Translations under genes and position numbers: made by a program
The notes under the pieces: model-generated
Told to the model about the DNA's origin: nothing
The model's database searches: none
The model's input: only the letters and a program-made list of their open reading frames with translations
Shown here: positions 1 to 52,840 of the stretch, piece after piece
Layout of the letters: every line of letters starts with the position of its first letter
Numbering within the stretch: the first letter of the stretch is position 1
Source of the DNA: Natronorubrum halalkaliphilum
Lineage (GTDB): Archaea > Halobacteriota > Halobacteria > Halobacteriales > Natrialbaceae
Assembly: GCF_009834785.1 (NCBI RefSeq)
Contig: NZ_WUYX01000064.1
Coordinates: 4,167 to 57,006, forward strand
Direction of reading: 5' to 3'
DNA length: 52,840 nucleotides

Positions 1-1
1 C

Positions 2-21
2 GGGGGGGGGGGGGGGGGGGG
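2..21. repeat. 20-base G homopolymer at window edge
   Basis: Twenty consecutive G residues follow the first base, and the next 30 bases are also purine-rich. A run of this length is unusual even in a high-GC genome. It may be a real slippage-prone tract or an assembly artefact at a contig end; the sequence alone does not decide. Confidence 0.9.
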
Positions 22-61
22 TACGGGAGGGGTGGAGGGGAACGGAGGAACTGCCCGTCGA

Positions 62-1006
62 TTATTCGTTACTGCCGGCCGCCGCTTCTTCGGGGCTGGT
101 CGGCGTTCCGCTCGGGATGAACGCTTCGGGGTTGGTTCCGGAGTCGCCCTCGAGTCGAACGTTCGATCCGGCGTGTTCGGCGATTCCGGCCTGCTCGTCG
201 TAGTCGGTATCGCTGACGACGACGGTCGTTCCCTGGCCGTTGGCACCGGCGTCGATGGCGGTGTTGTGGCCGTTCATCTCGATCTGGCAGTTCTCGACTT
301 CGACCGTCCCGGGCGACCAGGCCCAGATGCCGCGGCCGACGTAGTCCTGATTGTCGACGTAGACGCTCGAGTTCGTCACTTTGCTGCCTTCCGTCGCGAG
401 ACGGAAGTGCGAGACGTAACAGTTCGCGGCGTAACAGCGGTCGATGTGGACCGTTCCGCCGGCGCCGTTTCCGGGCGCGGAGCCGTAGATCGCGTTGTCC
501 GCGAAGCCCTGGATGTTGACGTTCCGGAAGTCGATGTGGCCGGCGTGGTCGGGGTTGACCCAGAATGCGGTCTGGCCGTGGCCGCTCGAGCTACCGTTGC
601 GCTCGTCGGAGCCGTCACCGAGGTAGACGTTTTCGATGGTACTCGAGCCACCGGTGTCCATCACACCGAACGTTGCGGAGCCGGTGCCGGAGGTGTTTTC
701 GCCTTTGAATCCGACGTTTCGGATCGTCCAGTTACTCCCCTCGGCAGTGATGGTGATATCCTGACCGGTGGTCATGTCGATGAGTTTGTTCTCCCAGGTC
801 TCACCGTCGCCGATGGTGATCGCCTGGTTTTCGGCTTCGATAACCTCGTAGTCGTCCTGGGCGGCTGCCGTGCCGGCCGCACCGAGGGTGGTTACCGCGG
901 TCGCGGCTGCGGCGAGCGAGCGCACGTAGCTGCGACGGCTTAATCCACTATTAGGAGCTGCGGTCGGCGTAGTGTCCGTTTCGGACGTACGGGGGTTCTG
1001 CGCCAT
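62..1006 (-). CDS. Tat-exported right-handed beta-helix protein
   Basis: This is a 314-residue protein with a twin-arginine signal (SRRSYVRSLAAAA near residue 24) followed by a hydrophobic Ala-rich stretch ending in GTAAAQ, so it should be exported folded. The mature part has repeated Asn/Asp/Gly-rich short strands (TIRNVGF, TIENVYLG, IDFRNVNIQGF, VHIDRCYA, VEVENCQIEMNG), the pattern of pectate-lyase-like parallel beta-helices that often bind or cleave polysaccharides. I see no unambiguous catalytic triad, so substrate and activity are unknown. The neighbouring genes suggest a cell-surface glycan context. The ATG at 1006 is favoured because the Tat motif lies at a normal distance from it. Confidence 0.8.
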   Translation of the reverse strand: MAQNPRTSETDTTPTAAPNSGLSRRSYVRSLAAAATAVTTLGAAGTAAAQDDYEVIEAENQAITIGDGETWENKLIDMTTGQDITITAEGSNWTIRNVGFKGENTSGTGSATFGVMDTGGSSTIENVYLGDGSDERNGSSSGHGQTAFWVNPDHAGHIDFRNVNIQGFADNAIYGSAPGNGAGGTVHIDRCYAANCYVSHFRLATEGSKVTNSSVYVDNQDYVGRGIWAWSPGTVEVENCQIEMNGHNTAIDAGANGQGTTVVVSDTDYDEQAGIAEHAGSNVRLEGDSGTNPEAFIPSGTPTSPEEAAAGSNE

Positions 1007-1340
1007 ACACTTGCGTAACCTGGGCTTACACTCATAAACTTTTCCGTGCTAAGATAGCTTAAATTTACAGAATATATTTCTAACGCTGCATAACACAACA
1101 GAAATTGTGAGAGTTTCGCCACGAATCTATGAACGAAAATCGGCTCGTTTCCCCCTCGAGTAATTCGACTTTTTCGGGTAAATAGTCCATTACCTCGGTC
1201 GAGAACCCGTGTACCGGCTGATCTGCGAACGCTGATTCAGCGGTCGGGAGTAGCTGATCGTCGGTTCCCGATCACGAACTAACGCGAACAGTCGTCGCTT
1301 ACCGGAGGAATATGCGCAACGATACCACCTGACATGACTA
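1007..1340. other. Intergenic region, 334 bases
   Basis: The part next to the beta-helix gene (about 1020-1100) is markedly AT-rich and probably holds its promoter. The rest has no recognisable gene, repeat or RNA. Confidence 0.5.
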
Positions 1341-2567
1341 TCACCAGGTGTCTTGCTCAGCGAAGGTGATCGACCAGTTGGCCGGATCGGCGACGGCCCG
1401 GCCGGCGACGGTCCACTCGTGGCCGCCGTCGTCCGCGAGCGGATAGGTGACCTGCGTCGTCCCCTGGGCGAGTTCGGAGAGCGGAAGTGACTGATCCGAC
1501 CGGAACCCGAACCGCGCGAGCAGTTCCGGCGGGATCGATCGCCCGCTCGCGGCGACGATATCCGCGTCGCGGTGGTCCGCGATCACTCGCTCGAGGATAC
1601 CGTGGAGTCCGTCCCGTCGGTGGGGGGTTGCTCCCAGTGGAACGACGTCGGTGAGACTGGTGGTCTTCGAGCCATTCTCCGTTTTCGTTCCGGTAACGAC
1701 GCCGGCGAGAGGCTTGCCGTGGCGGGTCGCTACGTAGGCGTCGTACTCCCAGCGCGGGTTCTCGAAGCGCCACTCGTAGAAGGTTTCGTCGCGGTGGGCG
1801 TGGATCGTCCCCGGCACGGCCTGCTCGTAGAGACCGACGAACTGCTCGACGGGGACGTCGTCGAACCGGTTGACCGTGACGTCCGCGGCGGTTCCGGCGA
1901 GCGCCTCGCGTGCGCGATGATACGCAGTCGCGAACGGTCGCGCCGTTTTCGAGAGCGCGGCCAGCCGGTCGTCGTCGGCGTCGAGCATCGCGTCCGGTCG
2001 CTGGATACGGTAGTACGTCGGGACCTCCTCGACGATCTGCCAGCCGTGCTTGAGACTCCCCGAGAGTGTCGCCGGATTGGGGAAGTTGAAGAACAGTCCG
2101 GCTTCCCGGTCTCGGTAGCGGTCTTTCAACTGTTCGGTCGTGCGGGAGTAGAGCCCGCGCCGGCGATGGTCCGGGTGGACCATGACGTCGGCCGGCTGGA
2201 GCCCCAGGAACGTCGTCGACTCCGCCCGTAACTCGAGGGCGAAACAGGGTTTCGTTCCGACGACCGTCCCGTCATGGGTCGCGACGATCATCGGTACGTG
2301 GTCGGTGTAGGGGTTGTCCTCGTACTTCCAACTGAACCACTCCTCGTCGCGCGAGCCGAGCACCTGCTCGTAGAGGTCGAGGAAGTCCTCGCGGTCGCCC
2401 GGTTCGTACGGTCGAATCACGTAGGGGTCAGCCTCGTCCTCGGCCGCCGGATTCGTTTCGTCCGGGTCGCTCGCGTCCGGGGCGGTCGTCTCGGCTTCCC
2501 CGTCGGTGCCCTCGTCGCCATCGTCGAGTGTCGAATCGGTTTCCGTTTGCGAATGTTGCGTTGCCAT
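1341..2567 (-). CDS. GNAT-family N-acetyltransferase with acidic N-terminal tail
   Basis: This is a 408-residue protein. Residues 1-47 are an acidic, low-complexity tail rich in Asp, Glu and Thr. The GNAT fold starts at YVIRPYEPGDREDFLDLYEQ. The acetyl-CoA binding motif A is clear at residues 130-139 (VHPDHRRRGL, fitting the V-x-P-x-x-R-x-x-G/A pattern). The C-terminal half looks like a second, degenerate acetyltransferase-type domain, as in other two-lobed haloarchaeal members. Acceptor substrate is unknown. The ATG at 2567 is the only plausible start. It lies alone on its strand, about 120 bases from the end of the next gene. Confidence 0.8.
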   Translation of the reverse strand: MATQHSQTETDSTLDDGDEGTDGEAETTAPDASDPDETNPAAEDEADPYVIRPYEPGDREDFLDLYEQVLGSRDEEWFSWKYEDNPYTDHVPMIVATHDGTVVGTKPCFALELRAESTTFLGLQPADVMVHPDHRRRGLYSRTTEQLKDRYRDREAGLFFNFPNPATLSGSLKHGWQIVEEVPTYYRIQRPDAMLDADDDRLAALSKTARPFATAYHRAREALAGTAADVTVNRFDDVPVEQFVGLYEQAVPGTIHAHRDETFYEWRFENPRWEYDAYVATRHGKPLAGVVTGTKTENGSKTTSLTDVVPLGATPHRRDGLHGILERVIADHRDADIVAASGRSIPPELLARFGFRSDQSLPLSELAQGTTQVTYPLADDGGHEWTVAGRAVADPANWSITFAEQDTW

Positions 2568-2634
2568 GGTGTTTCCCTCGGATAGTGATCGGTCGCGTGT
2601 GTGATCGGTCGCGCGTCGATTCGGGACGGTCAGT

Positions 2635-2686
2635 CGCGCGTGTTGGTCCTGAATCTCAAATTGGATTGCCGCGCGTGTTGGTCCTG
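2635..2686. repeat. 17-base direct repeat pair
   Basis: The 17-mer CGCGCGTGTTGGTCCTG occurs identically at 2635-2651 and 2670-2686, in the spacer between the acetyltransferase start and the CoA-transferase end. Further short GATCGGTCGCG repeats lie just upstream. The function is unknown; it may be an operator pair or a duplication scar. Confidence 0.7.
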
Positions 2687-2690
2687 TACC

Positions 2691-3950
2691 TCAGTCGTCG
2701 TCCATCCCCTCCGTCACCTCGAGCCGTCCCGTTTCGCCGTCTCGCGGCTTCGGATCAGGCGGTGTCTCGGTCTCGGTCCCGGTCCCGGTCTCGGGGTTAC
2801 CACCGGACGCGTCCCCGAGCAGTTCGGCCCGGTGTTCGTCGAGTAGCGGGGCTCGATCGCCCGGTTCAGGGGGCGTCTCGGCCATCTTGAGCGGCGTGCC
2901 GGCGATGGTGACGGTCTCGTCCGCGTCGGGGAGCTCCGCCTCGACTAACATCTCCCGCTCGGAGACGTGGTCGCAGTCGTAGATGTCGCGAACGTCCTGG
3001 ACGGGCGCACACGGCACCGTTCCCCGCAGCGCGGCGATGACTTCCTCGACCGACCGCTTGCCCACCCACTCGGCGATCGCCGGCCGGAGTTCCTCGCGTG
3101 CCTCGAGCCGTTCGGGCCCGCTCGCGTAGTCGACGACCCAGTCCGGCCGTCCCAGCTCCGCACAGAGGCCCTGCCAGTGGCTGTCGGTGAGCGCCGCGAT
3201 AACGACGGAGCCGTCCGCCGCCTCGAAGGCGTTGTAGGGAAACAGCGTCGGATGGGCGTTCCCGCGTCGGTCCGGCACGTCGCCGGTATAGGAGTACTGG
3301 TACACCGACCGCTCGGACAGACTGACCATCGCGTCGTACATCGCCGTATCGACGAACTGCCCGACGCCGGTCCGGTCTCGGTGGTGCAACGCGGCGAGGA
3401 TGTTGACCGCGTGCAAGACGCCGGTAAAGATGTCGCCGACGCCGAAGCCGACCTTCGTCGGCGGCCCGTCTTCGTGGCCCGTCTGATCCATCACGCCGCC
3501 GAGCGCCTGGGCGATGAGATCGAACGCCGGCTCGTCCTGTTTCGGACTCGAGCCGGTCCGCGGATCGCCGAAGCCACGCATCGCCGCGTAGACGAGTTGC
3601 GGGTTGATCTCGGCGAGTCGTTCGTACTCGAGGCCGAACTTCTCCATCGTCCCGACTCGGTAGTTCTCGACGACGACGTCCGCTTTCCCGACGAGCGAGC
3701 GAAATGCTGCCCGATCGTCTTCGTCGTTGAAATCGAGTTCGAGGCTTCGCTTGCCCCGATTGACGCTCTGAAAGTAGCCGCCGAAGTTCTCATCGGCCTC
3801 GTGAAACGGCGGTGTCTCGCGTACGAAGTCTCCACCCGGCGGCTCGACTTTCACGACGTCGGCACCCATGTCGGCGAGTAACATCGTACAGTAGGGGCCA
3901 CCGAGGACCCTCGTCAGGTCCAGTACACGTACGTCGTCGAGGGCAGTCAT
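2691..3950 (-). CDS. Class III CoA-transferase (CaiB/BaiF family)
   Basis: This is a 419-residue protein from the ATG at 3950. It opens with the family N-terminus (VRVLDLTRVLGGPY, then MLLADMGADVVKVEPPGGD). The expected catalytic aspartate is at about residue 173 in VGDIFTG. Class III enzymes move CoA between acyl-CoA donors and carboxylic acids via an aspartyl-CoA thioester. Relatives act on carnitine, formate/oxalate, mesaconate or succinate; the substrate cannot be chosen here. The C-terminus carries a hexanucleotide-repeat-encoded PETGTGTETET tail with no known role. An in-frame ATG four codons upstream is less likely because it adds residues before the conserved N-terminus. Confidence 0.85.
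   Translation of the reverse strand: MTALDDVRVLDLTRVLGGPYCTMLLADMGADVVKVEPPGGDFVRETPPFHEADENFGGYFQSVNRGKRSLELDFNDEDDRAAFRSLVGKADVVVENYRVGTMEKFGLEYERLAEINPQLVYAAMRGFGDPRTGSSPKQDEPAFDLIAQALGGVMDQTGHEDGPPTKVGFGVGDIFTGVLHAVNILAALHHRDRTGVGQFVDTAMYDAMVSLSERSVYQYSYTGDVPDRRGNAHPTLFPYNAFEAADGSVVIAALTDSHWQGLCAELGRPDWVVDYASGPERLEAREELRPAIAEWVGKRSVEEVIAALRGTVPCAPVQDVRDIYDCDHVSEREMLVEAELPDADETVTIAGTPLKMAETPPEPGDRAPLLDEHRAELLGDASGGNPETGTGTETETPPDPKPRDGETGRLEVTEGMDDD
2766..2796. repeat. Hexanucleotide repeat in CoA-transferase 3' end
   Basis: About five copies of GGTCTC/GGTCCC run in frame through the 3' end of the CoA-transferase gene and encode alternating Thr/Glu/Gly residues. Similar hexamer tracts occur near 7886-7935 and 31972-32017. 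Confidence 0.75.
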
Positions 3951-4026
3951 GTATCGTATCAACGACCATGAGTGTCACCCGTTTTGTTATGGAGCTCTTT
4001 CCGAATCTCCGAGTCAACGGGATCGC

Positions 4027-5817
4027 TCACTCCTCTCCGGAAACGGAGTACATCCGGAACTCATCGTTCGAAATCACCTTATTCGCCCCGGAGTAGGTTT
4101 CCAGCCCCTCGAGTGCCGCTTCGCTGTGGTGAAGTTCCTGGTAGACCTCGATTTCTCGGGTGGTGTCGAAGCTGGTGACGATGAACTGGTAGTCGCTCCC
4201 ATGATAGGCCCCGCTGTAGTTGCCGTTCTCGAATTCCTCCGGTTCAACGACACCGCTGGCGGTCGTCGCCGCACTCAGCGTCTCATCACCTTCGGCCCCG
4301 TTGATTCCGTGATCGTATCGGAACGGATCGTACCCCATTCCGGCCATGGGGACGTCCTCAGCACCGTCGTCCATCGTCGTCTGGTAGCCGCTGAATTTCT
4401 CCTCGGTGACGTGTTGTCCGGGGTTGTAGATGATCGGCGAAGCGAACACCGTCATCAACCCGAGGACGAGACAGGCCCCCAGAACGAGCGCGGCAACGGC
4501 GTTACCTCCCGGCCTCGTGATCACACCGGAGAGGCTACCGAACGCTCGTGCCAGGGCGACCCCCGCCAGAATCGTCAACACGACGGCGATAAAGCCGATC
4601 TGACGGAACGCCATCGTCGGGGTTCCGACGAAGTAGACGGCGAACAGCCCGGTGAGCGGGATCAGCGCGATAGAGAGATAGTTGACGAACGTTCTCGTTT
4701 CGGGATCGAGATTGGTCCGTCCGAGCCACACGAGCAGGATGAACAGCCCGACGACGAGCGAGATCACTGCGAGGTCCAGGAACATCGTGACGAACAGTTC
4801 GCCGAGGCTGCCGCCGATCTCCGTGAGCGAGGACTCCCGCTGTTCGACCTCTGCATCGCCGCCGATATCCGCGGTGAAGATGCCGGTGACGAGGCCCGCA
4901 AACGCGTCCCTGAACCGTTCGTTGCTCACCGCCCAGATGGTAAAGATGGAGCCGAGAACGACCGTGTGTGCGTACGTGGTCGGATGATCGAGGATCGGAT
5001 GATCGTCGAAGCGTCGTCGGGCGAGGAACTGAACGACGCTGATCGCACCGATGAGGATGACCACGTTGACCATCTGCTGGGGGTGGACCAGCAAGAGCGC
5101 GATACTCGTGAAGACGATGAGGAGGCTAAACGGCGAGAGTCCCAGCGGGAACCGTTCGATCGTCGCCCGCCGACGAAGGTACGCGACGAACGCGAAGATG
5201 ACGACGGGAACCAGAAAGAGCGCGTTCGAATTCGTGTGGACGCCCATGTGCGTCGCGATGTTATTGATCGGTAACACCATCCAGGAGACGATCGCCGCGA
5301 GGCCGACCGCCGTGCCGGTTCCGGCGATCTCTCGAACGACTAACGGGGTAAAGATAAGGAACGGCACGAACAGAATGACGATGACAAACAGGAGACCGCG
5401 TTCGATCGGGATACCGCCGAGGTAGTGAAAGACCGCGCCGATCGCGTGGACGCCGGGGTAGAACAGTTCGTGTGGCGCCATTTGGCCGGTCGTGATATCC
5501 CGAACCCACCCCAGATGCGTGAGCGCGTCACCCATCCCGGAGAAATTGTAGTTTCGGATCACCGGTAGACTGACGATTCCGGTGACCGTCGTCCCGCCGA
5601 GTGCGATTCCCAGCGCTTGCTCGCGGCCGCGACAGGCCAGTGCCGTACTGACACCGATCGCCAATGCGATTGCGAACGCGATCCACGTTGCCGTCGGTGT
5701 GCCCGTAAATACCGACGCCTCGTAACTCGTCGCGGGGTTCGCTCTCGCAACGAAAAGGCCGATCGCAGTCGCCAGGAACCCGATGGCGAACGTAACGTTG
5801 AATGTTGACCGTTTCAT
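4027..5817 (-). CDS. Polytopic membrane protein, possible glycosyltransferase or polymer-related
   Basis: This is a 596-residue protein with roughly 12 hydrophobic segments spread from residue 8 to about 470, then a soluble C-terminal region of about 120 residues rich in Tyr, Asp and Glu. The conserved-looking loop FSGMGDALTHLGWVRDI after the third to fourth helix resembles the first extracellular loop, with an acidic residue, of GT-C-type membrane glycosyltransferases. This is a topology-based guess, not a family assignment. It lies divergently from a PP-loop ATPase and near an epimerase, which fits a surface-glycan locus. Confidence 0.6.
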   Translation of the reverse strand: MKRSTFNVTFAIGFLATAIGLFVARANPATSYEASVFTGTPTATWIAFAIALAIGVSTALACRGREQALGIALGGTTVTGIVSLPVIRNYNFSGMGDALTHLGWVRDITTGQMAPHELFYPGVHAIGAVFHYLGGIPIERGLLFVIVILFVPFLIFTPLVVREIAGTGTAVGLAAIVSWMVLPINNIATHMGVHTNSNALFLVPVVIFAFVAYLRRRATIERFPLGLSPFSLLIVFTSIALLLVHPQQMVNVVILIGAISVVQFLARRRFDDHPILDHPTTYAHTVVLGSIFTIWAVSNERFRDAFAGLVTGIFTADIGGDAEVEQRESSLTEIGGSLGELFVTMFLDLAVISLVVGLFILLVWLGRTNLDPETRTFVNYLSIALIPLTGLFAVYFVGTPTMAFRQIGFIAVVLTILAGVALARAFGSLSGVITRPGGNAVAALVLGACLVLGLMTVFASPIIYNPGQHVTEEKFSGYQTTMDDGAEDVPMAGMGYDPFRYDHGINGAEGDETLSAATTASGVVEPEEFENGNYSGAYHGSDYQFIVTSFDTTREIEVYQELHHSEAALEGLETYSGANKVISNDEFRMYSVSGEE

Positions 5818-6330
5818 GCTTTCTCAGAAGGAAGGCTGTCCGGTCCAGTGTCGATACGCATGTGTTGGTCGAAGAATCATCGGAACCAACGTTTGTTATA
5901 CGGGTCCTATCTGCGTACAATAACGAAATTCGAACTTTCGTCGGCACAGTAGTTTCGGTCCCCACTCGAGCGTCGGTTGACGATTCTGGTCGGTCTCACG
6001 CCGGTCTTACCCCGAACGGATATCCGCCGTCACTCGAGCGAACCCCGTTCGACCGGCCCTTCGTCAGCGTTCGACTCGACCGCCAGCGATCGTTGTTCGC
6101 TCCCCGTCCCTCTTCATCACCCGTCGTCCGCGGACGAGCGAACGACTCGTTCACACCGGTCAGCGGCAAGTATGCACTCCCTATCGGCGGGGAACCAGTC
6201 GCTATGGATTGCTTTCTCGATTTCCGAACGATCAACGGTTCTGATGGTTTTTGTATCCGTTCGTCCTCGGTCGCACCCACAGCGATCAGCGCGCAGTCGT
6301 CGCCGATCACTACCCAGATACAGAATCACT
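5818..6330. other. Divergent intergenic region, 513 bases
   Basis: This separates the membrane protein and the PP-loop ATPase and should contain both promoters. Two moderately AT-rich patches (about 5885-5945 and 6240-6330) are candidates. An open frame runs through from 5977 but has Ser/Arg-rich shadow-like composition, so I do not treat it as coding. Confidence 0.45.
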
Positions 6331-7638
6331 ATGTCATCCATCGTTATCGACCGCGTCGATGCCGACGACACGACCCTCGAGTGTGACGTTTCCACGTCTG
6401 CAGACCTCGAGCGGTTCTTTTCGGACGAATCGTTTCGAACTACTTACGACGTCCCGATCGAGGACGTTCCCGAGGGGGTCCTCGTCATCCCCGTCCTCGC
6501 GCAGGTCTGTCCGGTCGCGTGGGCAAACGGGGCCGACGTCTACGTCGACGAGGTCGACGCCACGTTCGCTCGCGCCTTAGAGGACGTGAAGGCGTCGCTG
6601 CTCTCGATGTACGACTTCCTCGAAGGCGGAACGCTGTACGCCAAAGAGACGATCGACGCCGATCCCGAATCGGGCGGCGAGAGCGGCCTGCTCTTTACCG
6701 GCGGCGTCGACTCGACCTGTTCGTACGTTCGTCACCGCGAGGAGGAGCCGACGCTCGTCAGCATTCGCGGCTGGACGATTACGCCCGATTCGGCCGACGA
6801 CGAGAACTGGAATCACCTCAGATCGCGGGTCTCATCCTTCGCCGACGCACACGGCCTCGACACCGCCTTCGTCGAGTCGAACATGCTCTCGTTTCTCGCC
6901 CACCCGATGCTGTTGGCCCACTACAAGCGCCACGTCGACGGGGCCTGGTACAGCTCCGTCGGCCACGGGCTCGGCCTGCTCGGACTCTGTGCACCGATGG
7001 CCTACGCCCGGGGGATGGACGACCTCTACGTCGCCGCCACCCACTGGGACGGGATCGATCTCGAGTGGGGCTCGCGACCCGACATCGACGACCACGTCCG
7101 CTGGGCCGGGACGCAGTGTCACCACGACTCCTACGACCTGACCCGCCAGGAGCGACTCGACGCCATCGCCGACTACGTTCGAGAGGAGGAGCCGGACCTC
7201 CAGCTCCAGACCTGTAACGACCGAATGGACGGCAACTGCGGCGAGTGCGAGAAGTGTTATCGGACCGCCGTCGGCCTGCGGTTGTCCGGACTCGAGCCCA
7301 CGAATCACGGTTACCCGTTCGCCGACGAGGACTACCGCGAGATCCGAACGGCCCTCGAGGAGGGTCGGTGGATCCTCGGGCAGGACGAGAAGTTCATGTG
7401 GGAGGACATCCGCGAACGGGCGCGCGAAACCGAGCCCTCCACGCCCGAGGAGGCAGCCTTCTTCGAATGGATCGATCAGGCCGATCTCGACGAGCTCGTC
7501 TCCGAGTCCGCGCCGCCGCTTTCCCACCGACTTCTTCGCGCGGGCGCGCGTAACACACCGACTCGCGTCTACAACACCGTCTACCCGGCCTGGGCGTCAG
7601 CGAAGTCGGGTCTTCGTCGCGTTCGGAGCGGCCGGTAA
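6331..7638 (+). CDS. PP-loop ATPase superfamily protein with Cys cluster
   Basis: This is a 435-residue protein from the ATG at 6331. The PP-loop signature of the ATP-pyrophosphatase/adenylating superfamily is at residues 122-129 (FTGGVDST). A later Cys-rich segment near residue 310 (QTCNDRMDGNCGECEKC) could bind zinc or an Fe-S cluster. PP-loop enzymes adenylate a carbonyl or amide before nucleophilic attack, as in asparagine synthetase, QueC or tRNA thiolases. The Cys cluster and overall length do not match those exactly. Its location between a membrane protein and an epimerase suggests sugar or surface-polymer modification. The specific reaction is unknown. Confidence 0.7.
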   Translation: MSSIVIDRVDADDTTLECDVSTSADLERFFSDESFRTTYDVPIEDVPEGVLVIPVLAQVCPVAWANGADVYVDEVDATFARALEDVKASLLSMYDFLEGGTLYAKETIDADPESGGESGLLFTGGVDSTCSYVRHREEEPTLVSIRGWTITPDSADDENWNHLRSRVSSFADAHGLDTAFVESNMLSFLAHPMLLAHYKRHVDGAWYSSVGHGLGLLGLCAPMAYARGMDDLYVAATHWDGIDLEWGSRPDIDDHVRWAGTQCHHDSYDLTRQERLDAIADYVREEEPDLQLQTCNDRMDGNCGECEKCYRTAVGLRLSGLEPTNHGYPFADEDYREIRTALEEGRWILGQDEKFMWEDIRERARETEPSTPEEAAFFEWIDQADLDELVSESAPPLSHRLLRAGARNTPTRVYNTVYPAWASAKSGLRRVRSGR

Positions 7639-7885
7639 GCAGCGCAGGATTTTACGGTGGTCCCGTGCGTCGGCCCTGTCGTTCTCGATTAGGTTAGGTC
7701 ACTCCTTCGTCGCCTACGTCGCTCCTTCCGTTGCATACGTCACTCAGGCGATCCGTCGCACCATTGCTCCGTCAGCGGTGTCGGCGTTCAGCCGCCGTTC
7801 TCGAGAGCGATCGATCACTCTTCGCCCTCTAACTTACAAAATCCAACAGGAGTTCATTGTCGGGGGGGATCGAACACTCGTCCCC

Positions 7886-7935
7886 GGTCCCCGTCCCCGT
7901 ACCCGTGCCCGTGCCCGTACTCGTACCCGTCTGCG
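7886..7935. repeat. Hexanucleotide repeat tract in convergent spacer
   Basis: About eight imperfect copies of a CGTCCC/CGTACC/CGTGCC hexamer lie in the 316-base spacer (7639-7954) between two convergent genes. The remainder of that spacer holds nothing recognisable. Confidence 0.75.
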
Positions 7936-7954
7936 CGCCGCCCTCGTCTCGTCC

Positions 7955-8944
7955 TCAGCTATAGGTCTGCTCTTCCCGCCTCGAGTCGCCGACGGAGTCG
8001 AGGTCCTCGCCCGTCGGCGACAGCCGAACGCCGTCGACGAGCGATCGAATCCCCGACTCGAGGCCCACCTGCGACTCGAAGCCGAGCGTTCGCTCAGCCT
8101 TGGAGACGTCCGCACCGCTGTGTCTGATGTCGCCGGGTCGGGGATCGCGGTGGACGATCGGCGACGACGAACCGGTCGCGTCCTTGATCGTCTCCGCCAA
8201 CTCCCTGATCGAGGTCCGGCTCCCCGTCCCGATATTGTACGCTTCGCCGGTCGCCTCGGTCGTCGCCGCCCGCAGGTTCGCCCGAACGAGGTCGCTCACG
8301 TGGACGAAATCCCGGGTCTGTTCGCCGTCGCCCTCGATCGTGATCGGTTCGTTTGCGCGTGCTTGCTCGAGAAACGTCGAGATGACGCCGCTGTAGGGCC
8401 CCTGCTGGCGCGGCCCGTAGGCGTTGAAGTAGCGCAGTGCGACCGTCTCCAGATCGTACAACTCCTCGTAGAGTCGGGTGTACTGGTCGAGGGCTAGCTT
8501 CTGAACGCCGTAGGGTGACGTCGGTTCGGCCGGCGCGGTCTCCTGGACCGGCAGTTCGGCTGGATGGCCGTAGACGGCCGCACTCGAGGCGACGACGACC
8601 CGAGCGTCCTCCTGGCGGGCCTGCTCGAGGAGGAGGAGGCTGGCGTCGAGGTTCGTGTCGTTGCTTTGCCGCGGTGCATCGACGCTCCGGGAGACGCTGA
8701 CGACTGCGGCGTGGTGGAAGATAATGTCGACGCCGCGAGCGGCCTCCTGGACGGCGATCGGATCGCTGATACTGCCTTCAATTACCGTCACGTCTTCGGG
8801 GAGGTGTGCCCGGTCGCCCGACGAGAAGTTATCGAGCACTCGGACCTCGTTGTGTGGGGTCAGGGCTTCTACGAGGTGGCTCCCAATAAAGCCCGCACCG
8901 CCGGTCACGAGTACCGTCTTGTCACGAAGCGCTGGCGAGTCCAT
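7955..8944 (-). CDS. NAD-dependent sugar-nucleotide epimerase/dehydratase
   Basis: This is a 329-residue extended short-chain dehydrogenase. The Rossmann motif VTGGAGFIGSH is at residues 13-23 and the catalytic YxxxK pair is in SPYGVQK, preceded by the serine-containing SSAAVYG. It looks like UDP-glucose 4-epimerase or a related UDP-hexose epimerase that supplies nucleotide sugars for glycosylation. Length is normal for GalE-like archaeal enzymes. The last 20 residues are acidic and poorly conserved. Confidence 0.85.
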   Translation of the reverse strand: MDSPALRDKTVLVTGGAGFIGSHLVEALTPHNEVRVLDNFSSGDRAHLPEDVTVIEGSISDPIAVQEAARGVDIIFHHAAVVSVSRSVDAPRQSNDTNLDASLLLLEQARQEDARVVVASSAAVYGHPAELPVQETAPAEPTSPYGVQKLALDQYTRLYEELYDLETVALRYFNAYGPRQQGPYSGVISTFLEQARANEPITIEGDGEQTRDFVHVSDLVRANLRAATTEATGEAYNIGTGSRTSIRELAETIKDATGSSSPIVHRDPRPGDIRHSGADVSKAERTLGFESQVGLESGIRSLVDGVRLSPTGEDLDSVGDSRREEQTYS

Positions 8945-9128
8945 TGTCTCGCTCTGGCACCTCCTCGCCGTTTAGTATACCACTCGTACCCCGCTGTATC
9001 TCGAGCCTACGGCCGCCGACTGAGCGCTAGTGACCGGTTTCCGGTCACCGACGGGTCGTCGACTTCGCGCCATCCGGCTTCGAGCGGCCAACAGAAGCTA
9101 TATGCGCCACGCTCGGCAACGTCCGGCA

Positions 9129-10502
9129 ATGAGCGTCGACCTCGTCGTTCGCAACTGTACCGTCGTCACCCCCGCCGGGCGGACGTCCGATGCGGGTGTC
9201 GCCGTCGAGGACGGAACCATCGTCGCCGTCGGCCGAAGCGACCGGCTCCCCGACGCGGACCGCGTCGTCGACGGCGACGGGTCGGTGCTGGTCCCCGGCA
9301 TCGTCGATGCCCACATCCACAACCGCGAACCCGGCCTCGAGTACAAGGAAGATTGGGAGTCCGCGACGCGGGCGGCCGCCGCCGGCGGCGTGACGACCGT
9401 CGTCGGGATGCCCAACACGGACCCGGTCATCGACCGTCCCGACCACCTCGCGTTGAAGTTCGACCGCGGCGAGGCGTCGGCTCACGTCGACTTCCAGAGT
9501 TTCGTCGTCGTCACGTCCGAAAACCTCGACCTGATCCCGGACCTCGACGAGGCCGGCGCGCTCGGCTACAAGATCTTCCTCGGTTCGACGGTGGGCGACG
9601 TGCCGCCGCCGAACGACGGCGAGATCCTCGAGGCGATGGAGTCGATCCGCGAGACGGGGAAGCGACTGGGCTTTCACGAGGAAAACGGCGAGATTATCGA
9701 CCACTACACCGAGCGGTTCCAGGCCGAAGGGAAAAACGACCCCATCGATCACTCTCACTCCCGGCCCGTGATCGCCGAGCGGGAGGCCGTCGAGCGGATG
9801 ATCACCTTCGCCGAGGAGACCGGCGCGAAGATCCACATGTACCACGTCTCCTCGGGATCGGCGGCCGAAGCCGTCGCCCGCGGGAAGGACCGCGGCGTCG
9901 ACGTGACGGCGGAGACGACGCCCCACTACCTCTGGTTCACCGAGGACGTCATGCGCGAGAAAGGGAATCCGGCGCGGATTCAGCCGCCGATTCGAGACGC
10001 CGAGGAACGCGAGAAACTGTGGACGGTCGGCATGGAGCAGGGCGCTATCGATAGCATCGCCACCGACCACGCACCGCACACCCCCGAGGAGAAGATGGTC
10101 GACGACCCCTTCGGCAACACCTGGGAGGCGATTTCGGGCTTCGTCGGCCTCGAGACCGAAATTCCGGTCATGCTCACGCTCGTCGATCAGGGTCGGCTCA
10201 CGCTCGAGGAGTGGGTCCGCCGCCACTCGACGCGACCGGCCCAGATCTGGGGCATGTACCCGCAGAAGGGGTCGCTTCAGGTCGGCACCGACGCCGACTT
10301 CACGCTCGTCGATCCCGACCTGGAGTGGACGCTCGAGGACAGTTCGGAACTGCACTCGAAGAACTCCGTGACGCCGTTTCTCGGCGAGTCCTTTACCGGC
10401 AAGGCGGTGACGACGGTGGTTCGTGGTGAAGTAGTGTACGACGACGGCGACGTGGTTGGTGAGTCCGGGTACGGGACGCGGGTGCGCGTAGACGACGACT
10501 AA
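9129..10502 (+). CDS. Dihydroorotase-type cyclic amidohydrolase
   Basis: This is a 457-residue protein from the ATG at 9129; an in-frame upstream ATG at 9102 is possible. The metal-binding DAHIH motif is at residues 60-64, followed by NREPG. The arginine there and the later MPNTDPV are typical of dihydroorotase and argue against allantoinase. A lysine suitable for carbamylation lies at about residue 148 (GYKIFLG). A late DHAPHT supplies the catalytic aspartate. The expected role is reversible ring closure of carbamoyl-aspartate to dihydroorotate in pyrimidine synthesis. pyrD lies 5 kb away. A hydantoinase-like activity remains possible. Confidence 0.8.
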   Translation: MSVDLVVRNCTVVTPAGRTSDAGVAVEDGTIVAVGRSDRLPDADRVVDGDGSVLVPGIVDAHIHNREPGLEYKEDWESATRAAAAGGVTTVVGMPNTDPVIDRPDHLALKFDRGEASAHVDFQSFVVVTSENLDLIPDLDEAGALGYKIFLGSTVGDVPPPNDGEILEAMESIRETGKRLGFHEENGEIIDHYTERFQAEGKNDPIDHSHSRPVIAEREAVERMITFAEETGAKIHMYHVSSGSAAEAVARGKDRGVDVTAETTPHYLWFTEDVMREKGNPARIQPPIRDAEEREKLWTVGMEQGAIDSIATDHAPHTPEEKMVDDPFGNTWEAISGFVGLETEIPVMLTLVDQGRLTLEEWVRRHSTRPAQIWGMYPQKGSLQVGTDADFTLVDPDLEWTLEDSSELHSKNSVTPFLGESFTGKAVTTVVRGEVVYDDGDVVGESGYGTRVRVDDD

Positions 10503-10717
10503 TGGGCTCCGTGGTGGGTTGTGCGCTCCGATAGGAACGCCTGATTTTCACGATTGACGGCCTGTTCGTCGTCTGGTCTGGTGTTGTCGGTTCTCTCGAG
10601 GGCTATTCGTCCGGAACGGTGCCGGTCGGGTTTTCCCGCTCGGTAGGGGCTCTCTGTCGTCTCTCGAGGGTCCGTCTAGGTACTACGAGGCTTCGTCTAG
10701 CGATTTCCCTGCCTGTG

Positions 10718-10725
10718 TATATATA
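10718..10725 (+). promoter_or_regulatory. Candidate TATA element (TATATATA)
   Basis: TATATATA sits in an otherwise GC-rich spacer upstream of the SipW-type gene. If used, it would leave an untranslated leader of about 100 bases before 10854, which is long for haloarchaea, so the assignment is tentative. Confidence 0.35.
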
Positions 10726-10853
10726 CCCCCCTTTGTCTGGTTGCTTCTGCTGTCCCATTCGGAGTGGCAGTCTCGGCTCGTCGACGGGTGACACGCGGTC
10801 TCACCGCGTTGTGCCCGTGTGCCGTGCGCTCCTTCGAGACGGGGTGGATGACC

Positions 10854-12221
10854 ATGACAGAGGAACACAATTCGATCTCGAGGCGAAACGTGCTCGCAGG
10901 ACTGGGAACCATCGGTGTCGGTGGTGCGCTCGTGGGTGCAGGTACGAGTGCGTATTTCAGTGATGAACAGCAACTTCCAAACGAACTCGCCGCAGGCGAA
11001 CTTGAGCTCAAACTCGACTGGCAACAGTTCTACTACGGTGCGTCACAGGAGACGCGACCACAGGACTACGGTAACGCGGGACGGCCGTATGTCAACGCAC
11101 ACCCCGACGACAACAAGGATGGCGAACAATCGATCGAGGTGAACGGCGAGAAGTACCGGTACAGTGAACTCAGCCGAAACATTGGCGACGATGAAATTGA
11201 CTACTGTACAGATCTCGATCAAGATTTCTACTTTGGCGAGAATCAGGAGTCGCTGATAGAACTCGACGACATCAAACCAGGAGATTGTGGTGAGATTACC
11301 TTTAGTTACCACCTCTGTGATAACGACGGGTGGATCTGGTTCCGGACAAAAAACAAGGATTACCCTGAACCAGGTGAGGAGCCGCATCTTGTCGACGCGA
11401 TCGAGGCGAAGGTGTGGTACGACGTATACGAAAACGAGAACGAAGGTATCGAACAGGGAGACAATGAGCACCAAGAGGAGAAAGAACCGGTGATCGCCAA
11501 GGGATCCCTGCGTGATGTCCTCGAGGAACTAAACGAGAGCAATGGTGGCGTGTTGCTTGATCCCGACCCTCTAGTCGATCCTGATACTAATAATGAGAAC
11601 AAAACCGACGACTGTGTCGAACTCGAGAAGATTGACGACGACACGATCCCTGAAAAGTACACTGGGGACGAAGCTATACAGGATTACCTCCGTGACCTCT
11701 TCGCATCTTACCAAGCGGACGGGGAGGACGGTGATCACATCGAACTCGAGGGCGAAGAAGGGGATACGATCAAGATTTGGATCACTGGCCTCGTGTACCA
11801 AGACGTGGGCGATGAGAGTTCTGAAGTCGTCGGGTTCGACTGGGCGAGCAATTACGGAATCTGTCAGACGAGAGTGAAAGGTGGTCCCGGCGAACCCGAC
11901 GGTGGTGAATTTACCGTCGAGGACTGTGCTTTCGAGGGGGCATCCGTTGCTCCGTTCGGTGCCGCACAAGGAAGGAAACGCTACGGCGTCAGTAACTTTC
12001 AGTTCTGGTACTGCAAAGGTGTGGACGAGCCAAAAGAACCCGAGTGCTTCGAAGCGTCGAACACGCACTACATCGGCTTCGAGTGGTGTCTCCCCGAAGG
12101 TATCGGCAACGAAGTCCAAAACGATGAACTCGATTTCGACTTCGGGTTCTACACCGAGCAGTGCCGTCACAACGATGACCCCACCCCGTACTGGATGGAA
12201 GAGGAAGGAGAAAACAACTGA
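10854..12221 (+). CDS. SipW-type signal peptide protein, TasA-like secreted protein
   Basis: This is a 455-residue acidic protein. The N-terminus SISRRNVLAGLGTIGVGGAL followed by TSAYFSDEQ matches the signal region of SipW-processed TasA/CalY-like proteins: charged start, hydrophobic core, then a FSDxE motif. The mature part is rich in Asp/Glu, aromatic residues and several Cys, with no enzyme motif. A GGGGTGG stretch six bases upstream favours 10854 over an ATG two codons earlier. It converges with a separate SipW peptidase operon 370 bases downstream. By family knowledge, TasA-like proteins form extracellular fibres or bundling pili; that this one does is inference. Confidence 0.75.
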   Translation: MTEEHNSISRRNVLAGLGTIGVGGALVGAGTSAYFSDEQQLPNELAAGELELKLDWQQFYYGASQETRPQDYGNAGRPYVNAHPDDNKDGEQSIEVNGEKYRYSELSRNIGDDEIDYCTDLDQDFYFGENQESLIELDDIKPGDCGEITFSYHLCDNDGWIWFRTKNKDYPEPGEEPHLVDAIEAKVWYDVYENENEGIEQGDNEHQEEKEPVIAKGSLRDVLEELNESNGGVLLDPDPLVDPDTNNENKTDDCVELEKIDDDTIPEKYTGDEAIQDYLRDLFASYQADGEDGDHIELEGEEGDTIKIWITGLVYQDVGDESSEVVGFDWASNYGICQTRVKGGPGEPDGGEFTVEDCAFEGASVAPFGAAQGRKRYGVSNFQFWYCKGVDEPKEPECFEASNTHYIGFEWCLPEGIGNEVQNDELDFDFGFYTEQCRHNDDPTPYWMEEEGENN

Positions 12222-12590
12222 ACTGATCTCGTCGAGAGCGATTTCTCTATATTGATTTGTGCTTCGGTGAAGAAGTGAATAATCGAATATACCGGATCAA
12301 TTTTCTCGGAGGATATCATGATCTTCACCCTTTAACTCCCATAATCAATGCGAAGCGACCAGACGCACTCAGCGATGTCGATGTCGGTGAGACCAGTCCG
12401 TCGAGGGTTTCGAGAAGCAGGCTCCCCGTCGATGGGTTGAAACGAAAATCCTGTCAAACTGAGAGAAAAATGGCTTGAGGATAGATACGCTCGGACACGA
12501 ACCGAGAAACGGCGGGAGCCTACACGGTCTGGAAACCGGAGAGAAGCCGTTCACTTGGTTCGGAGACCGACCAGCGATTCAACTCTTGTC
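12222..12590. other. Convergent intergenic region, 369 bases
   Basis: This spacer lies between two convergent genes and is AT-richer than its surroundings, especially 12250-12340. I see no gene, clear hairpin or repeat. Confidence 0.4.
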
Positions 12591-13271
12591 CTAGTCATCG
12601 GTTTCGTCGTTCTCGGAAGCGTCTGTGTCCTCGGAGTCCGGATCTCCTCCTTCGTTCTCCTTGTCATTTTCTTCGACGGAATCACCGCCGTCAGTGTCTT
12701 TGTCGTCTCCGGACGTCTCCGCCTCGTCATCGCTACTCTCGATTTCACCATCTGTCTCCGATTCATTGCCATCACCACTGTCGAGTGCATCGTCCTCGGA
12801 CGCATCTTCTGCGGAATCGTCAACTTCTTCGTCGCCATCGGAGACGGTCACTTTTCCGTGGATTTCCTCCTCTGCGGCAGTAACCACGTACTCGTGCTCA
12901 CCGACATCCATCTCGTCGACCTCGAGCACGAACGTAACGGTGTCAGACTCATTCCGCTCGAGAGTCATCGCTTCGGTCTCGGATTTGTTTCCGATCTCGA
13001 GAGAAACGTTCACCGCTTCGGTCCCTCTGTTTTCGTTCGTAACCGTCGCTATAACCTCGAGGTCGTTGCTACTGTTCCCAGCCGTATCGAAGTCATCGCT
13101 ATCGTCTTCGACGACGAGCGTATACCCCCACTCAGCCGCACCGATCTGATTATCCTCGAGCGATTCCGAATCCGAGAACTGACTGGTCGTCGTCGCGACC
13201 GATACCGCACCGGCGACCGTCGCGAGGAGGACGAGCGCGACCGCGAGCCGAACGACGTGGACTCGAGTCAT
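12591..13271 (-). CDS. Small acidic TasA-like exported protein with Asp/Glu/Ser tail
   Basis: This is a 226-residue protein. A hydrophobic N-terminal segment is followed by TTTSQFSDSESLEDNQIGAA, the FSDxE-type region seen in SipW substrates. Residues 45-130 form a beta-rich domain (VIATVTNENRGTEAVNVSLEIG). The last 90 residues are almost entirely Asp, Glu, Ser, Gly and Asn. The start overlaps the signal peptidase stop by four bases (ATGA), so the two are translationally coupled and probably form an enzyme-substrate pair. Confidence 0.7.
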   Translation of the reverse strand: MTRVHVVRLAVALVLLATVAGAVSVATTTSQFSDSESLEDNQIGAAEWGYTLVVEDDSDDFDTAGNSSNDLEVIATVTNENRGTEAVNVSLEIGNKSETEAMTLERNESDTVTFVLEVDEMDVGEHEYVVTAAEEEIHGKVTVSDGDEEVDDSAEDASEDDALDSGDGNESETDGEIESSDDEAETSGDDKDTDGGDSVEENDKENEGGDPDSEDTDASENDETDD

Positions 13272-14023
13272 TCGTCCACCTCCGTCCCAGTCGTGGAACC
13301 GTCTGGGACCTCATCTGCGTCCTCGTATTCCAGTTTTGCTCCCGCGTCCGCGTCCGTGCCACCGTCTCCTTCGAGGCCCGCGTCCTCGGCCGGCTCGAGC
13401 GCTGGCGGTTCAACCTGCCCCTCGAGCGCTGGCGGCTCAGAATCGCCACCGTCCTCGGCGTACCCCGGCCCGAGAATCGCCTCCACGAGGCTCCCGCTTG
13501 CGGGCGCGTACCCGAACTCGCGAAGTAACTGCCAGCTCCCCGAGCCGACGAGGACGAGTCCTGGTCCGATCACCAGCACGAACAGCCCCAGACTCGAGCG
13601 GGCGAACAGTAACAGATACCCGAAGTACGGCACGTGCAGGTGGAGATCACCCTGTGCGTACTCGGCGGGGACGAGCCCCTCGTCGGGTTCGTCGTTGGCG
13701 TCGCCTTGCAGTTCGAAGTATCGCTCGCCGTTCTCTTCGACGACGTCGACGACTCTGTGGGTCACGTAGCCGGTGTTGGCTTCGCTCCCATCGTGGAAGG
13801 TCACGATGTCCCCGGACTCGATCTCCTCGGGGTCGACGTCCTGCGTGATAATGACGTCGCCCGCTTCGATCGTCGGACTCATACTCCCCGAGGTGACGAC
13901 GAACGCGTCGTCCCCGCCGACGAGGCCCGGAACGGCGACCAGTCCGACGAGCAACAGGAGCGCCAGCACCACGGCGCCTGCGATGACGGCGAGTCCGGTT
14001 TTGACGGTCGGGTTCACTCCCAT
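13268..14023 (-). CDS. Archaeal type I signal peptidase (SipW/Sec11-like)
   Basis: This is a 251-residue membrane peptidase of family S26B. A transmembrane segment (residues 10-35) precedes the catalytic serine motif SGSMSP with Ser47. A histidine replaces the bacterial lysine (VTHRVV, His89), and the conserved GDAND supplies Asp108. A second hydrophobic segment lies at about residues 135-165, followed by a low-complexity acidic and Pro/Ala tail. It overlaps both flanking genes, forming a regulator-peptidase-substrate operon. It probably cleaves the SipW-type signals of the adjacent acidic protein and the convergent 455-residue protein. Confidence 0.85.
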   Translation of the reverse strand: MGVNPTVKTGLAVIAGAVVLALLLLVGLVAVPGLVGGDDAFVVTSGSMSPTIEAGDVIITQDVDPEEIESGDIVTFHDGSEANTGYVTHRVVDVVEENGERYFELQGDANDEPDEGLVPAEYAQGDLHLHVPYFGYLLLFARSSLGLFVLVIGPGLVLVGSGSWQLLREFGYAPASGSLVEAILGPGYAEDGGDSEPPALEGQVEPPALEPAEDAGLEGDGGTDADAGAKLEYEDADEVPDGSTTGTEVDE

Positions 14024-14619
14024 GGTCCATTCCCCGTCGTCTGATTCGGCGGGAGACCGTCCCTCCCGAGTCGCATCCGACTATCGTACTGCACGTGGAC
14101 TGCCGCCGAGATCGTGAACGCCATCGTAACGAGTGCCGTCCCCACCAGCGGTGGAATCAACGCGAACGGCAGGAGGCCGATCCACATCCCCGCGACGAAG
14201 CCGGTACAGAGGATCCCGAGCCCCGCGTAGTACTTGCTCCAGGGAATATCGTTGTGCGGAACGACGTCGAGATAGACCTCGAGCTCCGACGCGGTCTCGG
14301 TGAGGACGACCGTTCCGCGATCGGCGTCGAACGAAACAACGCCGCCGTCGTCGAGCTTCGGCAGATGCGACTGCCGCAGTGCGGTGTACACCCGCGTCCG
14401 CTGTTCGTAGGTCACCTCCGCCGGCGAAACGTCGTTCTCCCAGGCCGCGACTCGCTCGACGATGTCGCGCAACTCGGCCGCGCCACCGCTCTGCTTGAGA
14501 TAGTGCAGCACGTATCGTCGTCGCTGACAGCTCAACATCTCGAACGCGACGTCCTGTGAGAGTTCCGGCGTTTGCTCCGCCGATTCAGTGACGCCTCGAG
14601 AAACGGTTTCCGGCGTCAT
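14014..14619 (-). CDS. Haloarchaeal winged-helix regulator with membrane tail (DUF7344-like)
   Basis: This is a 201-residue protein from the ATG at 14619; an upstream GTG at 14631 is possible. The N-terminal half is a DNA-binding-like domain beginning FEMLSCQRRRYVLHYLKQSG, typical of the haloarchaeal DUF7344 winged-helix family. Two hydrophobic segments at about residues 130-180 indicate membrane anchoring. It is the first gene of the signal-peptidase operon and overlaps it by ten bases, so it probably controls the secretion module. Confidence 0.7.
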   Translation of the reverse strand: MTPETVSRGVTESAEQTPELSQDVAFEMLSCQRRRYVLHYLKQSGGAAELRDIVERVAAWENDVSPAEVTYEQRTRVYTALRQSHLPKLDDGGVVSFDADRGTVVLTETASELEVYLDVVPHNDIPWSKYYAGLGILCTGFVAGMWIGLLPFALIPPLVGTALVTMAFTISAAVHVQYDSRMRLGRDGLPPNQTTGNGPWE

Positions 14620-15058
14620 AGGCCCGACCACCGAATTGGATCGTTGTCTCTTCCCTGACCCGGCACCCGACCCGGCCCACGGATGGGCTGTTCAGTCACT
14701 GTCCGCCTGCTCGCTGTTGCCTCACTCCCCATCGTCTGGAATGATCTTTCAAATGTGGTTAGTTATGAACGAGATAGAATATCGCCTCAGAGTATAGGTC
14801 CCGGTTGCTCGCTGACGAGGGCCGTTCGGCAGAAATTAATCTCAACTGAAACACTTGCCTCGAGAAGTGACGACTGCGGACTACCGACAATTGGCCATTA
14901 CCATCGGTGTGAAACCGTCGAGACGAGCCGTCCTCAGATCGTGGAACCACACGATGGCTGACAGACGGGTCCCACACCGCGACACTTTTCACTTCGTGAA
15001 AGTAGGAGTCGGTATATATAGCCCGTCCAACCGATCGGATCGATGAGGAATACGCAGG
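14620..15058. other. Divergent intergenic region, 439 bases
   Basis: This should carry promoters for the regulator operon and the small acidic gene. Apart from the TATA element at 15013-15020 and an AT-rich patch around 14740-14800, nothing is recognisable. Confidence 0.45.
15013..15020 (+). promoter_or_regulatory. TATA box of small acidic gene
   Basis: TATATATA lies 39 bases upstream of the ATG at 15059. With the usual 25-base spacing to the start site, this would give a short leader containing GAGGA, a plausible ribosome-binding site. Confidence 0.55.
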
Positions 15059-15289
15059 ATGACAGACTCCGACGCTGAGCCAGACGAGACTCGCGAGACG
15101 GATAGGATGGACCAACTCCGATCGGTATATCTCTCCGTGACGGACGGCGACGGCGAACCCGTCGTCGAATCCCAGCAGGAAGAGTCGCCGAGTCGGGAAA
15201 TCCGCGAGACCTATGACGCCGAGGCCCTCGGTCCGGCCGAGCACCACGGACTCGACGACGCGATCGACGATCCCGGGCCCGCGGGCTAG
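15059..15289 (+). CDS. Small acidic hypothetical protein
   Basis: This is a 76-residue protein, strongly acidic (many Asp/Glu), with no hydrophobic segment, Cys motif or recognised domain. A good TATA box and GAGGA site precede it, and codon use resembles neighbouring real genes. It ends before a strong hairpin shared with the convergent pyrD. The function is unknown. Confidence 0.6.
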   Translation: MTDSDAEPDETRETDRMDQLRSVYLSVTDGDGEPVVESQQEESPSREIRETYDAEALGPAEHHGLDDAIDDPGPAG

Positions 15290-15384
15290 GTGGTCACTGC
15301 AGTCGTCACGTCGTTCGATCGTTACCGCCACTACAGCCGACACCGCCGCTGCAATCGCCACTCATCCGGTTTACTGTAGTCAAT

Positions 15385-15424
15385 TACCGCCGATCACCGA
15401 CCCCGTCCCTGGTGATCGGCGGTA
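15385..15424. terminator. Perfect 14-bp hairpin between convergent genes
   Basis: TACCGCCGATCACC (15385-15398) pairs perfectly with GGTGATCGGCGGTA (15411-15424) around a 12-base loop. Outer CTGTA/TACAG arms extend it. Its place between the small acidic gene and the end of pyrD suggests a bidirectional terminator or 3'-end processing structure, or a mobile-element scar. Confidence 0.6.
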
Positions 15425-15444
15425 CATAGTTACAGCAATCCGTA

Positions 15445-16518
15445 TCACTCCTCGAGATCAGCACCCACTGCGTCTTCGATCGAGTCGAAGCCGTCGCGCT
15501 CGAGCAACGCCACGAGCCCGCGGTTGATCCGTTTGGCCGTGGAGGGGCCCTGATAGACGAATCCGGTGTACAGTTGCACGAGCGAGGCACCGGCCCGAAT
15601 CTTCTCGTAGGCACTCACCGGCGAGTCGACGCCGCCGACGCCGACGATCGGCAGGTCGCCGCCGGTGTAGTCGGCGATCGTCCGGATAATCTCGGTCGAG
15701 CGGTCTTCGACCGGCTTCCCGCTGAGACCGCCCCACTCCTCCTGATTCGGCGACTCGAGGCCCTCGCGACTCGTGGTGGTGTTCGTCGCGACGATCCCGT
15801 CGAGATCGAACTCCCGGACGATATCGACGAGATCGAGGATCGAGTCTTCGGGTTCGTCGGGGCCGATCTTGACGAGGATCGGCACGTTCGCGTCGTTTTC
15901 CGCCTCGAGCGTCTCGAAAATCGTTCGGAGGTGCTCGGGTGAGCCCTCGTCGAACTCCTCAGGCGTGTTCGGACAGGAGACATTGACGACGACGTAGTCA
16001 GCAAACGGCGAGAGCCGGTCGAAGACCCGTCGGTAGTCCTCGATCGCTTCCGCCTCGCTCGAGGAGTTCATCTTCCCGACGTTCACGCCGAGCGGAAAGC
16101 CGGGGGTGCCGTCCGCCTCGAGTCGCGATTTCACCCGTTCCATTCCCTGCCCGTTGAATCCCATCCGGTTGACCATCGCCTCGTCTTCCAGCAGCCGGAA
16201 CAGCCGCGGCCGGTCGTTGCCCGGCTGTGGATACGGCGTCACGGTCCCGATTTCGACGAACCCAAAGCCCAGCGCCTCGAGGGCGTGGGTCACCTCAGCG
16301 TTCTTGTCGAAGCCCGCGGCCACGCCGACGGGGGTCGGAAACGTGGTGTCGAACAGGTCGACCTCGAGCGCCGGATGGTCGTACTGATACGCGTAGGAGA
16401 GTGCCGTTCGCGTCGGCCGTGTCGACTGCGTCGCCCGGAGCGTCCGCTTGCCGAGGTCGTGTGCCGTCTCGGCCGGCAGTTTGAACGCGAGGGGGCGGAC
16501 CCGAGAGTACAGCGTCAT
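15445..16518 (-). CDS. pyrD: Dihydroorotate dehydrogenase, class 2-like
   Basis: This is a 357-residue flavoenzyme that oxidises dihydroorotate to orotate. The first 45 residues form the amphipathic N-terminal extension of membrane-associated, quinone-dependent class 2 enzymes, followed by PVGVAAGFDKNAE and EIGTVTPYPQPGN. The active-site loop reads VNVSCPNTP. Class 2 enzymes normally have SSPNT, with Ser as the catalytic base, whereas Cys at that position is the class 1 feature. The C-terminal GVGGVDSP and GASLVQLYTGF phosphate-binding loops are intact. It acts with the amidohydrolase at 9129-10502 in pyrimidine synthesis. Confidence 0.9.
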   Translation of the reverse strand: MTLYSRVRPLAFKLPAETAHDLGKRTLRATQSTRPTRTALSYAYQYDHPALEVDLFDTTFPTPVGVAAGFDKNAEVTHALEALGFGFVEIGTVTPYPQPGNDRPRLFRLLEDEAMVNRMGFNGQGMERVKSRLEADGTPGFPLGVNVGKMNSSSEAEAIEDYRRVFDRLSPFADYVVVNVSCPNTPEEFDEGSPEHLRTIFETLEAENDANVPILVKIGPDEPEDSILDLVDIVREFDLDGIVATNTTTSREGLESPNQEEWGGLSGKPVEDRSTEIIRTIADYTGGDLPIVGVGGVDSPVSAYEKIRAGASLVQLYTGFVYQGPSTAKRINRGLVALLERDGFDSIEDAVGADLEE

Positions 16519-16636
16519 TGGCTGGTGTTCGGGACGGCCGGTAGGTAAACGTCTCGAAGCGCTCGAGGTGGGCGTCTCACTGAGACTGCTGGGACAGGTT
16601 CGGGCTGTCGTCTCGGTGTCGATCTTGACGGTGGAG

Positions 16637-16678
16637 GTTGACGGTCGTAGTCTCGGGGTCGACGGCCGTAGCCTCGAC
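16637..16678. repeat. 21-base tandem duplication
   Basis: Two adjacent 21-base units (16637-16657 and 16658-16678) match at about 16 positions, in the spacer between pyrD and the thiolase gene. Short GGGTCAGG-type repeats follow to about 16720. Confidence 0.55.
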
Positions 16679-16728
16679 GGGCAGGGACAGGCCAGGATCC
16701 GGGTCAGGGTCAGGTCAGCGGCCGGCGA

Positions 16729-17910
16729 TCAGTACTCCTCCAGCAGCGCCATGATCGCCCCGCCGCCGCCGACGCTCATCCCCACGAGTCCGCGGCTCAC
16801 CTCCGGATCGTCCCGAAGCTGGTAGGCCAGGCTGGCCGCGAGCATTCCGCCGGAGCCGCCGATCGGGTGACCGAAGGCGACCGCACCGCCACTGGGGTTC
16901 ATTCGCTCGCGCGGGATCTCGAGCCGTTCCATCACGTACACCGACTGGGCGGCGAACGCTTCGTTGATCCAGAAGGCGTCGACGTCGTCCGCCGCGAGGT
17001 CGTTGTCCGCGAGCAGTTCCGCGACGACGTCGCCGACGGCCTCGTTGAACTCGTCGGGGTCGCGGTAGACGAGGTCGTAATCGGTCAGTTTCGCCATCGG
17101 CTTGAGGCCGCGGTCGGCGGCCGTTTCGCCGTCGGCTAGCAGCACCGTCCCCGCGCCGTCGCTGAGCTTCGAGGCGTTCCCGGGGGTGATAGTGCCGTCC
17201 TCGCGGAACGACGTCGGCAGTTCGGCCAGGTCCGACAGCGTCGACTCGGGGCGCGGGCCTTCGTCCGTTTCGACGGTTCCCGAGCGCGTTTCGACGGGAA
17301 CGATTTCGTCGTCGAACTCGCCCGACTCGATCGCCTCGGCAGCCAATCGGTGGCTCTCGAGGGCGTACTCGTCCTGTGCCTTCCGAGAGATATCTTCGCG
17401 GTCTACCATCCGCTCGGTGATCTCGCCCATGTGGAGGTCGAGGTTGACGTCCCACAGCGAATCCAGCAGCATCGAATCCTTGAGTTCCACGTCACCGTGG
17501 CGACGCCCCTTTCGGTAGCCCGGGAGGATCCACGGCGCGTTGGACATGGACTCGAAGCCGCCGGCGATCGCGATGTTCGCGCGACCGGCTTCGATCCGGT
17601 CCGCGGCGAGGGTGATCGCGCGAAGCCCCGATCCGGACGCCTCGTTTACGGTCGTCACTTGCGTCTCGTTGGACAGCGCCGACTCGACGACGGCCTGCCG
17701 TCCGGGCACCTGGCCGATCCCGGCCTGAATGGCGTTACCGAGTCCCACCCAGTCGACTTCGGTTTCGTCGATGGCGGCTCGCTCGAGCAGTCCGTCGATC
17801 GACGTTCGTGCTAACTCGATCGGTTCGACATCCTCGAGCGATCCCAGCAGCGTGCCGTGTGGTGTCCGTGCGCCGTCGACGAGGACGATGTCTGTGGTAC
17901 CGTTGGGCAT
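16729..17910 (-). CDS. Thiolase-family protein with Ser in place of both catalytic Cys
   Basis: This is a 393-residue protein from the ATG at 17910. The fold signatures are clear: GRQAVVESAL, TVNEASGSGLRAI, AGGFESMSNAPW, AFGHPIGGSGG and GMSVGGGGA. In canonical acetyl-CoA acyltransferases the nucleophile is the Cys of NxxCxSG and the second catalytic Cys is in CxGGG. Both positions are Ser here, while the histidine in GHP is kept. Haloarchaeal polyhydroxyalkanoate thiolases with Ser nucleophiles are known from memory of the Haloferax literature, so activity is possible. The neighbours are a MaoC hydratase and an acyl-CoA dehydrogenase, which suggests acyl-CoA breakdown or synthesis. Confidence 0.85.
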   Translation of the reverse strand: MPNGTTDIVLVDGARTPHGTLLGSLEDVEPIELARTSIDGLLERAAIDETEVDWVGLGNAIQAGIGQVPGRQAVVESALSNETQVTTVNEASGSGLRAITLAADRIEAGRANIAIAGGFESMSNAPWILPGYRKGRRHGDVELKDSMLLDSLWDVNLDLHMGEITERMVDREDISRKAQDEYALESHRLAAEAIESGEFDDEIVPVETRSGTVETDEGPRPESTLSDLAELPTSFREDGTITPGNASKLSDGAGTVLLADGETAADRGLKPMAKLTDYDLVYRDPDEFNEAVGDVVAELLADNDLAADDVDAFWINEAFAAQSVYVMERLEIPRERMNPSGGAVAFGHPIGGSGGMLAASLAYQLRDDPEVSRGLVGMSVGGGGAIMALLEEY

Positions 17911-18587
17911 AGTAGGTCGACTACGCGAGTTCGGATGAATGTTGTTGGCCTCTGGACTCGAAAACGCGGGCAATGATCCTATCGCCGGTCACCCCCCGTT
18001 ATCGATGTGTAACTCTCTGAGTGACCGGTGGGTCGAACATGACAAAATTGATGAAGGTAAAAGTAAGCGGACAACGCTGATGGAGAGAGCCTTTCAACAG
18101 TGGATTCTATGAATAGCCATCCAGTCAACGGGCACATCTGGTGTTAGCGGGTGTAGACAAATCGATAGGGGTGTGTGCGTGACGGTTCGGACTGTTCAGA
18201 ACAAATAGATAGGGGTGTCTACAGCATCGTTGAGAGCACTCGAACAGGAGGGTTCAATCTAGGAGTGCTATTTTGGCAAATTTGTAGCTATAATGAACTA
18301 AGTATTCTATAATAAAACCTGAGTGAAGTAAAACCTCAAGGAACAACTGGTCACTATTTTCCAACTCTTTGGTGTATAGGTCTCTCGTATTGAACAGGAG
18401 AATGAGCATATTTCTCTTCACAGTATCTTCTCTCTGCAATTCGCATAATTAACTCAGGAAAACCGCTGTGTATGAGAAAGCGTTGTCAATCCCGTATCGA
18501 GCCAGTTACGATCCGTTGCTATCTGGCAGCTGCCGAGCGGAAACGAGGGGTGGGGCTGCTATCTATCGGAACAGTCTTTCGAGACCG
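17911..18587. other. Long intergenic region with AT-rich core, 677 bases
   Basis: The segment 18240-18470 is far more AT-rich than the rest of the window and contains only a 61-codon chance frame. The 18153-18222 repeat cluster is also here. Low GC, paired repeats and no genes suggest a decayed mobile-element insertion. Confidence 0.5.
18153..18222. repeat. 18-base direct repeats enclosed by inverted GTAGACA/TGTCTAC
   Basis: ACAAATCGATAGGGGTGT (18157-18174) and ACAAATAGATAGGGGTGT (18201-18218) differ at one base. The pair is bounded by GTAGACA (18153-18159) and its reverse complement TGTCTAC (18216-18222). This arrangement could be an operator or a small element's termini. Confidence 0.7.
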
Positions 18588-19184
18588 TTAGCAATCCTCC
18601 GGCTGCGTTCCGATCCCCTCCGGCCACCCCGGCGGCTTCGCCGCCGAGGGCTCGGCGTGCTCGCGTTTCAACACCATCGGCGTTCGCTCGAGGCTCAACA
18701 CCAGATCGTCGTGCTGATTGTACGCTCGGAGTTCGGTCTCGACGATGCCGACGTGGTCGCGGGACTCGAGTTCCCGTTTGCTCAGCACTTCGCTTTCGGC
18801 GAAGATGGTATCGCCGTGAAAAACGGGTGCGTGGTGGCGGATATCGTCGTAGCCGAGGTTTGCGGTGGCGTTGACGGAAACGTCGATGACGCTCATACCG
18901 ACGGCGAGTGCGATGACGAAGGTGCCGTCGACGAGGCGCTCGCCGAACTCCGTCTCGCTGGCGTAGGCCTCGTTGAAGTGCATCGGGTTGCAGTTCATCG
19001 TGACGTTGGTCAGCCACACGTTGTCGGTTTCGGTGACGGTACGTCCGAACGGATGCTTGTAGATGTCACCGACCTCGAAATCCTCGTAGTAGCGGCCGTG
19101 CCACCCCTCGATGAGTCGCTTGTTGGTCGATTCATCGTCGGAGCCGGTCGCGTTGGTCTCAGTAGTGTTATCCGAATCTGTCAT
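18588..19184 (-). CDS. MaoC-family hotdog dehydratase/hydratase
   Basis: This is a 198-residue protein. After an acidic 25-residue lead, the hotdog domain begins GRYYEDFEVGDIYKHPFGRT. The hydratase-2 motif, usually Asp-x-Asn-Pro-x-His, appears as NCNPMHFNEAYA: the His is present but the first catalytic Asp is Asn. This variant is typical, as I recall, of a MaoC subfamily paired with acyl-CoA dehydrogenases in actinobacteria and haloarchaea, so it may not mean inactivity. It is 24 bases downstream of the acyl-CoA dehydrogenase in the same orientation and is probably co-transcribed. Confidence 0.8.
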   Translation of the reverse strand: MTDSDNTTETNATGSDDESTNKRLIEGWHGRYYEDFEVGDIYKHPFGRTVTETDNVWLTNVTMNCNPMHFNEAYASETEFGERLVDGTFVIALAVGMSVIDVSVNATANLGYDDIRHHAPVFHGDTIFAESEVLSKRELESRDHVGIVETELRAYNQHDDLVLSLERTPMVLKREHAEPSAAKPPGWPEGIGTQPEDC

Positions 19185-19208
19185 GGATGGTCGTGGAACG
19201 TCTTGAAG

Positions 19209-20414
19209 TCAGTACGACCGCGGCAGTCCGAGTACGTTCTCGCCGAGGTAGTTCAGCGCCAACTCCTGTGTAATCGGAACCAGCCGCGTCAGGCGGGCTT
19301 CCCGAAAGTAGCGTTCAACATCGTACTCCGTCGCGACGCCGAACCCGCCGTGGGTCTGGACCGCCGCATCGGCGGCTTCGTAGGCGGCGTCCGCCGCGAG
19401 AAACTTCGCCGCATTCGCGTACGCTCCTAGATCGACTTCCTCGTCCGACGCGGCTCGAGCCGCGGCGTTGTACGTCAGTTGCTTTGCGGCCTGCAGCCGG
19501 GCGTACGCTTCCGCCAGCGGGTGCTGAATCGCCTGATTCGAGCCGATCGATCGGTCGAAGACGTGCCGATCGTTCGCGTACTCGACCGCCCGATCGAGGG
19601 CCAGCCGCCCCAGGCCGAGACACTCGGCGGCGATGACGAGCCGTTCCTCGTTCAATCCGTCCAGCACCTGGGAGAACCCCTCGCCTTCGACGCCGATCAG
19701 ATTCGCCGCGGGCACGCGGAGATCGTCGAACCAGAGTTCGAACGAGTGGACGAACTCGCTCGCCGATTTCGGGATCGCTTCCATCTCGAGGGCTCCCTGT
19801 TCGTGGGCGGCCGCGAGATCGACGAGGAACATCGAGATGCCGCGGGTTCGCTTCTCGACGTCCTCGAGCGGCGTCGTGCGGGCGACGAGGACGATGTAGT
19901 CCGACACGTCGACGCGGGAGGTCCAGACCTTCTGGCCGTTGATAACGTACTCGTCGCCGTCGTGTTCCGCGCGAGTCTCGATCGCCGTCGCGTTCGAACC
20001 CGCGTTCGGCTCCGTCAGCCCGAACGCCTGGATCGACGTTTCACCGTCGGCGACCCGCGGGAGCAACTCGTCTTTCAGTTCCTCGCTCGCGTACTCGACG
20101 ATTGGGACGGTGTTGTAGACGCCGCCGTGGATCGCCTGTGCCGCGCTGAATCCGCCGCCGTTGGCCGCGATTTCTTCCATCATCACGACGGTCTCTTGCG
20201 TTCCCATCCCCGCACCGCCGTACTCCTCGGGGACGAGAATCCCCATCCAGCCGTGATCCGCCAGCGCGTCGACGAACTCGTGGGGGTACTCCCCCTCAGC
20301 GGCCCGTCGACGCCAGTACTCGCGGTCGAAATCCGAACAGACGTCGCGGACGCTCGAGCGGACGAGTCGCTGGCTCTCGGTGAGCGAGACCGCATCGGAG
20401 AGGAGTCGGGCCAT
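19209..20414 (-). CDS. Acyl-CoA dehydrogenase
   Basis: This is a 401-residue protein from the ATG at 20414; the longer open frame upstream is composition noise. It has the flavoenzyme signatures AFGLTEPNAGSNA (FAD/substrate loop), INGQKVWTSRVD, FDRSIGSNQAIQHPLA and THGGFGVATEYDVERYFREAR. The motif normally holding the catalytic base (YEGT near the C-terminus) reads VPITQE, so the base is absent from its most common position; some subfamilies place it elsewhere. It is expected to introduce a C2-C3 double bond into an acyl-CoA and pass electrons to ETF. It is followed by a MaoC hydratase that would act on the product. Confidence 0.85.
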   Translation of the reverse strand: MARLLSDAVSLTESQRLVRSSVRDVCSDFDREYWRRRAAEGEYPHEFVDALADHGWMGILVPEEYGGAGMGTQETVVMMEEIAANGGGFSAAQAIHGGVYNTVPIVEYASEELKDELLPRVADGETSIQAFGLTEPNAGSNATAIETRAEHDGDEYVINGQKVWTSRVDVSDYIVLVARTTPLEDVEKRTRGISMFLVDLAAAHEQGALEMEAIPKSASEFVHSFELWFDDLRVPAANLIGVEGEGFSQVLDGLNEERLVIAAECLGLGRLALDRAVEYANDRHVFDRSIGSNQAIQHPLAEAYARLQAAKQLTYNAAARAASDEEVDLGAYANAAKFLAADAAYEAADAAVQTHGGFGVATEYDVERYFREARLTRLVPITQELALNYLGENVLGLPRSY

Positions 20415-20461
20415 CGGGTAGGTCTCAACAGGTCGAGCCAAAAACGTTGTGTCGCGTGCGG

Positions 20462-20830
20462 TCAGTCGCCGGCCGTCGGTCCGTTCTCGCTCGAGTTCCC
20501 GGCTTCGTGGCGGAACTGGGTCGCGTCCGGTCCGAACGTCGACTCGAGCAGTGCCGGCACGTCGTCCGGCCGAACCTCGGAGTACCACTCGTTGCGCGGC
20601 TGAATCGCGATCGCGGTCCCGTTCTCGCTGCAGAGTCCCAGACAGGCGGTTTCGACCACGCCGATCGGGCTCCAAAAGGCGTTCCGGTCGCGAAGCCACG
20701 ATTTGATGGCCTCGAGCGTTTCCTGCCCGCCGACGTCGGCACAGCAGGCGTACTCGGAGTCGCGGTCGTTCGTACAGACGAACACCTGGGCGGCGAGTCG
20801 ATCGCGTTGTCGTTCGGTTTGGTCTTTCAT
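20462..20830 (-). CDS. Thioredoxin-like [2Fe-2S] ferredoxin-type protein
   Basis: This is a 122-residue protein. The cysteine pattern (VCTN, then YACCAD, then ETACLGLC) matches thioredoxin-fold [2Fe-2S] ferredoxins, which use a Cys about 12 residues before a second Cys and a late CxxxC pair. It lies seven bases downstream of cbtA in the same orientation. Similar proteins accompany cobalamin genes in haloarchaea, so it may donate electrons in cobalt or corrin chemistry. The partner is not known. Confidence 0.75.
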   Translation of the reverse strand: MKDQTERQRDRLAAQVFVCTNDRDSEYACCADVGGQETLEAIKSWLRDRNAFWSPIGVVETACLGLCSENGTAIAIQPRNEWYSEVRPDDVPALLESTFGPDATQFRHEAGNSSENGPTAGD

Positions 20831-20837
20831 TGTGGTG

Positions 20838-21620
20838 TTATTGTTTCGTTGTGAGGGTTTCGTGCGACCCGTCGACGGCAGTAGCCGGGTCGGCGCGTCG
20901 CTGGAGCCAGTTGAACGTTCCCGCGAGCAGCACCCAGATTGCGGCCTGGCTCAGTACGGCCAGCGCCCGATATGCCGACACGAGAGCGCTCGAAAGTTCG
21001 GGATGCGTAACGACCGTTGGCGTAATCGACGGAACGACGGCGAGCATCGCGGCGATCGGCACTGCACCGGCAGCCACCCCGATTGCCGGATGCCGTGTTG
21101 CCGTTCGCCTGTATGCGGCGATCGATGCGGCCGAGACGACCGCACCGAGTGCGATGAGGGCGACGTAGATAGCCAGTCGGCTCTCGATCGAATACAGTTG
21201 TTCGGCTCCCGGTGCTGCCGGCGGGAGGACCAGCCACGGCGTCACCGAGACCGAAATAAATCCGGCTCCCGCGAGGACGTACGTTTTGATGCCGTCGGGA
21301 CCCGGAAGGGCCGGCTCGAGGACGTACAGTGCGAGGGCGAACAGTCCGCCGAGGAAGATCGCCCACAGCGCGCCGCTGCCGATACTCACGAGCGCCGTCG
21401 TCGTCTCGGAGACGGCGTGTTCGGCGTGTTCGTGTACGTGCTCACCGTGTCCGTGCCCGTGCCCGTGATCGTCGTGCCCGTGTTCGTCGTGTCCGTGCTC
21501 GTGTTGGGTATCGTGGAGATACTCGCTCAACGGGTTCGCTACGAACGCCATGTACATCCCGTAGGCGAGGCCGGCGACGACGCCCGCCAGGATGCCACGC
21601 TGGAGATAGTCGACGATCAT
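20838..21620 (-). CDS. cbtA: CbtA, predicted cobalt transporter subunit with His-rich loop
   Basis: This is a 260-residue protein with about six hydrophobic segments and the CbtA N-terminus (DYLQRGILAGVVAGLAYGMYM). Residues 38-68 form a loop of alternating His, Asp, Glu and Gly (HEHGHDEHGHDDHGHGHG), a plausible divalent-metal-binding region facing outside. It is separated from cbtB by three bases. The CbtAB pair is a predicted, cobalamin-linked cobalt importer; biochemical proof is limited. Confidence 0.85.
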   Translation of the reverse strand: MIVDYLQRGILAGVVAGLAYGMYMAFVANPLSEYLHDTQHEHGHDEHGHDDHGHGHGHGEHVHEHAEHAVSETTTALVSIGSGALWAIFLGGLFALALYVLEPALPGPDGIKTYVLAGAGFISVSVTPWLVLPPAAPGAEQLYSIESRLAIYVALIALGAVVSAASIAAYRRTATRHPAIGVAAGAVPIAAMLAVVPSITPTVVTHPELSSALVSAYRALAVLSQAAIWVLLAGTFNWLQRRADPATAVDGSHETLTTKQ

Positions 21621-21623
21621 CGA

Positions 21624-21812
21624 TCAGTGACACGTGATTCCGGCGGCGTGACGGAAGTTGTGCATCGCGTCGTGAGCGAGTGGCTCCTGAAGGAACACCA
21701 GCACAAACGCGATCGCTGCGGCAAACAGCAACCCGGTTGCAAACTGGATGGGCGTCAGCTCGGCGCGTGCGATCTCGATACGACTGGAAACGGTATCGTT
21801 CGTCGCTCTCAT
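21624..21812 (-). CDS. cbtB: CbtB, predicted cobalt transporter small subunit
   Basis: This is a 62-residue protein from the ATG at 21812. It has one transmembrane helix (FATGLLFAAAIAFVLVFLQ) and the family C-terminus HDAMHNFRHAAGITCH, whose His and Cys residues could bind metal. It is the first gene of the cbtB-cbtA-ferredoxin operon and is divergent from the Mrp operon across 245 bases. Confidence 0.85.
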   Translation of the reverse strand: MRATNDTVSSRIEIARAELTPIQFATGLLFAAAIAFVLVFLQEPLAHDAMHNFRHAAGITCH

Positions 21813-22057
21813 GAAAGTCAAATTGTGGTAGAACAAATACGATTGTAAAGCTACCGATCGAACGCGCTTCCGCCGGTCCGACTATCGTTGACATTCCGGC
21901 GAAAAGTACCGCGAATTGTCGTAGAATCCACGAAAAAACTCGCCGGTCCGGCGGTCTGTCTGGTGGATAACGAAATCGTTTTCCTACGGGTACCGCTTGA
22001 CTCGACTAACAACGAGAGTCATGAATATCCAACGACGGTCACCCGGAGGGATGCGCC

Positions 22058-23095
22058 GTGGCGGCTGAACGAGTACTCGTACCGCTGTCGGACACGGTGA
22101 CCGTTCGGCAGACGGTCGGCTACGCGGTTCAGTCAGGTCTCGAGAGCGGCGAGGAGCTCCACTGTCACCTCGTGGTCGCACTCCCCCACGAGGCTGACCT
22201 TCCGGAGAGTCGACAGCTCACCGAAGAGGCAGCGGAGTTGCTATCGAAGGCGAAAAACTGGGTTAGAGAGGACGCCGGAAGCGCGTCGGTAACGGTCGAA
22301 ACGTCGCTGCTCGGCACCGACGAGTACCTCTTTGGCCCGCGTGACTTCGCCGGTGCGTTCGACGATTACGCCAAGGAACACGACATCGATACCGTCATCC
22401 TCGATCCGGAGTACCAGCCCGGCGCGACGGCCCAGATGCTCCAGTCGATCGAACGGGAACTCGACGCGGTCGGGTTAGCGTACGACGAGGCACCGGTCGA
22501 GCGACCGGCCCGTCACGAGCGACTGGTCGGCGACGGCACCGAACACTTCGATCGATTGTTCGCGACGTTCTGGATCTCTTATGCCTTCTATCTCGTTCTC
22601 GGCGATCCGACCTACTGGTTCGATCTCGTGACGGGTGCAGCGGTCGCCGGCATCGTTTCGGTCTCGCTCGCCCACATCACGTTCACGTTCCCGCTCGATC
22701 GGGTCCAGTCGCCGATCCGGACGGTACGCTTTGCGTTTTACATTCCGTATCTCATCTACGAGATCGTCAAGGCCAACCTCGCGATCTCGATCGTCATCCT
22801 GCGTCCGTCCATGCCGATCGATCCGACGATGGCGCGGGTCAACGCCCGCGTCAGGAGCGGGCTCCCCTTGCTCGCGTTAGCCAACAGCATCACGCTGACG
22901 CCGGGGACGCTGACGGTCCGGGCGGACGACCAGCGACTGATCGTCCACACGCTCATTCCGTCCGCGCGCGAGGACCTCTTCGACGGCGCGCTCGAGCGAG
23001 CCGTCAGATTCGTATTCCACGGCCGCGAGGCGGCCGCGATCGCGACGCCGCGCGAGCGCGGCGATACTGAAGTGCTCGGGGGTGACGATCGGTGA
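22058..23095 (+). CDS. mrpE: MrpE with N-terminal universal-stress-like domain
   Basis: This is a 345-residue protein starting at GTG 22058, preceded by GGAGG at an eight-base spacing. Residues 1-150 resemble a UspA-type alpha/beta domain (ERVLVPLSDTVTV, DTVILDPEYQP). Residues 160-330 are MrpE proper, with transmembrane segments and the IPYLIYEIVKANLAIS and LANSITLTPGTLTV motifs. Bacterial MrpE lacks the stress-protein part and is about 160 residues long. It opens a nine-gene operon with overlapping starts and stops. Mrp complexes exchange Na+ or K+ for protons across the membrane, which matters for salt balance here. Confidence 0.9.
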   Translation: MAAERVLVPLSDTVTVRQTVGYAVQSGLESGEELHCHLVVALPHEADLPESRQLTEEAAELLSKAKNWVREDAGSASVTVETSLLGTDEYLFGPRDFAGAFDDYAKEHDIDTVILDPEYQPGATAQMLQSIERELDAVGLAYDEAPVERPARHERLVGDGTEHFDRLFATFWISYAFYLVLGDPTYWFDLVTGAAVAGIVSVSLAHITFTFPLDRVQSPIRTVRFAFYIPYLIYEIVKANLAISIVILRPSMPIDPTMARVNARVRSGLPLLALANSITLTPGTLTVRADDQRLIVHTLIPSAREDLFDGALERAVRFVFHGREAAAIATPRERGDTEVLGGDDR

Positions 23096-23379
23096 TTCCC
23101 GGTGAGTTCGCGATCAACGATCTCTTCCTCGGCGCGGCCGCGCTGTTCATCGTCCTCGCGATCATGATGTTCTACCGTGCGGTCATGGGGCCGACGACCC
23201 AGGATCGACTGCTCGCGGTGAACGTTCTCGGGACGAACACGGTCGTCATCCTCGCGCTCCTCGCAGCGGGGCTCGACGAGCCGTGGTTCCTCGATATCGC
23301 GCTGATCTACGCCCTGTTGAACTTCCTGATGGCGGTTGCCATCTCGAAGTTTACCGTCGAACGGGGTGGTGTGCTGTGA
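23092..23379 (+). CDS. mrpF: MrpF cation/proton antiporter subunit
   Basis: This is a 95-residue protein starting at a GTG that overlaps the previous stop (GTGA). It has three hydrophobic helices with the conserved YRAVMGPTTQDRLLAVN loop and ALIYALLNFL. It is a small structural subunit of the Mrp complex, of normal length. Confidence 0.9.
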   Translation: MIPGEFAINDLFLGAAALFIVLAIMMFYRAVMGPTTQDRLLAVNVLGTNTVVILALLAAGLDEPWFLDIALIYALLNFLMAVAISKFTVERGGVL

Positions 23380-23729
23380 TCGACGCGATCCCGATGGGCG
23401 AAACGCTCTACGAACTGGCGATCGTCGTCCTCATCGTCTTCGGACTGTTCTTTACGTTCGTTTCGGCGATGGGCGTGCTCCGATTGCCGGACATTTACTC
23501 GCGGGCCCACACCGCCTCGCAGACTGATACGCTCGGCGCGGGACTCGCGCTGGCGGCCGTCGCGCTCGCGCTCGGCTGGCAGCAGGCGACGGTCTACACC
23601 GTTTTGCTGCTGTTTTTCGTGTTCATCACGAACCCGACGGCGGCACACGCGATCGCGCGCTCGGCCGCGGAGAGCGGTATCGAGCCGTGGACCAAGGACT
23701 CGGAGTCCGAGGAGGGTGAGTCGAAATGA
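23376..23729 (+). CDS. mrpG: MrpG cation/proton antiporter subunit
   Basis: This is a 117-residue protein. The GTG at 23376 overlaps the mrpF stop in GTGA and is preferred over upstream frame extension. The family motif GVLRLPDIYSRAHTASQTDTLG is present (given here as GVLRLPDIYSRAHTA followed by SQTDTLG), with three transmembrane segments and an acidic tail. Confidence 0.9.
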   Translation: MIDAIPMGETLYELAIVVLIVFGLFFTFVSAMGVLRLPDIYSRAHTASQTDTLGAGLALAAVALALGWQQATVYTVLLLFFVFITNPTAAHAIARSAAESGIEPWTKDSESEEGESK

Positions 23730-24274
23730 GCGCCATCGCCTACACGCTCGCCGTGTTCATCCTGTTGACTGCAGTCGCGACGGCGCTGTTCCGGGACGTG
23801 CTGTCGGCGATCGTCGTCTTCGGGGCCTACAGCCTCGGGATGGCTATCCTCTACACGTACCTGCTCGCACCCGACGTCGCGATGACCGAGGCCGCGATCG
23901 GTGCCGGCGTGACGACGATCTTGCTCCTGTTGACGATCGCCCGAACGACCCGGCCGCCGACCGACCAACTGTTCGAACGAATCCACGTTCCGGCCGTCGT
24001 CGCCGTGGGCGCGTTCGTGCTCGTCCTCTCGAGTCTGCTTTCGGACATGTACGCGGTCGGCGACGCCGACGCACCGATCTGGGGCTGGGAGGCGCTCCAG
24101 GAGACGCCGTCCGTCTACTACGTGCAGAATACGTACGTTGACACCGGCGCTCAGAACGCCGTAAGCGCCGTCCTCGCATCCTACCGAGGATTCGATACCT
24201 TCGGCGAGGCGGTCGTCGTCTTCGCGGCCGGACTCGCCGTTCTCCTCGTCTTGAAACGGGAGGTGTTTACCTGA
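23726..24274 (+). CDS. DUF4040 subunit, separate MrpA C-terminal equivalent
   Basis: This is a 182-residue membrane protein. The first half matches the MbhD-like part (LAPDVAMTEAAIGAGVTTILLL) and the second the MbhE-like part (NAVSAVLASYRGFDTFGEA). In bacteria these are the C-terminal extension of MrpA; here they are a separate gene, as in many archaeal and hydrogenase-linked Mrp modules. It overlaps the genes on both sides. Confidence 0.85.
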   Translation: MSAIAYTLAVFILLTAVATALFRDVLSAIVVFGAYSLGMAILYTYLLAPDVAMTEAAIGAGVTTILLLLTIARTTRPPTDQLFERIHVPAVVAVGAFVLVLSSLLSDMYAVGDADAPIWGWEALQETPSVYYVQNTYVDTGAQNAVSAVLASYRGFDTFGEAVVVFAAGLAVLLVLKREVFT

Positions 24275-24777
24275 TGTCGCAAGCTGACTCCTACGACGAT
24301 ACCTACACCGAGAGCCAGGTGATCATGACGACCGTCAAGATCATCGCACCGTTTACGCTGACCTACGGCATGTTCATGAGTCTCCACGGGGCCGACACCC
24401 CCGGCGGGAGCTTCCAGGGCGGCGCGATCATCGGCGTCACCGTTCTCATGCTCGCGTTCGCCTTCGGGATCGAGCCCACCCGTCGATGGCTGAAAAACTC
24501 CTTCGTCGTCGGCCTCGTCACCGGCGGCGTCACCATCTTCATCGCGACCGGCCTTGCCACCATCGCGCTCGGGGGGAACTTCCTCGAGTACGATCAGTTT
24601 ACCGAGGCCTTCGGCATCGCTCACTACTGGGGGATGGAAGCCATCGAAGTCGGCGGGGTCGCGCTGATCGTCGCCGGCGTTGTCATCACCCTCTTCTTCG
24701 CGACGGCCGCGGGTTTCAGGCCCGAACGCCACAGTCGGGGAAACGAGGGGTTCGAGGAGGTGAACGACGATGATTGA
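24274..24777 (+). CDS. mrpB: MrpB cation/proton antiporter subunit
   Basis: This is a 167-residue protein with four hydrophobic segments and the conserved HGADTPGGSFQGGAIIG loop. It shares a TGATG junction with the preceding gene and overlaps mrpC by eight bases. The C-terminal tail is charged. Confidence 0.9.
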   Translation: MSQADSYDDTYTESQVIMTTVKIIAPFTLTYGMFMSLHGADTPGGSFQGGAIIGVTVLMLAFAFGIEPTRRWLKNSFVVGLVTGGVTIFIATGLATIALGGNFLEYDQFTEAFGIAHYWGMEAIEVGGVALIVAGVVITLFFATAAGFRPERHSRGNEGFEEVNDDD

Positions 24778-25153
24778 GGGCGCCATCGATATTCTCGCCA
24801 CTCGGTACGCCTACGCGCTGATGTTCGTCCTGATGGGGATCGGGATGTACATGATGATCGCCAACGAGAACCTCGTAAAGAAGCTGATCGGGGTCAACCT
24901 CTTCCAGACCGCGATCTTCCTGTTTTTCGTCGCGGTCGCCTACGTCGAGGGCGGGAAGGCGCCGATCGTTCCGGCCGATTCGAGTCCCGGCGAACTCGCG
25001 ATGGCGAGTCCGCTTCCACACGTGATCGTGCTGACCGCGATTGTCGTCGGAATCGCGCTGACGGCCGTCGGGCTCGCGCTCATCGTCCGCATCTACGCGG
25101 AGTACGGAACGCTCCGCGAGGATACTCTCCGGGAGGTGCGTGCCGATGAGTAG
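24770..25153 (+). CDS. mrpC: MrpC (NuoK-like) subunit
   Basis: This is a 127-residue NuoK-like protein with three transmembrane helices: YALMFVLMGIGMYMMIANEN, LIGVNLFQTAIFLFFVAVAY and the PHVIVLTAIVVGIALTAVGL segment. It is expected to form part of the proton or cation path between the large antiporter subunits. Confidence 0.9.
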   Translation: MIEGAIDILATRYAYALMFVLMGIGMYMMIANENLVKKLIGVNLFQTAIFLFFVAVAYVEGGKAPIVPADSSPGELAMASPLPHVIVLTAIVVGIALTAVGLALIVRIYAEYGTLREDTLREVRADE

Positions 25154-26744
25154 ACTCGCCGAACTGCTGCCGGCCCTGCTGGTCGCCGCCCCGATCCTGC
25201 TGGCCACCGTGCCGATCGTCCTCGGTCTGCGATTCGAACGGACCGGCTGGTCCGTCGCCGCAGTCACGACGACGGCGCTGTTCGCCGCGACGGCGTATCT
25301 CGCGGCTGCCGTCTACGAAACCGGCCGCGTCGTTCACGTCCTCGGTAACTGGGGCGAGCCACAGGGGATCGGCATCGAACTCGTCGCCGACGAGTTCTCC
25401 GTCCTGATCGCCCTGCTCGTGACCCTCACCGCTGCGGGCGTGCTCGCGTACATGCGCGTCGGCGGCCCGCGCGGGAACACATTCTACGCCGGCTACCTGC
25501 TGCTTATCGGCGGCTTGCTCGGGCTCTCGCTGACCGGCGACGTCTTCAACATGTTCGTCTTCCTCGAGATCGTCGGGCTGGCGACCTACGCCATGATCGC
25601 CAGCGGCGACGGTCCCGAGTCCGCCGTTGCGGCCCTGAAGTATCTCATCCTGGGAACCGTCGGCGCGTCGATGTATCTGATCGGCGTCGGCTTCCTCTTC
25701 ATGGCGACCGGGGCGTTGAACATGCAGGTCCTCGGCGAGGTTATTCCGGCGGTCGTCGAGGAGGGCGGAAGCGATCTGACGCTGCTTCGTGCGGCTTTCG
25801 CCTTCATCTTCGTCGGCTTCGCGCTGAAGGTCGCCCAGTGGCCGCTGCACACCTGGCAGCCCGACGCCTACCAGCACGCTCCCGACGGCGTGACGCCGGT
25901 GATCGCGGCGCTCGTGTCGACCGTCTCCGCGTACGCACTCGGGCGAGTGATGTACAACGTCTTCGGCCCCGAGTTCCTCACCGCGACGCCGTATCTGACC
26001 GAAATCGTCGTCACGGTCGGCTGTGTCAGCGTCCTCGCCGGGAGTACGCTCGCCGTGATTCAGCGCGACGTCAAGCGGATGTTCGCGTACTCGTCGGTCT
26101 CGCAGTTCGGACTCGTCGTCGCCGCGTATGGCCTCGTCACGCAGACGGCGTTCGTCGGCGCGGTCATCCACCTGATCGGCCACGGCGTCATGAAAGCCGG
26201 GCTGTTCATCGCCGCCGGCGTCATCGCGCTGGGCTACGGTGCCCGAACCGTCAACGAGTACGCCGGACTCGCCAAGAACAGACCCGTCGCCGCGGCGTCG
26301 ACGGGCATTTTACTGATCGCGCTGATCGGCATTCCGCCGTCCGCCGGCTTCATCGGCAAGTGGTACATCGCCGTCGGCGCGGTCGAGGCCGAGCTGTGGC
26401 CCGTCGCCGCCGTCATCTTCCTCAGCACCATGCTCACGCTGGCGTACGCGGCGCGCCTGCTCGAGAAGATGTACTTCACGCCGCCGACGCCCGTCGAATC
26501 GCCACACCCGCCGGGCCGAGTTGCAGCGGACGGTGGCGAACCGGAGGCTGGCGTCGAAACCGCACGCGACGGTGGGTCGCTTCTCGAGGGCGACTCGATC
26601 CGCCGGGGCTCCCCCGACGCCGTTTCGTTTGGGATGGTCGCGATCCTCGTCGCTATCGCCGTCGCCGCCGTACTCCTCGGCTTCGCCGGCGGTGCGTTCT
26701 TCGAGTGGCTCGAGCCGTTTACCGAGGAGGTGTTCACTGAATGA
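25146..26744 (+). CDS. mrpD: NuoL/M/N-type antiporter subunit 1 (MrpD-like)
   Basis: This is a 532-residue protein of the Proton_antipo_M family with about 14 helices; the ATG at 25146 is chosen over a GTG two codons earlier. The helix-5 glutamate (FVFLEIVGLATYAM) and helix-7 lysine (GFALKVAQWPLHTWQPDAY) are present. In helix 8 the usual Lys position is Thr (ALVSTVSAYALGR). A charged, low-similarity insert occupies about residues 445-490. It overlaps the next large subunit by ATGA. Confidence 0.85.
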   Translation: MSRLAELLPALLVAAPILLATVPIVLGLRFERTGWSVAAVTTTALFAATAYLAAAVYETGRVVHVLGNWGEPQGIGIELVADEFSVLIALLVTLTAAGVLAYMRVGGPRGNTFYAGYLLLIGGLLGLSLTGDVFNMFVFLEIVGLATYAMIASGDGPESAVAALKYLILGTVGASMYLIGVGFLFMATGALNMQVLGEVIPAVVEEGGSDLTLLRAAFAFIFVGFALKVAQWPLHTWQPDAYQHAPDGVTPVIAALVSTVSAYALGRVMYNVFGPEFLTATPYLTEIVVTVGCVSVLAGSTLAVIQRDVKRMFAYSSVSQFGLVVAAYGLVTQTAFVGAVIHLIGHGVMKAGLFIAAGVIALGYGARTVNEYAGLAKNRPVAAASTGILLIALIGIPPSAGFIGKWYIAVGAVEAELWPVAAVIFLSTMLTLAYAARLLEKMYFTPPTPVESPHPPGRVAADGGEPEAGVETARDGGSLLEGDSIRRGSPDAVSFGMVAILVAIAVAAVLLGFAGGAFFEWLEPFTEEVFTE

Positions 26745-28744
26745 CTGAAACATCCATCTTGCCGTTGGCCGCCGTTCTCGTTTCGGCGGTCGCGATGTTG
26801 CTGATCATCGCGTCGTATCGCTATCCGAACGTCCGCGAGGGCTGGTCGGTCGTCGCCGCACTGGTGAAGTTCGGAATCGTCGCCAGCATGCTGCCCGGCG
26901 TGATGGACGGCACGACGTACTACTGGAGTCTCAGCGAGTCACTCGGCGTCGAGTTCCTCGCCGGGATCGACTTCGTGTTGCGTGCGGATCCGCTCGGGAT
27001 GCTGTTTGCGATGCTCGCGAGCTTCCTCTGGATCTTCACGTCGTTCTACGCCGCGGGCTACATGCGCGGACTCGACGAACACGCCCAGACCCGTTTCTTC
27101 GCCGCGTTCGCCGCGAGTCTCTCGACGGCGATCGGGATCGCCTTCGCCGGCAATCTGGTGACGATCTTCATCTTCTACGAGCTGTTGAGCCTCGTTACCT
27201 ATCCGCTGGTCGCCCACAACGAGGACAACGAGGCCCGCATCGCGGGTCGGAAGTATCTCACCTACACGTTCTTCGGCGGCGGGGTCTTCCTGCTCGGCGG
27301 GACCGTGCTGGTCTACTGGCTCACCAGTAGCGCAGACCCCGCCGGTCAGGCCCACCTCGCCTTCGAATCCGGCGGCATCGAGATGCTGGCCGAGGCCGCT
27401 GCGGCGGATCCGGCGATCGCTCAGGCGGCGTTTTACCTGCTGATCGCCGGCTTCGGCGTCAAGGCCGCGGTGATGCCCTTACACTCCTGGCTGGCCGACG
27501 CGATGGTCGCGCCGACGCCCGTCTCCGGACTGCTCCACGCGGTCGCCGTCGTCAAGTCCGGCGCGTTCGGCGTGGCTCGAGTCATTCTCGAGGTCTTCGG
27601 CCCGGGACTGATCCACGATCTGCCGTTGAACGTCCCCGCAGTGGGCGAGGTCGGGCTGAACGTTCCGGTCGCGATACTGGCCGCGTTCACGCTCACGGCC
27701 GCGAGTATCATCGCGATGCGCAAGGACCACCTCAAGCGCCGGCTGGCGTTCTCGACGACGGCACAGCTGTCGTACATCGTGCTCGGACTCTCGATGCTCC
27801 ACCCCTTCGCGATCGCCGGCGCGCTGTTCCACATCCCCGCTCACGCGTTCGGGAAGCTCACCCTGTTCTTCTGTGCGGGGGCGGTCCACGTCGAGACCCA
27901 CACCGACTACGTCAGCGAGATGGCCGGCATCGGGAAACGGATGCCGCTGACGATGTCCGCCTTCGCCATCGGCGCGGCGGGTATGGCCGGCATGCCGCTG
28001 ATTGCCGGCTTCGTCAGCAAGTTCTACATGCTGATCGGCTCCGGCTCGGTCGGTGGCGGGTACTGGCTGTTCGCGGCCGCGCTGATCGTCTCCGGTATCC
28101 TGAACATCGCCTACCTCTGGCCGGTCGTCTACACGGCCTTCTTCGAGAGCGAGGATCGCCACGACGCCAAGCCGATCCTCGAGTTCCCGCCGGGTGGCAA
28201 ACTCGAGTCGTACTTCGACAGCGATGCGGTCGCCACGGACGGAGGCGAGCGGTCCTCGTCGGATCGTCGAGCCGACGGCGGCGAAAAACCGGATTCGGGA
28301 CAGCCACAACCCGCCGACGAACAGGCGGAGGAATCCGAGGCCAAAGGTGCCGGGACGCCGACGGAACTGGACGAAGAGGCGGACGATACAGACGACGAGC
28401 CCGAATATGCTGTCGACAAGTACCCGAGCGATCACACCGTTCCCGAGGACGCAGAGACCCACGAGGACCACGCCGACGACCACCACGACCACGGCGATCA
28501 CCACCACGGCGGGCCGCCGGCCGGCGGCTGGGAACGCCACTCGCCGTTCACCGAGAGCACGTGGCTCATGATCCTGCCGATTAGCGTCATCGCGGTCGGA
28601 GCGGTCACGCTCGGCGTGATCCCCGATTACGCGGTCTTCCTCGACCTCGCGATGTACATCGTCGAGGGGATCTTCGGCGTCGACTCGTTCGACGAACTGC
28701 ACGGCCTCTCGCTTGCGGAGGCCATGGAGGTGATCGGCGAATGA
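26741..28744 (+). CDS. NuoL/M/N-type antiporter subunit 2 with His/Asp-rich loop
   Basis: This is a 667-residue protein of the same family. The channel residues are all present: FIFYELLSLVTYPLVA (Glu), GVKAAVMPLHSWLADAM (Lys) and VVKSGAFGVAR (Lys). Between the last helices an acidic loop of about 120 residues (about residues 480-600) ends in HEDHADDHHDHGDHHHGG, a possible metal- or proton-buffering element absent from the other two subunits. It is joined to both neighbours by ATGA overlaps. Confidence 0.85.
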   Translation: MTETSILPLAAVLVSAVAMLLIIASYRYPNVREGWSVVAALVKFGIVASMLPGVMDGTTYYWSLSESLGVEFLAGIDFVLRADPLGMLFAMLASFLWIFTSFYAAGYMRGLDEHAQTRFFAAFAASLSTAIGIAFAGNLVTIFIFYELLSLVTYPLVAHNEDNEARIAGRKYLTYTFFGGGVFLLGGTVLVYWLTSSADPAGQAHLAFESGGIEMLAEAAAADPAIAQAAFYLLIAGFGVKAAVMPLHSWLADAMVAPTPVSGLLHAVAVVKSGAFGVARVILEVFGPGLIHDLPLNVPAVGEVGLNVPVAILAAFTLTAASIIAMRKDHLKRRLAFSTTAQLSYIVLGLSMLHPFAIAGALFHIPAHAFGKLTLFFCAGAVHVETHTDYVSEMAGIGKRMPLTMSAFAIGAAGMAGMPLIAGFVSKFYMLIGSGSVGGGYWLFAAALIVSGILNIAYLWPVVYTAFFESEDRHDAKPILEFPPGGKLESYFDSDAVATDGGERSSSDRRADGGEKPDSGQPQPADEQAEESEAKGAGTPTELDEEADDTDDEPEYAVDKYPSDHTVPEDAETHEDHADDHHDHGDHHHGGPPAGGWERHSPFTESTWLMILPISVIAVGAVTLGVIPDYAVFLDLAMYIVEGIFGVDSFDELHGLSLAEAMEVIGE

Positions 28745-30597
28745 TCGATGCTGACTTGCTGACGATGGCCTACCCGCCGCTGCTGGTCTTTGCGGCGGCG
28801 CTGCTCGTGCTCGTCCTGCCGCGGATACTGGGCTTTGCGCTCGGCGCGCTCAGCCTCGCGGCCGTGGTGGCCATTGCAGCTTTCGCACCCGAAGGAGCCC
28901 ACCTCACCGGAACGTTCCTCGGCTTTAGCGATATTCAGCCGTTCTACATCGACGAGTTCACCCGGATGATGGGGATCGCGCTCGGTTTCCTCGGCACGTT
29001 CGCCGTTATCTACGCCTACTCGAGCGAGGCGACGAAGACGATGGCCGCGTTCGCGCTGGCGTACGTCGCGAGCGCGCTCGGAGCGGCCTTCGCGGGCGAC
29101 TGGCTCGTCCTCGTGTTCATGTGGGAGATCATGGCGCTGACGAGCACGCTGCTCGTGTGGCACTACGGCGGCGACGCCGTCCGCGCGGGCTACCGGTACG
29201 CGATCGCCCACGGGATCGGCGGCAGTCTCGTGCTGTTCGCGGTGATCGCCCACTACGCCCAGGTCGGGTCCTTCGTCTTCGGCGAGGGCGTCGACTATCC
29301 GAACGCCCTGCTCGCTGGCGGGTTCGCGGAGGGGCTGCCGATGTTGCTTGCGATCCTCGGGATCGGCGTCAACGTTGCGTTCGTCGGCTTCCACACCTGG
29401 CTGCCGGACACCTACCCACGTCCGCACTTCGCCGCGTCGGTGTTCCTCGCTGCCTTTACCACGAAGACGAGCGCCTACGTCCTCCTGCGTGCGGTTCCGG
29501 AGGGCAACATCTACCTCGCCTACATGGGTGGGCTGATGGCCGTCTACGGCGTCGTCTTCGCGCTGCTCCAACACGACATGCGCGCGCTGCTGTCCTACCA
29601 CATTCAGGCCCAGCTTGGCTACATGGTGGCCGGGATCGGTATCGGGACGACGATCGGTGCCGCCGGCGCGATGGGGCACCTGTTCAACAACGTCCTCTAC
29701 AAGAGCCTGCTGTTCATGGCCGTCGGGGTCGTCATCTACCGCACGCGGGAGAACGACCTCTACAAACTCGGCGGGCTCTGGCGGGAGATGCCCTTAACCG
29801 CCATCGCCTTCTTCATCGGCGCGCTCTCGATTACCGCCGTTCCCGGCTTCAGCGGCTTCATCAGCAAGGGGATGGTCCTCGACGCAGCCGATCCGAGCTA
29901 CTACGGCGGCTCGGAGTACCAGGCGCTGTACTGGCTGCTGTTTATCGGTGCGATCGGGACCTTCCTCTCGTTCATCAAGCTCGGCTTCTACGTCTTTTTC
30001 CACGGCGAGAGCGATCGGGAGGTCAGAGACGCAAAGACGGGTCAGATCACGGCGATGCTCTCCGTCGGTGGCGCCTGTGTGGTCCTCGGGCTGCCGGCGG
30101 TCGGCTGGCCCGTCTTCACCGACCTGCTCCCGATGATTGACGGAACCCAGTGGCTCGGACCGGGCGGCGAGGACCAGACGCTCACTCCCTACAGTACGGG
30201 CCACCTGATGGATGCGGCCGTCCTGATCGCAATCTCCGCAGTCGGGTTCAAGCTCATCCGTAAGCCGCTGTCGAAGATGGACTACTCCGATCCCGCGCTG
30301 ATCGTCAACCCCGTCACCTACCACGTCGGTCGCGGAACGATGCGGGCGACCACGTGGACGTACGCCACGGTCGACGCCGCGGTCGTCGACTTCGTCAAAC
30401 GCTGTTACTGGGTCGGGAACAACCCCGTTCTGGCAGTCGACGCGGCCGCTCGCCGGCTTCCGATGGTCGAAGCTGAAGAGCAGCGTCCGGCGGACGGCGG
30501 TCGCCCGTCGACGATCCACCTCCGGACGAGTATCGGCACCACTGTGCTCCTGTTGACGATCCTGCTGACGATCATCGTCTGGCTGCTCATCAACTGA
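28741..30597 (+). CDS. NuoL/M/N-type antiporter subunit 3 with Asn at the helix-7 Lys site
   Basis: This is a 618-residue protein, the last gene of the operon. The helix-5 Glu (VFMWEIMALTSTLLVW) and helix-8 Lys (AAFTTKTSAYVLLR) are present, but the helix-7 lysine aligned to HTWLPD is Asn (GIGVNVAFVGFHTWLPDTYP). A long amphipathic region and a C-terminal helix (TVLLLTILLTIIVWLL) follow. Three large subunits in one operon exceed the MrpA plus MrpD pair of bacteria. Confidence 0.85.
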   Translation: MIDADLLTMAYPPLLVFAAALLVLVLPRILGFALGALSLAAVVAIAAFAPEGAHLTGTFLGFSDIQPFYIDEFTRMMGIALGFLGTFAVIYAYSSEATKTMAAFALAYVASALGAAFAGDWLVLVFMWEIMALTSTLLVWHYGGDAVRAGYRYAIAHGIGGSLVLFAVIAHYAQVGSFVFGEGVDYPNALLAGGFAEGLPMLLAILGIGVNVAFVGFHTWLPDTYPRPHFAASVFLAAFTTKTSAYVLLRAVPEGNIYLAYMGGLMAVYGVVFALLQHDMRALLSYHIQAQLGYMVAGIGIGTTIGAAGAMGHLFNNVLYKSLLFMAVGVVIYRTRENDLYKLGGLWREMPLTAIAFFIGALSITAVPGFSGFISKGMVLDAADPSYYGGSEYQALYWLLFIGAIGTFLSFIKLGFYVFFHGESDREVRDAKTGQITAMLSVGGACVVLGLPAVGWPVFTDLLPMIDGTQWLGPGGEDQTLTPYSTGHLMDAAVLIAISAVGFKLIRKPLSKMDYSDPALIVNPVTYHVGRGTMRATTWTYATVDAAVVDFVKRCYWVGNNPVLAVDAAARRLPMVEAEEQRPADGGRPSTIHLRTSIGTTVLLLTILLTIIVWLLIN

Positions 30598-30806
30598 GCG
30601 TTCGGCTACCGGTTTCGATTCCAGCTGTCAGGTCCGCTTTCACGCTCGTTTTCGCTTGTCGGTCCGTTTTTGATTTGGATTGTTCTCGCATACGCACTCG
30701 AGTCGGTCAGGCCCAACGCGCTCAAGCCCACGAGAGCGGACTGCAAGAAACGGTACGAGATCGATCCGGCTCGGATTAAGCCCTGATTCGGACTCGAATT
30801 TCGAAT

Positions 30807-31961
30807 TCAGCGACGCTCCGACTGCTCCTCTTGCTCGCCCGACTCGACGTCGATGATCGAAGCGTGGGTTTCGGGTACGGCGATCGTTCGCTCGAAGATC
30901 GAGGCGCGTAACGCGGGTTTCGACGTCGTCGCTTCGCGCCGGTAGCGTTCGTCGCCGTCGCCATCGCCGCGATCGCCGCGGACGCCGCGCGGCGTCAGGT
31001 AGTCGCCGTCGACGTCGACGTTCGCCTCCTTACAGAGGCGTTTGAGCACCGATCGAGCGCCTTCAGTAGTGATCGTCGGGGGCGCGATCGAGCGCTCGCG
31101 AGCGAGCTCGCTCGCCGTCGCGTCTTCGAACAGGGCTTCGATCGTTTCCTCGTCGTGACCGCGCTCGGCCAGCACCGTTCTCACTCGCCGGGCGATCGAG
31201 GGCGCGTGACGGGTCGGGAACAGCGGCCAGTCGTTCGACGGCGGATCGAGGGCGACGCGATAGCGTCGCAGCGGCGTCCGGGCCGGGGCCGGCAGCGGAA
31301 CGTCCTCGAGGCGCTGGGATTTGCCCAACACTCGGATCGTGCCCGTATAGAAGTCGACGTCGTCCCAGGTGGCACCCGTGCGTCGCTCGTCGTCGGGGAC
31401 CCGAAACAGCTCCGAGCCCCGAACGCCCGAGTGAGCGAGCAACGCGACCATGGCGTACTCCCGCAGTCGGTTGCGCCGTTCGTCGCGGCTGTACTCGCCC
31501 GTCGCGGCCTCGAGTGCGCGCTCGCGGACGGCGGTCTCGAGTCGCCGGCGCTGGTCGGCCGTCCAGAACTCGCTGTCCGGCCGCTCTTCGGCGGAGGGAA
31601 GCGCGGATTCGGCGGCGTCGGTCGCGGCCGGGTTCGTCTCTAAAATGCCGCCGCGAACGCACCACGAGAGAAACGCTCGGACGACCGCGTAGTAGGTGCC
31701 CGCGGTCGAGGCGGTGTACTCGCCGCGGTCGGCCCGCGCTCGCAACTCGCCGGCGTAGGCGTGCATGTGCTCGACGTCGAGTGCGAACAACGATCTGATG
31801 TCGTGTTCGGACTCGAGCCAGTCGGCCCAGCGCCGCAGGATCGATCTGGCGTTCGACGCGTAAGTGCCCGCTCCCGATCCGTCGGGATCGCCGACGGACT
31901 TTCGCTGGAGATAGGCGTCGACCGCGTCGATTACGGCGACGTCCCTCTCGGAGTCGGTCAC
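30807..31961 (-). CDS. Tyrosine recombinase-like protein lacking C-terminal catalytic residues
   Basis: This is a 384-residue protein. An N-terminal SAM-like core-binding domain (residues 8-115) precedes the catalytic fold. The first arginine (HSGVRGSEL) and the beta-hairpin lysine (RVLGKSQRLEDVPLP) are present. The HxxR box reads RGVR, the following LRH reads LRA, and the tyrosine position falls in a segment with no Tyr (AVPETHASI). The paralogue at 33477 keeps all these residues. The frame is intact with normal codon use, so it may have lost strand cleavage but kept DNA binding. Confidence 0.75.
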   Translation of the reverse strand: MTDSERDVAVIDAVDAYLQRKSVGDPDGSGAGTYASNARSILRRWADWLESEHDIRSLFALDVEHMHAYAGELRARADRGEYTASTAGTYYAVVRAFLSWCVRGGILETNPAATDAAESALPSAEERPDSEFWTADQRRRLETAVRERALEAATGEYSRDERRNRLREYAMVALLAHSGVRGSELFRVPDDERRTGATWDDVDFYTGTIRVLGKSQRLEDVPLPAPARTPLRRYRVALDPPSNDWPLFPTRHAPSIARRVRTVLAERGHDEETIEALFEDATASELARERSIAPPTITTEGARSVLKRLCKEANVDVDGDYLTPRGVRGDRGDGDGDERYRREATTSKPALRASIFERTIAVPETHASIIDVESGEQEEQSERR

Positions 31962-31971
31962 GGATCGATCA

Positions 31972-32017
31972 CCCTGGCTCTGGTCCTGGCCCTGATCCTA
32001 GCCCTCCCCTTCCTCTC
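31972..32017. repeat. Hexanucleotide repeat tract
   Basis: Imperfect CCTGGC/CCTGAT/CCTAGC hexamers lie just upstream of the recombinase start, in the 388-base spacer 31962-32349 that otherwise shows no gene. Confidence 0.6.
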
Positions 32018-32349
32018 AGGCGTATTCGTACTCGTACCTCTCCGACCCCTATTCCAACTCTCAACCTCGGCTCCACCGTCTACATCTGCAAAACTCACCA
32101 GCAGGTGCCGTGTCATTCCCCCGGTGTGTCCCGTCCGCTCGAGAGCCGCAGTACCGTGCGCTGAACGGTCAGTGAAATCGGCGCCGCAGAGCATCTATGC
32201 GTACAGTACTGGCCCAGCATCCTAAATCTGTGTTTCGGCGCGCTATTCCCGGAACAAAATTCGGTATCGGGAGCCGAACTGTCCGCTCGCGGTGACGTAC
32301 GCGTTCGGTGACGGTCGGCATTATGTCGATCGAACGGGTACTCCAGCGT

Positions 32350-33183
32350 ATGACTCGCGTGGCGTCGCGGCGATCGGTGCTCGCCGGGAGCGCTGTCGGT
32401 GCCGTCTGCGGGCTGGCCGGCTGTCTTTCGGGGGGCCGAGACGTCGAGGAAACGATCACCGAAACGCACGCCGCCGACGAACTGAGTGCGATTGCGGTTT
32501 CGACGGTCGTCAGCGACGTCGACGTACACGCGGCGTCGCAGGGATCGATCGATATCGAGGGTCGAAAGGGCGCCGTGAGCCGGGACGACCTCGAATCGAT
32601 CGGACTCAGGACGTCGACGGCGGACGGGGTTCTCGAGGTGGCGGTCGATCGAAACGACTCGCGAACCCTCTTCGGGCTTCGGCCCGACCCGATTCTCGAC
32701 CTCTCGCTGACCGTTCCCGAAGCTCTCGAGGTGTGCCGGATCGAGTCCGGAGCCGGCGATGTCGACGTCGCGAACGTCCATGGGGACCTGCGAATCGAAA
32801 CGGAAACCGGGAACGTGACCGCCTCGGCCGTCGACGGAACCGTCTCGGCGACGACCGAGACCGGGAGCGTCGTCGTCGACGATCCGGCGTCGATCGACCG
32901 ACTTGCGACCGTTACCGGCGACGTCACCGCTTCGCTACCCGGTATCGACGGCGACGCGGTTATCGGGACGACCACCGGCGGCATCGATCTGCGCGTGCCC
33001 GACGAACTCGATCTGACACTCGAGATCACGACCGAGACCGGCGAAATTTCCGTTACTGGTGTCGATGCACTCCCGGAGATGACGGGCGATTCGCTGATCG
33101 AGGCCGTCGTCGGGGACGGAACGCACCGACTCGAAATCGTGACGGAGACGGGCGACGTGGCGGTAACCGACCGCAGCGAGTGA
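32350..33183 (+). CDS. DUF4097-like beta-strand-repeat lipoprotein
   Basis: This is a 277-residue protein from the ATG at 32350; an ATG at 32323 is also in frame. A Tat-like SRRSVLAG start leads to the lipobox LAGC, so it is probably lipid-anchored outside the cell. The body is a repeated beta-solenoid-like pattern of ETGxVxVTxVxG units (ETGNVTASAVDG, ETGSVVVDDPAS, ETGEISVTGVDA, ETGDVAVT), as in DUF4097 putative adhesins. It sits between two tyrosine recombinases. Confidence 0.7.
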   Translation: MTRVASRRSVLAGSAVGAVCGLAGCLSGGRDVEETITETHAADELSAIAVSTVVSDVDVHAASQGSIDIEGRKGAVSRDDLESIGLRTSTADGVLEVAVDRNDSRTLFGLRPDPILDLSLTVPEALEVCRIESGAGDVDVANVHGDLRIETETGNVTASAVDGTVSATTETGSVVVDDPASIDRLATVTGDVTASLPGIDGDAVIGTTTGGIDLRVPDELDLTLEITTETGEISVTGVDALPEMTGDSLIEAVVGDGTHRLEIVTETGDVAVTDRSE

Positions 33184-33476
33184 TACGGTTTGCTGTACCG
33201 ATGTACCGGTGGGGCCGCAAGCCGTCCTGCGGCCCCTCGGAAATGACTGAGAGCGGACAGTATGAGTTACCCGCCCGTACGGGCTGGTAGTAATGAGTGA
33301 GTAGCCGGCGACGCCATTCGGTATATCGTAATAGGATTTATGGATGCGCCCATTCTGGATTTTCTCCAGCGAGACGGCTCGAGTCGCCCGAATTCTCCCC
33401 CTCAAAACCACTTCGTCAAATACGAGTTTGATGAAGTACCTTTAGGTGGGTCGCTTCCGTACCGTCGTTCGAACCG

Positions 33477-34643
33477 ATGGACAGCGAGACGCCGGCCGTT
33501 GACGACGCACCGTCGAGTCCGCAGACGGTCCGCACGGTCAAAGACGACCGCTACCTCGAGACGGTCTCCGGCCGCTCGAAGACGGTCATCGACAGTGCGC
33601 TCGAAGAGTGGATCGACCAGTTCGAACTCGAGTCCTTCGACGAGGTCGACGAGGCCCACTGTCGCGATTACGGGCTGTACTTAAAACGCAAGACCGAGCG
33701 CGACGACGTACAGTTCGCGGCGTCGACGGCACACACCTACTACGCCTACGTGCGAGCGTTTCTGTCGTTTGCCGTCCGGGACGGCTATCTCGATACGAAC
33801 CCCGCGAAGACGAACGACGCCGACGAGTTCCTCCCGTCGATTACGGCGGATCCGGACCGGCAGTTTTGGACGCCCGTCGAGCGAAAACTGGCGCTGCGAT
33901 TCTGCCGAGAACGCGTTGACAGCGCGCTCACCCCGCCGAAAGCACCGCCATCGATTACGCTCGAGCGGTATCGGGATCGAGCGATCGTTGCCGTGCTCGG
34001 GCTCACGGGCGTCCGGGGCGCGGAGGTCTTCAGCGTCTCGGGTGACGACCGTCGCGACGGGCTCACCTGGACCGATGTCGACGTCGAGGGCAACACGCTC
34101 ACCGTCCTCGGAAAGGTTCAGGCCGCGACGAAAGACCCCTACCAGCAGGCACAACTCCCGCCGCGGGCGGCGTCGGTACTCGAGACCTACAAGCGCATCC
34201 TCGATCCGCCGACCGACGACTGGCCGGTGTTCCCGACGAATCACTACCCGTCGAAGCGAGCGGCACTCGAGGCCGAGTTTGGCGGAGGCCGGCTCGAGAC
34301 GATGCTCCAGCGGGCGTCGATCGATGACCTACTCCGCGAGCACGAGGTCACGCCGCCGGCGCTCTCGACGAACGGCGCGCGGACGATCCTGAAACGCCTC
34401 TCGTCGGATCTGACTGCCGCGTACGACCGACTCGAGTACGACCCGGACGAAAACGAGTATCTGAAACCTCACGGTGGTCGACGGGGGCTGGGGCACGAAC
34501 TGTACGAGAAGGGTCACTCCGAGGTGGCTCAGAAATCGCTCCGACACAGTTCGATGGACGTGACCAACGAATCCTATCAGAACATTCAGGCCAGAGAGAC
34601 GGCCCAGAAGGTCGACGAAGTGCTCGAGGACGACTCATCGTGA
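33477..34643 (+). CDS. Tyrosine recombinase/integrase, catalytic residues intact
   Basis: This is a 388-residue protein. After the core-binding domain (residues 20-115), the catalytic residues are all visible: Arg in LTGVRGAEVF, Lys in TVLGKVQAATKDP, the box HGGRRGLGHE, then SLRHSSMDVTNESYQNI with the nucleophilic tyrosine. It is related in layout to the gene at 30807 and points away from it, with the DUF4097 lipoprotein between them. No duplicated attachment site was found around the pair. Confidence 0.85.
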   Translation: MDSETPAVDDAPSSPQTVRTVKDDRYLETVSGRSKTVIDSALEEWIDQFELESFDEVDEAHCRDYGLYLKRKTERDDVQFAASTAHTYYAYVRAFLSFAVRDGYLDTNPAKTNDADEFLPSITADPDRQFWTPVERKLALRFCRERVDSALTPPKAPPSITLERYRDRAIVAVLGLTGVRGAEVFSVSGDDRRDGLTWTDVDVEGNTLTVLGKVQAATKDPYQQAQLPPRAASVLETYKRILDPPTDDWPVFPTNHYPSKRAALEAEFGGGRLETMLQRASIDDLLREHEVTPPALSTNGARTILKRLSSDLTAAYDRLEYDPDENEYLKPHGGRRGLGHELYEKGHSEVAQKSLRHSSMDVTNESYQNIQARETAQKVDEVLEDDSS

Positions 34644-34701
34644 AATCGCGCGCCGCAATGGTTGGACCGAGCGGGGCCGTTAGCGCTAGTGAGTGGAGGG
34701 G

Positions 34702-34968
34702 TTACTCGTCTTCGCCGTTTTCGTCGCTGCCTTCGGCGCCGTCTTCGCCCTCGTCGCTCTCTCCGTTGTTTTCGCCGTCTTCGTCGTCTTCGTCCTCTTC
34801 ATGATCTTCCTCGGGGTGGCCGCCCGTCGGATCTTCCTGCTCCTCAGCACCGGGATCCCCGCCGTCGTCGACCCCGGGCCCTTCGTCGCCACAGCCCGCG
34901 AGCAGCGTGATCGATCCGACCGCGGCGAGTCCGGACAACTCGAGCGCTCGTCTGCGATTGCAGTCCAT
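34702..34968 (-). CDS. Small acidic Tat-like lipoprotein
   Basis: This is an 88-residue protein from the ATG at 34968. The N-terminus RRRALELSGLAAVGSITLL ends in the lipobox LAGC. The remaining 60 residues are nearly all Glu, Asp, Gly, Asn and Ser, with no domain. It is likely exported and anchored; the function is unknown. Confidence 0.6.
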   Translation of the reverse strand: MDCNRRRALELSGLAAVGSITLLAGCGDEGPGVDDGGDPGAEEQEDPTGGHPEEDHEEDEDDEDGENNGESDEGEDGAEGSDENGEDE

Positions 34969-35062
34969 CGTTCTCGTGGACAGTTGCCCACGTCGACGCA
35001 TATCGGCCATGCTTGCGATGATCGATCCGTACCGGCTGGCCGGGGAAACTCAGCAAAACGTC

Positions 35063-35227
35063 TCAGGACGGGTTCTGGTGTCTCACCTTCTCGGCGATCT
35101 GTCCCGGCACGGGCGTCCCGCAGTCCGTACACTTCCAGGTCGGTGTCGCGATCCCGGACTCCTTCTCGAGATCGTGTTTGAACTCGAGGAGAGCGCCGCA
35201 GGTACACCTGTAGGTCGTGCGGGTCAT
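35063..35227 (-). CDS. 54-residue zinc-ribbon microprotein
   Basis: This short gene reads MTRTTYRCTCGALLEF at its start and has a second metal knuckle KCTDCG, giving a CxC...CxxC zinc-ribbon. The ATG at 35227 and TGA at 35063 enclose a frame with normal haloarchaeal codon use. Such microproteins are common in haloarchaea and usually bind zinc; the target is unknown. Confidence 0.65.
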   Translation of the reverse strand: MTRTTYRCTCGALLEFKHDLEKESGIATPTWKCTDCGTPVPGQIAEKVRHQNPS

Positions 35228-35324
35228 ACTCTATCAGTGGCGGCCAACGGCCGTAAACGATGTGCAAGCGATCGAACCGATCAGACCGCCAGCGACTACC
35301 GGTTCGAGCCCCAACCCGGAGGCG

Positions 35325-36032
35325 ATGGTCGAAACGAAGCACCGAATTCCGGTCGGCGAGGAAACCGTCGCCGCCGTCCACCACGACGCACCCGGCGACG
35401 ACTGGCTCGTCTACTGTCACGGCTTCCTGAGCGACAAGCACGGGAGTTACGAACACCGCTGTCGGCGGGCGGTCGAGCACGGCTACAACGCTGTCCGGTT
35501 CGATTTTCGCGGCTGCGGCGATTCCGACGGCGCGTTCGTCGACCAGACGCTCAGCTCCAAACTCGAAGATCTGCGTGCCGTCGTCGATCACTTCGACCCG
35601 CCGTCGTACGCGCTCTTCGGCTCGAGTTTCGGCGGCAAGGTCGCGTTCCACGCCGCCGCTCGCGATCCTCGAGTCGACGCCGTCGCAACTCGGGCACCCG
35701 TGACGGCCAACCGCGCGTTCGACGAGTATCGAGCCGCCGTCGAGCGCGAGGGCGAGTACCAGTTCGAGACAGACGACCGAATCGACCGGCGGTTCTTCGA
35801 CGATTTCGACGAGTACGACTTCGACGGTGTCGAAGCGTCCCTCGAGGTTCCGGTGGCGATCGTTCACGGGCGTCAAGATGAGTCCGTCGACGTGACGGAC
35901 AGCGTGGAAGCGGCGGCTCGGCTCGAAACGGACGTACTCCTCGAAATTTTCGCCGAGGAAGGCCATCTGTTTTCGACGGCGGCTGAAGAACGGCTGCTCG
36001 AGCGGCTGTTTCACTGGCTCGAAGGGCAGTAG
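35325..36032 (+). CDS. Alpha/beta hydrolase
   Basis: This is a 235-residue protein from the ATG at 35325. The oxyanion region CHGFLSDKHGSYEHR, the nucleophile elbow GSSFGG (Ser), a late acidic residue in IVHGRQDESVDV and the catalytic His in EEGHLF define an esterase/acyl-hydrolase fold similar to prolyl-peptidase-like or YitV-type hydrolases. The substrate is unknown. Confidence 0.8.
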   Translation: MVETKHRIPVGEETVAAVHHDAPGDDWLVYCHGFLSDKHGSYEHRCRRAVEHGYNAVRFDFRGCGDSDGAFVDQTLSSKLEDLRAVVDHFDPPSYALFGSSFGGKVAFHAAARDPRVDAVATRAPVTANRAFDEYRAAVEREGEYQFETDDRIDRRFFDDFDEYDFDGVEASLEVPVAIVHGRQDESVDVTDSVEAAARLETDVLLEIFAEEGHLFSTAAEERLLERLFHWLEGQ

Positions 36033-36579
36033 GGGCCATACGTCTCGGGTTCAGGGGGTCTTGATGGAGTTCGAGCTCCTTTCCCCCCAATAAACCATAC
36101 TACGATATATCGTTTCACTCCTCCAGAGTCAGGTACGTCACGGACGATCGATTGGCGCGGGTAGCTTTTCGCCAGCACACCAGAGGGTGACGAATCGTTG
36201 CAGTTCGAGCGATAATTAGCGATTTCGTCGAAAGGCGATCGCTCGAGGCCCTCTCGGAGCGACACGCGGTACACTCTGTGAGATAATTACGCACTCTCGA
36301 GGCGATCGATCAATAGATATTCCCTTATCCAACTGAAAATCTCGGATGGTATGTGGTGGCTCTCAGCGGAAGTAGTCGGATCTGCGTGCGTGCTGTCCCC
36401 GGCATCCCGATCGGTGCCGAAGCGGCGGCCCGATCACCGACGACTGGGGCGAGCACCGTCCAGCCACCGGAGACGCGAACGCGCTGGTAACAGCCGGTCT
36501 CGAGGCGTCCGAGACCGGATTTTCTCGATCAGAAAAACCGGACCGTTTTTCATAGCCATGCCAGAACGATCAGCTACCA
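36033..36579. other. Intergenic region, 547 bases, with 12-bp palindrome
   Basis: No convincing gene is present. The palindrome ACGATATATCGT at 36102-36113 is a candidate operator. AT-rich patches around 36090-36115 and 36310-36345 may hold promoters. Confidence 0.45.
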
Positions 36580-36927
36580 GTGAGTGAGGATACCGATCTC
36601 TCGACGGTGCTCGCGGTACTCGACGACGAGTACGCACGTGACATCCTCACCCATACGAGCATCGAACCCATGTCTGCCAGTACCCTGAGTGAACGGTGTG
36701 ACGCATCTCTTCCGACGATCTATCGACGACTTGACCGTCTTAAAGCGTGTCATCTCGTCACCGAAGATACGGAGCTTGCACCCGACGGAAACCATTACAG
36801 CGTCTACAGCGCGAACCTCGAGCACCTCGAACTCACACTCGAAGACGGTTCATTCGAGCTCGAGGTAACGTATCGTGACGAAGACGTCGCTGACAAGTTC
36901 ACCCGCATGTGGGAGGGGATGCGATGA
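36580..36927 (+). CDS. ArsR-like winged-helix regulator
   Basis: This is a 115-residue protein starting at GTG 36580. It has a helix-turn-helix reading of MSASTLSERCDASLPTIYRR with the preceding AVLDDEYARDILTHT, the typical haloarchaeal ArsR/HTH_20 opening. Its stop overlaps the start of the next gene by four bases (ATGA). Confidence 0.8.
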   Translation: MSEDTDLSTVLAVLDDEYARDILTHTSIEPMSASTLSERCDASLPTIYRRLDRLKACHLVTEDTELAPDGNHYSVYSANLEHLELTLEDGSFELEVTYRDEDVADKFTRMWEGMR

Positions 36928-37235
36928 CCCAGGACGTCGTTCGAATCGACGAAGCGCCCCTGTTCGAACTGCTGACCGTCGCCAGTCTCTTCCTGGTCGC
37001 CCTCATCGGGACGATCATTGCCTACCAGGCCTACCGGGGGTACCGTCGCAACGATGCGACGTCGATGTTGTATCTCGCCGTCGGACTGCTCTTGCTCACG
37101 CTCTGTCCGTTCCTGATCAACGTGACGATCACGACGGTTGTCAGTCCGGGACAGGTCGTTACGGTGTTCTTCGAGAACGTGAGTCGACTGGCCGGACTGC
37201 TCGCGATTATGTACTCGCTGTACGGGCATCATTAG
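36924..37235 (+). CDS. Three-helix membrane protein coupled to a regulator (DUF7521-like)
   Basis: This is a 103-residue protein from the ATG at 36924 with three hydrophobic segments and a short YRGYRRNDATSMLYLAVG loop. HTH plus small membrane protein pairs of this kind recur in haloarchaea and may act as membrane sensors that release or hold the regulator. The pairing is seen here; the mechanism is inference. Confidence 0.7.
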   Translation: MTQDVVRIDEAPLFELLTVASLFLVALIGTIIAYQAYRGYRRNDATSMLYLAVGLLLLTLCPFLINVTITTVVSPGQVVTVFFENVSRLAGLLAIMYSLYGHH

Positions 37236-37703
37236 GTCATTATTGAGACCGTCGAACACCGGTACTGGCTGCGTTTTGTACGGACGTTTCAGATATAATT
37301 CTGAAGGAAGAAATTGTGGTACTAGCTACTGGTTATGGTTATGATTGCAGTTGCATCTGGGACAAGGACGGATCTGTGTCTCCGTCTACGGCTGTTGGAG
37401 GGCCGAAGCAAATCGCGGGCACCACTACGCAGCTACTGCAGCCAACGGCCGCCTGAGCGGGAGGTTGCGGCCGTCGTCGGGTGAGTAGCTGCGTCCAGCG
37501 GGTTGGCGATGTGGGCGTGAACGGAGCAGCGGGCACGCCGTGCTGACGTCGGGGGTGTGTCCCCACTCTCCGATTTCGCCCCTCACCTAATAGTGGTAGG
37601 AGCGTGTTTTCTGGGTCGGAAAATTCCCCACGGGAGCGCGGCGATTCACCCTGTATGAATCCGGTTCCACACCCTCTTTGAGGCCGCCACCCCAGAACCA
37701 TCC
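37236..37703. other. Structured intergenic element, 468 bases
   Basis: The region contains nested long inverted repeats (see the candidate RNA at 37427-37494), a GGCGTG/CACGCC stem (37514-37539) and a GGGG/CCCC stem around 37551-37564. A 120-codon frame on the minus strand has Pro/Arg/Cys-rich composition unlike haloarchaeal proteins. From memory, similar hypothetical ORFs are annotated many times in haloarchaea, which would suit a multicopy non-coding repeat. Confidence 0.5.
37427..37494. ncRNA. Candidate structured RNA or repeat hairpin
   Basis: Outer arms ACGCAGCTAC (37427-37436) and GTAGCTGCGT (37485-37494) pair perfectly over 10 bp. Inside them, ACGGCCGC (37445-37452) and GCGGCCGT (37467-37474) pair over 8 bp with a 14-base loop. 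I see no match to RNase P, SRP RNA or tRNA consensus, and the coding strand is unknown. Confidence 0.4.
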
Positions 37704-38090
37704 ATGCACTATCTCGTCGGCACCGACTCCGTTCATACGACGGCCGCGATCTGCGATTATCTCGAAGAGCGAGCGACGGGCGACGACACCGTTACGGTCG
37801 TCGCCCTAGCCCCGACCGACGATGCGACGGCGCGTCGCGACGCCCAGGAGGCGCTGAACGTCGCCCCGGTCAGGCTGGTCGCCGTCGGCGACGTCCGAAC
37901 GGAACTTCGAGACGAAGACGGCAGTTCTGCGGACAGGCTCCTCGAGATGGCGGACGACGTCGACGCCGACGAACTCCTCGTTACGGCCCGTAGCCCGGTC
38001 GGTCCGTCGACGTCCAGTGACTCGAGCCGCCAATCGCTGCTCGAGGAGGCCTCGTTGCCAGTTGTCGTCGTTCCGGATCCCGTTCGGTAG
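37704..38090 (+). CDS. Universal stress protein-like
   Basis: This is a 128-residue UspA-fold protein (HYLVGTDSVHTTAAICDYL at the start, ADELLVTARS and SLPVVVVPDPV at the end). The phosphate loop G-x2-G-x9-G-S/T of ATP-binding members is degenerate (RSPVGPSTSSDSSRQS), so it may not bind ATP. Confidence 0.75.
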   Translation: MHYLVGTDSVHTTAAICDYLEERATGDDTVTVVALAPTDDATARRDAQEALNVAPVRLVAVGDVRTELRDEDGSSADRLLEMADDVDADELLVTARSPVGPSTSSDSSRQSLLEEASLPVVVVPDPVR

Positions 38091-38222
38091 TCGTCGGTGT
38101 GCGAGTCGAGCGGATCGAACGCGGACCGTCCGTTCGCGAGTCGCCGCTGCGTTCTCGCGAACGACAAGTAACGGGGAGGAGACCGCGTCGCGTTCGAGAG
38201 GCGATGCCAGCCTTCGGCCGCA

Positions 38223-38624
38223 CTACTCGACCACGAGAACGGACGACGACGCCTCCCGCGAGACCTGGTCGGAGACGCTCTTTCGGAAGAATCGCTCGAG
38301 GCCGCGATTGTGACCCATGACGATCAGATCGATGTCGTGGTCGGCGGCGTAGTCGAGAATCGCCTGATGGCGGAGGCCGTGGGTGACCGTCGTCCGGACG
38401 TCGTCGATTCCAGCGTCCGCCGCGCGGGTCGCGACGTACTCGACGGCCTCCTTCCCGATCGGCTCGAGGTCGTCGAAGTCGATTCCCGGAGCGATTTCCG
38501 CGGAGTTGATGACGTACAGCGCGTGCACGGTCGCGCCGTGGACGCTCGCGAGTTCGACTGCGTCCTCGATCGCCCGCTCGGTGTTCGGACGGCCGTCAGT
38601 CGGGACCAGAATGGCGTCGTACAT
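38223..38624 (-). CDS. Universal stress protein (UspA family)
   Basis: This is a 133-residue protein from the ATG at 38624. The classic strand MYDAILVPTDG, the DLIVMGHNRGLERFF turn and a C-terminal SSSVLVVE are present. The loop GHNRGLERFFRKSVSDQV roughly fits the ATP-binding G-x2-G-x9-S pattern. It converges with the first stress protein. Confidence 0.85.
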   Translation of the reverse strand: MYDAILVPTDGRPNTERAIEDAVELASVHGATVHALYVINSAEIAPGIDFDDLEPIGKEAVEYVATRAADAGIDDVRTTVTHGLRHQAILDYAADHDIDLIVMGHNRGLERFFRKSVSDQVSREASSSVLVVE

Positions 38625-38779
38625 CGTCCACCGTTTTGCGGACGCCTCCCAAAAACACCCCGTATCAGTCAATAGCGTAATCACGCAGTGCAGCGAGTCG
38701 GTCTGGACGCGACGAAACTGCCGCCTTCCACAGGGTAGCAGACGGCTACTTAATCGGCCGTCTAGACAATCAGCTGTCG

Positions 38780-39955
38780 ATGAGTAACGAGATTCCGTTG
38801 TTCGAAATCCCGTGGGACGAAGCCGACGTCTCGAACGCCGTCGATTCGATTACGCGGGGCTCCTACTGGGCAAACGGGCCGTACATCGAGGAGTTCGAGG
38901 ACGGCCTCGAATCGTATCTCGGCGTCGACCACGCGATCACCGTCAACTCGGGCACGACGGCACTCGTCGCCGCCCTGACGGCCCACGGTATCGGCGAGGG
39001 TGACGAGGTGATCGTCCCCTCGTTTACTTTTATCGCGACCGCGAACGCGGTTCGGCTGGTCGGTGCCCGGCCAGTGTTTGCCGATATCGAACGAGAAACG
39101 TACGGCCTCGACCCCGAACACGCCGAAACGATGGTGACCGACGACACAGCTGCAATCCTGCCGATTCACCCGTACGGTGCAGCCTGCGAAATCGACCGAC
39201 TCGAGGAGATTGCCGCCGACGCGGACGTCCCGTTGATCGAGGACGTCGCCGAAGCGTTCGGCGCCGACTACCGCGGTCGAACGCTGGGTTCGATCGGCGG
39301 CTCCGCGACGCTCAGTTTCTGCCAGAACAAGGTTCTGCCGACCGGTGAAGGGGGTGCTGTGGTTACCGATGACGACGACGTTGCGCGCCGCCTCGAGCAG
39401 TTCCGATCACACGGCCGGGCCTCGTCCGACTACTTTGATTCGGCCGACAGCGGCGAATACGTCGGCCTCGGCACGAACGTTCGGATGTCGGATCTCGTCG
39501 CGAGTATCGGTTGTGCCCAACTCGAGAAGGTCGACGCACACATCGCGAATCGGCGTCGCGCGGCGTCGCGACTGTCCGAGGCGTTCAGTTCGATGAACGG
39601 TATCGAACCGCATACTGCGGCCGGTCGCGGACGCCACGTCTACCAGTTGTATACGGTAACTCTCGGGGAAACCGTCGACCGGGACGTGGTTATCGATACC
39701 CTGGACCAGCGAGGGATCGCGTCGAAAGTCTACTGGGATCCGGCCGTTCACCTCACCGACCCCTACCGTGAGGCGTACGGCTACGAGCCCGGTTTGCTTC
39801 CCGTAACGGAGGACGTTACAGACCGGGTACTCTCGCTTCCGATTCATCCGAACCTGAGCGAGAGCGAGATCGACCGAATTACTGCCGGTATCAGGGCGGG
39901 AATCGAGCGAAGTCGGGCGACGAACGCGGTCGATTCGAACCGAGTTTCGAACTGA
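38780..39955 (+). CDS. DegT/DnrJ/EryC1/StrS-family aminotransferase
   Basis: This is a 391-residue PLP enzyme. The start IPLFEIPWDEADVSNAVD, NSGTTALVAAL, PIHPYG and LIEDVAEAFGADYRG are characteristic. The Schiff-base lysine is in SFCQNKVLPTGEGGAVV. Such enzymes aminate nucleotide-linked keto sugars for surface glycans. The gene is 150 bases upstream of an epimerase in the same direction and probably works in the same pathway. Confidence 0.9.
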   Translation: MSNEIPLFEIPWDEADVSNAVDSITRGSYWANGPYIEEFEDGLESYLGVDHAITVNSGTTALVAALTAHGIGEGDEVIVPSFTFIATANAVRLVGARPVFADIERETYGLDPEHAETMVTDDTAAILPIHPYGAACEIDRLEEIAADADVPLIEDVAEAFGADYRGRTLGSIGGSATLSFCQNKVLPTGEGGAVVTDDDDVARRLEQFRSHGRASSDYFDSADSGEYVGLGTNVRMSDLVASIGCAQLEKVDAHIANRRRAASRLSEAFSSMNGIEPHTAAGRGRHVYQLYTVTLGETVDRDVVIDTLDQRGIASKVYWDPAVHLTDPYREAYGYEPGLLPVTEDVTDRVLSLPIHPNLSESEIDRITAGIRAGIERSRATNAVDSNRVSN

Positions 39956-40105
39956 TTCGTTACTACTGACTCCTGGTTACGTGAGTTGTTGTGGACCGAC
40001 AGGACGTATCAACAGTCGGCTGACTGTCAGCCCAACCGATCCATAACAAAGGGGGACCGTCAGGTTTGAGAGAATAGGCCGCCCGCCGTCGGTGCGAGAC
40101 CGGCG

Positions 40106-41605
40106 ATGTTGCGGCAGTTGGAGTCGATAGTACGTATGAGATGGCCAGTCACAGCCGATGGGCGGATGTCGATTCGCGACGCGGTCGCGCGGATCGATCG
40201 ATCCGAATCAGGGGGTATCGTTGTCGTCAACGACGGAAATCAGCTTGTCGGAACGGCGACGGGCGAACGGCTCAGGCGTGCGTTGCGTGACGGAATCGCA
40301 CCCGATGCGCCAGTCTCGACCGTCGTGGATGAGGACCCGATCGTCGTCGACGCCGGTGGTACCATTCGAACGGTCGAGGGTGCGGCAGACGCTCACGACG
40401 GCACCGGCTGGACCCAGGAGACGACCATTGCTCCCGTCATCGACGACGACGGAACGGTCGTCGACGTCACGACGATCGAGTTGACCGACCGGACGTCTCG
40501 AGAGATCGAACCCGGATCAACCGGCGGCGAGACGGTTCTCGTCGTCGGCGGGGCGGGGTACCTCGGCTCGGTGCTCTGCCGTCAACTTATCGGCGACGGG
40601 TTCGATGTTCGGGTCCTCGATCCACTGCTGTACGGCGATGCCGGTATCGCCGATCTCACCGACGACGACCGGTTCACGTTGATCCGGGGCGATGCGCGGT
40701 CGGTCGACGCGGTGCTCGAGGCGATCGACGGCGCCGACGCCGTGGTTCATCTCGGCGGCATCGTCGGCGACCCCGCTTCCGAGATCGACGCGGAGAAGAC
40801 TCTCGAGTACAACCTGCACTCGACGCAGTTGTTGGCGTCTCTCTGTAAGTATCACGGGATCAATCGCTTCGTCTTCGCCTCGACGTGTAGCGTCTACGGC
40901 CGGTCCGAGACCGATTCTGGACGACTTGCGGAGGATGCACCCCGCAATCCCGTGTCGCTGTACGCCCGGTTGAAGATTCAGTCCGAGCGAGTGCTTCAGG
41001 ACCTCGCTGACGACAGGTTTTCTCCGACGATCCTCCGGATGGCCACGATCTACGGCTGCTCGCCGCGGATGCGGTTCGATCTCGTGGGTAATATCCTGCC
41101 CGCCAAGGCCCACTCGAAGGGTGTTATCCCGGTCTTCGGCGGCGATCAGTACCGACCGAACGTTCACGTCGCCGACGCCGCTCGAGCGTACGTCGACTGT
41201 CTGACCGCGCCGATGGAGGACGTTGCCGACACCGTCTTCAACGTCGGCTCGAACCAGCAAAACTACCGGATCGACGAACTCGCGACGATCGTCGCCGACT
41301 GCTTCCCCGACGCGTCGATCGAATACCACGATGAACAGACCGACGAACGGAGCTATCGCGTCGAGTTCGAAAAGATCCACACGGCGCTCGGATACGAACC
41401 GGAGCGAACGATCCGCGACCACTGTCTCGAGTTAAAGGATGCCTTCGAGTCCGACAGGTTCGGTGACTACACCGCGACCAGGTACAACAACTACGAGACC
41501 CTCGAGCAGGCGCCGAGCTACGAACGGACAGCCGCCGTTCTGGGGCCTCGAGAGTCGACCGTGCTCGAGCGGCCGCAGGAAAAGCTTCCCTCAGGGGAAG
41601 CATAG
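40106..41605 (+). CDS. Fusion: N-terminal CBS pair and NAD-dependent epimerase
   Basis: This is a 499-residue protein; an ATG at 40136 is an alternative start. Residues about 20-130 form a CBS-domain pair (MSIRDAVARIDRS, GIVVVNDGNQLVGTATGERL, TIAPVIDDDGTVVDV). Residues about 145-480 are an extended SDR with VVGGAGYLGSVLCRQL, STCSVYGRSE and the catalytic YARLK. CBS pairs normally regulate nucleotidyltransferases or channels by binding adenosine nucleotides, so their fusion to an epimerase is unusual. It may tune sugar-nucleotide flux to energy state (inference). Confidence 0.8.
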   Translation: MLRQLESIVRMRWPVTADGRMSIRDAVARIDRSESGGIVVVNDGNQLVGTATGERLRRALRDGIAPDAPVSTVVDEDPIVVDAGGTIRTVEGAADAHDGTGWTQETTIAPVIDDDGTVVDVTTIELTDRTSREIEPGSTGGETVLVVGGAGYLGSVLCRQLIGDGFDVRVLDPLLYGDAGIADLTDDDRFTLIRGDARSVDAVLEAIDGADAVVHLGGIVGDPASEIDAEKTLEYNLHSTQLLASLCKYHGINRFVFASTCSVYGRSETDSGRLAEDAPRNPVSLYARLKIQSERVLQDLADDRFSPTILRMATIYGCSPRMRFDLVGNILPAKAHSKGVIPVFGGDQYRPNVHVADAARAYVDCLTAPMEDVADTVFNVGSNQQNYRIDELATIVADCFPDASIEYHDEQTDERSYRVEFEKIHTALGYEPERTIRDHCLELKDAFESDRFGDYTATRYNNYETLEQAPSYERTAAVLGPRESTVLERPQEKLPSGEA

Positions 41606-41658
41606 ACCGGTATTCCGTCCGCTCGAGGTCGCAGTCGGTTCTGTTCTGAGCCAGCGTA

Positions 41659-42141
41659 CTACGCGCGTTCGGCCCCGCCTTCGAGCTCACCAGGCCCGTC
41701 GTATTCGTCCCGAACCGACTCGGCACAGGAGTCCGCGTCCGGATTCGACACCAGAACGTCGCCGCCGCCCGGAACGACCGGCGTTCCGGCCTCGAACAGT
41801 TCGACCTCGGTGATCACAGGTCCGTGCGCGAACTCACCGAACGCTTCGGTGGCCGAAATCGTCCGGTCACCGTCGACGCTCCCAACCGGTTCCGAAATCG
41901 TACCGATCTGTCCCTGCTCGTCCCACCAGAACAGCGAGAGGAGCACGTCGTCGACCGGTTTTGAGACCCGGACCGTTTCGCAATCGAGATACGCAACTTG
42001 AGCGTCGGTCTCGAGTTCGTCGCTGGCCGCTCGGTCATCGTCGTCGCTCCGGTCGGTAGCGATTGCAGGCTCCTCGTCGACTGTGTCGACGACTTCCGCA
42101 GCTTCGACCGTCTCCCCGGTCGGACTCCGCTCATCAGCCAT
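41659..42141 (-). CDS. Hypothetical acidic protein
   Basis: This is a 160-residue protein from the ATG at 42141. An acidic N-terminal half precedes a beta-rich region (LDCETVRVSKPVDDVLLSLF, GPVITEVELFEAG). There is no signal peptide, helix bundle or recognised domain. Codon use is normal. Confidence 0.55.
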   Translation of the reverse strand: MADERSPTGETVEAAEVVDTVDEEPAIATDRSDDDDRAASDELETDAQVAYLDCETVRVSKPVDDVLLSLFWWDEQGQIGTISEPVGSVDGDRTISATEAFGEFAHGPVITEVELFEAGTPVVPGGGDVLVSNPDADSCAESVRDEYDGPGELEGGAERA

Positions 42142-42234
42142 ACCGTTGCATTCTCGAGGCGACGAATCAATCATTTCACGTCAGTCGATGAGTCTCACTC
42201 GAGTCGATACGAACGAGGGGACGAGTGTTCAGCG

Positions 42235-42291
42235 ACGACGTTGGGAATAAAAATGCCAGTACGACTATCGCTGCCCCTGCGACGGGAACGT
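42235..42291 (+). pseudogene. 57-base fragment of mazF
   Basis: This segment matches 42761-42817 inside the intact mazF gene at 53 of 57 positions and encodes the same DVGNKNASTT core. It has no start, no rest of the gene, and ends beside a chorismate-mutase-end-like repeat. It is a relic of an earlier or recombined toxin copy. Confidence 0.8.
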
Positions 42292-42300
42292 GCAGGGGCT

Positions 42301-42327
42301 ATTTTCACGCTGCTCAAATTTGTTCAG
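42301..42327. repeat. Chorismate-mutase-3'-end-like copy 4
   Basis: Read on the minus strand this gives CTG AAC AAA TTT GAG CAG followed by CGT GAA AAT, i.e. LNKFEQREN, almost the C-terminus (LNKVEQREN) of the chorismate mutase at 45469. Orientation is the same as in the other copies. It is followed by GAAATCCAT, which also follows copy 3. Confidence 0.6.
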
Positions 42328-42418
42328 AGAGATGAAATCCATGGTACGAGTCACAGAAAATATCTGCCGTGGGTAATAGTGGGCAAGTCTTATTCAGTAG
42401 TAGAATCTAGTTGGGAAC

Positions 42419-42658
42419 ATGACGAAAGTAGATGCCCGGGACCTCCAGACCAACGAGACTGACGACCGAGGCCGAATCTATCTGGGAACAGAGTACGCGA
42501 ACAAGCGAGTAACCGTCGCTGTCGTCGAAGTAGAATCTGACCATCCAGACGAGGACGAACTTGCTGCTGCGTACCGGGAGGCTTCTGCGAGTGCGGAAGA
42601 ACTTGCGGACGAGTGGGACGACGCATCGGACGAGGCGTGGGGCGAACTCGATAAATGA
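42419..42658 (+). CDS. MazE-like antitoxin
   Basis: This is a 79-residue protein. The N-terminal strand pattern RGRIYLGTEYANKRVTVAVV resembles AbrB/SpoVT-type antitoxin DNA-binding domains, followed by an acidic helix (ELADEWDDASDEAWG) likely to neutralise the toxin. Its stop overlaps the toxin start by ATGA. Confidence 0.75.
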   Translation: MTKVDARDLQTNETDDRGRIYLGTEYANKRVTVAVVEVESDHPDEDELAAAYREASASAEELADEWDDASDEAWGELDK

Positions 42659-43008
42659 GCGAGGGTACAGAGGTTCGTCGCGGTGACGTCGTTATCGTTC
42701 GGCTCGATCCTGCGGAAGGGCACGAGATGAAAAAGACTCGTCCTGCAGTAGTCGTCCAGAACGACGTTGGGAACAAAAATGCCAGTACGACAATCGTTGC
42801 ACCTGCGACGGGAACGTATCGAGGCTATCCGTTCGAGGTTCTCGCCGAAGGAGCGGAGTCGCCGTTCGAGAAAGATTCCTCGATTCGTCTCGACCAGATT
42901 CGTGTCGTCTCCATCGAAAAACGGATTCACTCAGTGCTTGGAAGCCTCGACGCAGAGTCGATGGAGGCAGTGGACGAAGCGTTGAAACTGAGTCTCGGAC
43001 TGGACTGA
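42655..43008 (+). CDS. mazF: MazF/PemK-type endoribonuclease toxin
   Basis: This is a 117-residue protein. The MazF fold signatures VRRGDVVIVRLDPAEGHEMKK (within residues 7-27), KTRPAVVVQND and DQIRVVSIEKRI are present. The arginine in KKTRP and the Ser/Thr in NASTTIV are expected for RNA cleavage. It is on the opposite strand to the other toxin-antitoxin pairs of the island. Confidence 0.8.
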   Translation: MSEGTEVRRGDVVIVRLDPAEGHEMKKTRPAVVVQNDVGNKNASTTIVAPATGTYRGYPFEVLAEGAESPFEKDSSIRLDQIRVVSIEKRIHSVLGSLDAESMEAVDEALKLSLGLD

Positions 43009-43221
43009 CGTATCTGCTCTAAATTCTCTGGGGTCGAACCCTTATTTGCTCTATACTGTTCGGTTAGTTTGCACGTATAGTGTCCGCTGGCTCCGGTGAT
43101 CAGGCCGCTGCTCAAACCATTCGTCGTGAACCAACTGAACAGCAACCGGAAAATCTCTGAGCGCTGTTCGGCTGGTACACACACTCAGAAACCCGCTTAG
43201 CGCTATCTACAGATAATCGAG

Positions 43222-43640
43222 GCGAGTGCCTCGGGGTCGTCCGGAAATCATAGATTTCCGTGGTCACGAGAATCTTCGATTCTCGAACGACTTGACCCCG
43301 AGGGTGAAGCCGACACGAATATTTATTACACAATATTTCGTAATTGAATGTAATGACCGGGAAGGATATTGAAGACCTCAATATGAAGCGGTCGTTTAGA
43401 TGATGGAACTGCGGCACCTCTCAAAACCCGCGTCTTTGGCGTGGTGAGACGGGTGTTGTCGGGCGGGGTGGAGCCGCCGACCCTCACGGACACAACGCGG
43501 GTGTTCGGGTGTTAATTCCAGTCGACCGTGAACACGGGAGGTCGAGGGGAATTACATTCGCCTGCGTCCATCCGTCCGGTTCTGGACGGCACGGACAAAA
43601 CGGTGAAGCCTCGGGGCTTGTCCCCGAGGTACTTCACTAT
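43222..43640. mobile_element. IS200/IS605-like end pair without transposase (MITE-like)
   Basis: The left part has an outer stem CCTCGGGGTC (43229-43238) pairing with GACCCCGAGG (43294-43303). It encloses two 8-bp, 3-base-loop hairpins at 43242-43260 and 43267-43285. The right part has CCGTCC/GGACGG (43572-43589) and the terminal GTGAAG-CCTCGGGG / CCCCGAGG-TA-CTTCAC hairpin (43603-43637), the form I associate with haloarchaeal IS200/IS605 (tnpB, omega-RNA/sotRNA) right ends. About 300 bases between carry no intact tnpA or tnpB. A short frame (SKPASLAW) near 43405-43447 may be a tnpB tail relic. Confidence 0.6.
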
Positions 43641-43644
43641 CCCT

Positions 43645-43662
43645 TTGTTCGACCTTGTTCAG
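43645..43662. repeat. Chorismate-mutase-3'-end-like copy 3
   Basis: On the minus strand this reads CTG AAC AAG GTC GAA CAA, then AGG GAT: LNKVEQRD. It matches the enzyme's LNKVEQREN tail until the IS-like right end, which stops eight bases away. The following bases share GAAATCCAT with copy 4 and ACAGATTC with copy 2. Confidence 0.6.
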
Positions 43663-43805
43663 GTAGCTGAAATCCATAACAGATTCGTGTGAAATTGTCT
43701 CTCGATACACACTCAGGACAACGACTACGGCCGTAGCAGACCTCCTATTGCTGTCACATTTAAAAGAATGTGCCTCATCATTCTACTGGCAGCTGTTTGG
43801 ATTGG

Positions 43806-44217
43806 CTAGAGCGTGTCGAATGAGTCGATCACGTCGCTAGTTGTGTAGGCCTCGACGACATCCTGTTCCTCGAAATCGGAGTCATCGCTCCAAATATCGG
43901 CATCACTGGCGAGAGCACACGCGATGTACAACACGTCGTCCGGGTCGGTGTCACCAATCGCTGCATCGGCCTGCTCGATATACGGATAGAACTCGCTGGC
44001 GGGAACGGCTTCGATATACTGGAAGAGGAGATCAATGAACTGTGCGACTCGATCTGGAGTCATCCCTGACTTCTCGACGATCCGTGTAGTTCTCGAGTTC
44101 TTCGTGGACAAACTCGGGTGTCACGAGATCCGGTTCGAGCGTGACGATGAGTTCGCGGGTTTTCGAGTCGGCGATGAGCGCGGAGATGATGACATTGGCG
44201 TCGATAACCAGCCTCAT
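43806..44217 (-). pseudogene. VapC-like PIN toxin, frameshifted
   Basis: The N-terminal half (MRLVIDANVIISALIADS, first catalytic Asp) is read from 44217, and the C-terminal half (VAQFIDLLFQYIEAVP, then DTDPDDVLYIACALAS and SDDSDFEEQ) in the next frame. The switch is near 44060-44095, around ENYT/RIVEKSG. The total length of 412 bases leaves one base too many for a continuous frame. It is immediately downstream of its antitoxin. A sequencing indel is possible; otherwise the toxin is disabled. Confidence 0.75.
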
Positions 44218-44226
44218 TCGTCGGGA

Positions 44227-44457
44227 CTACTCCGACTTTTCTTCGACGCGGTCGCGTGCGCTCTCGTTGACCTTATTGGCTATTTCCGCGACGTCGCTCT
44301 CGGTGAGTTCGCTTCCGGACGTGAGTTCGTCCATCACGTCGAGTGTCTCGATTTTCTCTTGGATGGCCTGGCGGGTGACTTCGCTCCAGTTGATCTCCGG
44401 ATGTTGCTCCATTCGGTCTTTGAGGTCATCATCGACATTGACGGTGATACTGGGCAT
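44227..44457 (-). CDS. Ribbon-helix-helix antitoxin (VapB-like)
   Basis: This is a 76-residue protein from the ATG at 44457. The N-terminal strand SITVNVDDDLKDRMEQHPEI followed by NWSEVTRQAIQEKIE is a ribbon-helix-helix DNA-binding domain. The C-terminal acidic helix should contact the PIN toxin. It lies nine bases upstream of the broken toxin gene. Confidence 0.8.
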   Translation of the reverse strand: MPSITVNVDDDLKDRMEQHPEINWSEVTRQAIQEKIETLDVMDELTSGSELTESDVAEIANKVNESARDRVEEKSE

Positions 44458-44803
44458 ACAGTAAACTATGTACACACAGAATCTTGTGTCTTTGGGTGGA
44501 AACACAGCAGCAAAAACTGACCACTAGCTTCGCGATGTTCCTCTTATCGAGACTGAGTACGGTACTCATGCGGTGTTGTTGGAACGTATTCGACGCGGAC
44601 GGGTATCCGGTCTTCCGGTTGCTCATCGACCCCGACTGAAAGCGAAGAATCCCTCAGAAACGCATTCTATATCCCTGATTAGAAGATAGAGGGTCTAAGG
44701 CGTGTGTTTTGAATCTTACCGATTCTCTCGCTGCTCGACCTTGTTCAGGTCTCTGACTGATGTTACAGATTCCGTCTACTTTGCCGGTGTCTAGTACATT
44801 TTT
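44458..44803. other. Intergenic region between two toxin-antitoxin modules, 346 bases
   Basis: This contains the likely promoter of the VapB-like gene (AT-rich patch near 44460-44520) and chorismate-mutase-end copy 2 at 44716-44748. I see nothing else. Confidence 0.5.
44716..44748. repeat. Chorismate-mutase-3'-end-like copy 2, with stop codon
   Basis: On the minus strand this encodes LNKVEQRENR plus TAA, the same ten final residues as the chorismate mutase at 45469 (which ends in TAG). The nucleotides match at 28 of 33 positions and every difference in the codons is synonymous. Upstream residues (ESVTSVRD) differ from the enzyme, so only the tail is copied. Confidence 0.75.
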
Positions 44804-45088
44804 TCAATCGTCGTCAGCTGTATACGCGCCTCCACGACGTTTGATTCGAGCAACGACCAATTGGTACTCGTCTCGATGGAAAGTGACCGCGAGACGGAAC
44901 TCACCGATACGTACCTTACGGCGTGGACTGTTTTGGAGCGGTTCGCCATAGTCTGGTGGGTCGCGCCACGGAGAATCGACGATTTCGTCGAGTTTGTCGA
45001 TAATGCGTTGCTGCTCGTTCGGATTGAGTGCATCGAGGTCGTCCTGTGCTTTCGATGCGAGTTCCCACGCCCACCCGTCGTCACTCAT
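44804..45088 (-). CDS. RelE/ParE-type toxin
   Basis: This is a 94-residue protein (WAWELASKAQDDLDALNP, RIIDKLDEIVDSPW, then KVRIGEFRLAVTFHRDEYQL and ARIKRRGG). These are the alpha-helix pair and beta-sheet of RelE-superfamily toxins, which cleave mRNA on the ribosome or inhibit gyrase. Its start overlaps the antitoxin stop by eight bases. Confidence 0.8.
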   Translation of the reverse strand: MSDDGWAWELASKAQDDLDALNPNEQQRIIDKLDEIVDSPWRDPPDYGEPLQNSPRRKVRIGEFRLAVTFHRDEYQLVVARIKRRGGAYTADDD

Positions 45089-45365
45089 TCGTGTCGTCAG
45101 TGCCGAATCGTTCGCGCGCTTTTTCGGCGCTCATCGTCCGTTCTTCACGGAAATCCTCCTCCGCTTGAAGGAGTGCGACGAGTTCATCGCGGTCGAACGT
45201 GGGGTGTTCGACGGCATCGCGTAAGGTATACCGAATAAATTCGCTTCGACTGTTGAATCCTCGTCCTTGCCACGTGTCTTCGATCTCGTTGAGAAACGAC
45301 CGTGTGACTTTGAAGTTTACCGTGACGATCTCGTCGTCGCCGTTGTTTGTGGCCGCTTCGGACAT
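45081..45365 (-). CDS. Ribbon-helix-helix antitoxin (RelB/ParD-like)
   Basis: This is a 94-residue protein. EIVTVNFKVTRSFLNEIEDT followed by RGFNSRSEFIRYTLRDAVEH is a typical ribbon-helix-helix; the C-terminal acidic part would bind the RelE-like toxin. It lies about 100 bases downstream of the chorismate mutase stop on the same strand. Confidence 0.8.
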   Translation of the reverse strand: MSEAATNNGDDEIVTVNFKVTRSFLNEIEDTWQGRGFNSRSEFIRYTLRDAVEHPTFDRDELVALLQAEEDFREERTMSAEKARERFGTDDTNE

Positions 45366-45468
45366 ACGCTTGTATTACCTGCGTGTTACTGTAGGTGTTT
45401 CGGCGTCCGAACGCTGAAGCTATTAGCGAGGAGAAACAGTCGTAGATCCGTGAAATTAGTGTCGTTTG

Positions 45469-45795
45469 CTACCGATTCTCACGCTGCTCTACTTTGTTCA
45501 ACTCGATCAGTAGCCGAAACATCGCTTTCACGAGATTCGCGTCGAGATCGAACTGCTCCGCGTTGTCCCCGGCCCGATCCATCACCTGCTGTTCCTGTTT
45601 CTCGTCGGTCGTCGGCAGCCCCTGTTCGTCTTTGACCTGTGCGATCGTGTCCGCGACGTACGTCCGCTGGGCGATCAGTTCCACGATCTCGCGATCGATC
45701 GACTGGATCTCCTCGCGCAGTTCGTCGAGGTCCATCTCGTCCGGTTTTCGCTGCTCGTTGCCGCCGTTCGTGGCTGTGTCGCGTTCTCGAGTCAT
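45469..45795 (-). CDS. aroQ: Chorismate mutase (AroQ-type)
   Basis: This is a 108-residue, mostly helical protein: MDLDELREEIQSIDREIVEL then IAQRTYVADTIAQVKDEQG, with a C-terminal FRLLIELNKVEQRENR. The AroQ active-site Arg and Lys residues (LREEIQ.., RTYVADTIAQVK) are in place. It converts chorismate to prephenate for Phe/Tyr synthesis. Its start overlaps the shikimate kinase stop by ATGA. Its last 33 bases are the parent of the repeated copies in the neighbouring toxin-antitoxin island. Confidence 0.85.
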   Translation of the reverse strand: MTRERDTATNGGNEQRKPDEMDLDELREEIQSIDREIVELIAQRTYVADTIAQVKDEQGLPTTDEKQEQQVMDRAGDNAEQFDLDANLVKAMFRLLIELNKVEQRENR

Positions 45796-46664
45796 AGTAG
45801 CTGTGTCCCGTCAGTTCGCGTCTGCAGTAACCGTGTCGTTCCGTCGCGTTCGTTCCATCGCTTCCGGACCGTCTCGAGCGTCGGTCGGTCACCGATGGCG
45901 ACGTAACTCGGTCCCGTTCCCGATAGCGAGACGCCGGCGACGTCGGGCAAGACGTCGATCATCGGGCCGGTCGAGAACTCGAGTGCACCGCAGAACGCGA
46001 ATCCGTTGACGGTCATAGCCTCGCCGTAGCGGCCGTCGAGAGCGAGTTCTTCGACGAGTTCGGCCATCGGTGCGATTCGCTCGCAAGCGGAGACGTCGGC
46101 GTCGGCGCTGAACGACTGCTCGGGCGGCGTGTAGACCAGCGCGTGCCAGTCGATCGGCTCGTGGGCGAGAAGTTCGTCGGTTCCGTTGTCGGTCACCGTT
46201 ACGCCGCCGAGCATACTCGCGCTGGCGTCGTCGAACGCACCGGTTACGGTTACGCCCGCATCGCGGGCGGCCCGGACGCCGAGCCGACAGGCGTCGATTC
46301 GCTCGACCGCGTCGGCTATCTCGAGAGCGTCGAGGGTCGCGAGCACGGTGGCGTTCGCTGCGGCGCTGGAGCTTTTCAGTCCGGAGGCCATCGGCACCTC
46401 GCTCTCGGTCCGTACGTTCGCACCGACTGCTGAGTCGTCGAGCCCCGCAGCGTCGGCGTAGTCGGCGATCGTCATCTCGGCACAGCGCTCGACGAGCGTC
46501 GTATTCGCGTCGGGCTGACCGGCTATTTCGGCCTCGATAGTCCCGTCGGTAGTGAGTTCGACGGTGGCTGTGGTCTCGAGGTCGATCGCGAACGCCGACC
46601 CGATCCCGGTTGCGAGCGCGTTGAGGACCGTTCCGGCAGCGGGAGCGACGGCGCGGCCGTGCAT
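45792..46664 (-). CDS. aroK: Shikimate kinase, archaeal GHMP type
   Basis: This is a 290-residue GHMP-superfamily kinase from the ATG at 46664. Its ATP-binding motif is SEVPMASGLKSSSAAANA. A second conserved motif is VSLSGTGPSYVAIGD. It phosphorylates shikimate in the common aromatic pathway; the neighbour chorismate mutase works in the same pathway. Confidence 0.9.
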   Translation of the reverse strand: MHGRAVAPAAGTVLNALATGIGSAFAIDLETTATVELTTDGTIEAEIAGQPDANTTLVERCAEMTIADYADAAGLDDSAVGANVRTESEVPMASGLKSSSAAANATVLATLDALEIADAVERIDACRLGVRAARDAGVTVTGAFDDASASMLGGVTVTDNGTDELLAHEPIDWHALVYTPPEQSFSADADVSACERIAPMAELVEELALDGRYGEAMTVNGFAFCGALEFSTGPMIDVLPDVAGVSLSGTGPSYVAIGDRPTLETVRKRWNERDGTTRLLQTRTDGTQLL

Positions 46665-46844
46665 ACTCACACTCTCTCAGACAGCGTACTTACGGCTGAC
46701 GGTCCCGACGAATTTGCCCGCCCGCGTCGTGTCGGCGTCGTTCGGTACGGAACTCGAGCAGCGGCTACCGGGAAGAGTTTGGGACTAGGCGCGGCTGACG
46801 ACGGAACCGACCGCTTTTCCCGGATCCGTTCGAAGAGGCCGACA

Positions 46845-47420
46845 ATGAGCGCACGCAGCAACGTCGCACCCAGTACGATCGGTGTCGACCTCGTCGAGGG
46901 CGGCGTCGTCGTCGAGTATCTCGACGGCCGGAACGTGTTCTATCACGGTCCGCCAGAACCCGTCGAGGGAGCGATAACGACCCCGCCGGGCAAGGAGGTT
47001 CACGTCCTCGTCACCGACCCCGACGGCGTCGAGGGCGTCATGACTTACGTCAACGACCGCAACACCCACGACGACATCCTCGAGACGACCGGCGTCGGCC
47101 GCGTGATGCTCGAGGGTGACGACGAAGAGGTGCTGTACCCCGGGGTCACCGTCTCGACGGAGGCCTATTCGATCCGTGTCGAGGCCGACCTCTCGCTGAT
47201 CGACGGACGGGTGTTCGTCTTCGCCGAAGACGCGATGAGCGAACACGCCTACGAACTCGTCGAGAACGCGGACGTCGGGGGCGATTCAGCTGGGCGTTCC
47301 GATACGAACGGGGCTCCAGCGGGCAGCGATAGTGACGAGAGCGACGCTGACGGCGCTGATACCGACGGTAACGGAACCGATAGCAACGAAAACAACGCTG
47401 ACGGCGCTAACGGGGAGTAG
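46845..47420 (+). CDS. DUF5796-like haloarchaeal protein
   Basis: This is a 191-residue protein from the ATG at 46845. The conserved block STIGVDLVEGGVVVEYLDGR with TTPPGKEVHVLVTDP and ILETTGVGRVML is recognisable as a haloarchaeal family of unknown function; my DUF number is from memory. The last 55 residues are an acidic Asn/Asp/Gly tail. Confidence 0.7.
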   Translation: MSARSNVAPSTIGVDLVEGGVVVEYLDGRNVFYHGPPEPVEGAITTPPGKEVHVLVTDPDGVEGVMTYVNDRNTHDDILETTGVGRVMLEGDDEEVLYPGVTVSTEAYSIRVEADLSLIDGRVFVFAEDAMSEHAYELVENADVGGDSAGRSDTNGAPAGSDSDESDADGADTDGNGTDSNENNADGANGE

Positions 47421-47424
47421 TCCG

Positions 47425-47670
47425 ATGCCGTTACAGAAACCCTGGCAGGACCTGGATCGAGACGCGGTCGCCAGCGCACCCGATAAGCCCGGCGTCTACG
47501 AACTCGGCGACGAATCGGGGACCGTTCGATCGGTCGGTCACGGCGTTCTCCGGGACGAACTCAAGACGGCGCTCGCCTACGACGACGCCGCCCGCGTTCG
47601 CTGGACGGAGGCACACACGCTCGACCGGGCCCGCGAACTCGCGACGGAGCACCGGGAGCGACTCGAGTAG
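47425..47670 (+). CDS. Small GIY-YIG-like protein
   Basis: This is an 81-residue protein starting four bases after the previous stop. The SAPDKPGVYELGDESGTV block resembles the N-terminus of UvrC/GIY-YIG nucleases (PxxPGVYxxxD), but the domain is truncated and lacks the full catalytic set. The function is unknown. Confidence 0.6.
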   Translation: MPLQKPWQDLDRDAVASAPDKPGVYELGDESGTVRSVGHGVLRDELKTALAYDDAARVRWTEAHTLDRARELATEHRERLE

Positions 47671-47707
47671 TCGAGCCGTCGGGTAACTGACTCCTGAACG
47701 TCTCGAG

Positions 47708-47842
47708 CTACTGAATGTAGGATGGTTCGGTATCGTCACACCGGTTTTCGTGCTCCGAAGCGTCCGACTTCTCGTCGAACAGTAGCCCGCAGGTTTCACA
47801 CTCCCACCACGTGGCGTCGTCCCGCTCGGTCTGGACTACCAT
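47708..47842 (-). CDS. 44-residue zinc-finger microprotein
   Basis: The protein begins MVVQTERDDATWWECETCGL and continues to SEHENRCDD, giving a CxxC...HxxxC-type metal site of a one-finger protein, and ends EPSYIQ. It resembles a widespread haloarchaeal family (DUF7128 from memory). The frame is short but the codon and motif pattern is convincing. Confidence 0.7.
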   Translation of the reverse strand: MVVQTERDDATWWECETCGLLFDEKSDASEHENRCDDTEPSYIQ

Positions 47843-47888
47843 ACCAATACCGTCTTTGCGAACGACAAAAGGCGTTTCTCCGGCGTTG

Positions 47889-47990
47889 TTCGCGTTAGGG
47901 GTTCGGCATGTGGTGTTCGGAGTTCGACGTTTGGCGTTCAGCGTTCGGGGTTCGGCGTGTGGCGTCTGCCGTCTGCCGTGTTCGGCGACC
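47889..47990. repeat. Degenerate GTTCGGCGTGTGG-type short repeats
   Basis: Imperfect GTTCGG/GTGTGGCGT words recur about eight times over 100 bases between the zinc-finger gene and the R2lox-like gene. There is no coding signal. Confidence 0.5.
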
Positions 47991-47997
47991 TCCCCAC

Positions 47998-48900
47998 TCA
48001 GGCGTCGAGCTCCGTGAGCTCTTCGACGTCCGGAATCTTCTCGCTCGCGGTGGTGATCTGGGTCATTCGCTGTTCGTGTTTGTTGTACGCGTACTCGCTC
48101 AGGTCGGACGGGCTCGGTCCGGGGCCTGCTTCGGTACTGGCACCGTCGTCGCTGACCAGGCTTTTCTGGACGAGCGGCACCAGCTCGCCGACCGTCTCGT
48201 GAAGCACGTCAGGGTCCACCTCACCCTCGGTGACGAGCGACTTGAGTTGTGCCATGCCGAAGCCGACGTGACGGCCTTCGTCGCTTCGGACCAGTTTGAG
48301 TCCCTCGACCAGCCCGGGCAGATCCGGAAGCTCGGGTTCGTTCTCGCCGTAAGCGAGTGTAAGCCCGTAGTACCCCGTCTGGGCCAGAATCCCCTCGATC
48401 GTCAGGTGGTAGTGACAGTGCGCCTTCGCGCGGTTCTCCGGCGTATCCTCCTCGAGGAGCCGAGCCATCGCTCGCTCGTTGCGCTCGAACAGTTCGTCGT
48501 AGGGCTCGTTGAACCAGCGGTCGTCGGTCGGCGAGGAGAGCTCCTGGCCGCGACGCTCCTCTTCGGTGTGGACGACCTCGCGCCAGTACCGGTCGAAGAA
48601 GTCCGTGTGTTTCGACTCCTCGTAGAGCTGGGTGGTGATGAACATCTGATCGCCGATATCCTCGAGAACGACGGCGAGGGGTGCGAGATCCTCCGTCACC
48701 GACTCCTCGCCGGCGCCGAACAGCGCGAGCGACTGCTTGAGCCCCTCGAACGCGGGTTCGGCGAGGTCGGCGATTCCGTCCAGGTCGTCCTCGAGGTCGA
48801 TCTCGTGGGGGTCCCAGTGCTTCTCGACCGCGTTTCGGTAGTAGTTGTGGGGCTGGGACGCCGTCTCGAGTTGCATCGCCGGCTGGTGTTTATTTGCCAT
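47998..48900 (-). CDS. R2-like ligand-binding oxidase (ferritin-like)
   Basis: This is a 300-residue helical di-metal protein. The metal ligands are visible as a first Glu in GEESVTEDL, ExxH in YEESKH, a Glu in TIEG and ExxH in SDEGRH. A Val three residues after the first Glu and a Tyr five before the third fit the Tyr-Val crosslink of R2lox proteins. It is often labelled ribonucleotide reductase beta, but no alpha subunit is nearby. R2lox binds a fatty-acid-like ligand and a Mn/Fe centre; the physiological reaction is unknown. Confidence 0.8.
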   Translation of the reverse strand: MANKHQPAMQLETASQPHNYYRNAVEKHWDPHEIDLEDDLDGIADLAEPAFEGLKQSLALFGAGEESVTEDLAPLAVVLEDIGDQMFITTQLYEESKHTDFFDRYWREVVHTEEERRGQELSSPTDDRWFNEPYDELFERNERAMARLLEEDTPENRAKAHCHYHLTIEGILAQTGYYGLTLAYGENEPELPDLPGLVEGLKLVRSDEGRHVGFGMAQLKSLVTEGEVDPDVLHETVGELVPLVQKSLVSDDGASTEAGPGPSPSDLSEYAYNKHEQRMTQITTASEKIPDVEELTELDA

Positions 48901-48986
48901 TATTATCTACACATACTGGCGGGAGTCCGATGAGGTTGTATCTCATACAGTAGGGTCTTTAAGTGAGAGCGGACGGAGTCGGTGAT

Positions 48987-49619
48987 ATGGGGCTCATCGC
49001 GGAGTTTCGGTTGACGTCGCTCGAGTTGCCGTTAACGGACGCCGTCACAGCGGTGCCGGAAGTGACGGTCTACATCCAACGAATTCTCGTCGTCGATCCC
49101 GAGCAGCCGGTCGTGCTCTGCCGAGTCGTCGACGACGGCGACGAGTTTCGCGACGCGCTCACGGCCGATCCGACGGTCGAGAACGCGGTTCCGGTGGACG
49201 AGTCAGCCGAGAACGCGCTGTACCGAATCGAACTCCGCGATCCGCCGGTTCCGATCTATCGCAAGTACATCGAGCTGGGTACGAGGCCGCTGGGCGGCAT
49301 CGTTACCGTCGACGGCTGGTGGGGCCGAGCCAGGTTCCCCGACCGGGAAGCGCTCGCGGAGTACAGGGAGTTCTGTACGGACCGTGGCGCGGCGTTCCAA
49401 CTCGAGCAACTGACTCGGGAGTCGGCGGCGGACGATCCGCCGTTCGAGCTCACGGACGAGCAGTACGAGGCGTTGATCGCGGCCCGTGAGGCGGGCTACT
49501 TTGCGGTCCCGCGGGAGACCTCGACGGACGAAATCGGCGAGCGATTGGGCATCTCGGGGCCCTCCGCGTCCGAACGGTTGCGCCGAGGCGTCGATCGACT
49601 GCTCGAGAACGCGCTGTAA
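48987..49619 (+). CDS. Bat-type HTH-10 regulator
   Basis: This is a 210-residue protein from the ATG at 48987. The N-terminal sensor-like region (LTSLELPLTDAVTAVPEVTV) precedes the C-terminal HTH-10: ELTDEQYEALIAAREAGYF, then VPRETSTDEIGERLGISG and SASERLRRGVDRLL. Such regulators control many haloarchaeal responses. It is divergent from the R2lox gene. Confidence 0.85.
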   Translation: MGLIAEFRLTSLELPLTDAVTAVPEVTVYIQRILVVDPEQPVVLCRVVDDGDEFRDALTADPTVENAVPVDESAENALYRIELRDPPVPIYRKYIELGTRPLGGIVTVDGWWGRARFPDREALAEYREFCTDRGAAFQLEQLTRESAADDPPFELTDEQYEALIAAREAGYFAVPRETSTDEIGERLGISGPSASERLRRGVDRLLENAL

Positions 49620-49703
49620 GCGATCGAGTATCGGTCCGACCGCTCGGATGTCGGGCTCAGCTGACAGGACAATTCTCAAGACCACCGGGACGGAAGGAAC
49701 GGT

Positions 49704-51956
49704 ATGAGCCAGTCGGATTCGGACGGCGTTTCGCTGTCGGTTCGCGCCGCCGAAAAGCGAGACGCCGGGCGCGGTGTCGCACGAATACCGGAGCTAGCAC
49801 GGCGACAGCTTGGTGTGTTGAGCGGCGACACCGTCGTCATCGAAGGGACGAAGACGACCGTCGCGAAGATGTGGCCGGCGGATTCCTCGGTCCCGGAAAA
49901 CGTCGTCCAGATCGACGGGGACACTCGCGCAAACGCGGGGGCCCACGTGGGCGATACGGTCACCGTCCGGACGAAGGACACGTCGAGCATCGCCGAAGCC
50001 GAGCGGGTCACGCTGACGCCACCGCCGGGGTTCACCGAGAGCCAGCAGATCGCCGAACGCGAGGCGACCAAGACACTGCGGAACCGACCGGTCCGGGCCG
50101 GCGAACAGATTCGGATCGAAGGCCTCGACCAGGAGCCGTTCAAGGTCACCGATACTGATCCCGACGGAGACGTTCGTATCACGAGTACGACGACGGTGCA
50201 GGTCGTCGGCACCGGGTCGGAGCAAACGAGCGGCAGTGCCGGTGGCTCGAGTAACAAGACAGCTACAGGGGGAACGTCCAGCAGCGGTGGGACGAGCGGA
50301 TCGGCGGCCCCGAACTCGACCTCGAGTTCGGACTCGGGTCCGTCCGTCGATGCCGACACGGAGCCGACCTCCGGCGTCACCTACGAGGATATCGGCGGGT
50401 TGGACGACGAACTCGAACTCGTCCGCGAGATGATCGAGTTGCCTCTCTCGGAGCCCGAACTGTTCCGCCGCCTCGGGGTCGATCCGCCCTCGGGCGTCCT
50501 GCTGTACGGTCCCCCCGGGACCGGCAAGACGCTGATCGCCCGCGCGGTCGCGAACGAAGTCGACGCCAACTTCGAGACGATTTCGGGGCCGGAGATCATG
50601 TCGAAGTACAAGGGCGAATCCGAGGAACGGCTCCGGGAGGTGTTCGAGAACGCCGAAGCGAACGCGCCGACGATCATCTTCTTCGACGAAATCGACTCCA
50701 TCGCGGGCACCCGAGACGACGACGGCGACGCAGAAAATCGGATCGTCGGCCAGCTACTGACGCTGATGGACGGCCTCGACGCCCGCGGCGAAGTGATCGT
50801 CATCGGCGCGACCAACCGCGTCGATGTAATCGATCCCGCCCTCAGACGCGGCGGTCGGTTCGACCGCGAGATACAGATCGGCGTCCCCGACGCCGAGGGG
50901 CGCAAGGAAATCCTCGAGGTCCACACTCGGGGAATGCCCCTGGACGACGACATCAGCGTGGACGCGATCGCACGCCGCACTCACGGCTTCGTTGGCGCGG
51001 ACCTCGACTCCGTGACGAGCGAGGCCGCGATGGCTGCGATTCGCGGTCGGCCGACCGATACGGAGGATCGCGAGGAGTGGAACCGGAGTCCGACGGTCCG
51101 CAAGCGACACTTCGACGAGGCCCTCGCCTCCGTCGAACCCTCGGCAATGCGCGAGTACGTCGCCGAATCGCCCAACACGGACTTTTCGGACGTCGGCGGC
51201 CTCGAGGACGCCAAACAGATCCTTCGAGAATCCGTCGAGTGGCCGCTGACCTACGATCGGCTCTTCGAGGAGACCAACACCAGCCCACCGTCCGGGGTCT
51301 TGCTCCACGGGCCACCCGGAACCGGGAAAACGCTGCTCGCCCGCGCGCTGGCGGGCGAAACCGACGTGAACTTCGTCCGCGTCGACGGCCCCGAAATCGT
51401 CGACCGCTACGTCGGCGAGAGCGAGAAGGCGATCCGAGAGGTGTTCGAACGGGCCCGCCAGTCCGCGCCGTCGATCGTCTTCTTCGACGAAATCGACGCG
51501 ATCACCGCCGCCCGCGGCGACAGCCACGAGGTCACCGAACGCGTCGTCTCGCAGCTCCTGACGGAACTCGACGGAATGCGGGAGAATCCGAATCTGGTGG
51601 TCCTCGCGGCGACGAACCGGAAAGACCAGATCGATCCCGCGTTGCTCCGTCCGGGACGGCTGGACACGCACGTTTTGGTTGGTGAACCGGACCGGAAAGC
51701 TCGGGAGAAGATCCTCGAGGTTCACACGCGCGGGAAGCCGCTGTCCGAGGCGATCGATATCGACGAGTTGGCGGGCGAGTTGGAGGGATACACCGGGGCC
51801 GATCTCGAGGCGCTCGTGCGAACGGCTTCGATGAAGGCGATTCGGGAGCTGGCCGGCAAGTACGACGCCGAGGAGGCCAACGAGCGGGCCGGTGAGGTCG
51901 TGATCGAACGGCGGCATCTCGAGGCGGCGCGGGAGAACGGGAAGCCGACGCGGTGA
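49704..51956 (+). CDS. CDC48/p97-type AAA+ ATPase
   Basis: This is a 750-residue unfoldase. The N-terminal double-psi barrel and second lobe (residues 1-165) are followed by a Ser/Thr/Gly-rich linker (about 172-222), unusually long. D1 has GPPGTGKT at about residue 269 and IIFFDEID; D2 has GPPGTGKT at about residue 536 and IVFFDEID, with the pore motifs between. The C-terminus lacks an HbYX tail. It extracts or unfolds proteins for degradation. Confidence 0.92.
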
Positions 51957-52471
51957 GTGTGGGTCTGGCTAGGGATTGAGCGACTCGAAGACTAATCCAG
52001 CGGTTCGAGGTCGACCTGAGGGCTGATCTCATAGGGATCAGCGTGAATCTTCGGAGGTCTTCACGAGAAAAGCAACCTGCTGGGAAAATCGCACGACGAG
52101 AGAAACTATGAACTAGTCTGCTGATCCCTATCAGTAGCGTTTCCTGGCCCATGCAGTGTATGCAACCGGCACGACCCGCCGTTCGTGGTCTGGGACCCCC
52201 TGCCGATCACCGCCGTGAAACCGCCCAGCCACGTACCCGTCAACGGCAGCGAGTCCGCTGACCGCTGCGAGAACCTGACTTCGCAATCTACTTATTATAT
52301 GTTAATGAATGGGAATGAAATATTTCTCTGGTGGGGCAACTGATGTCCTGCTGAGGCAGGTCGAGATCTTAGCGTGCCGTCGTAGCTGCCGAAACACAAT
52401 CTTCCTCACCCCCCCCACTTTTCACGAGAGTTTGCGAGCGGATGTGATGGATCGAAACATCAGGAGAATCG
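51957..52471. other. Intergenic region, 515 bases, with inverted repeats
   Basis: ATAGGGATCAGC (52031-52042) and its reverse complement GCTGATCCCTAT (52120-52131) lie 77 bases apart, and a local hairpin GCTGATC/GATCAGC spans 52022-52042. The region leads into a decayed transposase and may be part of the same mobile scar. An AT-rich patch lies near 52285-52330. Confidence 0.5.
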
Positions 52472-52822
52472 ATGGTTCGGTTCCTGCCTGCAGATCACGA
52501 AGAGGAGCCACTAACGGTGTATACCGACGGATATCGCGCGTACGACCCACTTGAGAAGGACGACGAATTCGCCCGCAAATACGTTGTCCACGGCGATGGT
52601 GAGTACGCTGATGGAGATGTACACGTCAATACCTGCGAGAGCGACAGGTTGCTGGTGCGTCCGTGGCTCTCGCAACATCGAGGTGTTTCGAAAGGCAAGC
52701 TAGCACCGTATCTCAGAGTGTTCCAACTTCGGCGTGAACAAAATCAGATGATGAAGTGCCTTGTTTTGCCGCCGAATGACGACAGTCTCAGACGCTCTCA
52801 CGGTTATCTTCCGTCAGATTAA
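52472..52822 (+). pseudogene. IS1595-type transposase C-terminal remnant
   Basis: The sequence TVYTDGYRAYDPLEKDD followed by YVVHGDGEYADGDVHVNTCE, then RPWLSQHRGVSKGKLAPYL matches the C-terminal part of haloarchaeal IS1595/ISH4-like DDE transposases. The N-terminal zinc-binding and first-Asp regions are absent upstream, and the flank to the window end reads on in the same style. It is too short to transpose. Confidence 0.7.
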
Positions 52823-52840
52823 CCGGGAAATGGACGCCGT

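Follow-up and report, generated by a model that had tools for sequence, protein, structure and literature searches.

The DNA considered here comes from Natronorubrum halalkaliphilum (NZ_WUYX01000064.1) and spans 52,840 nt; this whole stretch is the window, and all coordinates are positions within it. Its locus of interest holds four genes and a putative TATA element (Table 1). A regulator (P4), a signal peptidase (P3) and a small protein (P2) follow one another on the minus strand, and a larger protein (P1) converges on them. The gene calls confirmed this order and, with it, the positions, the overlaps of 4-10 bases and the converging 455-residue protein of the initial annotation: P4 and P3 share 10 bases (14014-14023), and P3 and P2 share 4 (13268-13271). 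Because P1 is convergent, it is not co-transcribed with the peptidase operon.

Table 1. Features of the locus, in window coordinates
Feature	Position	Strand	Description and basis
Putative TATA element GTGTATATATAC	10715..10726	+	~130 bases upstream of P1; identical in 7/7 type-A orthologues
P1	10854..12221	+	455-aa protein assigned to the TasA/camelysin superfamily; TIGR04088, PF12389, profile comparison
P2	12591..13271	-	226-aa protein with a Sec-type signal peptide and a SipW motif (SQFSDSES); predicted beta-sandwich, acidic tail
P3	13268..14023	-	archaeal/SipW-like signal peptidase I; TIGR02228, tree
P4	14014..14619	-	DUF7344 protein; PF24035, hydropathy

P1 to P4 together make up a discrete cassette, which 6 of 40 relatives also carry. 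The 4-base overlap between the peptidase and P2 genes is kept in all seven type-A loci (the window and six other genomes), and in six of eight relatives devoid of P1 the cassette flanks sit in a single short, cassette-free stretch. Across the window, FSDxE occurs anywhere in only one of the 46 called ORFs of at least 100 aa, namely P2; since the layout also recurs in six other genomes, motif and arrangement go beyond chance.

Family and export signal of P1

As judged from sequence profiles, P1 is a member of the TasA/camelysin superfamily. It matches TIGR04088, the model for SipW-dependent substrates, over residues 18-50 (25.6 bits, curated cut-off 19), and PF12389 (TasA/camelysin) over residues 11-55 only (32.6 bits, gathering cut-off 22.5). 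Its SipW-type cleavage region reads GTSA/YFSDEQ; the literal FSDxE that the initial annotation ascribed to the 455-residue protein is absent, though the SipW model fits. The same model is matched at E≤0.01 by 21 of the 22 members of set A1, i.e., the window protein and 21 of 40 listed ORFs, hand-picked as long and apparently full-length.

The likeness extends into the mature part. When mature-part profiles were compared, 12 archaeal camelysin-like proteins matched the P1 family at 97.7%, the camelysin profile having retained 12 of 19 candidates through a C-terminal pattern, a selection that favours that block; the reversed control gave 0.3%, and controls overall stayed at or below 0.6%. Small haloarchaeal paralogues matched the archaeal camelysin-like proteins at 98.3% and the P1 family at 99.7%. 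For the seven type-A orthologues alone, with the first 25 mature residues removed, the match was weak, at 58.5%, and 32.8% without one bridging protein. The conserved blocks of P1 are KPGD and a C-terminal EQxRHN.

An AlphaFold2 model of P1, computed from a two-row alignment (the window protein and L033), had a pLDDT of 38.4 and was unusable, so that the fold assignment rests on the sequence profiles. Neither P1, its N-terminus, A1 nor set A3 (6 of the 40 listed ORFs) matched the solved chains of TasA or bundling pili. Hydropathy indicates one hydrophobic segment, at residues 13-31, and no C-terminal membrane anchor. P1 carries a long insert, at the position of which paralogues have vWA domains (5 of 22 relatives); the proteins of L108 and L081 have an inserted domain in common (E 3e-29). 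Integrin matches of A1 among solved structures are ascribed to its vWA-bearing rows. P1 is single copy in this genome, where one TIGR04088 protein exceeds the cut-off. A search of genome contigs with one sequence returned one locus, and searches of viral contigs with A1 and A3 yielded none.

How does P1 leave the cell? The twin-arginine export tag serves proteins that leave already folded, and P1 has such a motif (R10 R11, in SRRNVLAGLG), followed by the hydrophobic segment 13-31. Among 53 homologous ORFs gathered by mature-block profiles alone, the N-terminus being unused, RR followed by an [FL][SN]D site occurs in 41, and six more have RR near the N-terminus. This count is preferred to the 22 of 22 in A1, which is circular because those ORFs were picked by an RR-containing pattern. 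What marks a Tat substrate, RR plus a hydrophobic stretch conserved among homologues, was thus found in P1, which is probably exported via Tat and cleaved by its cognate peptidase. Tat is a translocase, and a substrate that it exports can still be cut by that peptidase; hence the RR alters the route of P1 and not its SipW assignment. The initial annotation overlooked this motif and took processing by Tat as refuting.

The peptidase, its partner and the regulator

P3 is an archaeal signal peptidase I by TIGR02228 (99.2 bits, cut-off 51.85), with SGSM at residues 45-48, YVTHR at 86-90 (THR 88-90), two hydrophobic segments and an acidic C-terminus; the Ser/His pair is presumably S47/H89 by LepB numbering. 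By its sequence it is SipW-like and not the Bacillus SipW equivalog (NF046067, 93.3 bits, cut-off 190). Of 15 genomes with P1, 13 have a P3 match of at least 72 bits (the exceptions are G012 and G034), against none of the 26 without P1, where the best reaches 36.4 bits (Fisher 6e-9, phylogeny ignored). In a tree of 20 of 25 peptidases, five having been dropped for lacking the exact motif pattern, P3 shares a clade (0.905) with the peptidases of other modules, and those of TafA loci and of the housekeeping type lie outside it. The Ser/His signal peptidase and the SipW-type secretion module recognised in the initial annotation are both borne out, the latter by the profile matches of P1 and P3 and the profile comparison.

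As for P2, the acidic FSDxE protein described earlier, a putative substrate, is indeed there: the site reads SQFSDSES, and the tail (residues 145-226) is 51% D+E. P2 is of Sec type as judged from its signal peptide, and none of 20 proteins encoded just after the peptidase has RR. In the predicted model, its mature body is a beta-sandwich (~68-143) that looks like the fibronectin/CARDB type. TIGR04088 did not match P2 at E≤1, and without its first 25 mature residues P2 had a 0.7% probability against the archaeal camelysins. P2 was therefore rejected as a TasA-fold subunit, its TasA likeness being confined to the signal region and ~20 mature residues; the annotated plural, TasA-like substrates, is supported for P1 and unsupported for P2.

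P4 matches PF24035 (DUF7344) with 106.4 bits and has hydrophobic C-terminal segments at 131-176; from its family we take it to be an HTH-type regulator.

A possible extracellular fibre and the alternatives

Collectively, there is in our judgement an even chance that the cassette is self-contained and exports and processes the components of an extracellular structure of the TasA superfamily, with P1 polymerising. P4, given its family and position, would control expression of the cassette. P1 would leave through Tat, probably folded, and P2 through Sec, and P3 would cut both directly before the [YQ]FSD segment, as the SipW motif, the co-occurrence and the coupling of the genes suggest. Outside the cell, the anchorless P1 may polymerise by donor-strand exchange, as in TasA, the freed N-terminal mature segment of one subunit entering the beta-sandwich of its neighbour. 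The polymer would be a thin fibre or matrix displaying the inserted region. P2 seems more likely to start, cap or anchor the fibre than to build it, because it keeps the processed N-terminal segment and has a different body and an acidic tail. Excerpts of two papers describe TasA and archaeal bundling pili as assembling by donor strands (PMC9674648, PMC9715654). Several observations weigh against this reading: the weak profile match of the type-A orthologues alone, the absence of matches to solved chains, the convergence of P1 with the operon, its single copy as compared with the tandem paralogues of the other module type, the P3 and Tat-signal scores below cut-off, and the two P1 genomes with no strong P3 match. 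The fuller picture, a haloarchaeal TasA-type donor-strand matrix fibre with subunits exported in folded form through Tat, plug-in cargo domains within the TasA scaffold, a dedicated SipW-lineage peptidase and a Sec-exported cap sharing only the processed N-terminal segment, is put forward tentatively.

Could P1 work without polymerising? It might be secreted or associated with the surface layer and act as an adhesin or binding protein, its TasA-like scaffold presenting the insert and P3 simply processing P1 and P2. The large, variable inserts, the vWA domains, the domain common to L108 and L081, and the one TIGR04088 protein above cut-off would suit such a role, which we consider rather unlikely: P1 has no anchor, TasA and the related bundling pili polymerise according to the excerpts cited above, and the tandem paralogues of another module type fit multi-subunit fibres.

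A second alternative makes the RR incidental, so that P1 would use Sec in an ordinary Sec/SipW/TasA system. The non-haloarchaeal camelysin-like relatives read have no RR, nor do the proteins encoded after the peptidase, and P1 falls under the cut-off of the generic Tat signal model TIGR01409 (14.5 bits against 16.7). Tat, however, carries a large share of the haloarchaeal secretome, and RR with a hydrophobic stretch is conserved in 41 of the 53 homologues, which were gathered independently of their N-termini; both points make this alternative improbable.

It is more improbable still that P1 is a TafA homologue encoded in a divergent locus for Tat-fimbriae (tafi). The Tat signals are similar, and P1 weakly matches TafA and PDB 9p0a ('Pilin'), no further than the signal peptide; yet the same genome has a separate TafA-like locus (L144), with its own peptidase in another clade. 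TafA membership of P1 was rejected, the match (16.7 bits, NF052520 cut-off 190) being limited to residues 10-31. Finally, a camelysin-type metalloprotease, suggested by the Pfam name of PF12389, is a very remote prospect, because that match stops at residue 55 and filament-forming TasA homologues are also called camelysins, according to an excerpt of PMC10151520.

Distribution and comparison with known systems

Of 292 haloarchaeal genomes sampled, 138 contain matches to the P1 family. It is common in haloarchaea, as are cassettes of this sort, and already named SipW-dependent by NCBI, for the signal peptide only. What appears unusual is a large TasA-related protein with a Tat-type export tag for folded proteins. 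If the fibre reading is true, a Tat-based route would be added to TasA-type matrix fibres, and this widespread family would gain a likely function. A question would also follow: how does a subunit folded before export keep a strand free for polymerisation outside?

The Bacillus subtilis tapA-sipW-tasA operon, behind the TasA matrix fibre of bacterial biofilms, resembles the cassette: the gene of a SipW-like peptidase is coupled to that of a smaller partner, the major protein is of the TasA superfamily, and the cleavage segment is SipW-type. P1 differs in its Tat-type RR, its greater length, its inserts and its convergent position outside the operon, and the partner P2 differs in following the peptidase and in its predicted beta-sandwich and acidic tail. 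The archaeal bundling pili (2022) also have archaeal TasA-related subunits, whereas here the solved chains gave no profile match, P1 has a Tat motif and the fibre is a proposal. The haloarchaeal Tat-fimbriae (Galeva et al. 2025, as cited in an excerpt of PMC12687288) share a Tat-type signal on the main subunit, and a signal peptidase I gene lies near the TafA-like loci L086 and L144; mature P1 is, by contrast, unrelated to TafA at the sequence level, and the peptidase clade differs.

Type-B haloarchaeal SipW modules (e.g., L069, L071 and L081) have RR+FSD proteins, a SipW-like peptidase, a Sec-type partner and DUF7344 genes as well. They differ in their tandem paralogue arrays (up to six listed in one locus) and vWA inserts. 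In six such modules an additional gene, for a CxxC membrane-protein-like product, lies nearby.

The four-gene cassette and its peptidase

The cassette brings together a TasA/camelysin-superfamily protein (P1), a protein with a Sec-type SipW motif (P2), a SipW-like signal peptidase (P3) and a DUF7344 protein (P4). On the minus strand P4 and P3 overlap by 10 bases, and P3 and P2 by 4. P1 passes both TIGR04088, the SipW-dependent signal peptide model (25.6 bits, cut-off 19), and PF12389, camelysin/TasA (32.6 bits, cut-off 22.5), the two matches being confined to its N-terminal 55 residues; proteins of this type are already named SipW-dependent by the NCBI model. P3 passes TIGR02228 (99.2 bits) and scores 93.3 bits, below the cut-off of 190, against the Bacillus SipW model. 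P4 matches DUF7344 with 106.4 bits and has hydrophobic C-terminal segments, and for P2 the profile searches returned no family above cut-off.

Genes of the cassette (window coordinates) and CxxC membrane-protein-like genes (locus coordinates)
Feature	Coordinates	Strand	Remarks
P1	10854-12221	+	455 aa; convergent with P4-P3-P2
P2	12591-13271	-	226 aa
P3, signal peptidase	13268-14023	-	
P4, DUF7344 gene	14014-14619	-	
CxxC membrane-protein-like gene	L069:17394-18245		
CxxC membrane-protein-like gene	L071:14553-15419		
CxxC membrane-protein-like gene	L077:4252-5079		
CxxC membrane-protein-like gene	L081:17065-17862		
CxxC membrane-protein-like gene	L083:5888-6787		
CxxC membrane-protein-like gene	L085:5384-6235		

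Are peptidase and substrate truly linked? P1 has matches in 15 of the 41 genomes searched, its own included, and a P3 match of at least 72 bits occurs in 13 of these 15 and in none of the other 26, where the best reaches 36.4 bits (Fisher's exact test for co-occurrence, 6e-9, kinship of the genomes ignored). The exceptions are G012, with no P3 match and its P1 locus on a 9.3-kb contig, and G034, whose P3 match of 42.2 bits adjoins its P1 cluster. A peptidase tree of 20 of 25 sequences unites the haloarchaeal module peptidases (0.905), with those of the window's type of cassette forming a group of their own (1.000), and joins the peptidases of TafA (Tat-fimbria subunit) loci to a housekeeping-type peptidase from the window's genome (0.965). 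The 27 loci hold 25 peptidase ORFs, and in 20 cases the next gene downstream has a hydrophobic N-terminus, never with RR; by eye, 17 of the 20 look SipW-type, the one in L068 weakly so, and the other three encode a different conserved protein. A SipW module is well supported.

Cassettes of identical gene content and arrangement, here called type A, are present in G000, G007, G002, G006, G008, G015 and G024. All seven loci share the 4-base overlap of peptidase and P2, and in each GTGTATATATAC stands unchanged upstream of P1. The window is haloarchaeal, with Natronorubrum sulfidifaciens among its close relatives (P1 82% identical). An amidohydrolase gene, assigned by Pfam, flanks the cassette; on the other flank, past a 76-aa ORF, lies what we take to be a dihydroorotate dehydrogenase gene. 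Among eight P1-less relatives (L135-L142), six (L135-L138, L140, L141) carry dehydrogenase and amidohydrolase in one short cassette-free stretch, where L135, L138 and L140 have the two separated by one or two further genes; L139 and L142 showed no amidohydrolase within the stretch read. The 76-aa ORF and the amidohydrolase span 1.7-1.8 kb in L136, L137, L138 and L140, and 4.56 kb lie between them in the window. An inverted repeat, ACTTTCAC-GAA-GTGAAAAGT, was spotted by eye in the gap that separates the cassette from the 76-aa ORF (about 14985-15005); its conservation in the alignment is partial.

Kinship and export of P1

In an alignment of 22 P1-family members, the fully or almost fully conserved positions beyond the signal include KPGD (141-144), C155, W411, P414 and a C-terminal EQxRHN block. 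Profile comparisons, run without signal peptides, used 12 camelysin-like proteins from more distant genomes of the same phylum, where the best PF12389 matches cover the greater part of the 196-position model (10-195 and 20-193). The P1 family matched these with 97.7% probability, small haloarchaeal paralogues (about 250 aa) matched them with 98.3%, and the P1 family matched the paralogues with 99.7%; no reversed profile exceeded 0.3%, and no peptidase or HTH profile exceeded 0.6%. Removal of the first 25 mature residues left 92.2%, removal of the bridging protein L106_7831 91.5%, and removal of both 69.1%. The seven type-A orthologues alone reached 94.5%, a figure that dropped to 58.5% once the first 25 residues were cut and to 32.8% when the bridging protein was also left out. 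In the comparison of camelysins with paralogues, the aligned blocks are the mature N-terminus, a KPG strand and a C-terminal 'NExQG...F.Q' strand; large, variable inserts lie between them, and five of the 22 relatives carry a vWA domain. Kinship of P1 to TasA past the signal peptide is, at the level of sequence profiles, well supported. In very distant archaea, the TasA-like proteins L108:4358-5764 and L081:3607-5433 share an inserted domain (33.9% identity, E 3e-29), as if cargo domains moved between TasA scaffolds.

Another question is how P1 leaves the cell. Its N-terminus reads MTEEHNSISRRNVLAGLGTIG. Profiles built from just two mature blocks were run against 1,519 ORFs of 20 loci, and 53 ORFs matched: 41 have RR followed by an [FL][SN]D site, six more have RR near the N-terminus, three have it further in, and three lack it (two fragment-like, one, L084, Sec-like). 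P1 scores 14.5 against the generic Tat model TIGR01409 (cut-off 16.7), and no RR was seen in the non-haloarchaeal camelysin-like proteins read. Export of P1 by Tat is likely.

P1 holds 10 cysteines in 455 residues (the called proteins of the window contain 0.63%), and the even cysteine number in 17 of the 22 family members suggests disulphides. Near six type-B modules, the other haloarchaeal SipW modules, where P1-like paralogues stand in tandem, lies a membrane-protein-like gene with [NP]xYTGxNRCxxCT; a disulphide link to the cysteine-rich proteins is conceivable.

P2 and the putative fibre

The P2 signal peptide lacks RR. The AlphaFold2 model is of modest confidence, with a mean pLDDT of 58.3; residues 71-140, with blocks averaging 68 to 84, are modelled as a beta-sandwich, for which Foldseek returned GH3 and other enzymes as best matches (query TM about 0.3), and the part matched may be the fibronectin-III-like domains of those enzymes. 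One P2 orthologue has a CARDB match below threshold (18.4 versus 22.7 bits). The P2 body gave 0.7% against camelysins, and its first 21 mature residues 58.9% against the small paralogues; the counterparts in two type-B modules consist of this N-terminal segment followed by acidic low-complexity sequence, with no domain visible in the stretch printed. The conserved part of P2 is therefore the processed N-terminal segment. Such a segment would suit a cap, an initiator or an anchor. For B. subtilis, TapA is described as acting as a chaperone for TasA and is proposed to nucleate it (PMC10151520).

The initial annotation had suggested, by analogy to TasA-like bundling pili, that the module may form an extracellular fibre or matrix; a fibre of this kind is a reasonable hypothesis. 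Excerpts of the literature describe donor-strand assembly of TasA and archaeal bundling pili (PMC9674648, PMC9715654) and Tat-exported fimbriae in haloarchaea (PMC12687288); that of PMC13082335 holds nothing further on archaea. Our literature search found no work joining haloarchaea, SipW and signal peptidase, the titles it returned for SipW-dependent-type signal peptides concerned Bacillus, and SipW with twin-arginine and archaea gave no archaeal title; key literature lay outside the search, so we do not call the pairing of Tat with SipW undescribed.

Distribution and other loci of the genome

Matches to the family profile occur in 138 of the 292 haloarchaeal genomes, covering 50 of 77 genera, so the P1 family is common. 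This genome holds at least one other Tat-fimbria-like locus: in L144:4000-10693 (contig C46), a second signal peptidase gene and a DUF7344-like gene accompany a TafA-like gene whose product has RR. L143:5246-7756 (contig C13) is a further peptidase locus. In a lower-GC stretch of the window, two small overlapping gene pairs (42419-43008 and 44804-45365) resemble, on visual inspection, toxin-antitoxin systems of the antitoxin/MazF-like and CopG/RelE-like kinds.

Follow-up and report, generated by a model that had tools for sequence, protein, structure and literature searches.

A transposase-less IS200/IS605-type element of Natronorubrum halalkaliphilum that most likely retains an ωRNA-type scaffold

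A stretch of 52,840 nucleotides from Natronorubrum halalkaliphilum (hereafter the window) contains a 427-bp PATE. Very probably, this element combines IS605-type ends, a promoter-like stretch and the ωRNA-encoding part of tnpB, and could be moved by TnpA and retained by TnpB, both acting in trans. Its parts and surroundings are as follows.

43206..43210, plus strand: TCTAC target pentamer, outside the element, present before nearly all full-length copies checked and in 11 empty sites
43211..43637, plus strand: PATE, a non-autonomous IS200/IS605-type element of 427 bp, delimited by empty sites and by end-to-end relatives with unrelated flanks
43229..43303, plus strand: left-end palindrome with an outer stem at 43229-43238 / 43294-43303
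43237..43290, plus strand: two-hairpin 54-nt repeat, small-mobile-repeat-like, in the loop of the left-end palindrome and absent from copies with a simple left end
43316..43328, plus strand: candidate promoter of BRE/TATA-like sequence (CGAA-TATTTATTA) directly after the left end palindrome, proposed from A+T content
43404..43514, plus strand: remnant of the tnpB 3' coding end, frame lost, similar to tnpB 3' ends and overlapping the 5' part of the scaffold
43406..43637, plus strand: putative ωRNA-type structured RNA scaffold (12 helices and 59 pairs in the model), based on covariance model R1, covariation and matches to tnpB 3' ends
43603..43637, plus strand: right-end hairpin with the putative cleavage site CTTCAC, nearly invariant in 41 copies
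43638..43657, plus strand: predicted guide TATCCCTTTGTTCGACCTTG, outside the element at the end of a chorismate mutase gene remnant, assigned from TnpB biology

The boundaries follow from three independent lines of evidence: empty sites, full-length relatives and differing 3' flanks. The empty site TCTAC|TATCCC was found in 11 other haloarchaea (Natronococcus pandeyae, Natrialba hulunbeirensis, Natrialba chahannaoensis and eight more), which read ...GCTATCTAC|TATCCC... without interruption; in the window, 427 bp separate TCTAC from TATCCC. A genome search revealed full-length relatives of 69-77% identity that start with TCTACAG, end with GGTACTTCAC and have unrelated flanks. Relatives occupy at least 34 different sites in haloarchaeal genomes, and public-record matches place two close ones in Natronorubrum aibiense and N. 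bangense. About 41 distinct copies each have a 3' flank of their own, with the last 35 bases of the element nearly invariant among them. A previous sequence-only reading had put the interval at 43222-43640; the empty sites and the relatives correct it to 43211-43637. Nor does the element merely stop about eight bases before the third copy of a repeated tail, as that reading had it: the insertion lies inside the conserved cassette end of which this tail is a part.

Insertion took place directly 3' of the fixed pentamer TCTAC without target duplication. TCTAC would be the left cleavage site of TnpA and, by analogy with ISDra2, also the TAM of TnpB. The element has no terminal inverted repeats. 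No transposase ORF was found within the interval, in agreement with the earlier view of an interior lacking tnpA and tnpB, and a Y1 TnpA (PF01797), the mark of an autonomous IS200/IS605 element, was found neither in the element nor in the draft genome. Near-terminal palindromes related to IS605-type elements, a fixed short oligonucleotide beside the insertion, the missing transposase gene and mobile copies at many sites are all features of PATEs. The PATEs of Haloquadratum walsbyi (PMC3119063) likewise lack terminal inverted repeats and target duplication, carry near-terminal IS605-related palindromes and are too short for a transposase. The closest likeness, judged from the published description, is to HqIRS71, in which an extended terminal segment survives together with part of the C-terminal coding region of tnpB. 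The 2011 paper called that segment non-coding (PMC3119063), whereas covariation and model searches identify the segment retained here as an ωRNA-type scaffold. The suggestion of "a MITE or an orphan guide-RNA-like locus" thus holds in both halves, the element being a non-autonomous IS605 derivative whose right half is of the ωRNA type by homology and covariation.

The hairpins described earlier are real: they were found where they had been placed and are far more stable than shuffled sequence. Sequence and folding agree on a left end made of a 10-bp outer stem (CCTCGGGGTC, 43229-43238; GACCCCGAGG, 43294-43303) around two 8-bp hairpins with 3-base loops (CGGAAATC-ATA-GATTTCCG, 43242-43260; CGAGAATC-TTC-GATTCTCG, 43267-43285). 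Folded as single-stranded DNA, it has z = -5.0, and 0 of 200 shuffles are as stable. The right end, GTGAAG.CCTCGGGG-CTTGT-CCCCGAGG.TA.CTTCAC (43603-43637), is a hairpin with a 14-bp stem and a 2-nt bulge, and it beats 200 of 200 shuffles (z = -5.9). It would double as the 3' hairpin of the ωRNA just before the guide. Past the left-end hairpin, at positions 9-16, the A+T content is 0.72-0.97 vs. 0.44 for whole elements (29 distinct copies). This A+T-rich stretch, located at the same place in most copies, is a candidate promoter, and is suggestive only.

The two inner hairpins of the left end are a separate repeat nested in a simple palindrome, a point that the sequence-only reading missed. Left ends of the family come in two forms. 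The simple form, CTCGGGG-CTTGA-CCCCGAG, i.e. CTCGGGG-CTTGA-CCCCGAGG, has no inner hairpins; in the ornate form, GGGG and CTTG are separated by 54 nt (43237-43290), with two hairpins that are joined by a TGATGACGAGA-like sequence and whose stems vary in step among copies. The 54-nt module is located at the same point of other palindromes and in terminal-only elements (L022, L025, L120, L310, L324). Since it also occurs in a right end (L176), inside tnpA genes (L177, L283) and in other contexts (L306, L313, L319), it is regarded as a separate small repeat. A model of the module gave 13 matches in the window's genome, 32 in N. aibiense and 89 in G033, many of these matches being one place counted on both strands because the module is near-palindromic. 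In its behaviour, the module is like the SMR-A repeats of Haloquadratum (PMC3119063), which also target PATE/IS605 palindromes without target duplication; SMR-A is, however, about 110 bp long with prominent terminal inverted repeats, whereas the module has 54 nt and two internal hairpins.

The right half of the element is most likely the ωRNA-type scaffold of a lost TnpB, conserved among elements that are now without tnpB. The segment 43404..43514 is 75% identical to the tnpB 3' end of L224 from Natrialba magadii (element positions 199-309) and 78% identical to that of L223/L178 (element positions 238-308). In an alignment of 34 TnpB-less copies, blocks of about 0.9 identity alternate with variable stretches, which pair among themselves. 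RNAalifold predicts 59 pairs, of which 24 show changes on both sides; 96.4% of the cells are base-paired. Cells with changes on both sides number 172, vs. 63.5 in column shuffles and 5-28 when the partner is slid by 1-3 columns. A covariance model built only from the TnpB-less copies (R1) scores 234 bits at the scaffold and matches nothing else in the window. The same model finds the tnpB 3' ends of L223, L224, L225, L267, L274, L275 and L276 with 122-137 bits, and those of the TnpA+TnpB elements L180-L182 with 61-69 bits.

A maximum-likelihood tree groups the TnpB-linked RNAs in a single clade (support 100) free of TnpB-less copies; the tree is read as an unrooted split only, since a root on the TnpA+TnpB elements is unreliable because of a very long branch. 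This split and the changes among the TnpB-less copies favour conservation of the scaffold after the loss of tnpB rather than before it, the two being not fully separable.

sotRNAs/ωRNAs are located at tnpB 3' ends in haloarchaea (PMC12558985, PMC8303175). The scaffold shares with those of IS1341-type TnpB (sot2652, RF02657) the position at the tnpB 3' end, the multi-helix architecture, a right-end hairpin directly before the guide and a partial sequence match. The sot2652-type RNAs have tnpB upstream, whereas the PATE scaffold does not. No Rfam family matched the window at the gathering threshold. On the scaffold region, sot2652 gives a weak match of 21 bits, far below its cut-off of 61, and the TnpB-linked relatives also stay below it (L224, 44 bits; L223, 41 bits). 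Two other E-value-level Rfam matches in the window, to an Aggregatibacter sRNA and a miRNA, were taken as chance.

More diverged R1 loci with 66-115 bits and no TnpB match nearby (L269, L270, L277-L280, L282) have right ends such as CCACGGGCCACCGCGCCCGTGGTACTTCAC. They probably represent other families of TnpB-less ωRNA carriers.

Elements with both genes exist in relatives. In Pfam searches, divergent tnpA (Y1_Tnp, E 3.9e-38) and tnpB (Cas12f1-like_TNB, E 5.2e-17) were found between like ends, in the IS605 layout, with tnpA on the left-end side and tnpB on the right-end side. These elements (L180, L181, L182, L187) share with the PATE the TCTAC target, the left-end structure and the right-end palindrome, which bears out the earlier assignment of the ends to the IS200/IS605 type. 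The left end of L180 is ornate and 87% identical to that of the PATE over 87 bp; L181, L182 and L187 have the simple palindrome. They differ from the PATE, which encodes neither protein, also in the last bases: L180, L181 and L182 end with GGTTCAC and L187 with AGTTCAC, whereas the window's element ends with TACTTCAC. It counts against the preferred explanation that the end palindromes resemble the L180 type and the scaffold the L224 type. The TnpB gene of H15 (Haloplanus) was rejected as a parent; it lies on the opposite strand and is only a neighbour.

The PF01797 search of the window's genome, a 72-contig draft that may miss a copy, gave no match, and TnpA is present in 11 of the 12 relatives searched. 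This fits mobilisation in trans by an enzyme that the present genome may not provide. The same draft contains 14 TnpB loci and no close cognate TnpB, the best reaching 32% identity to the L224 type over the conserved region. The sequence-only reading had proposed looking for a full TnpB relative elsewhere in the genome. The search returned nothing better than these loci except a broken N-terminal fragment (G000:C45:197004-197397; 53-56% to the L224 type), which has a frame break, lies at a contig end and is either a relic of the cognate TnpB or an assembly gap. With neither partner found in the draft, the copy may be dormant in this genome. A full-length cognate TnpB of 85% identity is encoded in G033 and G054; the best complete match in N. 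aibiense, G041 and G047 reaches about 50%. Across nine genomes, over 30 TnpB-less R1 loci score above 195 bits, vs. two full-length cognate TnpB genes.

The element could also be an ordinary dead PATE or MITE, with ends recognised by TnpA and an interior that is a passive tnpB relic, its RNA-like conservation dating from tnpB-bearing ancestors. PATEs are indeed common in haloarchaea, some of them described as degenerate IS605 elements that keep part of the tnpB 3' region (PMC3119063, HqIRS71), and the lack of TnpA and cognate TnpB matches in the window's genome suits a dead element. However, the compensatory changes occur among the TnpB-less copies themselves. Identity near 0.9 in the scaffold blocks, as against 0.55-0.64 between the left end and the scaffold, is not expected of a passive relic. 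The separate clade of TnpB-linked copies points the same way, leaving some room for repeated independent loss of tnpB. In general, we consider this explanation rather unlikely.

It is very improbable that transposition as single-stranded DNA, and not a role as RNA, has preserved the interior structure. IS605 transposition does use single-stranded hairpins, and the right-end hairpin has both roles, but TnpA recognises terminal hairpins only, as established for IS608 and ISDra2. About 230 nt are covered by the conserved structure, which lies where TnpB loci have their ωRNA and retains G-U pairs in most copies (e.g. columns 6-54, 8-52, 85-103 and 210-232). That the interval encodes a protein is hardly conceivable. 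Short ORFs exist, such as 43112-43417 on the minus strand, but this one extends beyond the element, stop codons interrupt the remnant tnpB frame, which also lacks a start, and indels among the copies (A1 columns 25-29, 59 and 90-98) shift every frame. A coding function was rejected on this loss of the reading frame between copies.

The preferred explanation, an element moved and retained in trans, can be put as a sequence of steps. A Y1 transposase (TnpA) supplied in trans would excise the element as single-stranded DNA, using the end hairpins together with TCTAC and CTTCAC, and the excised element would be inserted 3' of TCTAC. The element consists of the left end, the promoter-like sequence, the ωRNA-encoding 3' part of tnpB and the right end, the remaining tnpB having been lost. 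A transcript, if made, would read across the right end and continue into the flank, and each copy would make an ωRNA with its own 3' flank as guide. A related TnpB acting in trans could cut unoccupied alleles (TCTAC plus flank), which would favour retention of the insertion. We infer transposition in trans, transcription, loading into TnpB and cleavage alike; the element may borrow the enzymes of other elements both to move and to stay in place.

In TnpB biology (ISDra2) the sequence that follows the right end on its 3' side serves as the guide; gene-drive work has been published (PMC11870625) and retention has been discussed (PMC10278001). The 11 empty sites share 18-20 of the 20 predicted guide bases directly 3' of TCTAC, so that an ωRNA from the window's copy would match the unoccupied alleles there. 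No other guide target with fewer than 3 mismatches over the first 17 bases was found in the window's genome. When the window sequence is rejoined across the PATE, it encodes LNKVEQRDSR*. In L046, L047, L050, L084 and L040, a mazEF-type cassette lies directly against a real chorismate mutase gene that ends with LNKVEQRDSR*. The rejoined frame and these loci identify the target and the predicted guide as the end of a chorismate mutase gene or of its remnant.

PATEs, IS605 ends, SMRs and haloarchaeal ωRNAs have all been described before. No claim that PATEs carry covarying TnpB-less ωRNAs was found in the literature searched, which does not include Altae-Tran 2021 and Gomes-Filho 2015. TnpB is thought to aid transposon persistence by cutting empty sites. 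The occurrence of tnpB-less elements with a covarying ωRNA in several haloarchaeal families suggests that the guide RNA alone is worth keeping, and retention could therefore be open to parasitism by non-autonomous elements. We tentatively put forward the wider possibility that PATEs are guide-RNA-only selfish elements, which have kept the ends, the promoter and the ωRNA, are moved by a foreign TnpA and retained by a foreign TnpB. If so, the window's copy would aim TnpB at the chorismate mutase 3' end in haloarchaea without the insertion. This offers a testable function for PATEs, previously catalogued as non-coding debris, and R1 is a ready means to count TnpB-less ωRNA elements. It may also explain why the 3' end of a PATE in the virus HRTV-DL1 is strongly transcribed, as reported in 2023 (PMC10544981); three different queries gave no phage match to tie that PATE to the present family.

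The surroundings of the element deserve a description of their own. A chorismate mutase gene on the minus strand (45469-45795; PF01817, E 2.6e-20) encodes a protein ending with LNKVEQRENR*, and the tail at 44717-44747 encodes the same LNKVEQRENR*. Judged by sequence, the tail copies are duplicated 3' ends of this gene, an identity that had been missed earlier. The repeated tail occurs at 42296-42326, 43638-43667 and 44717-44747, its source gene being that at 45469-45795. Toxin-antitoxin cassettes of the MazF type (42655-43005), the PIN type (44032-44217) and a ParE-like type (44804-45088) are stacked beside the gene, and each has a copy of the gene end at its border. The arrangement resembles the outcome of serial, att-like integrations into a gene's 3' end, here that of a protein-coding gene. 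On the N. bangense plasmid NZ_CP031307.1, another PATE of the family (L041, 7064-7476) is inserted at a TCTAC a short way 3' of a further tail copy, on the downstream side of the mazEF cassette's empty site; toxin-antitoxin islands have thus been hit repeatedly. A 68-nt fragment at 42235-42302, 88% identical to the mazF part 42761-42828, precedes a degenerate tail copy and is a remnant of an older cassette.
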